Assembly: GCA_032622095.1 (NCBI GenBank)
Contig: CP136062.1
Span: 198,161,887-198,225,886 of the forward strand
From: Siphonodentalium dalli
Taxonomy: Eukaryota; Mollusca; Scaphopoda; Gadilida; Siphonodentaliidae
Reading direction: 5' to 3'
Length of the DNA stretch: 64,000 nucleotides
The position numbers were made by a program, and so were the translations under genes. Positions 1 through 64,000 of the stretch are shown piece after piece (the stretch's first letter is position 1; every line of letters begins with the position of its first letter). The notes under the pieces were generated by a model, which saw nothing but the letters and a program-made list of their open reading frames with translations, made no database searches and had not been told where the DNA came from.

Positions 1-600
1 CTCCTAGTTTGAAACACCCTGAAACACCTTTAAAAAACCGCGTCAAGTCGTGCGTCGTATAACTAGCAATGATCAACTAACATGTCCTCTTCGGCTTTCC
101 ATAGATTTCAACTTAATTTGATATTTAGGGGTACTTGTGTCCGGGGAGTATTTTGGACGGGTCAAATCGTGACCCCGACCTGACCTTGACCTTTAAAACA
201 GTCAATGCAAGGTCAATTTGGGTAAAACGGACGAATTTCGGCGAAATTTGATACCTAGGGATATTTTTGTCCGGGGAGTGTTTTGAACGGGTCAAATCGT
301 GACCCCGGCGTGACCTTGACCTTCAATATGGTCAATCAAAGGTCAAATCGGGTAAAACGGAAATTTGATACATATGGGTACTTTTGTCGGGGGAGTGTTT
401 TGGACGGGTCAAATCATGACTCCGATCTTACCTTGACTTCAAAATTGTCAATTAAAGGTCAAGTCGGGTAAAACGGACGGATTTCGACGAAATTTGATAC
501 CTATGGGTACTTTTCTCCAGGGGGGGGGTGTTTTGGACGGGTCAAATCGTGACCCTGACCTGACCTTGACTTTCAAAATAGTCAATTCAAGGTCAAATCG
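1..600 (+). repeat. Minisatellite, ~115-135 bp unit, inside a Helitron-like element
   Basis: About four to five diverged units are visible. Each carries GGTCAAATCGTGACCCCGAC, then TGACCTTGACC, AAGGTCAA, GGGTAAAACGGACG, GAAATTTGATACC and TCCGGGGAGTGTTTTG. Unit starts near 157, 287, 403 and 538 give a period of about 115-135 bp with indels. The array runs straight into a Helitron-type 3' terminus at 601-660. The same unit recurs in reverse orientation at 32760-32920, again next to a Helitron-type terminus. Open frames here come from the repeat and are not genes. Confidence 0.8.
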
Positions 601-660
601 CGCCTTTCGCCGGAAATCAGATGGGAAACAGCCCGGACGAAGTCGGGCCCATCAGCTAGT
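601..660 (+). mobile_element. Helitron-like 3' terminus (hairpin plus CTAG|T)
   Basis: A GC-rich stem-loop at 631-647 (GCCCGGAC gaa GTCGGGC, one bulged G) is followed eight bases later by CTAG at 656-659 and a T at 660. Helitrons characteristically end in a short 3' hairpin about 10 bases before CTRR, inserted before T. No 5' TC end is visible because the element runs off the left edge, and no Rep/helicase coding is present, so this is probably a non-autonomous copy. Confidence 0.6.
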
Positions 661-860
661 GTAATAAAGAAGACAGTTTGAAGAATGTAATGTATAACAC
701 GAGAAACGGGAAAACTTGATATAGGGAAGTATGTAAATTTCCCACATGAAATTTGAAAGCTAGTTTATAGTATAATTATATTATAATATATATTCATGGC
801 TAATAATATCTTGGTGGCGTTACCATTTCTTACTATGGTTTTCTTGTTATCGTATGGGAG

Positions 861-1178
861 GGCACGTCACAGAGCGATAGCGCCGTAGTGTTTCACATAT
901 ATGAGCCAGGGACGAATCTATGCATGGAGTTTCCACAGCAACACCTACGCCCTGATAGATCAAGTCGCCCTCTAGCCCCTCGACCAATCAAATGCCCGCA
1001 TTTCAATGAAAACGAAACGAAAGTATATGGTTGTAATTATAGATTAATGTATACATCTAGAGGAATGCAAGCCGGAAATATTCTTGTTGACGTTGTCGTC
1101 AAGAAAGGTGATGTGCATTACGTCAAAGATCCACCTCGGGTGATCCCCCAATCATTACTGGTTATTCATCAGACTTAA
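861..1178 (+). CDS. Possible 3' terminal exon of an unrecognised gene
   Basis: The reading frame is open from 807 and ends with TAA at 1176-1178. A pyrimidine-rich stretch at 825-850 precedes an AG at 859-860, which would start the exon in phase 0. The encoded segment of about 105 residues has a composition more like a real protein than its surroundings: IYEPGTNLC, RPIKCPHF, VYGCNYRLMY and VKKGDVHYVKDPP. Three cysteines are spaced like an extracellular domain. An AATAAA lies six bases after the stop. I do not recognise the family. Upstream exons would lie left of the window or beyond the Helitron end. It could also be a chance open frame. Confidence 0.3.
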   Translation, partial: GTSQSDSAVVFHIYEPGTNLCMEFPQQHLRPDRSSRPLAPRPIKCPHFNENETKVYGCNYRLMYTSRGMQAGNILVDVVVKKGDVHYVKDPPRVIPQSLLVIHQT

Positions 1179-1183
1179 TTCAC

Positions 1184-1189
1184 AATAAA
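1184..1189 (+). terminator. AATAAA polyadenylation signal candidate
   Basis: AATAAA lies immediately downstream of the stop at 1178. It is meaningful only if the upstream open frame is a real terminal exon. Confidence 0.25.
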
Positions 1190-2160
1190 GGTAGCTATAG
1201 TATAACTGAAGGTGACGGTCACGGACACAACGGTGTAGAATTAATACAGAACACAACTTGCATCATAATCTCGAGTCTTTTACCGAAATCTTTGCGGAGG
1301 GCGGATAGTTACATTTCGCTCGATGTACGCTCTAGCGAAATATATCCACGCGACATCCGCCATTCATTCGATAAAAGATTCTCGATTAAGATGCGAGTTG
1401 TGGTCTGTAATATTATTCGGTGATAAACTGAATGTAGGCCTTCCCGAGTGGTCAACGTCGGTTATAGATCATTTGACCCGGGAATTACTTAAAACAACCA
1501 CGGAGATTAAATTACACAATTTTATATATGCATATTCATATGTGTTTGTGTCGCTGAATGTACACGTTGTATGCTCAACGAGCCAAATATTTCACTGCTC
1601 ACTCGATTTAATGGGGGTGGGGGCTCATTGTAGTTGGTAGATTTCCCATTAACACTATTTCTCTGTTAACTTCGACTTTAAATACCTTTTATTCGAATAT
1701 AATACATGTAATATATAAAAGGCAGCGGGCACTATAGTTATTTCAACCTCTCCCGAATACAAAGCTGACAATATGTCGATAACAGAACAGTAGTAGTATG
1801 TAGGAACACATTAGGTTTGTATTTTGCTGAAATATGATCTTCCAGTATAAAAGCTAGTTAGCCGAAACGAAACGTTAAAGAAATAGTCTTACGACAGGTT
1901 CACAGGAACCCGTCTGTGTATATATTGAAACCGATATTCGTGGCGATATAAATTATATTTCTGACTATGAATCCGCTAAAATCCGCATTGGGGAAAATTT
2001 TCTAGAGCATGTTGAAAAAAAGGTCCTATTTGTGTTTTTTATGTATGATTTTCCGTTTCTTATGAAATATATACATGAATTTTATTTAAATTAAATTATA
2101 CAGATGGCAGGAATATGCAAAATAAACTAAATTATTATTGTTGTCATGACAGACGTATGT
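1190..2160. other. Unassigned AT-rich stretch
   Basis: A 105-codon open frame at 1323-1640 has no recognisable motif. Nothing else stood out: no RNA gene and no repeat boundary. Confidence 0.5.
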
Positions 2161-2174
2161 TATTTCGTGTAAAA

Positions 2175-2790
2175 ATTGATTGTCAAAATTCAAAATGGCG
2201 GACAAAATGGCGACCGAAATTGGTAAAATTTGACAATTTTCAAAAAATTTCACCAGATCGTTTCCATTTATAAGAAATTTGGTTTAAATGGACATTGGCG
2301 CCAACATACACCATTTTAAATCAATGTCTGATAATTGTGAGCCATATCACGAGGATTGGGAATTTGGGCCCTTCAGATTCGCAATAGATAGTACTAAATT
2401 TCGAAGAAAAATCAAATATGTTAATGCCCAGAATAACCGCAAATCGAACACACCAGTGTACTGAATACTCATTATACGTCAGATATGAACCAATAGTGCC
2501 CATTTTGGCAGAAACGAGGCAATCACTTCCAAAAATAGGGACACTATGGCTACTGAACGTATTATAATTGGGAATTTTCGTCAAAGTTCACCAGATTGTT
2601 TCCATTTAGACGAAAAACATGTAATGGCTAGCACAACAGTAAATGATGTCGGACCCTAATCAGATAATAATGAGCTATATGTCGAGAATATGTCCCCCAC
2701 AGTGTCCCAAAATGACGGCGAATATTGCAATCGAAAGTCAAAAATATCTATTTCGTCATTGATTTTTAACTAAATCTTCTCATATCCGGT
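2175..2790. repeat. Dispersed repeat with AAAATGGCGG words
   Basis: It contains CAAAATGGCGGACAAAATGG followed by GACAATTTTCAAAAAATTTC, and later a second partial unit (CACCAGATYGTTTCCATTTA occurs near 2251 and near 2589, about 340 bp apart). Similar AAAATGGCGGCC units form the arms of the 57.9-62.9 kb palindrome and recur near 32.1-32.3 kb. Confidence 0.5.
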
Positions 2791-2814
2791 ATCGAATATA
2801 ATTTGATGAGTGTC

Positions 2815-4545
2815 CACAGCAACCAAACTAGTATCAAATACATCCAACGGGTGTCAAAAACAACTTAACGCTTGTCCCAAACCATTTAAAGAGTGTAAAC
2901 CCACGCAACAGGTGTCTCAATCGCCTTCTTAATAATATACCAAATTAATCTCATCCATGTCATCAATATTATCTTTATTTGTATTTTGTTTATTGACTGA
3001 GGGATAATCAAATATGTTTAAATCAATCGGTGAGTGTCCCAGTCCATAGAGTGTGCATTTCAAATCAGCCAATGAGTGTCCCAAACCACATAATATGTAA
3101 CACAGTCCACCAAAATAGTGTCACAAACCATCCAATTAGAGCCCAAACCAGTCCAATGTGTGTTCCATACCATCCAACGATTGCCATATGTCACCCATCG
3201 AGTGTCCCAATTCATGTACGTGGTGTCAAAAACCACACAAGTGGGTGTCTCAAATTATCAAGTGTGTACCGCAAACCATCCAATGGGTATCCCAAACCAA
3301 CATATGAGTGTCCATAATCATCCGATGAGTGTCCCAAGCCGCACAATGATTATCAAAACCATCAGAAGTGTCTAAAACGTCCAACTAGTGTCTCAAACCA
3401 CCCACTGAATGTCCCAGTCATTTAATAGGTGTCCCAAACTAGTGTACAAAACCATCCATCAAATATATCAAACTATGTTCTGGTAAACTCTTTGTGTGCT
3501 TTGACAAACTCACTTGATCGTGTGAAATACTCGATGGAGGGTTTTATACACTATTGTAGATGTATTGATATGACAGTTGGTTCGTAACACCAGTCCTGTC
3601 CAGTTGGATGGATAGGGAACTTATTGTATGGTTTATGATGCTAGTTTTATGGTTTGGGTCACCCGCTGGGTGATTTGTGACTTTAGTTGGATGCTTTTGG
3701 GACACCAATTGGGTGGAATGCTAACATTGAGTGGTTTGGGACACTCGCTATAAATTTTAGATACTGGTTATGTGCAATGGGACACTGCGTGGCCGATTGG
3801 GCCACTGATTGGGCCGGTTGGAACACCACAGTTGAATGGATTGAGACGACAGTTGTATGTTTTATGACATGTGGTATGGGCTACATATTGGATGCCTGCC
3901 TCTCGTGTGGTTTCGAACACCCGATGGATGGTTTGGTAACCATGGTACACCCATTGCGTGGTTTGTGGCACTGATTGAGTGGTTTGACATACTCAATTGG
4001 TGCTCATTGTATGTTTTACTCATCTGATGGCTATGGACACTCATTGGATATTTCTGGAACCTACTGGATGGCTTGGGACACACCTGTTATGTTGTTTCGA
4101 ACATAGGTTGCAACGTATGGAGCACTAATGGTGTAGTTTTGGGACATTCGCTGAATGGATTGGGTCCTTAATCAGGTTGATTGAGACACTCATTTAATGG
4201 TTTGGGACACTCATTTTGGGTGAGTTGGAATACCATATGCATGGTTTGGGGAACTATATGTGTGGGTCATGACACCAGTTTAGTATCGTTTGGGGAGCTA
4301 CCTACCTTTCTACATCAGTCTGGGTGGTTTGTGAAACTCGTTTGGTGGATTGGGACACCCCGTCGATGGTTTGGAACAATGTTTGGATTTGGGGCGCCCA
4401 TAGTATGGATTTGGATACTCAGATGTTTTTTGTAACTCTGTATATGGTTTGGCGGACTCGTTGTGTGGTGTGGGACACTCATTGGATGTATTATGAAACT
4501 ATTGGTGGCTTTGGAAACTCGCCTGGTGGCATATATGACTACATG
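2815..4545. repeat. Inverted minisatellite: 21-22 bp unit that flips orientation
   Basis: From 2815 to about 3475 the + strand reads diverged copies of GTGTCCCAAACCATCCAATG. From about 3540 to 4545 it reads the reverse complement (TTGGATGGTTTGGGACACTC). About 30 degenerate units lie in each orientation, separated by about 70 bp at 3476-3545 without clear units. The open frames here, for example 3030-3317 and 4181-4435, are products of the short period. Confidence 0.75.
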
Positions 4546-4984
4546 TTGTCTATACGATATCGTAAGATTTAGTAAAAAAAAATCAACAACAAAAAAACAA
4601 ACACTTCAATTCCGAATGCCATTTTCGCTGTCAATTGTCAAATCCTCGGGATATGACTTACTATAACGGATTAAGATTCGCCATTTTATAGTTTGAGGGT
4701 CAAGTTATGCACGAAATGACAGGCATAATTATGCTATGGCAACGGGAATAATGTGGGTTTTGTTGCAGGTTTCTATCACATTAATACCTTTAGAGGACAC
4801 TGTCATGAATGGTAGTACACTCCAGGAAATTGCCGCTATATTGCCCCGTAACATTCACGGCCACTATGCCATGTTAGCGTCAAATTAGTTGGAGCAGACA
4901 TCCTTACGAAAAAATGGATCAAGTTTAAACCTGGGGCCCCAGTCTGGAGAAGCATTTTGGCCGACTTGGTTACAAGACAAAAAT
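4546..4984. other. Unassigned stretch
   Basis: Contains an A-rich run at 4573-4603. No gene, RNA or repeat boundary was recognised. Confidence 0.5.
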
Positions 4985-5925
4985 TCTAATTTTCACCATT
5001 TTCTTACATATTTTCTTCATTTTTATCCAAAATTATCTACTTTCCCTTCATTAAATGCATGGCCATTTGGATATGTTATTATATGGTCACATTTGGCAGT
5101 CAGGGAACTCGACTGAGCGTTTATGATTGGCTGATTTGTTTATTAAAACAATTCCAATTTTCACAATTTTTGTTTACATATTCCAGTATTCTGACTCAAA
5201 ATTTACGACTTTCCCATTCTGGTTCATGGGGATTTTGGATACGTTATTATATAAGTAAAGTCACACTCAAAAAGACTAAAAGTCATTGCATAGCAAATTT
5301 TTCACGGTTGGGCGTTTCCTTCTATCCGCTTGACTGGACTAATAAGGAACTGCAAACTTGACACAAAAAAGCCATAAATATAGGACCCTACATGTATTTC
5401 AAAGATATGTAGAAAATTTCCCCCCAAAGCAAATTTTGGATATATTGTTCCCCAGATTCTGTCCGACAAAATAACACCAACAACAGCTTGTTACCAATTT
5501 AATATAGTTTTACCTTAAAATCTGAGTCTCAACCTGAAAATTTCAATTTTCACCATTTTTGTTTACTTATTCCTGTCTTTTGACCCAAAAATGACGATTT
5601 TCCCACCCTGGGATTCATGGGGATTTTGGTTATGTTATCATATGGATATAGTCACATTCAAAGACACCAAAATACATTGCATAGTAATGTGTTCACGGTT
5701 GGGTTTTTCTTTCCATCAGATTGACTAGACTAATAAGGAACAATAAAATTTAACAAAAAGCCATAAATAGGACCCCATTTCAACGAGCTGTAGAAAATTT
5801 TCCCCAAAGCGGATTTTAGCGGATTTTGGATATATTGTTCCTCAGATTCTGCCCTACAAAATGACACCAAAAACAGCTTGTAAACAATTTGTTCTAGGTT
5901 CACCTCAAAATCGAGTCTCAACGAC
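4985..5925 (+). repeat. Tandem ~390 bp repeat, two full units and one partial
   Basis: Unit 1 (5153-5538) and unit 2 (5545-5925) share an ordered series of blocks: TTTTCACMATTTTTGTTTAC, ATGGGGATTTTGG, TTCACGGTTGGG, GACTAATAAGGAAC, AAAAAGCCATAAATA, TTTTGGATATATTGTTCC, CAGATTCTG and CAACAGCTTGT-like text. A partial unit with the same start lies at 4985-5110. Divergence between units is roughly 15-20% by eye. Confidence 0.75.
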
Positions 5926-6094
5926 CAGACTATTGTGATATATTAGGCCGCATCACAATATGGAAAGAACAGTAATTTGTTATGGTCGATATTAATTAAC
6001 CCCATTAACAATGAAAATGTTAATACTATGCTCTGTAGCTCATCTTGGGCAGTCGATAATGCCCTATAGTACAGTCAATGGAGTGATATATTAA

Positions 6095-7050
6095 TTAGGA
6101 CAGTTTAAAAAAAATCGATGCCTCCCATCAAGAGGTCTCCCCGAAGATCAATACGAAGTTTGGTGATGATCGGATGTGAGTGATATGTAGGGTGTGCGAA
6201 AGGAAATTGTTGACGAACGTACGACGGACGCCAACCCATAGTAACTTGACTCAAGTTGAGCTAAAAACAAACATTCAAATTTGATAGCTCCCATTTAGGT
6301 CGTCCTAAATTTTCAAAAAAAAATCTCCAATAAGTTTAGGCTGCAAGGTGTATCAATGGATTTAAATATGGAACATTTATAAGATGGCCCCTGACAGCAA
6401 TGATTTTAAACGAAATTAGGAAAACTTCGATAGCTCCCATCTACAGACCACACCGAAGATCCTTGTGAAGTTTGGGATGAATCAGATAAATGAAAGTATC
6501 AATGACACTGTAGCTCAACATGGGGAGAAGTTACTGTCATACATTACAGTCAACGGAGCGATAAGGAATGCTGAAAGTAAAGCATGTTTAAGTAATATCA
6601 GAGGTTAACCCGAAGAACCATATGAAGTCAATTGGATGAAAAAATATTGGCTGTAGGTAATGCCGAAGTATTTAGTAATGCAAAGAGTAAAACTCAAGAT
6701 GGTTGCCTGCAGCCATTTTTTTATTGAATATCGCTCAAATTCAATAACTCCCATCTAGAAGTGATCCTGAACATGTCTGTACATTTTTAAAAACATTTCT
6801 CCAACAAATCTCGGCTGCAGTGTGTGCTGGTGGATTCAAATGTGAAATCGAAGATGGCCGCTAGGTACCATGTTTTTTAACGAAATTTGGAAAACTTTGA
6901 TGGGTCCCATCTGGTGATCACCAGAAGATCCATATGAAGTATTTGGTGACAATCGGTTATGGGGTATGTCCTGACGGGTATGGCGAAGGATTTAGTCACA
7001 CGAAAGGGTAAGATTCAAGATGGTCGCTGAGAGGATAGGATATAACCAGG
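6095..7050. repeat. Dispersed repeat family A (internally repetitive)
   Basis: It is built from recurring blocks: GATAGCTCCCATCTAGAGGT, CACCCCGAAGATCCATATGA, AGTTTGGTGATGATCGG, AGGGTGTGCNAAAGGAATT, AAGATGGCCGCTGGCGGCCA and AACGAAATTNGGAAAA, with an end block rich in GACGGACG. The sub-units run about 230-290 bp. The same blocks recur at 8690-9258 and 13306-13930. Confidence 0.7.
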
Positions 7051-7083
7051 AGAAAACACGCCATTATTGTTTAATATGCTTTA

Positions 7084-7395
7084 AAGATATGGGCGGCGTT
7101 GGCGTTGGGTATGCTGTTAAAATATTCACCTCCGTCAAAAACCGCCATAAACAGAAAGAATAGTAAAATATAGACAGACAATGTTCTTACACCAATCAGA
7201 AATATGGCATAAATAGTATGTTATTGTCAATTTTCTCCGCTTTATTGTGTAAACAAAAGCAAAAAAACGTTACGTTACTTGGCTTTTGTTTATATCCGGA
7301 TATGGTAAACATAAAGTGCGTTATTTGTCACTGTTATCCTGATATTGAAATACTAAAGAGCGTTTATATCATTTGTGTGTGATTAACCAATAGAA
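7084..7395 (+). repeat. Dispersed repeat family B, copy 1
   Basis: It shares ordered blocks with 21520-21830: CCGTCAAAAACCGCCA, AAACAGAAAGAA, TAGACAGAC, AGTATGTTATTGTCAA, TGTAAACAAAAGCA, TGGTAAACATAAAG, TAAAGAGCGTTTAT and CATTTGTGTG. No coding capacity was seen. Confidence 0.7.
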
Positions 7396-7624
7396 TTGCG
7401 CTGTGTTATGTAAACAGAAGCACAACTTCTGTAACACGAGCAGGCTCTTGTTTACGTACACCATCGTGCGTCTTGACGACAATATCCTATTTACGCGCTG
7501 ATTATGTTTGGCATATGAACAAATCTATATATTTTTTAATATTCCTTCTGTTGATGGCGATTTGATCAAATATGATATTTCTGCAACGAACGCCGCCCGT
7601 GCCTTTAATTTGAACCTGCAACAT

Positions 7625-7720
7625 GTTATTATAATAATAATAATAATAATATTTATATAGCGCCTATACCCCCCGTAAGGGGCCCTAAGCGCTTTACATA
7701 TTATATAAATACACAATAAA
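7625..7720. repeat. Short ATAAT-led AGCGC hairpin repeat
   Basis: An ATA-trinucleotide run (7629-7651) leads into TTTATATAGCGCC, a CCCCCGTAAGGGG palindrome and AAGCGCTTTACA, with complementary AGCGC and GCGCT flanks. This layout is typical of a short interspersed repeat common in marine invertebrate genomes, associated with a trinucleotide tail. Confidence 0.55.
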
Positions 7721-7739
7721 TGCACATGCAAAATAAAAT

Positions 7740-8689
7740 CAATAGATATGTGGAATTATATATACTAGTAATCAGATTTTGTTAGTTTTCTTTGTGTCGG
7801 GGTACGTCGTCGGAACATAAGTTTTTAATGCAGATCGAAAATCGGTTAGCAAACAAGATTTGGTAGAGAGTTCCAAATGTCGGGACAGGCTACAGAGAAA
7901 GCTCTGTCGCCGACAGTCATAAGATATGCACATTGAGGACAGAGAAGGGACGATTCAGCAGAACGAAGTATACCAGACTGTTAATAGACTGGTATTAGTT
8001 CGATGCCGTCAAATATCTATTATAAACGTCAACATAAATATATATACAACGCGTCCATACGCATGCGACCTACCATTTAGAGTAAGATACAACCTATCCA
8101 TATGCATGTGACATAGTAAACATATACGTAAATACATGTACGACCATATACGTGCGACACAAATTCTAGTTAGCAAATTCCATCTCATTAAACCAGATAG
8201 GCCTGACAAATATACAACACACATTATGAAAAACTTAGCACCAATAATAATAAAATATTAAATTTATAAATTAGCCAGCCAATAAGTAAGCAAAAGTTGT
8301 GACACATAACAGATCAGAAGAGCGAATTAGGAGGTAGCTGATGAATGTTATGAGAATGGCAAGTGCAATGTGGGAGTGGTAGAAATGAGAACAAAATAGG
8401 TGGGTTGTAGATGGAAATGCAAGCAGAACGAAATTAGTTAGGAAAAGGTTCAAAGTTTTAACACTTATAAATGCACAGCATACTTACAGGTTGTCGGGTT
8501 TGCTATAAATGTCAATCAACCGAAAGACCAAGTTTGAGTTTCAAATAAATGCAAAATAATAAACAAAAATACGTCCGGTCTATAAAATTTAAATACATCA
8601 AGGTGATTCAATTTAAATCTGGGTTCGTTGGAGCGGGTCACATATTAGAACGTCCCAAATATTATCACGTTGTGGAATCGGCGTGGTGC
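7740..8689. other. Unassigned stretch
   Basis: No convincing gene, RNA or repeat boundary was recognised. Open frames on both strands near 7926-8453 look random. Confidence 0.5.
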
Positions 8690-9258
8690 AGTTGATAGCT
8701 CCCATCTAGAGGTAGTACGATTCATATGAAGTTCGTTGAAATTTGGATAAGAGATCCAAGACGGTTGCTGGCGGCCATATTTTTCAACTAATTTCGGGAA
8801 AAATTGATGACTCCAATCTAGTGGTCACCCAGAAAATTCATATGAAGTCATGTTTTTCATCGAAAATAGTTCAAATTCGATAGCTTGCCTGTAAATATTC
8901 ATAACATTTCTCCAATAAATTCCGTAGACAGGGTGTGCGACTGTCTCAAATTTGAAATCGAAGATGCTGCCGGTGGCCATGTTTTATAACGAATGTCTGA
9001 AAACATCTAGAGGTCACTCCGAAGATTCCTATCAAGTTTGCTGACGATCGGGTGAGAGATGTGACCTGTAGGGTGTGCTAAAGGAAATTATTGACGGACG
9101 CACACATGGACAGATGACGGACCCAACTCATCCCAATAGCTCAAACTTAACTTTGTCAAGTTGACCACAAAAATTTGTCGCGGCCATATTTTTGATAGAA
9201 AATTGTTCAAATTTGATATCTCTAATCTAAATATTCACCCGAAGATCTTTTACTAGAG
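8690..9258. repeat. Repeat family A, left part (interrupted)
   Basis: It has the same blocks as 6095-7050 (TCCCATCTAGAGGT, TTCATATGAAGT, AAGGAAATTATTGACGGACG). It is cut at 9258 by the element at 9259-13299 and resumes at 13306. Confidence 0.65.
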
Positions 9259-12200
9259 TAGCTCATGGTGGTTTTGTATTCACTTGTATGTCCAGAGCAA
9301 AACTCTTCATGAATCCACTAATTGAAGGTACACAAACAATATTTGGTTGGTAACACATTTCCCATTGACGGCGAAATGGGTCAAATGGCCACGCCCCTTT
9401 TTGCGCGAAGTACTACCACCCGTCGTGACTATATCTCCAGAACCGTTGGACATAGGGGGTCGTGTGACCACTCAAAATGTGCGGAATGGCCACATTATGG
9501 GGGGCCAGTAATACATTTTCATATCCAAAAGTCAATGGTTTTTAAGATAATTGCCAAAAACCAAAAAAAAATCCATTTTTGAGGGCCTGAACCCCAATTT
9601 TGGGATTCAGCACTTTTATCTCAAAGTTGAGCCCCCAATTAGAATTTTATTGACCTATATCCATCGGTGCCACATACAGGTATCATTTCTGATATTTTCT
9701 GTACCATTATCGGATGGGATTTGACCTTCAGGGAGCTCTTGACCCTGAAAATAAGGTTTTTGGATGGAATATATTGGTCGTAGAATGAAAAACAGACATT
9801 TTCCCAATAACAAAGATGTTGAGGAAATCATCAATTACAGGGTATTTGATCAGTAACCTAAAACTCCTACAAAAAGGTTACCTGGTGATATAATTTGAAT
9901 GTAGTTCATCTTTTGTTATCTAGATTTCATGGCCTTTGATGTGAGATGGTTGCCAAAATGGTTATAAATGGAATGACATATACATGTATCACATTAGCAA
10001 TATACATGTAAATGAGTTCAATGTGTTATTTTCTTTAAACTTATGGGAGAACAGGGTGTTTTTATGGTATTCTAATGTTGAATTGAATTATACTCAGCTC
10101 ACAAGCAGGTTTAGTGATGTTGAGTTACTACAATTTGATCAATCAGTATGATTCGGTAGTCGAGCAGGTTGCGTCTTTATCAGTCCCACATCAATTTTGA
10201 TTGGCTGCATCACCATTTTGTATAAAGGTTCTACAATTTCCCTAACACGTACATTATTTTAGAACAAATAATGGCTAGTCTGGCATGATCGCCTATATTT
10301 ATATCCTGATATATGTATATGTACACGTAGATGTATATTTGCCCTAAATTGTTTCTGGTTCAAATTTGGGAGTTTGTAAGAAAATAAGTCATAAGAAAGA
10401 TGCAGTTGCAGTAATATTAAAATATATTGTCCTGTTCAAAACTAACAAATACATGTCTATTGATTATTGGTGTGATATCCAGTAATAAAGACTAAAATAA
10501 TCCTTCAGATTATTTTATAAGGGCTTTAGTCCAGTTATAATAAATCCACACATTAAAAATATAGGGCTTCCATACATACAGAATATTTTCCAACTTGACA
10601 ATCGTTCCTTGTGTTCAACTGAGTGAGTTCATGTGAGGTTCATGGAAATTTATTTGGCAAGCTTGATTCTAAAGTGTCTAGCTTTATGGATTCCGAATGC
10701 AATCCTGTTGCGTTGTGAGCTCAGAGTGAGTTAGAAGAAAAATACAAGCATCAGTTGATATGCAGATATAAATACATACAAATCTACATTCTGCAGGTAG
10801 CCATGCATGCTATGCAATCCTCCCTCATGTTTCAACTTATCAAGGAAAAATTATCACATTACCAATGACTATGATAGTCAGATGTTTTTGTAGATTTTGT
10901 AGATTTGTGGATGTTGTAGATTTTGTAGATTTGTGGATGTTGTAATGCAATATAGATCTCAATTATAGTTGCACAAATTTATTTTTCATTTCGTCCCTTT
11001 AAATTGATTTTTATTTTTTATGTATGTATATGTGCCACTCCAAAAACGTCAGTAAAAATATTGTAAACCGTTCGGTTTGATGTTATAGGCACAGGAGATA
11101 TATATATATATATACTTTACATGTCAAATATTGTGAACTCTGCAGGTACGTGTATGTGTGTCAGTCGCCTTATGTGTGTGATGTACATGCAGTAACTACA
11201 TGTATAATCTAGTGAAATTTATGGTCTGCACTCTGCAGTATTTCAAAAACATGATATGGTCATGCCTACATATACATGTATATGTACACTGATTATAACA
11301 CAATGATTGTCAGGTTATAATCTGTGTTTGAGGAAAGTTACTATGTATTTTTCATTTGTGTTGCATTTGTCAATATTAATGGGTCCCATGAGCCCAGATG
11401 TTACTAGTGCAGAGCCCATTTAATTTTCATGAGACTGGTGGACTTCATGTCTATACTCCTAAATAAACATGACTCTGAGTCTTATCAGACCAAGACGGTA
11501 TTGTGTAGGTTTTACTAGAATTATATTTAGAAAAGACTCAACCATTATTTTTCCATTACCCTATATATCACAATATATTCATTTGGCAGTATTCATCCCA
11601 AGTTTAGTGGTGATACTAATAAATTTGGTATGATAGTCAGGTAGAACAAAGCGATCTGAACAAATCAAGGATAAGCCACTATGTGTAGTGTACATTAAAA
11701 AACATGTATATTGTGAAATATTTTAATAATGGGTGCTGGTTTTTACAAACTGGCCATAATTGAGATGACTATTCCTGTTGTTTACCAAACATCAGCGTAC
11801 ACATTAAATATTTTGAAGTATATAAGTTCTTGAATGTTTCATACAGACACTGACTTTTGCACAAATTGCTCGGATTAGCCAAACTATGCAAAAAGAAACA
11901 ACTTTAGGTAAAATGATGGTACTATTTCTTAACAGAATCACCTTGACCTACAAACATCGATCATAGCAATCCAGCAGTACCCATCAGCAAAATATAAAAT
12001 TAGCAGGACCACTTAACCTGGGGTGGTATTGAAAATGAAAATATCTTTAACATGGTAAGTTATGAGGGCTATTAGCTATTATGAAGAATTATGTTAGTGA
12101 AATTATACACCCTCATCTTCTCCAACCTGAAACTATCATGGCCAATGAAAACTAATGTGGGACCGACAAATGCTCATTCTACTATTGATTGAATAGTGAT

Positions 12201-13299
12201 GATTCCATCATTTCCTAAAACTTTTTGTGAGATGAGGTGTCCTTTTGGAAGAATTTATTACTTCTGAAATATATACTGGTATATATGGTCATCTCTCATC
12301 TGATTACAACATGTTTTTACTATGCCCAGATGCAATACCCATTTTAAGATCGCAACATGTGGCTGCTGCATGAAGCAAACAGCTGGTCATTCCATTTAGT
12401 AAAAGTGTTTAGCATTTTTCATAGCTTGGTCACTTAAATCAGATCGTCTGTTAAATGTTGATAACAAATTTTGAAAACCTGTTTTGTTCAATCTGTACAT
12501 TTCTGTTGATTAGAGCACAATTGTTACCTGATTTTTGGTAAAGCACACCAGTTTCCAAGGCATGTTCAGTCGGGAAGAGCTCATGTTGTGTGTCGGGGTC
12601 AACACATCCTCAGCAGCAATTTCCAGCTAATCCCATTGTGTGTGGTCAATTGTGCTCTTAAGTTGATCAGAGAATGTGGATAGTTCTTTTAAAAAGTGTC
12701 CTTGTGGTATTGTATACTTGTGGTGCATTACATGCTGAAATCGGTTTTTGGCAATTATCTTAAAAAACATTGACTTTTGGATATGAAAATGTATTACTGA
12801 CCCCCCATAATGTGGATTTTCAGGGTCAAAAGCTCCTTGAAGGTCAATCCCATCCGATAATGGTACAGAAATTATACCTATATGTGGCACCGATGGATAT
12901 AGATAAATAAAATTCTAATTGGGGGCTCAGCTTTGAGATAAAAGTGCTGAAGCCCAAAATTGGGGTTCAGGCCCTCAAAAATGTTTTTGTTTTTTGGTTT
13001 TTGGCAATTATCTTAAAAACCATTGACTTTTGGATATGAAAATGTATTACTGACCCCCAATAATATGGCCATTCCGCACATATTGAGTGGTCACACGACC
13101 CCCTATGTCCAACGGTTCTGGAGATATAGTCACGACGGGTGGTAGTACTTCGCGCAAAAAGGGGCGTGGCCATTTGACCCATTTCGCCGTCACTGGGAAA
13201 TGTGTTACCAACCAAATATTGTTTGTGTACCTTCAATTAGTGGATTCATGAAGAGTTTTGCTCTGGACATACAAGTGCATACAAAACCACCATGAGCTA
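9259..13299. mobile_element. 4.04-kb element with ~500-bp terminal inverted repeats
   Basis: The left arm (9259 to about 9775) and right arm (about 12820 to 13299, reverse complement) match closely, about 90% or better by eye. They start TAGCTCATGGTGGTTTTGTA on the left and end with its complement. A CTAGAG direct repeat flanks the element at 9253-9258 and 13300-13305; an 8-bp reading (TACTAGAG) is also possible. The interior of about 2.8 kb is AT-rich with no transposase-like frame, so the copy is non-autonomous or decayed. The right arm carries a second copy of the arm block CCACATTATGGGGGGTCAGT at about 12760-12820. The matching open frames in the two arms (9322-9582 and 12967-13236) are mirror copies, not genes. 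The superfamily is unresolved. Confidence 0.75.
10890..10941 (+). repeat. 26-bp unit in two perfect tandem copies
   Basis: The unit GTAGATTTTGTAGATTTGTG plus GATGTT is repeated exactly twice inside the interior of the 9.3-13.3 kb element. Confidence 0.8.
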
Positions 13300-13305
13300 C
13301 TAGAG

Positions 13306-13930
13306 TATTTAGGGCGTGCTAAAGGATTTAGTCATGCAAATAGTAAAATTCAAACTGGCTGCCGATAGCCATGTTTTTGATCGGATTGTTCCCATCTAGA
13401 AGTGATCCCAAACATGCCTGTAATTTTCAAAACATTTCTCTAATAATTGGCTGCAGGGTGTTCCGATGGATAGAAATGTGAAATCAAAGATGGTCGCTGG
13501 CTCCCATCTATAGGTCAGCCCGATGATCCATATGAAGTTTTGTGGCGATCAGATGAGGGGTGTGGCCTCTAGGGTGTGCAATACGATTTAGTCATGCAAA
13601 TAGTAAAATCCAAGATGGCTACCGGCTGCCATGTTTTTCAACGAAATTCTCAAAACATTAATATAGCTCACTTTGAGAGATTACCCCGATGATCCAGTGT
13701 TTCATCGAAAATCGTTCAAATTCAATAGCTCATATCTAGAGGTGATCCCAATTGATTCAAATGTGAAATTCAAAATGGCCACTGATGGCCATGTGATTTA
13801 ACAAAATGCGGAAAAATGGTAAGCTACCATCTATACAGGTCACACCGAGGATCCATATGAAGTTTGGTGATGCCAAATGAAATTGTTGGCGGACGCACGC
13901 ACGGACGGCTTGACGGACGGGAACCCGCGG
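13306..13930. repeat. Repeat family A, right part (resumed)
   Basis: It resumes with AGGGCGTGCTAAAGGATTTA and further family A blocks, and ends in the block GACGCACGCACGGACG. Together with 8690-9258 it shows that the intervening 4.04-kb element inserted into a pre-existing repeat. Confidence 0.65.
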
Positions 13931-14531
13931 CAATAGTTTCTCTTATTCTGGAAACGATGATACGTCAACGGATACAGGGCGACTTAACGAATCTAAGAAC
14001 GGGAGGGTAAGCTCACCTCGATGTTGTAAAGTCGACAGTAAGTTTAACTATAGTATAAACAACTAAGCGATATTTACAACAACATATCATCCAGATTGCT
14101 CAAATTTATAAGACAATTCAAACACACATTGAATAGGCGAACATTAGATCGAATTTGCAATGTATTTGTTTCAGGCACCTCTAATGGATTACATCGGCAT
14201 TGTGTTTGCGTCCGCTGTGTTACCTCCTTCGCAAATTAGACATTTTGCGCCAAGATACTATGTAAATGGTCTGGTCATACTCGTTCCGTACCAAATAATA
14301 ATGTACTCAATGCACTTGGTGGCTGCACTTTATAGCAGAAGAGAGCGTCACAAACTACCACTCGTGTATCAGATGACGAAACATTCCCCTGATTATATGA
14401 TAGAGAAAATTCCAAAAATATCTTTGCAGCAACGCATTTTCATTATGATTTCAGAAATTAATTTCATCTGAAGATATGATAGTAAAACAAGTCATGCTGA
14501 ACCAATTTTCCTCCTGATTAAGGTATATTTA
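13931..14531. other. Unassigned stretch
   Basis: A 103-codon open frame at 14160-14471 has no recognisable motif and no splice or polyadenylation context I can support. Confidence 0.4.
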
Positions 14532-14642
14532 TACGTTATAAGCACGGCGTCCGATTTATAAGCGGAATCAAGATCACACGCGCCCGGATGGCGCGGTTGG
14601 TGTTTATTTCGCTTATAAATCGGACGCCGTGCTTATAACGTA
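14532..14642. mobile_element. 111-bp hairpin (MITE-like), perfect 33-bp arms
   Basis: Arms 14532-14564 and 14610-14642 are exact reverse complements (outer end TACGTTATAAGCACGGCGTC) around a 45-bp loop. A diverged single arm (TAAGCACGGCTTCAGATTTA) lies at 14783-14835, so the arm sequence belongs to a dispersed family. Confidence 0.8.
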
Positions 14643-14839
14643 TTTATAACACGCCAATTAGCCCTCGACCAATGGAAGTTATTTAATGAGGTCCGGTGAC
14701 TTAAAGATCTTTAAGTAGTAGCATGTTCTATCAAACGGTATGCCGTGATTACAATAGGCATATTGGTGGTATAGATGTGTTGTAAGCACGGCTTCAGATT
14801 TATAAGCGAAAGAAACACCACGCGCTCTCCACATATATA

Positions 14840-17820
14840 TATGGTAAACGGTGTACGGCGTGTTCAGGTTTCAATAATGTTTTCAGAAAACTTGCATGTC
14901 AAAGGACCGACACACGACCAATACCGTGGTGAATAATTGGTACATAACCGACACTGTGGTCGCAATCATAACCATAAACATAAAGTTAGGACACTGACAG
15001 CAAAAATGGAAAATGTAAAAATAAATGCAGAATGTGTTTTCCCTATGAACACCACAAAACAACCGATGTTATTTTTTGACATCGAAAGAAATGGAACTGT
15101 GACACGACCGATAGCTGAATCAGGTGCTGATGCATGGTATAAATGTGATAAAATTAACGTGACTTTAATAACCTGTTTCCACAACCAACTAATAAGAAAT
15201 CAGACATTGAAATATTCCCGTATGGATCAACACATCCCATGACTACGCTTGGACAATTTATGGCTAAACTGAAATCTGGTGACCGAAAACTCTCAGACAT
15301 TTTCACGTTGTCTCCGGGAAGTGTGGTTCACTCCTGTCATTGTGACTCAGCAATAAAGCTCGGACTGATACATATTGTAACATTAAATTTGCTCAAAATG
15401 TTAACTCTGTATCAACTAACACATAAAATAACATCAGTTCACTCAAACATAAATTTTAGTTAATGATGTGATAGCTAAAGCCTTTGTTCCTTTATATTAT
15501 GTCTTAAAGGGGTAGGCTCGGTTTGTGTGTTCTAGATTGGTCGAAAATAGTATTACTCATAATTGAAAAGCTCACATGAAATAAATGTTTAGAATATAGA
15601 TGCAGTTGGTAGGTATGTGGTCAATTGATCATTCAATCATGTATCACAATTATATCTGTATTTTTATTTAACTGTTATAGATATACTAGTATACACATGC
15701 ATCCAACAGATCTCTTACGAGTTTTTGGATATTTATTGAAATTACCCTCCGTACTCTATATAATGTATGCCCCATCATCAGTGTTCGCCCTGCCGTTAGC
15801 AAATTTAGCAAATTGCGAAAAAAAATACTAAGTGGCTAAAATAAATATGCTTGTGGCTAAAAATATGGCTACAAACATTTTCTGTGTCGACCGGGGACTC
15901 AACAATTTATTGTAACAAAGAGACTTAACGTTATTAGCGAGAGCTGACGAGAAGTGCGAGATTACGGGTGTGTGAAATGGCTTCCTGTGTAACAAAAGAG
16001 CTTTATTTTACGGTGTTTTAAACTGATTGCAAAAGAGTGAAGTCATATATACGCTCAATTCAATAGCTTCTCATATTCCCCCACAATGGATAGTGTTGAA
16101 TGGGACGAGACTCGCCATCATTTAGCATGCATGTGTGTGTAGGCCTACTGACTACTGGGTATACCAGTATGGCAATAACTGTACTGCATGTTTGCTTCAT
16201 AACAAAAAGCATATTTAAAGATTGAGTTAATTAATCAAGCAGCATTCAACAAAGATCAAATACCATGAATTACTAATCTGCATAATTGTCATATTTCATA
16301 AGCTTTTTAATGATGTGTGACCACAATTTGACCAACGTACAATCGTAAATTTGCATTGTCCTCCAATTGGGAAGGAATTTGTGTCAATGTCTATTAATCT
16401 GTTTCTGTCCGACCAGCTAGGGGATTGGCATCTATAATTGGGATCGACAGATCCTCGTCCAATATATGCTCAAATCCCCCTCACGGACATAGATAATTTA
16501 ATGAATTTTATGAGATAATTAACCTCAACCACGATTATGGGGGATTGTAACATTCACAGAAAATTTACATTTTAACAGAAATACCGCTATTGTATAGGGG
16601 AGATTTTGTTGTGCCGAAATATATTTACGGGGAAATAATATAATTTACTGCAGGAATTTACCGTTCAATTATATAAACGGATTTGCCGTAAAGGTTACGG
16701 TTGGTTCCAAATGTATCATAGCTGTCAGCACTTCATACCGTATACAGTTTCTCAATACTATTACATGTACTTCAGGCAGTGGCTATCAAGGTATTAATCT
16801 TTCCAAGTATTTCTGTTAGCCGATATCCAAGTCAATGCACAAGCGAGCATATACATGGCTACATATATATTAAACTTAAACCCATTTGAATGACAAAATG
16901 TGACATCCGCATGTCAACAGTATAATATTATAACAAACTATTCGCAAATATCATCTGGCCTCTGGGCATTTTACACCAGTCATTGCTTACCAAAACATTT
17001 TCATTTGTATAGGATTGTAAACAACACATAAGCAATTCAACAATCACTGACATGTATTGCCCAGCCCATTATGATGTCACATGGAGTGCATTGGCCAACA
17101 AACTTGAACACTATAATATACCACATGGACCATTAGAATTGTGAGGTGAATGTTATAGGCCTCAGATGAAATCCCTATACATAATGCAAATTATCCTTAT
17201 ATAATTCACTCAGAAATAATTCAATGTTGGCAATAAGATGGGAAGAAGATACTTATGGGAACTGTTTTTATGATTTTGCCTCTGATCAGGCTACTACCAT
17301 TTCACTGTTTTGGGATGTATTAGTATTTTGAATATGCTTATTAGTAATTGCTAGAAAGAACCAGACTGATACAATTCTATTTCATATTATTCTGATGTAC
17401 TTACTAATTATTTTTTTGGGGCGCGGTGTCCCAAAAAGTTGGCGGGGAATTTTTTTTTATATATATTAATGGACAGAGTGGAAATTATTTTGTTAGACCC
17501 TGTGTTTGCTAATTTTGTCACGACCCCCCCCCCCCCCCCCCGGTGCATAGCGAGATTTCACACATGTTAGTTCAGATCGTCAGTCGCAGATTCCCGTGAA
17601 TTATGTTGGCGTTGTAGGCTATCGGTACTTATACAATCTCAACGTATATTGTTGAACTTATAATCTCAACATTTCCATTCATTTAATAGAAATCAATGAC
17701 CACATGCATCTAGCCATTCGTCTGTCTGCTTTTATTACCTTAAAATCCCTCCAAATTATTAATAGACAATTTCAATATATACTTATTGACAACTCAATGG
17801 GACCATTCATTTAGTTTAAA
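14840..17820. other. Intergenic stretch with no recognised gene
   Basis: Open frames at 14937-15242 and 15239-15463 carry no motif I recognise. The only clear structure is a run of 18 C at 17524-17541. This is the region upstream of the PAN-domain gene. Confidence 0.5.
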
Positions 17821-17825
17821 ATGGG

Positions 17826-18195
17826 TTAAGCCAACTCGCCAGTTGGTTCCGGGCGAAAAGACACATCCCAGCGCCTGTGCTGTGCGGTGAAAGCTCTATA
17901 TCGATATATCCCCATTGCCAATGTGATCAAGCCATTGTGTTCGATCGGATGATACCCATATCCAGAGAGTGAACGCGTCGTCGCCAAGGCAGGTAACCGT
18001 GTCATCAGAAGACTCTCTCTGTCTAGCTCTCGCTTGAATTGTCTGTCGCAGAGGCTGCCGCTAAAGGCATTGACACAGAACGTTGCATTCGTATCCGTCA
18101 CTGGACTTTGACATATTCACGTAGATGCAGAATCTTATCAAGAGTATACAATCAAACACAATTCAGGAATCCGAATCTGATCAACTGAAAACATA
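17826..18195 (+). promoter_or_regulatory. Promoter / 5' UTR candidate of the PAN-domain gene
   Basis: This stretch is visibly more GC-rich than its surroundings. It contains a TATA-like block (CTCTATATCGATATATCC, about 17893) and ends at the start codon at 18196. An out-of-frame ATG lies near 18125. A start site cannot be fixed from sequence alone. The minus strand is open from 17826 to 18101, so an antisense exon is an alternative. Confidence 0.3.
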
Positions 18196-18460
18196 ATGGA
18201 CATTTTTACATTCGTTCTCATTTGGTGTCATTTTCTGACTGTGGCTATCTGCGTGATTCGTGAGATGGGGTATCATGTTACAGAACATGGATCTTTAAAT
18301 ACAGATAACATTATAGCAGCAACAAAAGTCAGCTCTGTTATAGCCTGTGGAAGGGAATGCCTGAAAAATTCCGAATGCATGTCTTTTACCCATAATGCAA
18401 CGGCGTGCTACCAGCTGAGTGACCACAGCGGGCGCTACTCTGGACTGACGGACATCATAG
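18196..18460 (+). CDS. Exon 1: signal peptide and PAN/Apple-like domain
   Basis: This is the first coding exon of a secreted or cell-surface protein. Residues 4-20 form a hydrophobic core (FTFVLIWCHFLTVAICV), read as a signal peptide. Residues about 21-88 resemble a PAN/Apple module: the core ACGRECLKNSECMSFTHN is followed by ATACYQLSD, giving the C-x3-C-x5-C-x9-C spacing seen in many invertebrate PAN domains. PAN modules bind proteins or carbohydrates outside the cell. The exon ends in ATAG|GTTAGT, a good donor, after one base of a Gly codon (phase 1). That matches exon 2, which starts with the two bases GA. The ATG was chosen because it precedes the signal peptide directly. Ligand and role are unknown. 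Confidence 0.85.
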
Positions 18461-19452
18461 GTTAGTATGAATACTCACTTTTATTTGCATAATATACAAA
18501 CGGGATTGGAGCACAAGTGTTTGCAACTTGTGAAGGTCCTCTCCCGATACAATATAATGGAACACAATGTTATCAAAAAGGCGGTATAAACGTGTTTACG
18601 TGGTGATAGGTTTAGAAATATATTATTTGTCATCCAATACTCCAATGATTTTATATAGAGGATCTACAACGAGTCCCCAGTTTATTGCGGAATTTACAAA
18701 ACGAGTACAGTAAATGCTCGATTCAGGGGTCAATACTATGAACAATTTTATACCTGTAAATACAAATAGTATTTATTAATTTGTAATTACAAATTTGTGT
18801 TAAATATCACAGTGGTTTCATAGTACAGGGAAAATTTAGCCGTATTATTGTAATACCTCAGACTGGGCGAGGGGTGAAACCCCTAAAACATAAAAAAAAC
18901 TAACTAACCACTCTGCTCCCATTCACCCGTTATCAGTGTTATCTGAATACCAGTTCAAATTAGACGGACATGTATATAGAGCTAAAATAACTGACAACAA
19001 TTTCTATGGCAAAGTTACAATGCGTGCTATTATTGTGTGATTAGTGATATCGCCGGTACTATGAAACGATGAGCTAACAAAATCACGCAAATTTAACAAA
19101 GATCTACTGCTGATTATTGTAGATTGCTTACGGGCAAACCGTTACATGTGAGTGATTCACAATATATTGAATCACGGCAAGCCAAAGCTACAAAAGAATT
19201 AACCAATCATAAGTTGAGATGTGATCGCTTATCAGAGCTATCCAATCGGTACACGGGTTGCTACGTTGATGACCACTTGTCTGCGCAAAGTTAACTAATA
19301 AACTGTTCGTTTGTAGAGTGTGTATGTAAGTACAAGTCAGTGTAATATCGAGTACTACAACCAATTTGGTATCATTGTTTTCACAAATTACAACCATTCA
19401 GTTTGTGAAAACAAAATATTATTTTGATGGTATAACATTATATATATTGTGC

Positions 19453-19720
19453 CCATCCTATGATTTCAAACTGATCCGCTACTCTTATCATAACACATCG
19501 AGGCAGGAACGTGGCTCCATTTTATCAGGGGGTGCCCATCACAGTATCGAAGCAGGGACGTGCTAAGGCTCTCGGTTATAGGAGGGTGGTCATTTTATAA
19601 TTTCAAACTGCTCCGATATCTTATAATATATCGAGATAGGGACGTGGCTATATGGGCTCCGTTTGGTGATGGGGTGTTCATCCTATAATTTCAATATGCA
19701 CCCTTTGAATAAAAAAAATG
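19453..19720 (+). repeat. Short tandem-like copies, ~90-110 bp
   Basis: CATCCTATRATTTCAAACTG, ATATCGAGRYAGGRACGTGG and GGGGTGYYCAT blocks recur two to three times. Related text, with GACGTCCCTG and CAAAACATTTTCA, also appears near 20470-20640 and 21280-21440. Confidence 0.45.
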
Positions 19721-19796
19721 CCTATAAATTCCACATAGCGATTGAATCGTATATCAAGAGGCGAGTATTTTAATTGTTCTACGCTGATAACAAAAG

Positions 19797-20105
19797 TTAG
19801 TCAATATGACTAACATAATTATGTTAGTCAAACGTTTTCCCCAGGATTACTAACTTAGTTCAGCCAACATGACTGAGGCATAACATTAGTCAAAATTACT
19901 AGGGTGATGTTAGTCATAACGACTAAGAAATGGGTATTCAAAACGACTAATTAGTCAAAATGGCCAGGATTTAGTCATAACTTTTCTTAGTCACTGGGAA
20001 GGCGAAAATGTAAGTTGCGGAATTATGTGCAAATAATTCCAATACTTGACTAAAGTTACTCAAATGTTTGTGACTAAGACTAAGTTAGTCATATTTAGTC
20101 AAAAT
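19797..20105. repeat. Cluster of TTAGTCA / TGACTAA motifs
   Basis: Within about 310 bp there are nine exact TTAGTCA and three exact TGACTAA heptamers, plus CGACTAA variants, in both orientations. The motif resembles the AP-1/bZIP half-site pair TGACTMA, but binding cannot be inferred from sequence alone. Confidence 0.7.
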
Positions 20106-20705
20106 GTCCAACCCAAGGGGGGGGGGTGTGGACAACTTAATGTTACAGCTGGAAAATCAGAAGCCAACCGGGGTAAACAATTACATTTCACAGAAATAGA
20201 AGTTTCTGATTGAGGGGTGGGGATACAGTTGGATATCGACGTTGGCGCACCGAAGAGACCATCTTGCCACGTCACTGCATTTATGCTGTAGTCATTTGTG
20301 AAAACTGTGCTTGCATCTTCGTTATCGTGTCCTTTACCGTGACCAAATGCATTCGCGTTGACGATCGAAATTCAGATATCACTCACTATTTATAGCAATC
20401 GCGAACGTTTGTCAGAGACGTTGTGACTCATAAGATTCCTATTCTGAACAGCTGTAATGTGCCAGGCATCGTGTTCCCAAGACCACTATCGTCATGTCCC
20501 TGTTTATGATATTTCCATTGATAAAACATTTTCATAAGGGGGGGTGCTACATCCCTGCGAATCAAATGGTTATATGGTCCGGTTTAAGGGTGTGAAAATC
20601 GACAATTTATGTTTGACACCCTATAATGACATTCTAGACAAGTTCCTTAACGTTGTAACTTTCAATAAATTGGGAATTTTAGTAGTTACAAGGAACACAT
20701 ACTGC

Positions 20706-20718
20706 TACCTCACATCCA
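20706..20718 (+). repeat. Target-site duplication (left) of the U4-U2 retroposon
   Basis: TACCTCACATCCA here is repeated exactly at 21054-21066, directly after the A-tail. This is the hallmark of target-primed reverse transcription. Confidence 0.85.
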
Positions 20719-21053
20719 GAGCTTTGCGCAGTGGCGGTACCATAGCCAATGAGGTTTATCCGAGGCGTGGTTATTGCTAGGTCTGATGCTCATTCGATCG
20801 CTTCTCGGCTTTTTGGCTCGAGCCCGTGCTGTGAGATACGTCCCCGACGATGGTCACCCCATCGGACGGGACTTCCACGGTGTGGGTTCGCAGCCTGAGG
20901 AGGACGAGTGGTCGTGACTGACTGACGGACTTCCGCTTTAGCGGGGACTGACCCCGACAGGCAATTTGACCATCTCGTAAGGGTGGGTCACCTCTTTCGG
21001 GGTGCTCCAGCCGATATGAGTGGTCCGCAATAGCCCCGGGTCTAAAAAAAAAA
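20719..21053 (+). mobile_element. Chimeric snRNA-headed retroposon (U4 + U2 heads, SINE-like body, A-tail)
   Basis: 20720-20780 matches the first ~61 bases of U4 snRNA: AGCTTTGCGCAGTGG, TAGCCAATGAGGTTTATCCG and TTATTGCTA are intact, about 90% overall by comparison with the known U4 sequence. After a 16-bp linker, 20797-20819 matches the first 23 bases of U2 snRNA (ATCGCTTCTCGGCTTTTTGG, one mismatch). A ~220-bp body follows, with a Pol III B-box-like GGTTCGCAGCC at 20885-20895, ending in a run of A at 21044-21053. Exact 13-bp target duplications flank the element. The body recurs without the snRNA heads at 33597-33818, so it is a repeat family and not a one-off pseudogene. Neither snRNA segment is long enough to be functional. 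Confidence 0.85.
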
Positions 21054-21066
21054 TACCTCACATCCA
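21054..21066 (+). repeat. Target-site duplication (right) of the U4-U2 retroposon
   Basis: Exact copy of 20706-20718, starting at the base after the A-tail. Confidence 0.85.
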
Positions 21067-21519
21067 AGCTGACACCCCTAAGGTTTGTCAATTTCTAAAT
21101 ATAGGCCATTTCAATCCAAACTTTTGACCAAAGGAGGTAAATATTCAAATGTTGGTTTAAAACAAAAACACATACCCCCTAATAAAGTGTTGGAAAAACA
21201 AAATAAGAGAACAAGTTCAACCTATTGTTGTTGTAAAATTTCCAATTCAAGTTGTTTCAGGTATCAAATTTCCAACTGTTGAACGTGTTGATAAAATGTT
21301 TGGGGCGAGAAACATAACCCAACCCCCTTGTCGCGACGTCCCTGTGGGTTGTACTTGAGATTTCCAGCTGACAAAACATTTTCACAATGGGGTGAATCGA
21401 CCCCTTGTCGCCACGTCCCTGCGTATCATAGATGGGCATATTATCCGGGTTAAGGGTGCGAAAACTGAAAAATTATGTTGGACACACAATACGAAGACCT
21501 TCTAATCACGTTCCTTAAA

Positions 21520-21830
21520 GGTACGGTTGGCCTTGGCGGTGTGTATCCTGTGAAAATATTTCCACCCGTCAAAAACCGCCACAAACAGAAAGAACATCAA
21601 AATGTAGACAGACTTTGTCCGTATACAAATAAGAAATATCGCATAAACAGTATGTTATTGTCAAATGTTTGATCATTGTTATGTAAACAAAAGCATAAAA
21701 AGTTACTTTTCTGGTGTTTGTTAACTTTATATTATGATGGTAAACATAAAGAGCGTTCTTTGTTGGTGAATTCCTGATATGGAACTAATAAAGAGCGTTT
21801 ATGCCATTTGTGTGCTGTTTACGTGATGGT
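21520..21830 (+). repeat. Dispersed repeat family B, copy 2
   Basis: Same block order as 7084-7395, for example CCGTCAAAAACCGCCA, AGTATGTTATTGTCAA and TAAAGAGCGTTTATGCC. Divergence is moderate. Confidence 0.7.
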
Positions 21831-22189
21831 CATGGTATATTTGAACGAAACTGTATGCGTTTTAATGTTTTTCTGTTTACGGTGATTAGAACAAATATGA
21901 ATATTTTCGACAACTAAGGCCTCACGTGCCTTTAACGTTATAACTTTCAATTAACTTTCATAGTACTCGAACATTCTTTGTGATTGGGAGATATTTGTAA
22001 ATACAAAGAACACGTACTATTTGTGATTTATGTTTGTAATCGTAGGTTCATAGTATTAGCGGAATGATAAATTGTTATTTCTTACAAACAATTGTAGATT
22101 CTTACAAAGAAAACGCTTCATAGTATTGACCTAATTTACTAGACGAGATTTGTAACCTCCGCTATAAACTGGGGACGGGTTGTAGATTA

Positions 22190-25082
22190 TATTTAGTACA
22201 TGATCCAAAACATTGATAAAACATACTTAAATCAACAAATGGGACGTGAAACTAAAATCGGCTTCCATAAGGCATGCGATGACGTTTCACGTAAATATGC
22301 ATTGTTAGCCCGCGTAAAGAAATAGTACCAGATAAATTAAGACTCTTTAACGTATTTAATGGTGTATACTTAAAGAAATAACTTGTCAAACTCTTCATTC
22401 ATTAGAGTCTGTTGGAAAAATATTGGAAGCCATAGTATTTTGAGACATAGACGGAAGGTAAACAGACGATACACCGGAAGTTAAAGGTCACCTTGCACTA
22501 TTTCCTATTATGAAACGAACGTTTACTATCAATATTTATAGAATGGGTTTATTGAATGGAAAAAGGGTAGGATCATGTAATAAAATACAATATCTAATCG
22601 GGGTCGACGATTAGGTATATAATGGAATATAGTCAACCTGAATATCACGTGCCACACGTTATTTCAGAAATATTCTTTCATTTTGGAATGATTATATTGA
22701 CTAAATAATGAAGATATGCAGAAAATTAAATAATATAATGAGCATTTTTACAAAGATGATCTGAACTAGTAAAAGGCTCGAGTCACAATTTAATTGAGAT
22801 CAATACTGCTTCAAGAATCTCAACATTATGTTAGGTGTGTATATTTGAACTAAAAGAGATAATTTTCCAGTCGTACGATATGAGTGATATCAGTAGGGTC
22901 TTATGCGGTTTTAGACCAACATTAGTGAAATTCGGGAATGGGTGTCAAGCAATTGGGAGTACAAAACTATTTTCTTTATCAAGTTTGGGGTGGTGGGTCC
23001 CCGAAAATGCCAGAATGCTAAATAAAACGGCACCCCTTCCAGTATTTTACTCCCCCCCCCCCCCGATATCGATACAAATTAATATGATGTTCTGATAATA
23101 ATATATTGACTTTCAAAAAGGTGAAATTTAGCTTTTGTTAGGCACGCCAATTACATCTCAGCTAATGAGTGTCCATGCAGTAGCTAATACAGCGAATTCT
23201 GTGAGTATTCCCATGCAGAGGTTATCAGTTTGGGGGTAGTTTCTTAGTTGATTTATCAAGATACTAAGTTGATTAATCAAGATACTAAGTTGATTTATCA
23301 AGATACTATGCTGACTAATCAAGATAGTAACTAGAAATGGTGTGCCCGTTCTATACGCTGCCATATATACGATTTGGTTTTCGTTGCAGTCGGGAACAAA
23401 ATACAGAAAATTAATCAGAATTATATAATTATGTTGATATGTTTTGATGGGAGGTTTGTCCATTTGTGGGGCAAATGCCACATAACAAAGTGTAGTTCCG
23501 GAGGCAAGGGCATTCAAATGTAAAATAAATATAATCAGTTAGGGGTCGAAACGCTTCCACGCATGAGTCTTGTAATATTTATTATTTAGAAATGTCCACG
23601 GTTCATTATGAATACTGTATAAAAGCATCATATGTTCATCACCGGACATTTTCCCAGCATCACGACGGTCATTTCCCCACCCGGACATTTCCCCACCAGG
23701 ACATTTCCCAAGTGGCTTTATTCAAGTTTGAAAGGTTTCTAATTGATGATCCAAGCTGTAATTATTATGCTTATGAGAATCCTGAGCACAAAACTCTTTT
23801 GTCCGTCATTTTATAGACAAAGTGAATATTTAGTATCAACATTAAAACGCCTAAACTGTGAAATTTATATCAAAGATATATTTAGCGGTGCATCCCATGT
23901 TGATTCTACAAATGGAATGCACGTCATAAATGTTTTCTTTTGTTTTTGGTGGGTCCGTCCATCCGTCCCAACAAACATATCACCTTTGGAGTCCGTTGTC
24001 CTTAAATTTGGCAAGGTGATATAGCACAGCTTTGTGGATAAGACACCCGAAAACTATGGGTTTCGTCCATTCATTTTTACCATTATTACGGCCCTTATTT
24101 AACTTGGGAATTTGTTAATGGTCTGTCCCGACAGACATCTCAGCTTATAACTCCGGCATGGATCGGATTTGGGTGTGCTTTGCTATGTTCATAGCCCAGT
24201 TTAATGGGAAATGGTGCCCACTTACTGTGGGGTTTGTCCATTCATTGTTACAAGAGTAACGGCCCTTGTTAGACTTTCACTCTGCACAGACATTTTACAT
24301 TGTAATTCCAGTAGCAATGGTCAGACTTGAATGTTATTTGGAATGTTAATAGATCACGATTGAATGATGGACACTGACATGTATTCGCGAATGAATACAA
24401 TGGGTTTTATCAATTAATTTGTATTTATTGATTATTTTATCAATTGGTTTCATTTTATCAATATTTAATATAAATATTTAGTGTTGCCTCACTAAACTAG
24501 ACGTCGGGTGTCTGTTTTGGTGATCGTATGTTATTAACTTTAGTTACATTTATAACATTGCATTCAACTTTGGTAAATGGATTAATCACAAGAAAATATA
24601 TTTGTATTTCACTAATTGGTCAGGTCCAATCATTTCTAACAGAGATATAAGACAATATTGTAGCTCACGTGACTTTGTTATTGAAATCAAGCTTTCCGAT
24701 TGGTTGGCTACTCGACTCTATTAGTCGTAGTTGTATACTACGCCTTCAAGTCTCTCCCATCGTGCACTATGCATATGTAGTTTTGACTACTAAAAATAGT
24801 AACGAACACTACATCAAACTTTGTTCTGAAACTACTTGTTATTTCGCCGCTGATCCAAATTAAAGCTTCAGTAAGGCGAACATCAATTGTCTGAACTTAG
24901 TAAAAGTTGAAAATAGTAGTTTCCTACTGCTAAATCAAACAAACAAACCTGAACAAAGAGGAATTTAAATTTTTTGTTTTTTTTTTGTTGTTACATATTA
25001 TTGTTTTTTCTTTTAAAAAAAATGGTGTTTGCCCACTGGTTTGCCTTTAATTTCTGCATTTGTTCGATACAATATAATAATT
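22190..25082. other. Intron 1 sequence with minor repeats only
   Basis: It holds a run of 13 C at 23052-23064, a 21-bp tandem at 23246-23330, and short GGACATTTYCCCA repeats at 23644-23710. A GTCCGTCC-containing repeat fragment lies at about 23940-24300 (family not recognised). Nothing coding was found. Confidence 0.5.
23246..23330 (+). repeat. 21-bp tandem repeat, four copies
   Basis: Units of GTTGATTWATCAAGATACTA plus one base repeat about four times. The open minus-strand frame across it (23158-23517) inherits the ILINQLS periodicity and is not considered a gene. Confidence 0.8.
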
Positions 25083-25213
25083 AGAGCATGACTTGTCGTG
25101 AAATACGCGGATATAGTGCATAATGCGGTTGTGTAGTTCACTCCGCTTCGCGTCGTGAACTACACAACCTCACTATGCACTATATCGGCGTATTTCACTC
25201 CAAGCCATGCTCT
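25083..25213. mobile_element. 131-bp hairpin (MITE-like), 58-bp arms
   Basis: Arms 25083-25140 and 25156-25213 pair at about 52 of 58 positions around a 15-base loop (CTCCGCTTCGCGTCG). The termini are AGAGCATG and CATGCTCT. No coding content. Confidence 0.8.
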
Positions 25214-25961
25214 ATTTATTAAATAGTTAACTGTTCTGAGTAGTGAGATGTGGAGGATAGTTGTATGAGGGGCCGAGTGAAAATAATCTTCGCATCTCAC
25301 AAAAGGAGAAAAACCGCACGCTACTCATAAAATTTAACTGTTGTGTTTATTATGTTTTATATATCAGTTTGTTACGACCTTGACCATACTGAAATACATG
25401 GTTAGACCGAACACGCTCTTAAGGCTACAACATCGCCGGCATTTTTTGTTAAATAACTTGCAATAAATACTGAACCAAACTTTGGTTTCAACTTGAACTG
25501 TATGTTTTGTTAGCAGAAACCCACAATAGACAAACAGTTCCATTTGATTCAATTGGTGAAACCCACGTCACAATCAGGACGCACACAATTTCAATGAATT
25601 CTGATATATATTGGCTGGTGTCACATGTACCACATTAGAGGTGTCATGATAACATTATTTGTGCTGCCTTGCGGAGGTGCCATTTAGTGACAATTCTCCT
25701 TCATAATAGCTGGTAGTTAGAAATATAGTTCGTCGCTCCACTCGTCAATTTCGTGCACCAATATAAGTTAAATTGTTAACAGTCGCTCATTAAGAAATCC
25801 TATAGCAATAACTTATCGATATCGAAATCAACATCAAAGTTATTGACACTGAACGTATAATATTATATAGACTCGCAGAAGCCATGCTGTTGTTTGTTTC
25901 TGTGTCGTCATCCTTATCCAGAATCAGACATTTCAGTGGGCTTGAATTCATTGCATTTCAG

Positions 25962-26119
25962 GAACCAGACAATTGGTTCTGCGCGTCCGCAAGGAATCTA
26001 GTGTGGACGTTGTGGCACTTTGGGAAAACGACAATGTTGTTTGTCCAAGTGTAAACTGTGGACCAGATGTCTTTCGGAGTGACGTCATCACACAGTGGAG
26101 CAACATGAACTTCAAAGAA
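25962..26119 (+). CDS. Exon 2: start of the W/C-rich extracellular domain
   Basis: A strong acceptor (TGCATTTCAG|GA) and donor (GAA|GTAAGC) bound a 158-bp block open in one frame. Its two leading bases complete the Gly codon left by exon 1 (phase 1). It encodes 52 further residues, including QLVLRVRKESSVDVVALWEN, CPSVNCGPDVF and DVITQWSNMNF, and ends in phase 0. The sequence reads as the start of a beta-rich extracellular domain that continues in exons 3 and 4. I recognise the pattern from unnamed secreted invertebrate proteins but cannot give a family name. Supporting evidence is splice signals, phase and domain continuity; no transcript was available. Confidence 0.75.
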
Positions 26120-29100
26120 GTAAGCTGAACTAAGTATTCTTAATCAGCGCGTAGCAACGGATGGACGCCAATATAATACATGTATACATGCAGTACTGTC
26201 CACCTTATACATGTCAAGAATTACTTTCTAGTTGGGAAGCGGAATATGAATATTTCTCATTGCAAAATTAGATGTGGTTGTAGAGACCTGTACTGGGAAA
26301 ATATCTTAAATATACATAATACGATGTAACGCACATAAATTACTATTTCTTCGGCTTCGGGGGTAAAATATATCTGTATTGAGTCGAAAACCCACCCATC
26401 TAAGCTCAGCGTTATCAAATTTCGATTTTTGAAATATGTTATTTTTCACCACCTGGAATATTTGGCGGCCTGGCAAACATTCCGCTGACTTCTTCCAGAA
26501 ATAGTATAGACATGCCAGGACGAGATGTGATGCAAGATCACGGCTCCGTGTACGATCAGTGCATCATTGGCGATCGCAAATTTATTCGGAATATAAGTAT
26601 CGCCATGCATCAATAAGAATACGGTATGGTGTGACAGTTGACGTGCGGATACATACATGTATATATACTTATTACATATACGTAGCCATTATAAACGCAT
26701 ATAAATCAGCTAATGTGTAGTAGTCGCGTGGTGTCAGCTTCCCGTCCATTTCCATTTAACGGCTCCTCGTTCAGCGCTCACTCTACACTTGTTTCATCGT
26801 ACTTCCATCATCCATAGTACTTCCATGTATGTTATAATGTATTATATTTCCGAATATTACTTAACTGTTAAATTGCGAGGAGCGGGACATATCTAACTGC
26901 TTAGCATTTAAATTGTGCCCCAATCCCTGTTTGCCATAAATTTGTTTTGTATTGGCAATAAAAGTTCGTTTGACCTAACCTCAGAATGGGGTGTGTACAC
27001 AAATCTCTAATAACGACAAAAATCCCCCAGACATGTTTGTTGTCTTTTGAAGTAGCATCGGTGTCCCTCTATATCTTTATAGAGAAACAATAAGCGGAAT
27101 TTTTTTGACAGATACTATATGTACATGGATTACAGAAAATGAAATTTAAAAATATATATGTTAAAATAATCTCACTCAGTGTCACTGTTCTGCTTGAGCA
27201 AGGTCAATAATATTCTGTTGAACCCTCCACATTGGAAGTACTCTTTGCTGTAATTACTTTCTCGCATCTTTTCGCTTGTGATGTTACTCCAACTTCATTT
27301 AGTGTACCCTCCTTAATTGTTGGCCCATACACTGCTCTAGTTAATAGACTTCCTGGCTTTAGAATGGTCGTTGAGAAAATTGTACACCTTGATCCTACCG
27401 CCGCGAAATCTACAATATTTCAGAGACATCAAATCCAATCTCAGCAAACGTTTTTGATATGAGTATTACACATTACATAATAGTATCTATCACATGAAGA
27501 CCCCATTATGTAATTAAAAAGCCATTACATATTTCCTTATAGCGCATACGTTATATCGTATAGTGATGAATAGGCGCGTGCGTAGCGGGATACTTGTCAT
27601 CGCGCCAACAAAATTACCGCGCGGATTAATATTATTTCGAAAAGCCGCGCATGAGACCAACACCAGACAATGCAAAATGATTGCTTTGTTCATTAAAGTT
27701 AAATGCGTGCCCAACTTCGTTGCACTAAGAAAATAGGCACAAAAACAAAGAGGCAAATTGGGGAACTCTAATTTTCGTCGCCAGTAAGAGCGAGCAATAC
27801 TGTAGTATACCGTTGTGAAGAATCTCAGCATACGCCGTGCATGTATGCATTTTGCATGCATTTTTCAGCCTCTTTTAACGATTTTGATTTGTTAAAAAGG
27901 CATTTATCTCTAGTAATTTTCATGGTATATACAAAAATTTTAACTCATTATGTCTACGACTCGTTTTGAATCAAATTTATTAAACTCGTTTCATAAAATC
28001 GGGAACTCGTTTGCATCAAAGCAGTTTTTTACGATTTGTCATCCTGCAGCTGTGTAAATTGTACCCAATAGAGAACACTATTGATAAACACCAGTCAGTC
28101 ACAAACCAATGACAACCTTATATTAATTGTATAAATTATTTGTATCGAACTTCATACTTTATTCAATGGAACGTTTCAACCGTAACAACCAGTCTGGTTA
28201 AACTGGCAACAAACAATGATCATTTATAATGGCCCGATGTCTAAAAGAGATACCAAATACGACATATTAAACAAAGTTAAGGTTCAGACGTACGTTTTGC
28301 CAACAATTTCTGGTATTTCAAAATGGATTTTTCTCAAAATCTTTCGGGAATTTCTTTGTGAAATTTGGTAGAAGCAATTATTTTGACACAATATTTAAGA
28401 ACCATCAACCCGTTGGATATTATAACCCCATTTACAATCGTCATGGGTCAATTACTTACCCATACTAATTAATTACAATTACAATTACTTCAAAAAAGCT
28501 CCAAAATTTTTTCAATTACACCCAAAACACAAAGTAATTAGTTACAATTACAATTACTGGACAATGTAATTAATTAAATTTCAATTACCTTAATGGTACT
28601 TTCAACATTCTCATACTAGTATGTTTTACTGTGAACCGTTATGTAAACAATAATCTGGTCACAAAGTGCATATATACCAGAACTTTCCATTTTATTATAA
28701 TCAGATGTGACTACATGTATACGACACGCATGCAAAAAACAGTACATGTACCATGTTTTGTGGGAAGTTGTCATACGACACAAGGAAATTGTCATACGAC
28801 ACAAGGAAATGACATTGAAATTAGGATTAGGTCTTATTTTTAGACTGCCGTAGACAATGGCTATAGAGCCACACTGGGATAATCACAATGCACAATCGTT
28901 TTGACGATTTTGCGACCAATTTCACGATTCTGCGGCTTGACAACCATGGTTCTACGGCAGTTTAACGATTCTGCGACCATATTATACGTGATATTTTATG
29001 ACAAACTTAGATATAGGAGCTTTTTACTGAATTGGGACGACAAAAGTTGGCTTCTTCTTGTTTTGATTGTATAGAGTAGACTTTGCAGGTCCACCAGATT

Positions 29101-29517
29101 GACTCACGGAATACATACGGGGATGAGATCTATACATAAAGTGAGTCACAATCGGCTCGATCCAATCAGGACCATCAGATCAAACCACGAACCGATCGCT
29201 AAAAGTCATTTCTTGGGCTACAAGGGGACATTAACGGTGCGAAAATTAACATCCAACGTTAGCTTTGATAAGCATAAATGTAGGATTTGTCAAATTCGTA
29301 CCTCAATTGACGCAATATTCGATTAAACTCGACACAGAAATGCAGTAACAATGTCAACTATTTGGCAACGCCCCGGGTTCGACCATGACAACGACGATTG
29401 TGCGACTCGTTGAACGGTAATTTTCATTTGTATAAGACGTATCTGACACTGATCGGCCAGCTTAGTTCTGCATTAAGCCCATGTATGCTGCATCAATGAT
29501 GTTCGGCACCGTGCATT
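26120..29517. other. Unassigned intron stretch with minor repeats
   Basis: Contains a TAATTACAATTAC-rich block at about 28460-28600 and a duplicated 21-mer (TTGTCATACGACACAAGGAA plus A, twice) at 28768-28809. A minus-strand open frame at 26446-26658 (with HGDTYIPNKFAIAND) looks somewhat protein-like but has no recognised family. Confidence 0.4.
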
Positions 29518-30391
29518 CACCCTAAATCTAGTTGGATAAAAAGTTATCCAACAGTCAACCAACCGTTGTATGCCCACACCACCTATCTACGTTGTGTGAA
29601 AAGTTGCATGACAATTTTGTTGGATACACTTTTACACAACGTTGCATATATATTTACTACCAACGGTTGTTTGTTAATTACACAACGTGTTGGACGAAAT
29701 TTCACACAACACTCAATCAACGTTAATTGCCCACATCGCCTATCTACGTTTATTGAACCGTTGAGTGTTGGGTAGAGTTGGATGACATTTGTTGATTGTT
29801 GATATACCCAACGTTGATTGGAAAGTAAAATGGGGCAAGATGTCGTGGATAGCTTTGTCGGTATAGTATGCCTTTGTTATAATTATTCTTTGTACGATAC
29901 ACTGATTATGTAGGCTTTATGTTGAGTGTATGAGTGTACTACTTTAGTCAAATTAGTGCCGTCAGCAGTTGTGTAAATTTGTAAACTTCAAAATTTGGCA
30001 AATATAAATAAATATACACTCAATACATAAAGCCTACATAATCAGCATATCGTACAAAGAATAATTATAACAAAGGTATACTATACAGGCAAAGCTATCC
30101 ACGACGTCTTGCCCCATGTTCCAGTCGCTCGGGAGTTTTTTCACGCAGTCATCCATCTTGTTTTGAAATATTTGGAGCCAAAAATCGCATGCTCGCCCGC
30201 ACCGGAAACGCGCTGCTATTGGATGACCCGGTCACGTGGCGGTTTTATCCAACGTGGTATGAAAGTAATACCACAGAAGACAGTTCACGCAATCAGTTGT
30301 GTACATCGTACTAAACTGTTGGATAATAAATACACAACAAATTCGCACCCAACGAGTTGTATACAAGGTTCATCCAACTAGATTTAGGGTG
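29518..30391. mobile_element. 874-bp TIR element with an internal ~102-bp palindrome
   Basis: The perfect 20-bp terminal repeat CACCCTAAATCTAGTTGGAT lies at 29518-29537, with its complement at the right end (30372-30391). ATT flanks both ends (29515-29517 and 30392-30394), a possible 3-bp target duplication. Inside, 29830-29931 and 30015-30117 are near-perfect inverted arms around an ~83-bp loop. ACAACGTTG-like words recur between the terminus and the palindrome. No transposase is present, so it is a non-autonomous foldback type. A PIF/Harbinger link (3-bp duplication) is only a guess. Confidence 0.75.
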
Positions 30392-30591
30392 ATTCGTTGT
30401 ACTGAACAGATCATGGATTCAATGCATTACTTTGTATATACTGATCCCCACATGTGATGCCATAGATACCAAGTCACATAAGAGATGTTCACCAGTCACT
30501 AACCGGGCATTAATTCTGACATTTGGGAAATCAGTTTTTTGTATTTTGGACTTTCACTGTCGGATACCCGTTTAGGTTCGGACATTCCAAG

Positions 30592-30620
30592 ATGGCGGCG
30601 CCCAGTAAAGAAGATAAACG
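30592..30620 (+). CDS. Possible first coding exon of a COA6-like gene
   Basis: ATG in good context (CCAAGATGG) opens MAAPSKEDK plus two bases of Arg (CG), directly followed by the consensus donor GTAAGTG. This matches the conserved N-terminus of the short COA6 isoform (human starts MAAPSMKERQ before the CWGARDEYW motif). COA6 is a mitochondrial intermembrane-space factor for cytochrome c oxidase copper-site assembly. I looked for the downstream CWxARDxYWxCL exon on the + strand to the right edge and did not find it. The Helitron-like and AAGATGGCGGC-bearing repeats nearby also contain ATGGCGGC words, so a chance match is a serious alternative. Confidence 0.3.
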
Positions 30621-32679
30621 GTAAGTGTATATATTGTCTCCAAACATCTTTCGGTGATACACCTTTAAACAGTTATGTAGGAATTTGTATGCCCAACACT
30701 TACGTAACACGCCTTTCGCATGACAGGCATGTTAATTGTTGTATTTGGCGTGTCAAGTCGTCATTATTTTTCGAAATTTTATCGAGGCGGCGAAATGTTC
30801 GCAAAAATTGTGTCTGAACCTGAACAAAATCATCGGGAATATTGCGTATCTGAACCTGAACATTTTGAAATTTTCAAAGGTCGTTTTTCGGAGTTAGACA
30901 ATAAAAATATCGCCGGTTTTGCATTCCGAAGATGTGTGGTAACCTAATCTACCCACAACAATGCATAAATTTGCGGATCGACGAGGCGAGAGTCTACTTT
31001 TAGATTAAAATAATGCAGAATAAAATAATCAATAACATAAAAACAAGTTTTCTGACTGGAAGACGGATTAGTGACAACTATGAATGCAACTTTATACTGT
31101 GCTGGCTCCATTTGAGCGAACAACTCTGTTTTTGGAAATAAACAGCCCATGATCACTTCAGAAAATAATTTTCTCGCAAACATTCCCTCTTCAAATGTCA
31201 TTTTAACACATACACGCATCGGTCGGAAATCCCACTTTGTTGCAACGGAAATGCCGTTTGTGTTTCAGCACATACATGTTTCGACATTACCTGGGCTTCG
31301 GTGTTTTCACAATAAGAAAGTATAGACTATTTATTTGGACACCCTCTCGTCAGTCACTGTACATCTAGTTGTCGAAGTTTCTGATCAGTAGTTGTGGAAA
31401 ATATGTACATCAAACTGTGATGATGGGATTTGTGTACAAAGACGAAACCATACATTAGGTTTCCATAGTAGGCATGTTCCACCTCCCGATGGTCATTATT
31501 AACATTCAGGATACACAGGATGAAGACATTGTTCCGTTCTACATCCGTGTTCCGATTTATAGAGACAAGATGTTCTTATTCAAGCACCTAACGTAATTGT
31601 GATCAATTATGTGTAAAGGTACTCAATCCGATTCGATGGTCCCCATATAATCAGATTCCAACAACAACAACATTTTTAGAAATGCCGCTTCAGTTATCAT
31701 AATCGATTAATTGCCCAAAAATAATGCTAACCACTGTCAACTATATATTAGAACATTGCCCGAAACGTGTTATTTATCAACATGTTGTTCGACGAAATTT
31801 GGCCTTATTACCAACAGAAAGCCTCTTGAATTTAGAGTTATCCATCTTCATCCGCAATTTGGTCCGAGACGGTCGACTGTTTACTGGGCCACAATCAATT
31901 CTCGATGGTGAAAAATGATAGATGCAAAAATCAATATCTAATAACTCTGAGCTTTGATAGGTGGGTTCCTCGACTCGAATCAAATATTTTTTACCACATT
32001 AGTATAGAATTACATGCTGTAGTTAATCGAAAAACATGGTATGCAATTGAAGACTTCTGTCATTTTGTCGGGCAGAATCTGGGGAACAACATATCCAAAA
32101 TCCCCCTTGGGGAAACTTTTCTATCCAAGATGGCGTACAAAATGGATGTTGGTATCGGCAATTGCTTCATTTCCTCGGTAGGTGCACCAATTAATACCAA
32201 ATGCTTAATAAATATAAATATTGACAAACAATGATTGGTCGTAAACCATATTTGTAGAATGTCTGTCCGAAAATGGCAGCCAAAATGGACAAAACCGAAT
32301 GAAATTTACATTTTGTTCAAAAATCAATATATAGCTAGCCCTATAACAAACGTTCGAATTGTTCGAGAAATAATCAGTACAGAGTATAGGAAAAACTGTT
32401 GATCAGAGATGTACGAATTCACTCTAATGCATCTCGCGAGAGGGCAATCGAAAGCAGGGTCTCGTGCAACTGTTAAATCTGGACTTTGGGCGCACAGAAA
32501 CGGGAAAATAATGCAGTTGTATATGTGCTTTTTATCTTGAACCGTGTGATTATAAGTGTAATTAAACAGCTAAATGCGATTTAACAGGGATGTATTGATT
32601 ATATGAACCTAACCGTACAAACTTGTAACAAGCTAGATTTGGTATCGTTGGAAAGAGGAGACCTTCGTATATATATAAT
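30621..32679. other. Unassigned intron stretch
   Basis: Open frames at 30720-30947 and 31905-32234 carry no recognised motif. The end of the stretch (about 32250-32300) holds an AAAATGGCAGCCAAAATGG repeat word. Confidence 0.4.
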
Positions 32680-32925
32680 ACTAGCAGGTTAGCCCGCCAC
32701 TGGCGGCATTCTCAGAAACATGACTATATGAGAGTATATGAGCGTATATGAGCAAGGACACGGGCGCCTGCGAAATTGGACACGATTTGACCCGTCCAAA
32801 ACACTCCCCGGACAAAAGCACACCTATTTTCGTCGAAATCCGCCAGTTTTACCCGATTTAACCTTGAATTGACTATTTTGAAGGTCAATTTTGAAGATCA
32901 GGTCCTGATCACGATTTGATAAAGG
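32680..32925 (-). mobile_element. Helitron-like 3' terminus on the minus strand with minisatellite unit
   Basis: Read on the minus strand, one GGTCAAATCGTG-type unit (32760-32920) is followed by a hairpin (CCGCC agt GGCGG, about 32693-32706), a short spacer and CTAG|T ending at 32680. The arrangement parallels 1-660, but the hairpin sequence differs. These are therefore two related but distinct Helitron subfamilies sharing a minisatellite. Confidence 0.6.
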
Positions 32926-33106
32926 CGAATATTTGTATACATGTAATTGAAGATCTACTATACTCCAACATTGTAGAAATATCACGGACATGTCACATTA
33001 GAATGAGTTAACTAATATTGTTACCACATAGTAGAGTTTTACTTCGTAAATCATTGGGATTTAGAATTAACTGGTTAACCCCAAATTCGCGTTTGTAACG
33101 CCACAA

Positions 33107-33255
33107 CGAACTGTTGCCCGCCCTGAATGAACTGTTGCCCGGTTTGCAATCACGGTCAGCTTTCGTGATGTCGCGAGTGAACTGTTGCCCGACGCGAGCG
33201 AACTGTTGACTGGCTCCGAGCGAACTGTTGACTGGCCCGAACGAACTGTTACATG
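33107..33255 (+). repeat. Degenerate tandem of GAACTGTTG units
   Basis: Six GAACTGTT cores occur in about 150 bp, most followed by GCCCG or GACTGG. Spacing is irregular, 20-50 bp. Confidence 0.7.
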
Positions 33256-33281
33256 GTTTGCAATTTCCGCGACGTTTCGGC

Positions 33282-33321
33282 TATTTCCGGAAATTTCCGG
33301 AAATTTCCGGAAATTTCCGGT
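33282..33321. repeat. 10-bp palindromic tandem ATTTCCGGAA x4
   Basis: Four perfect in-register copies; each unit contains the self-complementary TTTCCGGAAA. Confidence 0.85.
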
Positions 33322-33421
33322 TTCGTTTTTTAATTATACCGGATTTCCGCATTGTCACTATTAAAGAGTGTGATTAATTAGCAATGACCTGATTATATAC
33401 AAGTAAATGTATTGGGTAACA

Positions 33422-33506
33422 AAGCAAATATTTCATGTCTTTTGGGAACAGGCAAAATTGTTGTCAATTTTGACTGCTCCCAAAATACACATGAAATAGT
33501 TGCTTA
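33422..33506. repeat. 85-bp imperfect hairpin
   Basis: AAGCAAATATTTCATGT at the left pairs with ACATGAAATAGTTGCTT at the right, and an inner CAAAATTG/CAATTTTG stem caps the loop. Confidence 0.65.
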
Positions 33507-33596
33507 CTGAAGTAAATCAGAAATCATCTGGGACGAACAGTCGGCAGACAGATTTAACATAAAAAAAAATTTTATGAAACGACTGAGTTCTGGTTA

Positions 33597-33818
33597 TTTT
33601 TTGTATTTTTTTGTTTGGCCCGGATCTATTGCGGACCACTCTTATCGGCTGAGCACACCAAAAGAGGTGACTCACCCTTACGAGATGGTCAAATTGCCTG
33701 TCGGGGTAAGTCCCCGCTAGAAGCGGAAGTCCGTCAGGACCACTCGTCCTTAGGCTGCGAACCCATGCCGTGGAAGTCCCGTCCGATGGGGTGACCATCG
33801 TCATCTGGCTCACGGAAC
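33597..33818 (-). mobile_element. Second copy of the snRNA-headed retroposon body
   Basis: Read on the minus strand, it shares GACGATGGTCACCCCATCGG, GACGGGACTTCCACGG, GGGTTCGCAGCCT, GACGAGTGGTC, AGCGGGGACT, CCCCGACAGGCAATTTGACC and GTGGTCCGCAATAG with 20850-21040. It then has an A-rich tail in place of the run of A. The B-box-like GGTTCGCAGCC is conserved. The copy starts near GACGATGG, so it lacks the U4 and U2 segments. It is either 5'-truncated or belongs to an ancestral headless form. Confidence 0.8.
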
Positions 33819-33829
33819 AAAAAAACAAC

Positions 33830-35704
33830 TGTCGGCATTACATTGACCATTCGGCCCATTTGCAACAACGCCATGTTGCCTATATCGCGGCGTTGCGAAC
33901 ACTTTGGGGTTTTGTTATAATAACTAATAGATTGTCATGATATTGAAGCATCTGGTGAATGATATGTAGATGTCAGCTTATATTTGCACATTCCGTATAC
34001 AATTCGCTTAATTTTGGTGTGATTCATATTCTTGATTACACGAAGGTGGTAAATTAGTCTGCACTTTAACATATTATTTTATGTATATTTAACGAATACA
34101 CGACGAACGTGTAAATTTGACATTGTAATACGTTCTCCTAACGTACGATCGATTTACGTCGATAAAAGTCTTATTTTTCAAAATTTTAAGCTGAGACTTC
34201 GTGTGTCTGCGTGCAATACTTATATATTCTTAAAATGACAGAGTACAACAGGGGGGGGGGCGAAATTTGTTTACGAGACGTGAGGTAGGGGGGTTGGTGG
34301 GTACCCGAGGCCGGAAACAGTTTTTGACCACGTTTTTTGCATTTTTTTTTCATTGACATATTTTCAACTGTTTTAAACATATTTGTTTATATGTTGTGGC
34401 TTGTTGCAATATGAGAAGCACTAATACATTCAATATTGTTATAATTACCCCCATAAGTTGATATAAAATGGAAAAATAGTGAATATTGTGGGGGTGGGTC
34501 CCAAAATTTTCATTGATTTTTTTTGCGCGCAAATATTTTTTATTGTTTCTGTTTCAGCTTGCTTGGCAGTTTTTATAATGAAAATTGTCTAGTTCACTGT
34601 GTGGTTCAATAAAAAAATACTTCAGATAGCTCTAGGGTGGGGTGAACTTAATGCAGTCTGACAATATCAGCTAACAACTCATGACAGAATATTAATTACA
34701 ATAATTCTTATACTCTTTATTCATACAGTTAGTTGATGTATGAGTGTAATGTATGAAATAAGTATTTGTATCAGTGTTTGTACACTAAAATTGATTGCAT
34801 ATCAGCATATGTGATACAATTATGGCCATGTGACCCTCAACGCAGGGCAACTCATTTTATTTTTAACCCTTCGAACACTATGGCCCCAGAGCATTAGTAG
34901 CACCGCCCCCACTCGTTCAGATAACCGCCGGTATTCTCAATGTATCAGATTAATGTAGAGTTAATAATATATAGTAGACACAGGTAGACATATAATAGTA
35001 AATCAAGAGTACAGTCGGTATACTGTAAAGAGAAGACCAAATTGGAGTTATCTTCCCTACACCAACACAATGACGTTATGCTTACTGTGACCTCATCTCC
35101 ACGGTCACATGTCACTAAAGTGCACATCCGTGTATATGGATTTGGCACTAAATTGACCATCCGCGTTCAAACTCAAAGGGTTAAACATTATTTTAGGCCT
35201 AGTCCTAAGTCGTAATGCGAGGTCGGGTCGGTGGTCATGTAGGCATACATAAAAGCTAATTCATATGCACATTTTCCTTTTTGGTATTACTATAGGCTCT
35301 AGGCCTACTAGTTGATGCTGGTTGATGTCTGAAAAAAAGATAAATTTAATTTTGTGTAATTTTTTATTCTATTATAGGCCCTAACACTGGCCCTAGTTAT
35401 TTTTTGTTGTCATTCCAGGGGATTCAACATATTTTTCATCTACTCACACAGATGAATAGGCTGGGTTATAAATTTACCAATATAATCACATCATATTCTA
35501 CCTTTGTTGATAGCTTAGAGTTCAATTTAGTTGAAATTATCGCTGATTACTGCTGATTATCGCATAATTATCAGCCAAGAAAATATTTGTCTTGTACATG
35601 TTTGTAAACAGGAAGTAACATTTAATTTGGTCTTTCAAAGAAGGGACCAATATAGAGCGGTTGGTCGTTTTTACAGAGGGGACCAACATAAAGCGTTGTA
35701 GTAG
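33830..35704. other. Unassigned intron stretch
   Basis: Contains a run of 10 G at 34251-34260. No gene or repeat boundary was recognised. Confidence 0.4.
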
Positions 35705-35900
35705 GGCGGCTCCGTGTCAAAAACAGGGTGAATCGTGCATTTTATGGTAAAAGCAACAAACTTTGTATACAACATCCTGAGGTGATATCTTGTGGATTTG
35801 GATATCATGCCAAGCTAGGGAGAGCCCATGGTTGCCATGGTAACCACCGAAAAACATAGTTTTTGGAATGGGAAGATCGAATATTGATTCTTTCCACATT
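35705..35900 (+). repeat. Repeat family C, + copy, with X-box-like palindrome
   Basis: Blocks CGTGCATTTTATGGTAAAAG, GATATCATGCCAAGCT and CCCATGGTTGCCATGGTAAC match the reverse complement of 45000-45255. The near-palindrome GGTTGCCATGGTAACC lies at 35830-35845. Confidence 0.7.
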
Positions 35901-36059
35901 CATCCAAATGTTCACTCAGTGAAATTTTGCGATATTCTCGTTGATTTATCTCGAACACCAACTGTATATACACGCAAAAGAAATTTTCTACACCTGGGCA
36001 CTCGGATATACGCGGAATTCTGTTCTTTAATTGCCTGTTGGATTGTGGGACTTTTATGA

Positions 36060-36310
36060 ATTTTGCTTAATCCGTAAGAGCTGCATTTAGATAGATAGAT
36101 AGATAATTTTTTAATGGCTAAAAGATGCAAAATTAGCAGACATATGAGCATAAGCATATATACAAAAGAGTAACACAGAGTGTGACATTCATATAGTATA
36201 AATATAAAAAGTATAGATATATAAATATAGCAAGAATGCAGCTTGACAGTTCTGTAGAGGGACAAGATAGTGAATAAACCTAGCTTAGTAATGACTACTA
36301 AATAGATACT
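36060..36310 (-). mobile_element. Probable non-LTR retrotransposon 3' end, (ATCT)n tail
   Basis: Read on the minus strand, TTTTAGCCATTAAAAAATTA leads into an ATCT run (the GATA run at 36089-36105). This fits the simple-sequence tail of a non-LTR element. No coding part is seen. Confidence 0.35.
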
Positions 36311-36315
36311 CGTAC

Positions 36316-36317
<2 letters not shown>

Positions 36318-36369
<52 letters not shown>
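36318..36369. repeat. (TA)n microsatellite
   Basis: About 26 uninterrupted TA dinucleotides. Open frames that run through it are repeat products. Confidence 0.95.
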
Positions 36370-36380
<11 letters not shown>

Positions 36381-36397
36381 CACACAAACATGAAAAA

Positions 36398-36660
36398 TCA
36401 ACCCGTGCTATCCCACCCTCCTCCATCAACAGGACTGTCATGTTGCTTAAGAGATACTAGTAAGAGAACTAACAGCTCTTCGCCACCTGCATATACACAC
36501 TGCTGCCATTTCATCTCAAATTTTGTAAGATATTCGGCTTCTTTATCAGTTAGGCATTTAGAGAACTTTGTGACAAACTTCTCCTCATTTGTAGGAAGTT
36601 TCTTGTAAAAACGATCGTCCAAGAGTGTATCTTCCGATTTGTCAGAACAAATGCAATTTT
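36398..36660 (-). CDS. Unrecognised minus-strand open frame
   Basis: A frame open from about 36660 down to the stop near 36398 encodes a tail with ordinary protein character: SEDTLLDDRFYKKLP, EEKFVTKFSKCLTDKEAEYL, KFEMKWQQC and GGEELLVLLLVSLKQ. The upstream part of the same frame enters a 182-bp tandem repeat, so any real exon would begin near 36660. I do not know the family. An acidic-charged helical segment is the most that can be said. It could be a decayed transposon protein. Confidence 0.25.
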
Positions 36661-37140
36661 TTGAACAGCTGGATGGGCGTATGTGACCCAGTTTGTGATT
36701 TCTAGATGGACTGGTGGCAGCACAAGAATACACAAGGATAGCCCCGTGGCTGCTGTGATTATGCATACATATTGGAATTTGGCAACGAGAAATTTTTAAT
36801 TTCCTCCACGCACGACTTACACCCAATTTTTGAACAGCTGGACAGGTTAATTGTGACCTAGTTTTTTATTTTGAAATGGACTAGTAGCGGCACAAAACGA
36901 ATCCAGAACAATAGCCTCGTGGCTGCTATGGTTATGCCTACGCAGGCGATTTATCAACGAAAACTGACCTTTTTTCATTATGTTGACCCCATGCACGACT
37001 TACGCCCAATTTTGAATAGCTAGACGAGCGTATGTGACCTGGTTTGTGATTTCTAGATGGACTAGTCGCGGCACAAGAAGAATCCAGAAAGGATGGCACC
37101 GTAGCTGTTGTGATTATGCATACATACATGTGGGCAATTC
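36650..37140. repeat. ~182-bp tandem repeat, about three units
   Basis: The series CCAATTTTTGAACAGCTGGA, CGTATGTGACC, TTTGTGATTTCTAGATGGAC, GGCACAAGAA, CGTGGCTGCTGTGATTATGC and GCACGACTTACGCCCAATTT recurs with starts near 36650, 36827 and 37007. Confidence 0.75.
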
Positions 37141-38814
37141 AGTAACGATTATTATCATATTATGAGAACTGGGAACTAGAAACTGGGGTTGGTCTGGGAA
37201 CTAGTAACGGAATTCATGGAACTTGTGTAAGGGCAGATATGAATCTACTCACAAACTCACAAACAACCTTCAACGGCATTACAGCACAATAAATTGGGTT
37301 GATACAGTGCAATGGTAATATGGGTGAATCTGTGTTTAAAAAAAATAAAAAATAAAAAGATTATTTAGCTGGTTTTGAATGAGATGATATATACCGAACC
37401 ACGGTGCCACACACCAATGCGAACTGTATGTACTCTATATATGTATACATCAGAGGCTACATAGGTGAAGCTGTACCTCCATGGTGTTACTTGTAACAAT
37501 CTTAGTCGACGAATCTTAATGCGTCATAACGTATGGAATTATACCTGCTAAGTTAATGGCACCTAATCGTATCGTTGTCTCCTAAAATTGTGTGGACCGA
37601 ACAATGAAGAGCATTTGTTTGATAATTCATGTTTCCGATGGGTGGGAAAGTAGTGTGGGGACCGTGGATATATTCTAGGAATCTGGTACTGATATATACG
37701 GCGCAGCAATGCCGATAGTTGTGTGGTTTAGAATAATTCAAGTGTCCGATGGGTAGTCGAGTTGGATTGTCTTCATCTAGAAATGATACACTGATATGAC
37801 CGTCGCAAATCATATTAAATAAAAGGTCGACCGACCATAATGTCCCTGGACACGGTGGCTAGCTGAAGGATTGGATATGTCCGGCATAAATGTCATCATC
37901 CGGAAACCTCAAATGTTGAAAATCAAGAAAAATCGTCAAACTAGGGGCCATAATTGCGGTAGAAAAGATCGGATTAAGTCTGGTTTTCGAACTAGTTCAA
38001 GATATTTTTTTAAAACAGCTCTTACGCAAAACATTGTTAAAATCGGTTAATATATGTTCAAGTTATTGCGCTAACCAGCTAGAAAAGTCGGCAAAAATGG
38101 CAAGAACTCGACAAAAATGGTTCCAACTAATCTCATAATTGCAGGTTCCAACGATGTTTAATATCAGTGCCAAATTTTATAATAAAAAATGACTGGATAA
38201 TGACGGAATATGTACACAGGCTCGGACTAAAGTTGGGTCCCAGGATGTATGATGCTATGTCAAAAATGTTTTCTATTAAATATGTATGGCAGTGTGCGTT
38301 TTAGTCATGGTTCGGACGATGAACCCATTTCTTTGTGATAGATGCCAAGATTAATCAATTAACATGCAATTGAGTTAAATGGAGGTAAAAGCTATTCTGC
38401 ATCATAAGTTTCAAGATCTATCCAAGTAGACCCACGGAGCGTCGATAAACCTAGCGGTATTTTCAATTAGGAGATTCATTTCAACAGAACATTGTATGTC
38501 AGTATATAAAGAGTGATTTTTAATCACCTCTCCAATTCTGTTCGCTGGCGACCACACAATGCCACCAGTCTCATAAGATTAATATATGGATTTCCAGAAT
38601 AACAGGTGCGCCTTGGGTGGTAAAAGCCTTTTGTATTTATCACATTGAGTGTTTCTTTCAACGGTTTACATTTCAACATCAGAGAGAAGACCAACAACAA
38701 TATGACTACATTCCATGCATGTAGGTTAAAATAGTACATTCCTTGGAGTATAAATAACATTATTGAATAACACAATCAAACCACCAAATACATGTAGTGT
38801 GCTGTCCAAAATGT
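37141..38814. other. Unassigned intron stretch
   Basis: No recognised gene, RNA or repeat boundary. Short open frames on the minus strand (37553-37813 and 38524-38775) have no motif. Confidence 0.4.
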
Positions 38815-38895
38815 CTTGTTTTTATATGTAGTCATGCGTGTTTGGTACTTTTACCATAAAATGCACGATTTTGTCAGCTATCCGCCCCACTATTT
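38815..38895 (-). repeat. Repeat family C fragment
   Basis: TTTTTATATGTAGTCATGCG, CTTTTACCATAAAATGCACG and TATCCGCCCCACTAT match 45165-45255 in the same orientation. The X-box part is missing. Confidence 0.65.
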
Positions 38896-38897
38896 GT

Positions 38898-39440
38898 GCA
38901 TTAGATTAGACGCCTTCAATCATAAACAATCATGCGATAAGAAATTATGTAAGATGGTTGGGTGTGGGCTGGGGGGGGGGGGGTATCGAATAACATTATT
39001 CTCAATACTTGGATGTCATATGAGTTTGTTATTTTGTGCATAATATTAGATAATCCTTCAATCAAAAACAAAAAATTTTAGAACTGGAATTGCGAACAAA
39101 AATCTTCGATCTGAATTGGGTGGGGGTGGCGAATAACTTTATTCTTCAAACTTGGGGTGGCGAATAACATTAGTCTTTAAATTCGGACGTAGACAAGTTT
39201 CTTACTTTATGTATTTGATTAGACGATCCTTCATTCATAAACAATCATTTCATAGAACTGGAAGTCGAATTGCGAATAAAAATCTGCGATCTGAAATTAT
39301 GTATTGGTTGGTGGGTTGGCGGGGTGGTGAATAACTTTATTCTTAATACTTGGATGTCAGATGAGTTTCTTATGCTGTACATTAGATTAGTCGATCGTTC
39401 AATCACAAACAATAGACAAGAAACAATAAACAAATGTGTT
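38898..39440 (+). repeat. ~180-bp tandem repeat, about three units
   Basis: Recurring blocks are CATTAGATTAGACGMYCCTTC, AAACAATC, GAACTGGAANTYGAATTGCG, AAAAATCTGCGATCTGAA and GGCGAATAACNTTATTCTT. The first unit contains a run of 13 G at 38971-38983. Confidence 0.65.
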
Positions 39441-40524
39441 CGTTACAACTTGTGCTATCTAGTTACTTAACCCACAACAGCGGTTCTGGGGTTAGGACGA
39501 AAAGTTGCGAACGGACGGACGGATAGATAGACAGATCTCATAATATGTCTATATAAACATACATGTAAACACACCAACTTTTGTCTTTTCGGATAAAGCA
39601 TCTTGCGGAAAACCACAAGCAAAGTGGTGAAACTCGCGTCGAGAGACATTCCCTTTGTCAGATTTGTTTAAACGCAGAAAAAGAATGGACTAGTGGTCCA
39701 TGATCGATACTTGTTTCTCAATGAATACATATCGCTCGCGATAATTTATGGAGTGTCAATAAGCGTTTTATCGGCCTGTACATTGTTCCGATTGGTAACA
39801 AAGTAGTTTGACAGCATGTTCATACCACCGAATAGAGTTATCAATTAAATGACAACTGAACGACAAGATGCGCCCTTTGACCACCAATGTAGGTCTAAAC
39901 CAGGTTTAAACTTGGATGTTTAAACTGGAGATAATGACTCCGGCCTATATGTTCAAACATAAAACCCAACATCATAATTTTGCATATATACATAATAACT
40001 GCTAGTATACAATTTATATGCATACGTAAAAAATGAAGCACGTAACAAATACTGCTCAGTTGTATGTATTTGATTGTATATATCGATTATAACATGTCAT
40101 ACAAGTGGGTTTATTCATAGGCCATGTTAAGTGATACATGTTTATCTGGCTGGTATATATATATGACATGCACCACGGATAGCGACCAAACATTTGGTAA
40201 AACATTTTGTCGCCATCAAATTGTTTCCATCAAATTGCCGTTCGATTCAGGGATGTGAGAAGGGAGGGGCACACATGCTATTACAAGTACTTATAATTTA
40301 TGTGCACATGACAATGGTCCGGTTTTAGTCTGCACATGTCATGCCGTTACTTTCAGACTTTAAGTTGTGAACGTATTGTCTGTATGTGTATGTAGCCTTA
40401 ACGATAGGAGTAGAGGCAACTTGAGCCTCACTGCCACATATTCACGATCACCTATATTGACTGGCTAGTGTCGCTTTTTACCGATCCAGCAGGAAGAGAA
40501 CTTTTAATGTTTAATTGAACAACT
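39441..40524. other. Unassigned intron stretch
   Basis: Nothing recognised apart from short ACGGACGGACGG and GATAGATAGACAGA runs near 39514. Confidence 0.4.
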
Positions 40525-41395
40525 TTAAATGAATAACTCGACACGACAAACACAAAGGGCACTTACTACCTCCAAGACACACCTGTTGTGTTGTGATGTT
40601 GTAGATCGCTCATATGAGGTTGGTGGCCTTTTGTTGCCGATCGATTATCGTGAAAGGTCAGATTTGGAGAGTGGTCCAAAATTAGCCTTTAGTTTATCAA
40701 ACAACGTTCTATTGAAATTAAATTTCTATGGGAAATACCATAATGCCTATCGAATCTCTCCAGGTCTACCTTGATAATGACTTTGCTTAGAATAAACTAG
40801 AACAATAAACCGTTAAATTTTCGAAACACAATGACAATTAAATTTTCTAGAAGGATGCAGCCTTTATGTCTTTTGCAAAGAAACTGGCTGATATTGACCA
40901 CTTTTACACACTAATTGGTTAATTATTCTAACATCCGATCCAAGACTAACAACTCACAAACTCTAAAATATTTTTAAAAAACGTTGAATGAGTTACTAAA
41001 CACGACAAGCACAAAGGGCGTTTACTGTCCAACACATACTTGTTGTTTTGTGATGTTGTATATGTCTCTTATGAGACTGGTGCCCTTTTTGTCGCTGGAT
41101 TATCGTGAGAGATCAGAATTGGAGAGGGGTCCATAATTAGCCGTTGGTTTATCAAACAACTTTCTATTGCCATTAACGTTCTATAGGAAAGGCCATAATA
41201 CTCATAGAAGCTCTCCAAATCTACTTGGAAAATTGCTTTGTCTGGAATAGACTAGAAGATTAAACGGTGAAATTTGCGCACAATGGCATTCAAATTTCGA
41301 GAAGGATGTAGGCTTACGTCTTTTGCAAAGAAACTGGCTAATATTGACCACTTTTACAAACTAATTGGTTGATCGTTCTAACGTCCGAACCAGTT
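40525..41395 (+). repeat. Tandem duplication, ~455-bp spacing
   Basis: 40525-40945 and 40983-41395 share the order ACACGACAARCACAAAGGGC, TTGTGATGTTGTA, GATTATCGTGARAGRTCAGA, GTTTATCAAACAAC, CTTTTGCAAAGAAACTGGCT, ATATTGACCACTTTTACA and CTAATTGGTT. Identity is about 80% by eye. No preserved reading frame spans either copy. Confidence 0.75.
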
Positions 41396-41664
41396 ATTCA
41401 TGAACTCTAACACATTTGACAAATATGGCACTGCATGAGCATCCATGTATGTATTTCCAATGGCATAGCGTCCAATTAGAACATTAACATAAAACGGATT
41501 TAGTGGTAAGCTAATATACTGTCGGAAGTGACTTCAATGTTCATTAATTATTATGATTATGTATATATATCCACAGGTTTATAATTATTATGACTAGTAC
41601 ACTTGCTTGAATACATAATGCTATCATGAGAATGAGTATCGATGAGCATGCCATGCACAATTAG

Positions 41665-42051
41665 TTGTCATCGATAGCAACATTCAGTAAATTCGCATCT
41701 TATCGTATTATCAAGACCTCATTTGAACGAGAAAGTTACCTATCAATAACAAACCACCGAGTCGTGCAAAGCGTCCTTCTTTTCCGAACGAGGAACCATA
41801 GACTCCCAATAGAATATGGCACGTGGACCAATGCCCCATATTCGGATAGATTATGTGCCCTCTGCAACTCAGAAATAGGCGACGAGTATCATGTCATCCT
41901 TAAATGTATTGAACCCCAAGACATACGCGTACAATACCTCCGACCATACTATTACCGGAGACCAAACGCTAACAAGTTAGCAGCACTATTCAATAACCAC
42001 AACAGAAGAATTACCAAGAATCTCTGTTTTTATAAAAAAAAAGGTCATTGA
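41665..42051 (+). mobile_element. Non-LTR retrotransposon ORF2 C-terminus (remnant)
   Basis: This 128-codon frame has no proper ATG and a TAG just upstream. It matches the C-terminal end of CR1/Daphne-type reverse transcriptase proteins: HRVVQSVLLFRTRNHRLPIE, then the Cys-His motif LCALCNSEIGDEYHVILKC, then PNANKLAALFN. The catalytic RT and endonuclease domains are absent, so the copy is 5'-truncated and inactive. The clade is inferred from the motif only. Confidence 0.8.
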
Positions 42052-42239
42052 TATATTTCGGAACTCTTGAGGCTACATTTTCGGACAAACAAGTAATCCC
42101 CCCTTCAAAATATACCGTTATAATATACTTGTTTCTTACACATGTACCAACATTTTATAAAGAAGGACCCCAACACCAATATAATATTTTATGGCTGCAG
42201 ATGCGCTTATTTGATAAGCACAACAAGTAATACAATCTG

Positions 42240-42924
42240 ATTCCTCTTGAGGCTTAATCACTTAAACCATTCAAAATCCATATCCATTGACTGAACACGC
42301 AACCATTACGCCGAAATTAATAATAATACCCTATATATCTATCAGACAAAATATAAATATAAAAGAAGCATCTTTCCCTTCCCGCGCTCTCTCTCCATTC
42401 TCCATCTATATACCTTGTCTTTCACTCTATATTATCTCTCTCTCTCTACGTCTGTCTTACATATAATGTTTGTGTTCTATTGAAATAGTGTTCAACTATC
42501 CTTTCCCAGTGTTCAGTCAGTCGAATTTTTCAAAGCAATCAAACAGAAACAAAAGGCCCATTGCCTATTTAAAAAAAACTTAATGTCGTTTTCGCGATAT
42601 ATAACTTGAACAAACGTCGACCGATTTAATGCATAGTTGATAAACGGATTTTTCATAGTAACATCTCGGTCGTTCTCGAAAAGCGGATGTTTTACCTGAG
42701 ATATGGATTTTAAATTGTGTACTTGAGTAATCCCAGGGCGATAACTTTAAAGCACTTCAACTAAACTGATCCCTGTTCTACGACAATATATGGAAATAAA
42801 TAAAAACATCGATGCTCAACTGTTGTTAAATATATATTATTATTATTATTGGCGTACATGCGTCCTATTACCATACTGTTGGGGATAGCATTTTGAATCT
42901 ACCCATATATAAAATTTATATGTT
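42240..42924. other. Unassigned intron stretch, CT-rich near 42390-42450
   Basis: Contains a CTCTCTCT-rich block and an (ATT)n run near 42836-42850. No gene was recognised. Confidence 0.4.
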
Positions 42925-43160
42925 CTTACAAGTATATGACCCAATCAAAATAGATGCACAGCGAATAGTTTTTATGAGGTTGCTGGTCATTAGCAATACA
43001 TAATGGATAGAGTATGACAAAAAACAGGTGATTCACCAAAATGGTTGCCATGCCAACGGTGTACGTTATTCGATCATGTCCAAAATGATATATAATGGTG
43101 TGATATACATGTGTGCCAACTGCGATGCTTTCATCATAAAATTGACGATTGTGTCCTCTT
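42925..43160 (-). repeat. Repeat family C, degenerate copy
   Basis: AAAATGGTTGCCATGCCAAC, GATCATGTCCAAAATG and ATCATAAAATTGACGATTGT align with the family C series at 45075-45240. The X-box palindrome is mutated. Confidence 0.45.
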
Positions 43161-43852
43161 TCCACCCAACTAATGGTGTGGCCATTGTCTATCGGGAAGA
43201 GCAATTTCTAATTTTAAGGGTCGCCAATTGGCCTGGTCACATGTTTCGTAAAATCTCTCACACAAGTAATAATCAGTCTATGGATAAGATATGTGTCTCA
43301 AAATAAAGGCTATGATCTCCAGAATGTAACAAAATATTAATATGATGCAATAAATTGAGAAAGGTTCCTCATAAAGACAAATAATAGCACATGAAGTGAT
43401 AAAACACTTGACCTTTCATAGTCACCTTGACTCTTGAGATCAGTGCTGGAGGTTCCTCTTGGAGAATGTATGCATGCAAGTATTATTATATAACCATATC
43501 CACCAACAAGTCCACCGTTCTCACTAAAATAATTCACATATGATCATTTTCCAGAATTCTCAGAACCACATACTGTTGCTATGGTAACGCAATTTTTGAG
43601 GCTACTAATCGATAAGAAGCTTATCAACAATGGTTTCCAATGTCTCTAGTATATGGGATTTACGATTAACTACATTGCACAAAATCCCCAAATTTTGTTT
43701 ACGAAACCCATTTTTTATATATCAATCAATCCTGGAGCATCCAAAGGTTGCCAATAACTATTGCGATGTGGTTGCAAGAATGGGTGCAAAAACAATTGTA
43801 AATTCTCGAGGGCATCATTACGCTGCCCTGCTCTATGCAGTTGCAATTGTAA

Positions 43853-44014
43853 ATACAGTAACGCCCTAAGTAATCGACCCCTTAACCACATCAGAATTAT
43901 GGGTAATTTTCAGGATTTAGTCGGAAATAAATATCCTTATTTCCGACTAAATCCTGAAAGTTACCCATAATTCTGCTGTGGTTAAGATGTCGATTACTTA
44001 AAACATTACTGTAA
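43853..44014. mobile_element. 162-bp hairpin (MITE-like), ~78-bp arms, 6-base loop
   Basis: 43853-43930 pairs with 43937-44014 around ATATCC. The inner ~35 bp (TTTCAGGATTTAGTCGGAAA) are near perfect; outer parts (CAGTAAYG, TAAGTAATCG) are diverged but continuous. Confidence 0.8.
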
Positions 44015-44029
44015 GTGTTGCCAACAGTG

Positions 44030-44999
44030 ACATGTATGCAAATTTTTCCAACTCTTTAGGGTGCGTTCACACAACTAGCAGAATTGACTGGCGATTTGTC
44101 ATGAATTCTTCATACATGACTATCCATTGCACATTCTTGAATGCCACTTATCGCAGAATGAGTGTCTTCGACTGTTTTATCCTATACTGGAGCGGCGAAA
44201 TGCCACGAGTTATTGCACGATTGATTCTCATAATATATTAGAATCAAATTGTTTAGCACACTTCAGTTGTATAACAACTATATAGGGAATTACATATATC
44301 TCACGATATTGCTATTGCAAATGCACACAATTCATATCATACCTTGTCGCACATAATTCGCACCTACGCTCGTAATAAAAACATTTGCTTACCTCTATTT
44401 TGAAGAATTATAGTTAATATCATAAATATGTAAAATTTGCGGTACTTGTATGTTGCGCATATAATACCACAATGATTAGCAGCTTGTCAAATTGTGAGTA
44501 AGTGTTATTATAGCAGCACAAAGGTAATCGGGTAGCTCCATAGCAACGGTTGCCAAGCAGTTTTGTACCAGACCAATATTGTCCACACACACTCGCTAAA
44601 ATGATATGATATAAATTTAACGCGGAAGATTGTCATAATCAACTTTCAGATAGTTTTATATCATAGAAATGCTTCTCGTGTCATTGTAACCATCAATTAT
44701 AGTAATCAAAACAAACAACCCATTGTTTTGTTTTTTGCATTATATTTACGCTATTCCATCATCTTCTGGCCTATCATTTTTGTTTTGCAATCCTTAGAAT
44801 TGTTATATATATACAGAGTGATTTATCAGTTTATATTTTCTTGTCAAAGTACATTTTATAATAAAAAATGTTCACACATCTCAATAAAATGTTGATACAC
44901 GCAGCCAATAATAGGGACTTTCAAACAAATGGCGGCCATTTTATCCGCCATTTTGATTCTACCCAACTATAACGGACACATGAGCCAATGGATATATAG
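44030..44999. other. Unassigned intron stretch
   Basis: A GTTGCCAAGC word near 44550 resembles half of the family C X-box. Nothing else was recognised. Confidence 0.4.
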
Positions 45000-45255
45000 C
45001 CTGATCCCTTTTCAGTACAAATAGGTACATAAAACATTGTTTTTCGATCGGAAACTGAGTCATAACGATGCATACTTGTTGGGATTGAGAGAAAAACATG
45101 ATTTGTTGTCAAAACGGTTGCCATGGCAACCATGGGCATTCTCCAGCTTGGCATGATATCAAAAATGTCTTATTTTTATATGTAGTACATGCGTGTCAAG
45201 TTTGGTGCTTTTACCATAAATTGCACGATTTTGTCATCTATCCGCCCCACTATTG
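45000..45255 (-). repeat. Repeat family C with perfect X-box palindrome
   Basis: Read on the minus strand it parallels 35705-35900. GGTTGCCATGGCAACC at 45116-45131 is a perfect 16-bp palindrome fitting the RFX X-box consensus (GTNRCC then RGYAAC). Confidence 0.7.
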
Positions 45256-47471
45256 GGGTTTTGGGGTGGGTGTCTAAAATTTTATGAAAAAAAAATGCAA
45301 GAAAGGGTGGGTGGGTGTAAAAAAAAAATGGAAATGTAAAAAAAACCACCCCCACGTCTCGCAACTTTTTTACCCCCCCCCCCCCCCCCCCGAGTACAAC
45401 ACGTAATTATGTTTTAGATGGAAGAATTTAAATTGTTTCGATGCTAATTTCGAGCGATAAGGCTGCGTTGATTGTAAACAAACGCTCTTTTACAACGACA
45501 CTGCGGTTACGAACGCTCTTTTAACTATCAAACGCGATTAACCCCACAATGCCAAGGACGGTGGCAGTTTACGGGTGAAAGAGTGTTCGCATGGGCTCGC
45601 GAATGGTCCGATGACCATTCCCGTGGGTTTTTACCCTTAGATGGGACGTTTGAGCTCAATCGGTGGAGTCTCAAAATATATCGTAGAAAATATATAATAG
45701 ATATCCAATATCACGAATGTGACCGATCGTCATTTATTTTTATATCTACAATATCAAAACGTTCAAAATGCACTACCGTAGAACAATATGAGAGATATGC
45801 ATATAGTACTGGGTAAAATTTGAAGATTCCATTGCCCATGTCTCAAAATAGTAGCCATAGTTGCCTCCGATCAGGCGATGAAACACGAATATCTCGCTTT
45901 TATCACAAGAATGCATGGTGGTATATCATGAACGCAATTTATCAAAATACAAAGGAGTGCCATAGAATATCTTCAATAAATTCTAAACTTGACCAATAGT
46001 GTTTACATTCTCTGTGTCGGAGACTGTCTATAGCTGGAAATTATATTTGGTCATAAGCAAAATAAACGCGACAAATACTACGATATCTGCAACCGCATCA
46101 CAGCGTTTGCCCCTTCTCCCTACATTACATGTATTTTTTGTATACAAAACGCAAATAGCAACATTTCGCGAATTTTCAACGCTGAAATAACAGCTTTAAA
46201 CGATGATCACAGAGCGCAATTACGTGTGTGGTATTTATAAGATATTTTCAAACAAAACTATACCAAAAAAACAATATTGTCCATTGCATGCGTGGTAGCA
46301 TATTCCAGTTGTAAAGCAGCGACTGAACAAAACTGTCTACTACTATCCAGATTTGGCAGCAACGTGATAATTAGTCTTACATTAACTGTAAGATGTACCA
46401 TCACTTTGATATGGTGAGATATGGCGCTAATCTATTGAAGAGATGAGTGTTTCTTTGCAGTATGATAACCATTGGGGCATATGTGTATATGGAATATTAT
46501 CACGGAGAGTGTACAAAATTCCAGATATCTAACTAGTCTTTATACCACAATGGTATGCACTTCATGTTCTGTGTTACATTCAATAATTAATCACAATGAC
46601 GACTGAAACTATCATGCACTGAGGAGAAACATTACTTTGTGTGTTGCATGCCCAAAATTATTATATTTTGGCCCGACTGTGGATAAGCAGAAAACCCGAA
46701 CTTTGAAGACGTAAACCATTGGATTTGACTTGCGTTGCAGTGACCGACAAATGCTTCAGGTGGATCTGTTTTAATTATCTGTGTGCCATTAAAGATACTT
46801 AACAACAGGCTTGTATATTACCAATACGTATTTTCACTTCTAAGTGGTTATCCAATATGTTGCTTTCGTCGTGGTATGTCTTATCCAATATGTTGCATTC
46901 ATCGTGGCGGCCATTTTTACAGCCATTTCATGGCCGCGATTATATTATGCTCTGTCCATGTCACTCTATTCACTCCCCTCTATTATATATAACACTTGGT
47001 TGGTGTTGACGCCAGAACTTGTAAAAATTGCAACCTAATTGGTCTACCAGTAGCTATCCAGTCTGTACGACATTCGTCGCTGCGTGCATTTACTTCATTC
47101 TACTGATACGCCAACTGATGCTGTATGACTTTAAATTTTATTGTTCTAACTCGTCTTTTTCGTTGTCTTTTCGTGCATCATATTTATCACTACAGTCAAG
47201 GGGGAAATTGCATTATTAGGTGATATGTAGACAATATATACATCGTGCATCTCAGTTTGTTGAGAAACAACATTCGTTCAGGCATGCGAGAACATACATC
47301 ACCAACTGAGTCAATTGTCCGGGTTGTCGTTCAGCAAAAGTACGATATAAAGGGCGTGTTATATTACAATATCGTTCATCGTTGTTAGTTTGTGTGTTTG
47401 ATATGGATATAATATAATAAAATGACGCCTGTATACGGATAATTATGTATAGCAATTCAGTATAAAATTAA
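45256..47471. other. Unassigned intron stretch
   Basis: Contains a run of 19 C at 45373-45391. Open frames at 45583-45816 and 46783-46992 show no recognised motif. Confidence 0.4.
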
Positions 47472-47520
47472 ATATGAATCAATCAATTTATTTAGGAAAG
47501 AGCCATTCGGCTCTTATTTC
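47472..47520 (-). mobile_element. Probable non-LTR 3' end with (GATT)n tail
   Basis: Minus strand: AGAGCCGAATGGCTCTTTCC is a small hairpin, followed by TAAATAAATTGATTGATTCA. Such a hairpin-plus-GATT tail is common at non-LTR ends. Confidence 0.4.
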
Positions 47521-47940
47521 CCGTTTTGCATAACGGAAATTGACACAGTCAGTACTGCTTTTAGTTAACTTTCTCGCAGTCTCTTGCACTCACAGTCACT
47601 CATAGTCAGTAACCACTGCAATACAATGAACATAGCATAAGAAAAGAAAAATTGAATTCAGTCAACATAAATTTTTTTAATACACAAATTAATGTTTGCA
47701 TCACTTTTCATAAAATGATAATGGAATCTATGTTCCGGTCTCAATTCAATTACTTCAAAATGAACTAAAAATAACATTACGGAATCTTATCTTTCTCTTG
47801 AAAATAATCCCAATAGTAGTCCCCAGTTTCTTTCGAAATGGTGACTTTTAAATTAACCTTTGATGCAAACTGCTCTGCCTTTAATTGCTGTATTACGATT
47901 CTGAGAACTCCTTTAGTACTGGGTTCACAATTTGCTTTGT

Positions 47941-48504
47941 TATTATTATAGATATATCTCTTTAATAGCAGATTTAAATAATTCAAGGTATAATTTTCTT
48001 TTCCTGAAATGATTATGCATCTTTAACACATGTGATCGGTATTTTCGGTCAAAGGTTATGCAAATCGGAAGAAAGTCGTAGCATAAATCGGAAATAAAGC
48101 AAATCCTCGAGTACGTGTGAATTCCATGATATTCGGTTAGTGTTGTTATCTTTTGCTGTGCGTTTTGGAATCAGGGAGCTAATTGTGTTCCAGAGTCAGG
48201 GAGCGAGTGCACCGTGAATGCTAGAGGTGAAGGTAACTGAAGAATGACATTTACCTCATACATGTGGAACGTTATTAAAGGATGAAATCTTGTTTATTTG
48301 ATTTGTACATCATATCAAAATAATTTAAACTGGTGAATTAATGGGGGACTGGATTTTTGTGAGTGGGAAATTTATTTAACTAGCTGCTGTAGTTCTGGGT
48401 TTTTCCAGATAAAATTGGGCTGTGTGATAGCCCTATCGTACACTTGGGGATTTATTTTAAAAAGTAAGCACATGACCTATGATTTTTCTTGCAATTTCGT
48501 GATC
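47941..48504 (+). repeat. Left copy of a 0.55-kb direct repeat flanking a LINE fragment
   Basis: It is nearly identical to 49942-50486, from TATTATTATAGATATATCTC to TTGCAATTTCGTGATC, with a handful of substitutions and a ~20-bp indel near 48455. Confidence 0.85.
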
Positions 48505-48509
48505 CACAA

Positions 48510-49690
48510 AAATCGTTGCATTCAACGAGAATAAAAACTCATATGACCGCTCTGGAAGGATATGGAGGTTGGGCAATCAAACTATTCAGGAAGTTACAGA
48601 ATGTGCCCATCTTGGTTTAATTCAGGACAAGTTTGCGAAGCAGGTCAATTCCGCCTCGTCTGTGTCGACAAAAATGAGGAATAACTTTTTCAATATCATG
48701 GGTAACAAACTTATGAAATCCACTACACCCATCACCATGACAAATGTCCTCAAAACTGTTGTTCGACCGAGAGCTCTTACGGTGTCGAGGTGGTTCCTTT
48801 TGATCAAAGTTCCTTCATCACCATTATGAACAAAGCCGCCAGAACATGCCTCAAATACACACAATCCCTCCCAAAACGAGCGTCAACTATAGGCTATCGC
48901 TAGGTCTTCTTGGATTTCTACCAATTGAATATCAACTGCATATAAAAAAAACTTTGCTTCCTGGGACGTCTTATCCATCTACCGTTCGACCATCAATTAT
49001 CATTACGACTGTTTCACCTGAAAGCACACCTGTACAGACTATACAATCGCTCCAGTGGTTTTGTCCAGGAAATGTTCTCCATATTAGCCAAATACGATCT
49101 TTTGGACTATTTGAACGACTACCTGGACCATGGGGTCTTCCCAAAACTGTCAACGTGGATAACTCTTGTGAAGGCAGCGGTCAGGGGAACGTTCATTTCC
49201 TCGTGGCAGACCAAAGTTTCGTCCGATCCATCCTTGCGAATTCTGTGGAAAGTTCACCTTAATCCCCTATACAGTCTGGAAACTTCTCCATGGAAACGCT
49301 TACATGTCTAAATATCTCGAAAAATTAGTACTGCTTCTCAACAGGACAACTTATGCCAACAATTTAGTGTGTCATCTCTGCAACGAAGTGTACTCGAACG
49401 AAATCGACCACGCCCTGTTCGTATGCTCTTCTCCAGCCGCTCTCATCATCAGAAACTCTTTTTGGGAAGGGATTATCTCTCGTTTCGGCATACCCGAATA
49501 TTTTTACCTTACGTCGTTAGCCAAAGATGACTTGGTAGCAACCCTCATCGGAAGTTCTCTGGAAACCCTAACAGAACACATATCCCACTGCCTCAAGGAA
49601 CTAGTACTATATTCTGCGAAGTTCCTGTACGTTCTCAGCACAATGATCAGGAATGGCGTACAGCAACCCGTGTCACGTCCATTGTAATTA
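48510..49690 (+). mobile_element. Degenerate non-LTR retrotransposon fragment (RT thumb to C-terminus)
   Basis: The conserved order of a LINE ORF2 tail is visible across frameshifted frames. IWRLGNQTIQEVTECAHLGL and NVLKTVVRPRALT come from the region after the RT catalytic core. LGLLGFLPIEYQLHI and AKYDLLDYLNDYL follow, then FPKLSTWITLVKAAVRG. The Cys-His motif CHLCNEVYSNEIDHALFVC comes last. At least two frameshifts lie between about 48830 and 49310. The N-terminal endonuclease and RT core are absent. A TAATAAAGATATCTC tail ends the copy at about 49941. Confidence 0.75.
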
Positions 49691-49941
49691 TCTTCTCAAC
49701 ACCCACGCATGTGGTAACGACTAACTTTCATATCTATTGGACAAATCGGATTTTCGTGCAACAAAAGCTGTAGTGAACATTCAAGTGCATATATGCTTCA
49801 CTCTCGTGGTTTCCAACACCTCTCCATACGTGTACATAACGGCCCACCACACTGACCAGGGGAGCCCACTTTAATCCAACTGTAGTTATATGTCATGTAT
49901 ATCGATCTCTCCTATACTTGGTGGTAATAAAGATATCTCTC

Positions 49942-50486
49942 TATTATTATAGATATATCTCTTTAATAGCAGATTTTAATAATTCAAGGTATAATTTTCT
50001 TTTCCTGAAATGATTATGCATCTTTAACACATGTGATCGGTATTTTCGGTCAAAAGTTATGCAAATCGGAAGAAAGTCGTAGCATAAATCAGAAATAAGG
50101 CAAATCCTCGAGTACGTGTGAATTCCATGATATTCGGTTAGTGTTGTTATCTTTTGCTGTGCGTTTTGGAATCAGGGAGCTAATTGTGTTCCAGAGTCGG
50201 GGAGCGAGTGCACCATGAATGCTAGAGGTGAAGGTAACTGAAGAATGACATTTACCTCATACATGTGGAACGTTATTAAAGGATGAAATCTTGTTTATTT
50301 GATTTGTACATCATATCAAAATAATTTAAACTGGTGAATTAATGGGGGACTGGATTTTTGTGAGTGGGAAATTTATTTAACTAGCTGCTGTAGTTCTGGG
50401 TTTTTCCAGATAAAATTTGGCTGTGTGGTAGCCCTGTCGTACACATGGGGTTTATGACCTATGATTTTTCTTGCAATTTCGTGATC
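49942..50486 (+). repeat. Right copy of the 0.55-kb direct repeat
   Basis: Matches 47941-48504 closely. It ends about 130 bp before exon 3 of the PAN-domain gene. Confidence 0.85.
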
Positions 50487-50619
50487 AACTGGTATCAATC
50501 CAGCTGGGTGAGCATCACTGGATGGCATGAAGGCTTAAATTCGGTGAATTTGGCTGAAACGGTAACACTGTCGTCTATGGGGAAGCCATTTAGTTCAGCG
50601 ATTCCTTTTATCTCGTCAG

Positions 50620-50783
50620 GCGCTGATTGTGCTGTATGGTGGATCTAAACTTCTGGCGTGGATCCTGTTTGACGTCAGCTCTTCAGATCGGGTATCTTGG
50701 TTCAACGAAACAAGACTACTGCAATCAAGCTGGGATGACCTTCCCATTGCCGGACCATACCGCTACTTCAGAATGGACAAGCG
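50620..50783 (+). CDS. Exon 3: middle of the W/C-rich extracellular domain
   Basis: A pyrimidine-rich acceptor (TTCCTTTTATCTCGTCAG|G) and donor (AAGCG|GTTAGT) bound 164 bp that begin in phase 0, as required by exon 2, and end in phase 2. The peptide begins ALIVLYGGSKLLAWILFDV, then SSSDRVSWFNETRLLQSSWD, then DLPIAGPYRYFRMDK. The W-F-x3-R-L-L-x2-S-S-W-x-D-L block is the most distinctive signature of the domain, with one N-glycosylation sequon (NET). Its closeness to the 47.9-50.5 kb direct repeat means the upstream intron has been reshaped by recent duplication. Confidence 0.8.
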
Positions 50784-50921
50784 GTTAGTCATATAGTATA
50801 TATCCATTCATATTAAGACGGCACTGAGGTTAACAATTACTCCAGTCTCACAGAAGTATTAGTTCTCCACAACTGGACACTTGAAAGGATTGAGTCCAAT
50901 GGTTTTCATGTATCGTAAGCT

Positions 50922-52510
50922 ACACTCTTGAAACTCAAGTGTTATATTTTACAGTTTCCTAGATTGTGTAAAACGCCGTACATTGATAGAACTTTGAGTG
51001 TACGAAATGCACCCAGCCAAGTTTAACACAATATAGAAGTTGGAAAATGAATTGTAACACTTTAATTATTAAGTGTTGGGTAACCAATTGAGGATGTTGG
51101 GTTAAACACTTAAAGGTGTTGGCGTAACACCTTTAAATGTCACTTTTGAATCTGTCCAACACCCCACAGGTGTCGAGCACTAAACTACTGGAATACACTT
51201 TCAAGTTTGATCAGGCCTACATGTTAGGAAGGTACGTTTTTGTTTTCATCTCTTATACATGTCCTGCGTGAGTCATGATTCTTGGTCAGGATGGAATCAC
51301 CACCAATAAAACAGCATTGATCAATTTGCATCTTGTTTTAACATTTGTCGTTAAACTTCGGACCACTGAGGCTGAAATAAATCTTCATTTTGAGTAAACT
51401 AGGTCGGAACACAGCAGTGAGAATTTATATTCATATATATATATTTATTTAACCGAAATTTGATTTTGATTAACCTTCGAGTGTGGATTGTCGGTGTGAC
51501 GTCAGTCGTTACTCAGTGGTCCTGTGTTAAACGGCATATGATAAAACAAGATGCAAATTTATCAACTGATCAATATTGGTAGTGATTCCACTCTGATCAA
51601 GAACCATGACTCATGTAGGACAGGACAATTGTAATAGATAATAACAAAAACGTACCTTGCTAACATGTAGGCCTTATCAAAAAGTTAAACAATGGCGGCC
51701 AATACAACGTTTTACTCCGCATATATAATTCCACAACGAGCCACAAATGAAGTGAAGTGCCGTAGAAACGTCATATACTAATTTGCAGGGAGTTGCAATT
51801 TCAGGTGTCCCTTATCATTGGCAGCGGACACACGTACCACAGTAGCGATAACATAGTAGGTGTGACAATTTATTATGGTGGAGTTTGGTGACAATTGGTC
51901 GTCAAAATTATGTGCCATAGCAAGCCATGTTGCCGATTGAGTTTCCGCACAATGAGTTGACTGGCCCAATTAACCCATTGCGTTTCACCAAGGTTGATCT
52001 CTGCTCATTACAGTTCCCCAATTGCGTTTTTTAATTTTGCGACGTTTAGTTATACGTATAATTCCGCTAACATTATCATATGGGCCGATGAAGCTGTGTC
52101 GGACCTTTGGGGGAAATGCAGCTGAGAGAAAGTATCTGAAATAAAGAGAGCGAACAATATGTACAAGGACAAAAACAAAAAAAGGATGATCATAACGAGC
52201 ATTGGAAGACTCGTTGTGCGAATATGCAGCGGGCGACATGGCTAGCTATGGCATATTAATTGTGACGACCAATTGTCACCAAACTCCACCATAATAAATT
52301 GTCACATCTACCGTGTCCTAGTTACTGTGGTGCGTGTGTCCGCAGCCATTGTAGTGGCAATGCTACTCTTAGAGGGTGTTATTCCGTTTTCAGAACTCTG
52401 CGAAGGTGTCACAATTAGAAATCCAAGTGTAAGATGCAGCACTGTGAGGGTTTGGGGAAATGTAACACTTGGTTGGTGTATCCATTTCAACACTTGAGTT
52501 TTAAGAGGGT
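50922..52510. mobile_element. 1.59-kb nested foldback element
   Basis: The outer ends ACACTCTTGAAACTCAAGTG (50922) and the complement of AACACTTGAGTTTTAAGAGG (to 52510) pair. Two further inverted pairs lie inside: 51207-51345 with 51538-51685 (about 140-bp arms) and 51811-51908 with 52258-52354 (about 95-bp arms). The second pair is off-centre, suggesting one element nested in another. No target duplication was fixed and no coding content was seen. Confidence 0.6.
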
Positions 52511-55105
52511 ATACATTCTTTCTCAACTGTTGCTACTGCTGGAATTTTTAAGAGAGATAATTCATACCTCAGAATTATGTGACATGTTTCTAAAATATTA
52601 TTTAAAGTGATGTGAAACACTCCGGTTGTGTGATCAAATAGAAATGGAGAATAATCTTGCTCAAATAAGTTATTTTTACGAATAATAATCCACATTTACA
52701 GCAGACGCGCATTCTTATATTTTAATTAAATGCAATGACTCTCGATGTCGAAATCATTTGCGTTTAATTTATCGCCGATTGTTGCGTCCCGAATCGAGAT
52801 GTAAATATTACAATTATGCGTAGTTCAGACGATTATATCTATGGAGTGGTTTGAGATTTTCGGCAATGTTAGTAGAATGCTATATTCCCACAGGTGGCAT
52901 AGCGCCTGCGTACTAACTTATCAGCTTCACGCGCCCAGAACAAGTCCATAATATGTATTTAAATAAAACTGTACTTGAAAATAAAACAGAAAACAAGTAA
53001 TGTAATCTAGTACACTCACTTTTGATAGAGAACATGGATTTTCTTTTCAAAACCAGGAAGTATCGTTTTTGGTGCCTTCGATAGTATCTTTATCCGCAAA
53101 TCAAACCACTACCTGCATTAGATATGTTCTCTAGCTTTTCGTCGATTAGATAAGTTTGAGGTTGTAGCTTCAATACTGGAAGATTAAGTTTCCTAAAAAA
53201 TTACTATAGCCATCAATGTTGAAATTAGACTGCCCCACCTTGGCTTGGTTTTTCGGTGTTTATCGTTGTTTCAGCCACGTAGGCCTTGTCACGACGTTGT
53301 CAATTTTGCGGGTGGAGGAAAGACCGCGTGTGTGGTTCATTTCGCCGAGAAATCACCTTTATCCGTGTAGAAAGCAAGTTGAGATGTATGTGTGCAAATG
53401 CATGTGAGCGTAAATATCATTAATTGACTGCAACTGGAAAGCTATTAGCGTAATCTGTCAGTGTGTTTACATAATATCTTCCACAATTTGCACCATATAG
53501 TATTGCATGTAATTGTGTAAAATAAATATTGTGGTGCAATTGCATCGACGGTCGACCGATTATTGATTACGGACGCATTGGTGAATGGTGGTGCGAATCT
53601 GTGGACCATTGATAGGACCGTTATAGTTTTTAAGCATGTCTCATTAGCGCTATCGGGAAGGCTTCACGGTTAAAGGGGCTCATTAAGCCCTCGAATTTTT
53701 TTAATGCTAAATGCCATACTATTCTATAAAACAACTACCATCAACAAGTACGTGAAAACATGTCACATATTGACTTTGTTCTTATTTTCAATATTATCAA
53801 GAAAACCATAGTCAGGAATGGTAACGCCTCAAGATCATATTATTAGGCATATAATATAATAAAATTAATTTGAGCTTGGGACCTTCACCTACAGTGAAAT
53901 ACATTATTAAGGAACAGATATTGACTAAGAAATATATTACCGGCACTGACTTTGCAAAGTTATAAACTTATAGAATTCCCTTCACAACATCAGAAATTTC
54001 CAGGTGTTCAACTAGTGGAGTATGATCTCTACGGGCGTAGCTGGAGTAGGGATTCATGGCACGATCTAGGGGGTGAGACATCATGTAGCCACATTCATGA
54101 TAACAGGTCCACGTGCTATGATGCCGTAAAAGTACGTTTAGCCTACTGCCAATACAAGTATAGATAGTAAGATCGCACCGATACTATAGTGAAAACAATT
54201 CCTCACTATTTGCGGTCCCCTGTTGATATACTCGCAGTGGTGGTATTGCACCAGGGGACCCGTGTGTGCAGTTAGCAAAAACGAACGGCACCGTTGGCAC
54301 CTACCTGACACAAACGAGACAAGTGTTTGTCTTCTATAGCGTAAACAATTTAATAGGCACTTATTTGCCTTCGACTTTAATGTGTAAGCGGTGTCCACCT
54401 GCAAAGACAAGTTTATGTCTTCAGGGTGGCGAAGAGCCAACGACTGCCATAGCCCAAAACCAAACTAAACGCAAAGACAATATTTCACCGGAACGAGCCG
54501 TGATTCAAAAGACGCATCGATCGTAGTGTGAATTACGGATAAGCGACATCGTACAGTATCGACAAAATATGTTAGCAGATTATGAACGCATGATTGATCG
54601 GAGCTAAATCACCACGTTAGTGCGGCACCGACTTATACATTGTGTTAGCTTGCCGATATTACAGAGAACATACAAAACAAGTACGCAGATATCAGAGTAC
54701 GTTTTAATCTCATTTACTCCATCACCTCCTACGACAGGGACCAATACGCTTGTCAATATACACCCTAAGAGCGTATTAACTCTCCAGTAATGTATATTAT
54801 GGCACTCTGTGTATGGGTCAATCTTCCCACATGAATTGGCCCAAATAAATAAATCACTGTGTTCTCATGCACCTCCCTCATCACTTGAAATGAGCCTTAA
54901 CAAATAGTATTTGCAAGACGCGTCGTTCTAGTAGAATATTACAAGAGTTCAAATGGGTCTCAAGGCCTTTGAAGTAGGTTCATGCGATCGATTTAACATA
55001 AGTCTGTTGTTAAACCGTTGTTATGTCAACATTACTGTTACAGTGGAATTCCCAATAAAAGTCCAATTATAGTCCAATAAGATACCAACATGTAATCAAA
55101 ACTTG
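52511..55105. other. Unassigned intron stretch with one exon-like block
   Basis: At 54001-54127 a TTTCCAG acceptor precedes an open block with YDLYGRSWSRDSWHDLGGE and a following GTAAAAGT. The SWxxDSWHDL text faintly recalls the exon 3 signature, but its phases (1 in, 0 out) do not fit between exons 3 and 4. It may be a decayed duplicate exon or chance. Confidence 0.3.
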
Positions 55106-55108
55106 ACG

Positions 55109-55264
55109 CGTTATAGCAACCACCAAGGGTGGTTATAGCAACCACCAAGGGTGTTTATAGCAACCATCAAGGGTGTTTATAGCAACCACCAAGGGTGTTT
55201 ATAGCAACCACCAAGGGTGTTTATAGCAACCACCAAGGGTGTTTATAGCAACCACCAAGGGTGT
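55109..55264 (+). repeat. 22-bp minisatellite, seven copies
   Basis: The unit TTTATAGCAACCACCAAGGG plus TG repeats with an exact 22-bp period (AGCAACC at 55115, 55137, 55159, 55181, 55203, 55225, 55247). Confidence 0.9.
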
Positions 55265-56287
55265 TTATACCTAAGGCAGGTGAATGACGTCATATAATAG
55301 TAACCACCAAGGGTGTTTATACCTAAGGCAGGTGAATGACGTCATATAATAGTAACCATCAAGGGTGTTTATACCTAAGGCAGGTGAATGACATCATATA
55401 ATAGTAACCACCAAGGGTGTTTATACCTAAGGCAGGTGAATTACGTCATATAATAGTAACCACCAAGGGTGTTTATACCTAAGGCAGGTGAATGACGTCA
55501 TATAATAGTAACCACCAAGGGTGTTTATACCTAAGACATGTGAATGACGTCATATAATAGTAACCACCAAGGGTGTTTATACATAAGGCAGGTGAATGAC
55601 GTCATATAATAGTAACCACCAATGGTGTTTATACCTAAGGCAGGTGAATGACGTTATATAATAGTAACCACCAATGGTGTTTATACTTAAGGCAGGTGAA
55701 TGACGTCATGTAATAGTAACCACCAAGGGTGTTTATAACTAAGGCAGGTGAATGACGTCATATAATAGTAACCACCAAGGGTGTTTATACCTAAGGCAGG
55801 TGAATGACGTCATATAATAGTAACCACCAATGGTGTTTATACCTAAGGCAGGTGAATGACGTCATATAATAGTAACCACCAATGGTGTTTATACCTAAGG
55901 CAGGTGAATGACGTCATATAATAGTAACCACCAAGTGTGTTTATACCTAAGGCAGGTGAATGACGTCATATAATAGTAACCACCAAGGGTGTTTATACCT
56001 AAGGCAGGTGAATGACGTGATATAATAGTAACCACCAAGGGTGTTTATACCTAAGGCAGGTGAATGACGTCATATAATAGTAACCACCAATGGTGTTTAT
56101 ACCTAAGGCAGGTGAATGACGTCATATAATAGTAACCACCAAGGGTGTTTATACTTAAGGCAGGTGAATGACGTCATATAATAGTAACCACCAATGGTGT
56201 TTATACCTAAGGCAGGAGAATGATGTCATATAATAGTAACCACCAAGGGTGTTTATACCTAAGGCAGGTGAATGACGTCATATAATT
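55265..56287 (+). repeat. 52-bp minisatellite, 20 units, with a CRE in most units
   Basis: Each unit is the 22-bp unit with its GC replaced by a 32-bp insert (CCTAAGGCAGGTGAATGACG, then TCATATAATAGT). The period is exactly 52 bp over 20 units, with no indels. TGACGTCA, the full cAMP-response element, is intact in 15 of 20 units. Units 3, 4, 8, 15 and 19 carry single-base changes (TGACATCA, TTACGTCA, TGACGTTA, TGACGTGA, TGATGTCA). A TATAATAG block follows each CRE. Confidence 0.9.
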
Positions 56288-56289
56288 TG

Positions 56290-56857
56290 TGACCCGCCAT
56301 ATCAAATCCAGTCGGAAGTCGGGATTTTTTTACCCTGTGCCAATGCATTCTCTTATATATGCGAGTCGACCAGAGAATCTTGGTAGCAGGAAGACAGCCC
56401 GATAGGGCTAGGCTACCCCCGACAATACACTGCTTTACTTTATTATGTATTAATGCCACTGTATCATTCGTGTGTATTGTAAATAAACTATCCTATCCTA
56501 TCCTAAGAGAATACATTGGCCTAACAATTTTTTACAATTTTAATAATTTGTTCTTGTATTCTTTAACAATTTTATAATTTCACCCATACAGAGCCCCAGA
56601 CAAACATGAACAGACGACACTCTTCTATGTGCTTCTATATATGTGTGGGGCTGCCTGCAGGGTAATGGGTGTTTTTTTATTTTATGTCCTAAAAATTGTA
56701 AGAAACATTTATTTAAAAAACATGATAAAAAATTGTTAATCCAATGCATTCTCTTATATATGCGAGGCGACCTATGGTCGACTCGCATATATAAGAGAAT
56801 GCATTGGCACAGGGTAAAAAAATCCCGACTTCCGACTGGATTTGATATGGCGGGTCA
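56290..56857. mobile_element. 568-bp element with identical 83-bp TIRs
   Basis: 56290-56372 and 56775-56857 are perfect reverse complements over 83 bp (outer end TGACCCGCCATATCAAATCC). The inner TIR end CCAATGCATTCTCTTATATA is repeated again at 56741 in opposite orientation to the right arm, making a local palindrome at 56741-56808. The interior includes a TATCC pentamer run near 56490. Flanking ATTTG-like words are only a weak candidate for a target duplication. No transposase. Confidence 0.75.
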
Positions 56858-57916
56858 GATTTGTTCTATATCCATCAGTGATTTTTCAAGATCGCGGGTA
56901 TAGATTTTGGAGTAATTGTCACGTGACTTCTGGTTAGCAACCGTGTGGAAATTGCGAAAAACGCGGAATTTGAAATGAAACATCGCGATAAAAATGAAAG
57001 TAACCACTTCACAACTTACGAAGAATTCACATGTGATTTAAGTCTATTAATTTCATTTATACCAATTTCGTTGGTCAGCTTAATGAATACGAAAAATGAA
57101 GAAGTCATGACGATAATCCAGACAAGATTTTACAATCCACGACACGTCTTGTCAATTTGACATGTCGTCTCCATCGTGACCACTGCATGATGTTACATAA
57201 ATTATTCTTAGCGTTATGTCGCCGAAAAAAGGCAAATTTGAGGCACATCATATGTGGTTGCTCCACCACGTGTCACGTACGATTCATATTACAGACCTTG
57301 CTAAAGGTTAAAGCATCGACATATGTTCAGAAAATAATATTCAGACTAAAATATTTGAACTTACAGCACGATTAGCGGTGTTGTTAACAAATCACTGTAA
57401 CAGTTTTATTTATAACAATGTACACGCACAATTTCCTTATTGGAGAACTAATGATACTGATAATTGAGAATTAATGGAGAATTCGATGTCCCGAAGACGT
57501 CGGAATTTCACGAGCCGCAGTCTTCTGTCGCACAATACACAATATTTACGGCTAACTCAGAAAGTGCGCCGAGAAGCATAAGAGGCACCAAGACGACATG
57601 AAGCTGTTAAGGTCATTGCCGAGGAACATATTACGCCATTAGCAGAAACCATCACACACCACCCTCTTCTTCAGAGAATCCACCAACAAAAAGAGATAAA
57701 AGGAAAAAAATATTGTTTATGTTTCTAATTAAAAGTTAAATATGAGTAGTAAAGGGATAGATCTTTCGGGTTTTTGGACCATCCCGCGGCTAGTCCTCTC
57801 AAACTTTGATTGGACGAACCACGTAACTCGCATAGTGATATAACGGACAAGTCTATACCATTGTCTCGTCCCATACAACTCACTTTGCTCATGCAGAAAT
57901 GTGACATTAAAAGGTG
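56858..57916. other. Unassigned intron stretch
   Basis: 57486-57720 reads as a lysine/arginine-rich segment broken by a stop (SRRRRNFTSRS, QKVRREA) that could be a decayed mobile-element protein. No support for an intact gene. Confidence 0.35.
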
Positions 57917-60900
57917 TAGTCCAGGAGATATTGGTAGACCTCTGCACCCCAACATGACTCAACTTCACCCCACTAATTTTCTTTCTTAATGTCTCCTCTA
58001 ATTTGTTTCGGTTGTTAACAAGAAAAATAAGTGGCTGCAGAGACTCCAGACAAGATGGCGCCCATCGTGGCGGCCATTTTTTTTATATGCACCAGGTCTC
58101 TTTGATCGCCGTTATAGTAAAGATGATGTCACATGCGGTCTTGTTTTAATATACAACCCTTACAAATTAGCCAAAAATCCGACACAAAAATCCAATATGG
58201 CGGCCAAGATGGCTGTCGAAATGTGAAAAATTGCTATTTTTCGGACATTTCACCACCTTTCATTTGTCTCTGTGGGAAAATATTCGTATCTTGACGCGAT
58301 TTTATAAATTTATCGTCTAGAAAGATCATTGGCGAATACATAACATACATTCCTTGCCGGACATTTATGTCAGATATCACGTTTTCCCAAATGGCGGTCA
58401 AAGCCAAAACGACGCTAATAACGCAATGTCTGTTTCGAATCAATGAGTGTTATTGCTATTATTACTCCAGCCATGATTATATGTGTGCAGGAGATACCCG
58501 GGCTAGGATTCTTCTTTTACCTGAGTTGGGGAATATTTATCCAAATTCAAGATGGCAGCCAAAATGGCCACCAGAAATAGTAAAATCTCCGAAAATCGCT
58601 GTTTTTAACATCAGTGAGAGTTATTGTCACGACAACTCCACACCTGCTTACTATTGTGAGTTGGGAACACTGAGTCGAAGAACTGTCCTTATATTGCATC
58701 CAAATAAAGTCCCCCAAATCCAAAATGGCGCCCACAATGGCGGACAGATTTAGAAAAATCACCGAAAATCCCTCATATTCACATCATTGGGCATTATTGT
58801 CGAGACAACTCCACACATGCTTACAGCTGAGTTGGAAATACTGTGGTGAAGTAATTACCTTACATCATATGCAAGAAATGGTTTCCAAATCTAAGATGGC
58901 GGCCAAAATGGCGTCCGATATTTGAAAACACGCCTATATTCCTTTACTTTCTTACGATGGGCGTTATTGTTTCGCGAATTCTACCCACCATTACATGTTG
59001 ATATGGAATATTGATATGAAATATTCATTTGAGTTTGGCAATTGATACTCAAGGTAAAGATGGCAGCTAAACTGGATGCCAGAAATTTATATTTTCACAT
59101 ACAAATTTCAACTTGTTGTCATAATATCGATATGTATGCACGAAACTATACATAAACCATCTATTAGTTCAACTTAAAACGTATCAAAACGCATAACATT
59201 GCTCGTATCCTTCTGGAAGTACGAAAACCCACAATTAATATCGCGATGTGGCATTTCGAAATCCATTCGACACTTCGCGCCGATAATGGCCGTAACCGTA
59301 GGTGCGCCGAATAGCCATATTAGAACAATTACCTGATAACAGATCTGGACCAGTTTCCATTTCTTTGCTTGATAAATCTAGGTCGCTCACACCGACAAAG
59401 TATTCAACACTTCCTGTGAGAAGGGTCCCTATAACCATAACGTTTCAAACATTTAATTTTCCGGTGTCTAGCTTAAGATTTTAAATACTTGCTAAATATG
59501 GGATTTGTTCGTCATCTTGAACTAGAAAGGCATATGGTCGATACGTATACAAGCTTACAGAAGGTCATCTCTATGTATATCTTTCTCATACCCCATGGGG
59601 GATAACGACATGTACACCTGTCGAACCTCCCAGTTAACTAGTCACTTCTCAATAGATAGTTCAACTCACAAACTTAGCGTTATTGGCATACGTAGACAAC
59701 TTCGGCAGTGTTTCGAAGGTAGCTAGCTGTCTCATTCCCTTGGACAGATGCCTATCTGCTAAGGAGAAGACCATAATGTGCCGACTACCCACACTTGACC
59801 ATGATCCTAAGCAAACTGTGTGACGTCCCGCAGTCGTCTCATCGAATAGCTCCCAGCAGAGAAGAATAATCTCTCGGTGCTAGTTTGTGGACATGCGCCA
59901 TGACAGTGGGAACGAAATGGGCCACGGTATACACCCCTACACCAGGTGCATGATTCAGATATAGAATGTCATGCGTGTTGGTGTTTTTGGTGTGATAAGA
60001 TTATATTTCCACATCCGTTTCAAGGCCGTTCTGAATCAACTTGACCAGACGTATAATTTTGTCTGGATAATACTATCCTAGCCTCACCAGAACAGTCGGA
60101 TAGGCTAAAGGATAATGTCTTTATAGAATGAAGGTATACGTTGTTGTTATCCTCTCCCATGGTTAGTGTTAGTATGTGGGCGTTATTATTCAAGAAAATG
60201 TAAGGAACTGGTGCATTTATTTCATTGTGTGTTTGAACAACTATTTATATTCTCGACGGCAATGGATGTGGACGTTGGTGAACGTGACCTTTATGATCAT
60301 ATAGCTTTATATTATATAACTTTAGAATATAGTACTTAATATGTCTCATACAGGACAATGGTTTTGAATGGTGATGCTACCAAGAACTCACTTGGTGTAC
60401 CCAACGTAGGTTAAACAATGCAAGAACTCATCAAAGTAACATTCCTCTAGATGTTCTTCGCGTTGAACATTTCACCCTTGTGTTGATGGCATTGTACTTT
60501 CTTGAACCATACCGACCACCACCCAGCGTGAGTATGACATATCAACTATCAAATGCATCGTCCTTAAGACTACATCCCAGTCTGGTGGGGCTTATATAGT
60601 AGTAGCCAATGGTACACGCCTGGTCCAGTTGATTAAGAACGGCTTCCAAACGGATTGGAAGATACAATCTTAGCACACAAGGAAAGCAAAGCCACATGAG
60701 ATCATGTCTGAATCTAAAAGATACCCAAATAAGGGGCGGTGCAGTCATGGTCCAATTTCATTTCCACTATCATGACACATGCCCACGAACTAGCACCGCG
60801 TGTATTGTTATTATCTGCTTGGATCTGTACGGTGAGACAATTGCTGGACGCCACCAGTACTTATGATCATGGTCAAGAAGTGTGGGCATATTATGCATTA

Positions 60901-62860
60901 TGGTATTCTATGCCTTAGCAGAAAGGCATCCGTCAAATGTTAGGCTTTCAACATTCGAAGCCATATACAGAAGTTGTCCGGCTACGTCATACGAGAATAT
61001 GTGAATTGATGAACCATATATTGAGAAGTGGCTGGATGGGAAGATCACCAGATGTACATTTTGTTATCCACATTAGGTAACCAAATCTGAAAAATACGCA
61101 GATAGAGAGGTCCTTCTGAAAGCTAGTATACGCATCGACCGCATACCTTTCTAGTTTATCACGCAAGATGACGCTCAGATCCCATATGTAGCATTTGAAT
61201 TATACCATAAGCTACCATGAATGAAGCTCGCCAAGAATAAGGATAAGAATTCCCAGCTTTCGAGACAAACACGTGAGCTTGAAACCGGCATATGTGTTGT
61301 TTGAAACATTTCGATTAGTGGGACCCTTCTACCAAGAAGTGTATAAAACTGTGTTGGTGTGCGCGAGATAGATTAAATTAAATGTGGCGAAGAGACGGAT
61401 GCTGGTCCAGATAATGTTGAATGTGGTAAATCAGAATAAGCTCAGGTACTGTTGATTTGAATCTTGGAAGTCATAACATGACTATTCGGCGCACCCATAT
61501 ACGGTTATGAGAATGGATTTAGTGGAGAATGGATTTCGAAATGCCACATCGCGATTTTTGTTGGTTTTCATCCTTCAGAAGGCGACGACCTATGTTGGAA
61601 CTAAAAGATGGCTTATGTACCGTTTCGTCCAATCCATACATATTGATATATGACAAAAAGTTGAAATTAGTATGTGACAATTTCGACTTCTTTTCAATTT
61701 CTGGCCGCCAGTTTGGCAGCCATATTGACTGTGAGAGTTGGCCAAACTCAAATGAATACTTCATATCAATGTTCCATATGAACATGTAATTTTGGGTAAA
61801 ATTCGCGCAACAATAACGCCCATAGTAAGAAAGTAAAGGAATGTAAGCTTGTTTTCAAATTTCGGACGCCATTTTGGCCGCCATCTTAGATTTGGAAAAC
61901 AATTTCCTTCATCAGATGCAAGGTAATTACTTCACCTCAGTATTTCCAAATCAACTGTCAACTGTGTGGAGTTTACTCGACAATAATGCCCAATGATGTT
62001 AAAATGAGGGAATTTCGGTGATTTTTCAAAATTTGTCCGCCATTGTGGACGCCATTTTGGATTTGTGGGACTTTTATTTGGATGTGATATAAGGACAATT
62101 CTTCGCCTTAGTGTTCCCAACTCACAATAGTAAGCAGGTGTGGAGTTGTCGTGAAAATAACTCTCAATGATGTTAAAATCAGCGATTTTTCTATTTCTGG
62201 TGGCCATTTTGGCCGCCATCTTGAATTTGGGTGAATATTCCTCAACTCAGGTATAAGAGGAATCCTAGCTCGAGTATCTCCTGCACATATATACGCATGG
62301 TTTTTGTTATGATGGCAATAACATTCATTGATTCGAAACAGACATTGCGTCATTAGCGTCGATTTGGCTTTGACTGGATTATACCGGCATTTGGGAAAAC
62401 GTGATATCGGACACAAATTTCTAGCAAGGAATGTATATTACGGTCCCTGTGTGTTCGCAAATGACTCTTCTGGACGATAAATGTATAAAATCGCGTCAAG
62501 GTGCCAATATCTTCACACAGAGACAAACGAAAGGTGGTGAAATGTCCGAAAAATAGCAAATTTTCACTTTTCGGCGGCCATCTTGGCCGCCATATTGGAT
62601 TTTTGTGTCGGATTTTTCACTAATTTGTAAGGGTTGTATATTACCATAACGAATCGAACGGAAAACAAGAACGCATGTGACACCATCTTTACTATAACGG
62701 CGATCAAAGAGACCTGGTGCATATAAAAAAAAATGGCCGCCATGATGGAGTCTCTGCGGCCACTTTTTGTTCTTGTAGAGGAGACATTAAGAAAGAAAAT
62801 TTGTGGGGTGAAGTTAAGTCCCGGGGGTGGGGTGCAGAGAACCAATATCTCCTGGACTAG
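57917..62860. mobile_element. 4.94-kb palindrome (giant foldback), arms ~2.3 kb
   Basis: The outer ends match exactly over 19 bp: TAGTCCAGGAGATATTGGT at 57917-57935 and its complement at 62841-62859. Inverted matching continues inward at constant offset: 57978-57999 with 62778-62799, 58192 with about 62580, 59250 with about 61530, 59890 with about 60780, and 60020 with about 60640. A centre of about 300 bp lies near 60.2-60.5 kb. The outer 1.3 kb of each arm is a tandem of six ~160-195 bp sub-units, each carrying AAAATGGCGGCCAAAATGG-type text. Arm divergence is about 15-25% by eye, so the structure is old. There is no coding sequence and no clear target duplication. Confidence 0.8.
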
Positions 62861-63429
62861 CGGGTGATTTTGAGAAAGACTTGTGTGTGAATATATTGGG
62901 GAAAGCGTTAATTTCTTCTTTCAAACCTACATTCTGAGTATAGCAAAAGGCACGTTTTTATGAGTATTCCCAACCATTTAGGAACATGGTTATTGTGTTT
63001 TTGTTGCGCAGAAAAAACAAATTTCAGTGAAATTTAGATAATTTCTTGTATAGTTGGTAAAATTTTCAACCGTTGGTAATTTCATGACCGACAAAACTTA
63101 GTTGGAAAGTTTACACCACATAGGTCTGAAATACATCCCAAACTTAAGGGGTGTCAGGTTGGAAATTTCCAACAGTTGGAAAGCTCTGGGTACCAGTTGG
63201 ATAGTTCCAACCCAAGGGCAGGGTGCTTTTTAACCATATTTGAGAGCTATAAATCTCTCAGAAATTTCGTAATTTGTTTAAATGCATCAAAATAAACCAC
63301 AAATGAAGGAATATGTTTCCAACATTACTAAAAATACCATTGCCCCACTGCACCCCGGTTCGTGCGCAGTTTCGACGACTTCTGGGTGTGGACCCGCGAT
63401 TGTGATATTTCATTCTGTTTATATTTTAG
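62861..63429. other. Unassigned intron stretch before exon 4
   Basis: GTTGGAAA and TTTCCAAC words recur at 63100-63200, forming small inverted pairs. Nothing else was recognised. Confidence 0.4.
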
Positions 63430-63623
63430 TTACCAGCAGCAACTCGGTGGAGCAGAAACAACATTCAGTAGGGATTTCCACATCGCACATACGTGGGGAG
63501 GATGCCATAACGATCAGGCGTGGATAACCGTAATCGAAGGGTGGCATGCGTGTGTGTTCGACCAGCATACCGCATATCCGCAGTTTATGTATTCAACAAA
63601 ATCGACAGTGGCAAGATCCGCTG
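63430..63623 (+). CDS. Exon 4: GGC..D..W segment of the extracellular domain
   Basis: The acceptor TTTCATTCTGTTTATATTTTAG is pyrimidine-rich. A second in-frame AG at 63468 would drop 13 residues and has a poor tract, so 63430 is preferred. The first base completes the Arg codon left by exon 3 (phase 2). The peptide runs YQQQLGGAETTFSRDFHIAH, TWGGCHNDQAWITVIEG, WHACVFDQHTAYPQFMYS, TKSTVARSA. The F-x-R-x-F-x-I...GGC-x2-D-x2-W and YPQFMYS blocks complete the domain begun in exons 2-3; the two cysteines probably form a disulphide. The donor is GCTG|GTAAGA (phase 1). Further exons lie beyond the window. Confidence 0.8.
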
Positions 63624-64000
63624 GTAAGAACACTTCTACATCTCCGGTATAAAGCTCCGTGTTGAGATCTACAGTTATATACGATACAGCCAAACTGAGT
63701 CTATGGGGTTGGTTGTGGTCGATCTGATGATCTGCGCTATCTCTCATTTATCATGAGCAATTGTAGACCGCGGCCCAGAAAAGACGGATTCGTCCCATTA
63801 CCCCATTTTGCTGGAACGTCGAATTATATGGTTTAGTTGCCAATTTAAGGTTATAAAACGCAACAAAAAATATCCCCATGCATGCACACTACAGATATGA
63901 GGACTTCTTGCCTATAAATTTCAAATCAAAATTTTAATTGTCTATTTTCGCTGTAAATAGAACATTATTGACGATACGCGTACATGAAGTAAACGCTGGT
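63624..64000 (+). other. Start of intron 4, running off the window
   Basis: Begins GTAAGAAC. No further exon was recognised before the right edge. Confidence 0.6.

Follow-up and report, generated by a model that had tools for sequence, protein, structure and literature searches.

The window, a stretch of 64,000 nt of Siphonodentalium dalli DNA, carries at 20719–21053 a retroposon that lies between two perfectly matching 13-bp copies of the target-site duplication TACCTCACATCCA (20706–20718 and 21054–21066, given without strand). Read on the plus strand, it consists of an extra G (20719), nucleotides 1–61 of U4 snRNA (20720–20780), a 16-nt linker composed of GTCTGA and TGCTCATTCG (20781–20796), nucleotides 1–22 of U2 snRNA with one change (20797–20818), a SINE body of about 225 bp (20819–21043) and a tail of 10 A (21044–21053). 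The G, between the left duplication and the U4 segment, was probably templated by an RNA cap. A first-pass annotation made from the sequence alone had described about 61 U4 bases starting at U4 base 1, a 16-bp linker, 23 bases of U2 and perfect 13-bp duplications; all of this holds apart from the U2 segment, which is 22 nt long and carries the change. It had also placed the duplication directly against U4 base 1, where the single G in fact intervenes.

The U4 segment is identical to the genome's U4 genes and is matched by the Rfam U4 model (RF00015) at 20720–20782 with 58.8 bits (whole-window E value 1.5e-10; cut-off 46), the sole match at or above the cut-off in the window. It is not a complete U4 with both halves, as the copy stops at nucleotide 61. 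The Rfam check that the first pass had suggested for both heads thus recovered U4, and the 22-nt U2 piece received no score in the window scan; its identity is instead given by the genome's own U2 genes, whose nucleotides 1–22 it equals save for one C-to-T change, and by the longer U2 heads of relatives, the diverged ones of which keep U2 nucleotides 4–46. Rfam scans of the window and of the tandem arrays described below returned nothing but U4, U2 and one sub-threshold CRISPR match. The genome's snRNAs resemble those of animals, and a plant origin was accordingly discarded.

Across the genome (2.23 Gb in nine contigs), a 34-nt query for the U4–U2 junction, with up to two mismatches allowed, found 13 places, all of them exact, and a reversed control pattern found none. 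These comprise nine dispersed copies, one rearranged piece (C6:133611285, L016), in which U4 fragments form a fold-back, and three copies that sit within U4 genes, in one cluster on C5 and one on C9 (C5:31178294, C9:75470660 and C9:75484621). Because two dispersed copies, at C1:89.06 and C5:205.38 Mb, share 1,650 bp including the SINE at 99.3% and were counted as one event, and another two stand in tandem at C8:38.93 Mb, we count about seven insertion events. The nine dispersed copies are only 0–6 substitutions apart in 359 alignment columns (indels uncounted, L016 excluded), so the U4-headed subfamily looks young. Flanks differ among the 13 places, and target duplications differ where they can be called, as the first pass had anticipated for a mobile family; a one-off snRNA chimera or template-switch pseudogene is excluded by the recurrence of the exact junction. 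With its short body, A-tail, target duplications and many copies, the element is a SINE.

A genome search with the body gave 628 first-look candidates, 40 of which were scored. The recurrence of the body at 33.6 kb in the window, also reported in the first pass, is real, although that copy (33617–33813, minus strand, boundaries drawn by eye) is an old relative that has neither a U4 nor a U2 start and instead adjoins, on its upstream side, a diverged fragment of the repeat Q introduced below (33876–34110, minus strand; BLASTN 82% over 236 bp to L103). The TGAC short repeat inside the body varies among copies, with about nine extra units in L014 (550–620) and one in the C8:38.93-Mb copy L006.

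Perfect duplications were called in three U4-headed copies, those in the window (13 bp), at C5:205 (17 bp) and at C6:226 (15 bp). At C8:38.93 and C8:90.73 the same word stands on either side of the copy and the first bases of U4 are missing, the copy at C9:207 has an imperfect duplication, judged by eye, and that at C5:69 has none. In full-length dispersed copies, U4 +1 is preceded by an untemplated G. A duplication was called for ten copies outside the arrays (three U4-headed, six R-headed and one Q-headed; R and Q are described below). In eight of them exactly one extra G sits between the duplication and +1, and the remaining two have GCC in one case and no extra base in the other, whose duplication ends in GG. 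At the same position, −1, all 12 uninterrupted U4 heads compared have T or C, never G. In LINE-type reverse transcription the cap can serve as template for an additional G, and the G seen here is as expected of a presumably capped RNA copied to its end.

The three copies inside U4 genes retain the region upstream of U4. At least 42 complete U4 genes were scored in the genome (at least 28 on C5, 8 on C2 and 6 on C9). The U4 start of the C5 resident (L009, C5:31178243) follows the neighbouring U4, at 31175123, by one 3,120-bp period, and L009 matches that unit at 99.6% over 684 bp upstream and 99.1% over 929 bp downstream; the order is U4 promoter region, U4 nucleotides 1–61, GTCTGATGCTCATTCG, the U2-headed SINE, an A-tail, and then U4 from nucleotide 31 to its end, or from nucleotide 29 if the preceding AA is counted. 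The two C9 residents (L013 and L014) share this 5′ junction, with U4 resuming at nucleotide 37. Their flanks match other U4 loci on C9 at 80–92% upstream and 74–96% downstream, so they look like genes interrupted in place rather than retrocopies of a whole chimera, and since they are 92% alike over 902 bp, C9 may hold a single insertion that was duplicated. A C/T site is polymorphic among residents and dispersed copies alike: L014 has C and L009 and L013 have T, and among the dispersed copies the window and C9:207 have C and the other seven T. None of the residents is now an exact parent, as L009 has a 14-bp deletion, L014 the TGAC expansion, and L013 private changes and a displaced promoter box.

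This box, ACACC, is common among the genome's snRNA promoters. In the 90 bp upstream of 12 of them, it lies at −56 to −60 in 11 (U1 3/3, U2 2/3, U4 3/3 and U5 3/3, the U5 start being defined only to within 3 nt), and the rate at random points of the window is 0.0063 for the same interval. A further U2 copy outside this table (C8:666564, L065) has no such box. We take ACACC to be a putative PSE, the site bound by SNAPc. The residents carry it at −58 (L009), −60 (L014) and −48 (L013). Within 70 bp upstream, it is absent from all nine dispersed U4-headed copies (U4 positions offset by 2 in this count) and from all six dispersed R-headed copies; at the dispersed Q-headed loci L091 and L095 it lies at −69 and −35 or is absent.

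Other relatives carry heads that come from dispersed repeats rather than from a known snRNA. The R head begins ATCATCATCGTTATGG and comprises 34 bp and a further ~55 bp, and the Q head begins ATCATACGCTATTTCGC and spans about 41 bp; each is followed by U2 nucleotides 1–22 and the body. Most R and Q heads end, before U2, in TG[AC]TCATTCG or a close variant, and such junctions, U4-headed ones included, number 148 with up to two mismatches (control, 0); in many R-headed relatives the last 10 nt before U2 are TGCTCATTCG, as in the window's linker. Two other accounts of the ~97 bp upstream of U2 in these relatives, which we call X, were rejected: it is not a U2 promoter, as U2 gene loci match only in U2 itself, nor a separate RNA gene, as all 40 scored X places have SINE sequence after it. 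The first 34 bp of X belong to repeat R. Rfam gave only sub-threshold matches to R, and hence no name, and we found no origin for the ~55 bp that separate R from the Q-shared end. The window itself matches the 3′ flanking sequence of R at 115–600, where the matches are in tandem, and at 32713–32919.

The repeats also exist without the SINE. Among the best 40 of 253 candidates for an R query spanning the insertion point, all 40 cross the join without a SINE-sized gap, and 31 reach the end of the query or come within 2 bases of it, one of the 40 being the left edge of the L018 array. Among the best 40 of 461 for Q, all 40 cross the join, mostly at a length 15–20 bp greater than the query and in one case shorter. 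Both queries are biased towards sites that lack the SINE, and scoring was confined to the top candidates, so these numbers establish that such sites exist and do not give their share. Measured from the captured start, repeats R (L071–L074) and Q (L101–L103) carry the snRNA-type box ACACC at −58 to −60, and they are possibly snRNA-like transcription units of their own. At filled R sites the box is at −58 in 12 of 16 tested, shifted in two and mutated in two. It is at −59 or −60 in the filled Q sites L088 and L099 and the SINE-free Q sites L101–L103, and L085 has ACGCC at the box position. Filled R sites have no target duplication, and they may reflect a single event multiplied along with the repeat.

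The most diverged form that we read, the L019 array on C2, has a body 75–83% identical and keeps U2 nucleotides 4–46 (43 identical bases), for which the Rfam U2 score reaches at most 47.1 bits (cut-off 46). A second stretch of it, GATACGTCCCC, weakly resembles U2 (score 29, reached by 0 of 1,000 mononucleotide shuffles); the window body scores 22 against U2, reached by 22 of 1,000 such shuffles. Judging by what each form retains, the heads would have been acquired in the order U2, Q, then R or U4.

We consider it probable that this SINE has no promoter of its own, is driven by host snRNA-type promoters and captures its heads by insertion. Master copies would sit a few dozen bases past the start site of an snRNA gene or an snRNA-like repeat, where the host's upstream promoter, with its box near −58, would make a capped RNA consisting of the 5′ end of the host RNA, the SINE and the A-tail. 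A LINE enzyme would prime on the A-tail and copy this RNA to the cap at new sites, leaving the extra G. A new copy, having left the promoter behind, would normally be dead unless it came to lie behind another snRNA-type promoter, in which case a new head would be added. In the lineage of the window element, a U2-headed SINE most likely inserted, as the final step, after nucleotide 61 of a U4 gene and then came to use the U4 promoter. The box upstream of the residents, its lack in the dispersed copies tested and the presence of both C/T alleles in both groups would fit a scheme in which residents are the masters and dispersed copies their dead offspring. Transcription, its assignment to Pol II, the cap, the LINE partner and the order of events are inferred. 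On this view, the double head would be the trace of one SINE having inserted repeatedly, each time behind a different snRNA-type promoter. More broadly, we lean, with some caution, towards promoter hopping, in which the SINE is transcribed only downstream of an snRNA-type start, its stacked U2, Q, R and U4 heads log its former hosts, and snRNA arrays serve as nurseries. Counting against promoter capture are the want of an exact parent among the residents, the chance that the C9 pair goes back to one duplicated insertion, the missing box in L065 and in one of the three tabulated U2 promoters, and the length of the U4 ‘duplications’ in the residents (31–33 nt on C5 and 25 nt on C9, versus 12–17 nt in other non-array copies). 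Given these lengths and the lack of any duplication at filled R sites, the resident structure could also stem from the end of a U4-headed cDNA recombining with a U4 gene.

Such recombination forms part of an unlikely alternative, in which reverse transcription switched templates from a truncated SINE RNA to U4 RNA at nucleotide 61, ran on to the cap, and produced a chimera that later entered U4 genes by pairing of cDNA ends. Chimeras of snRNAs with LINE-1 are known (PMC13174262), the six bases GTCTGA at the junction have no assigned source, and the C5 and C9 residents share their 5′ junction, differ at the 3′ side and have the long ‘duplications’. However, a chimera at a random site, lacking a U4 promoter, should not spread, whereas about seven events share the junction, and the R and Q heads follow the same pattern at box-bearing repeats. 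We also regard as improbable that a LINE with a preference for snRNA-type genes places the SINE there, with head gain a by-product of site preference. Residents occur in two U4 clusters at one 5′ junction, entry near one R site was repeated, and LINEs that target U2 genes (Utopia) exist (PMC4640811); yet the dispersed copies with called duplications lie at differing sites, and the junction occurs in one C5 unit only against at least 28 complete U4 genes there. Site preference and promoter capture are compatible.

It seems very improbable that the element is an ordinary SINE transcribed from a Pol III promoter within its body, with the heads as passengers. The B-box-like motif that the first pass had noted is present (GGTTCGCAGCC, 20885–20895), although it lacks the A of what we take to be the consensus, GGTTCGANNCC. 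ARAGORN (bacterial settings) found no tRNA in the window, and the Rfam scans of the window and the arrays showed none of the 7SL, tRNA or 5S heads, with their internal Pol III promoters, that define classical SINEs (SINE1/2/3). The starts of full-length copies fall on U4 +1 and, in U4, R and Q hosts alike, at a fixed distance from ACACC, and the cap-like G likewise argues against Pol III.

The nearest known kind of element is SINEU, a snRNA-headed SINE reportedly mobilised by Tx1-Mar LINEs: here too the 5′ head derives from snRNA genes, U4 and U2. Kojima (2015) reportedly described crocodilian SINEU elements with U1- and U2-derived heads and recurrent addition of U1 or U2 to the 5′ end of SINEU-1. 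The likeness lies in an snRNA-derived head on a SINE; the U4 head, the non-snRNA Q and R heads with an snRNA-type box, and the copies inside U4 genes set the present family apart. To our knowledge, how SINEs gain or change heads has mostly been argued from consensus sequences. As proposed source loci, SINE-free sites and offspring occur here in one genome, head acquisition by promoter capture becomes directly testable. We suggest that tandem snRNA gene arrays can be retroelement nurseries, in which the loss of one unit is probably tolerated.

SINEU is named as snRNA-derived in PMC8010984. The U1–U6 snRNA/LINE-1 chimeras (PMC13174262) likewise carry an snRNA piece on the 5′ end of a retroelement, each formed in a single event, whereas here one junction recurs at 13 places, also in U4 genes. 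LINE-1 promoter co-option and 5′ transduction, as described in the same source (Law and Burns 2026), similarly let a host promoter drive a retroelement that carries host 5′ sequence along, and involve a protein-gene promoter, splicing and two insertions, in contrast to the snRNA-type promoters, the SINE and the several rounds proposed here. Utopia elements also live in snRNA genes, but unlike this SINE they are protein-coding and target-specific, and the accessible text mentions no snRNA head (PMC4640811). The literature open to search yielded neither a U4-headed SINE nor any account of a SINE that resides in an snRNA gene and acts as a source, and the U4 head, the layered heads and the visible promoter-bearing source loci appear to be new in that literature.

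Some minor observations concern the surroundings of these loci. SINEs form tandem arrays at L017 (C6:205614200–205617800), L018 (C4:119796100–119800000), L019 (C2:191569900–191574000) and L006/L008 (C8:38.93 Mb), where a copy of the target duplication separates the units and A-tails vary in length; the target sequence GAGAATCTTCGTC is common to the R-headed array on C6 and the U4-headed one on C8. On the reverse strand of L053 (~642–100, in the C2 U4 cluster), about 1 kb downstream of a U4 gene, a U2-like start, GCTTCTCGGCCTTTTGGGTAAGATCAAAGTGTAGTA, has an unrelated continuation and is perhaps a different U2-headed element. Diverged full-length U2 matches (125–145 bits) occur at C5:203.8–204.8 Mb near a 920-bp U2 gene array and perhaps represent a U2-derived satellite or pseudogenes.
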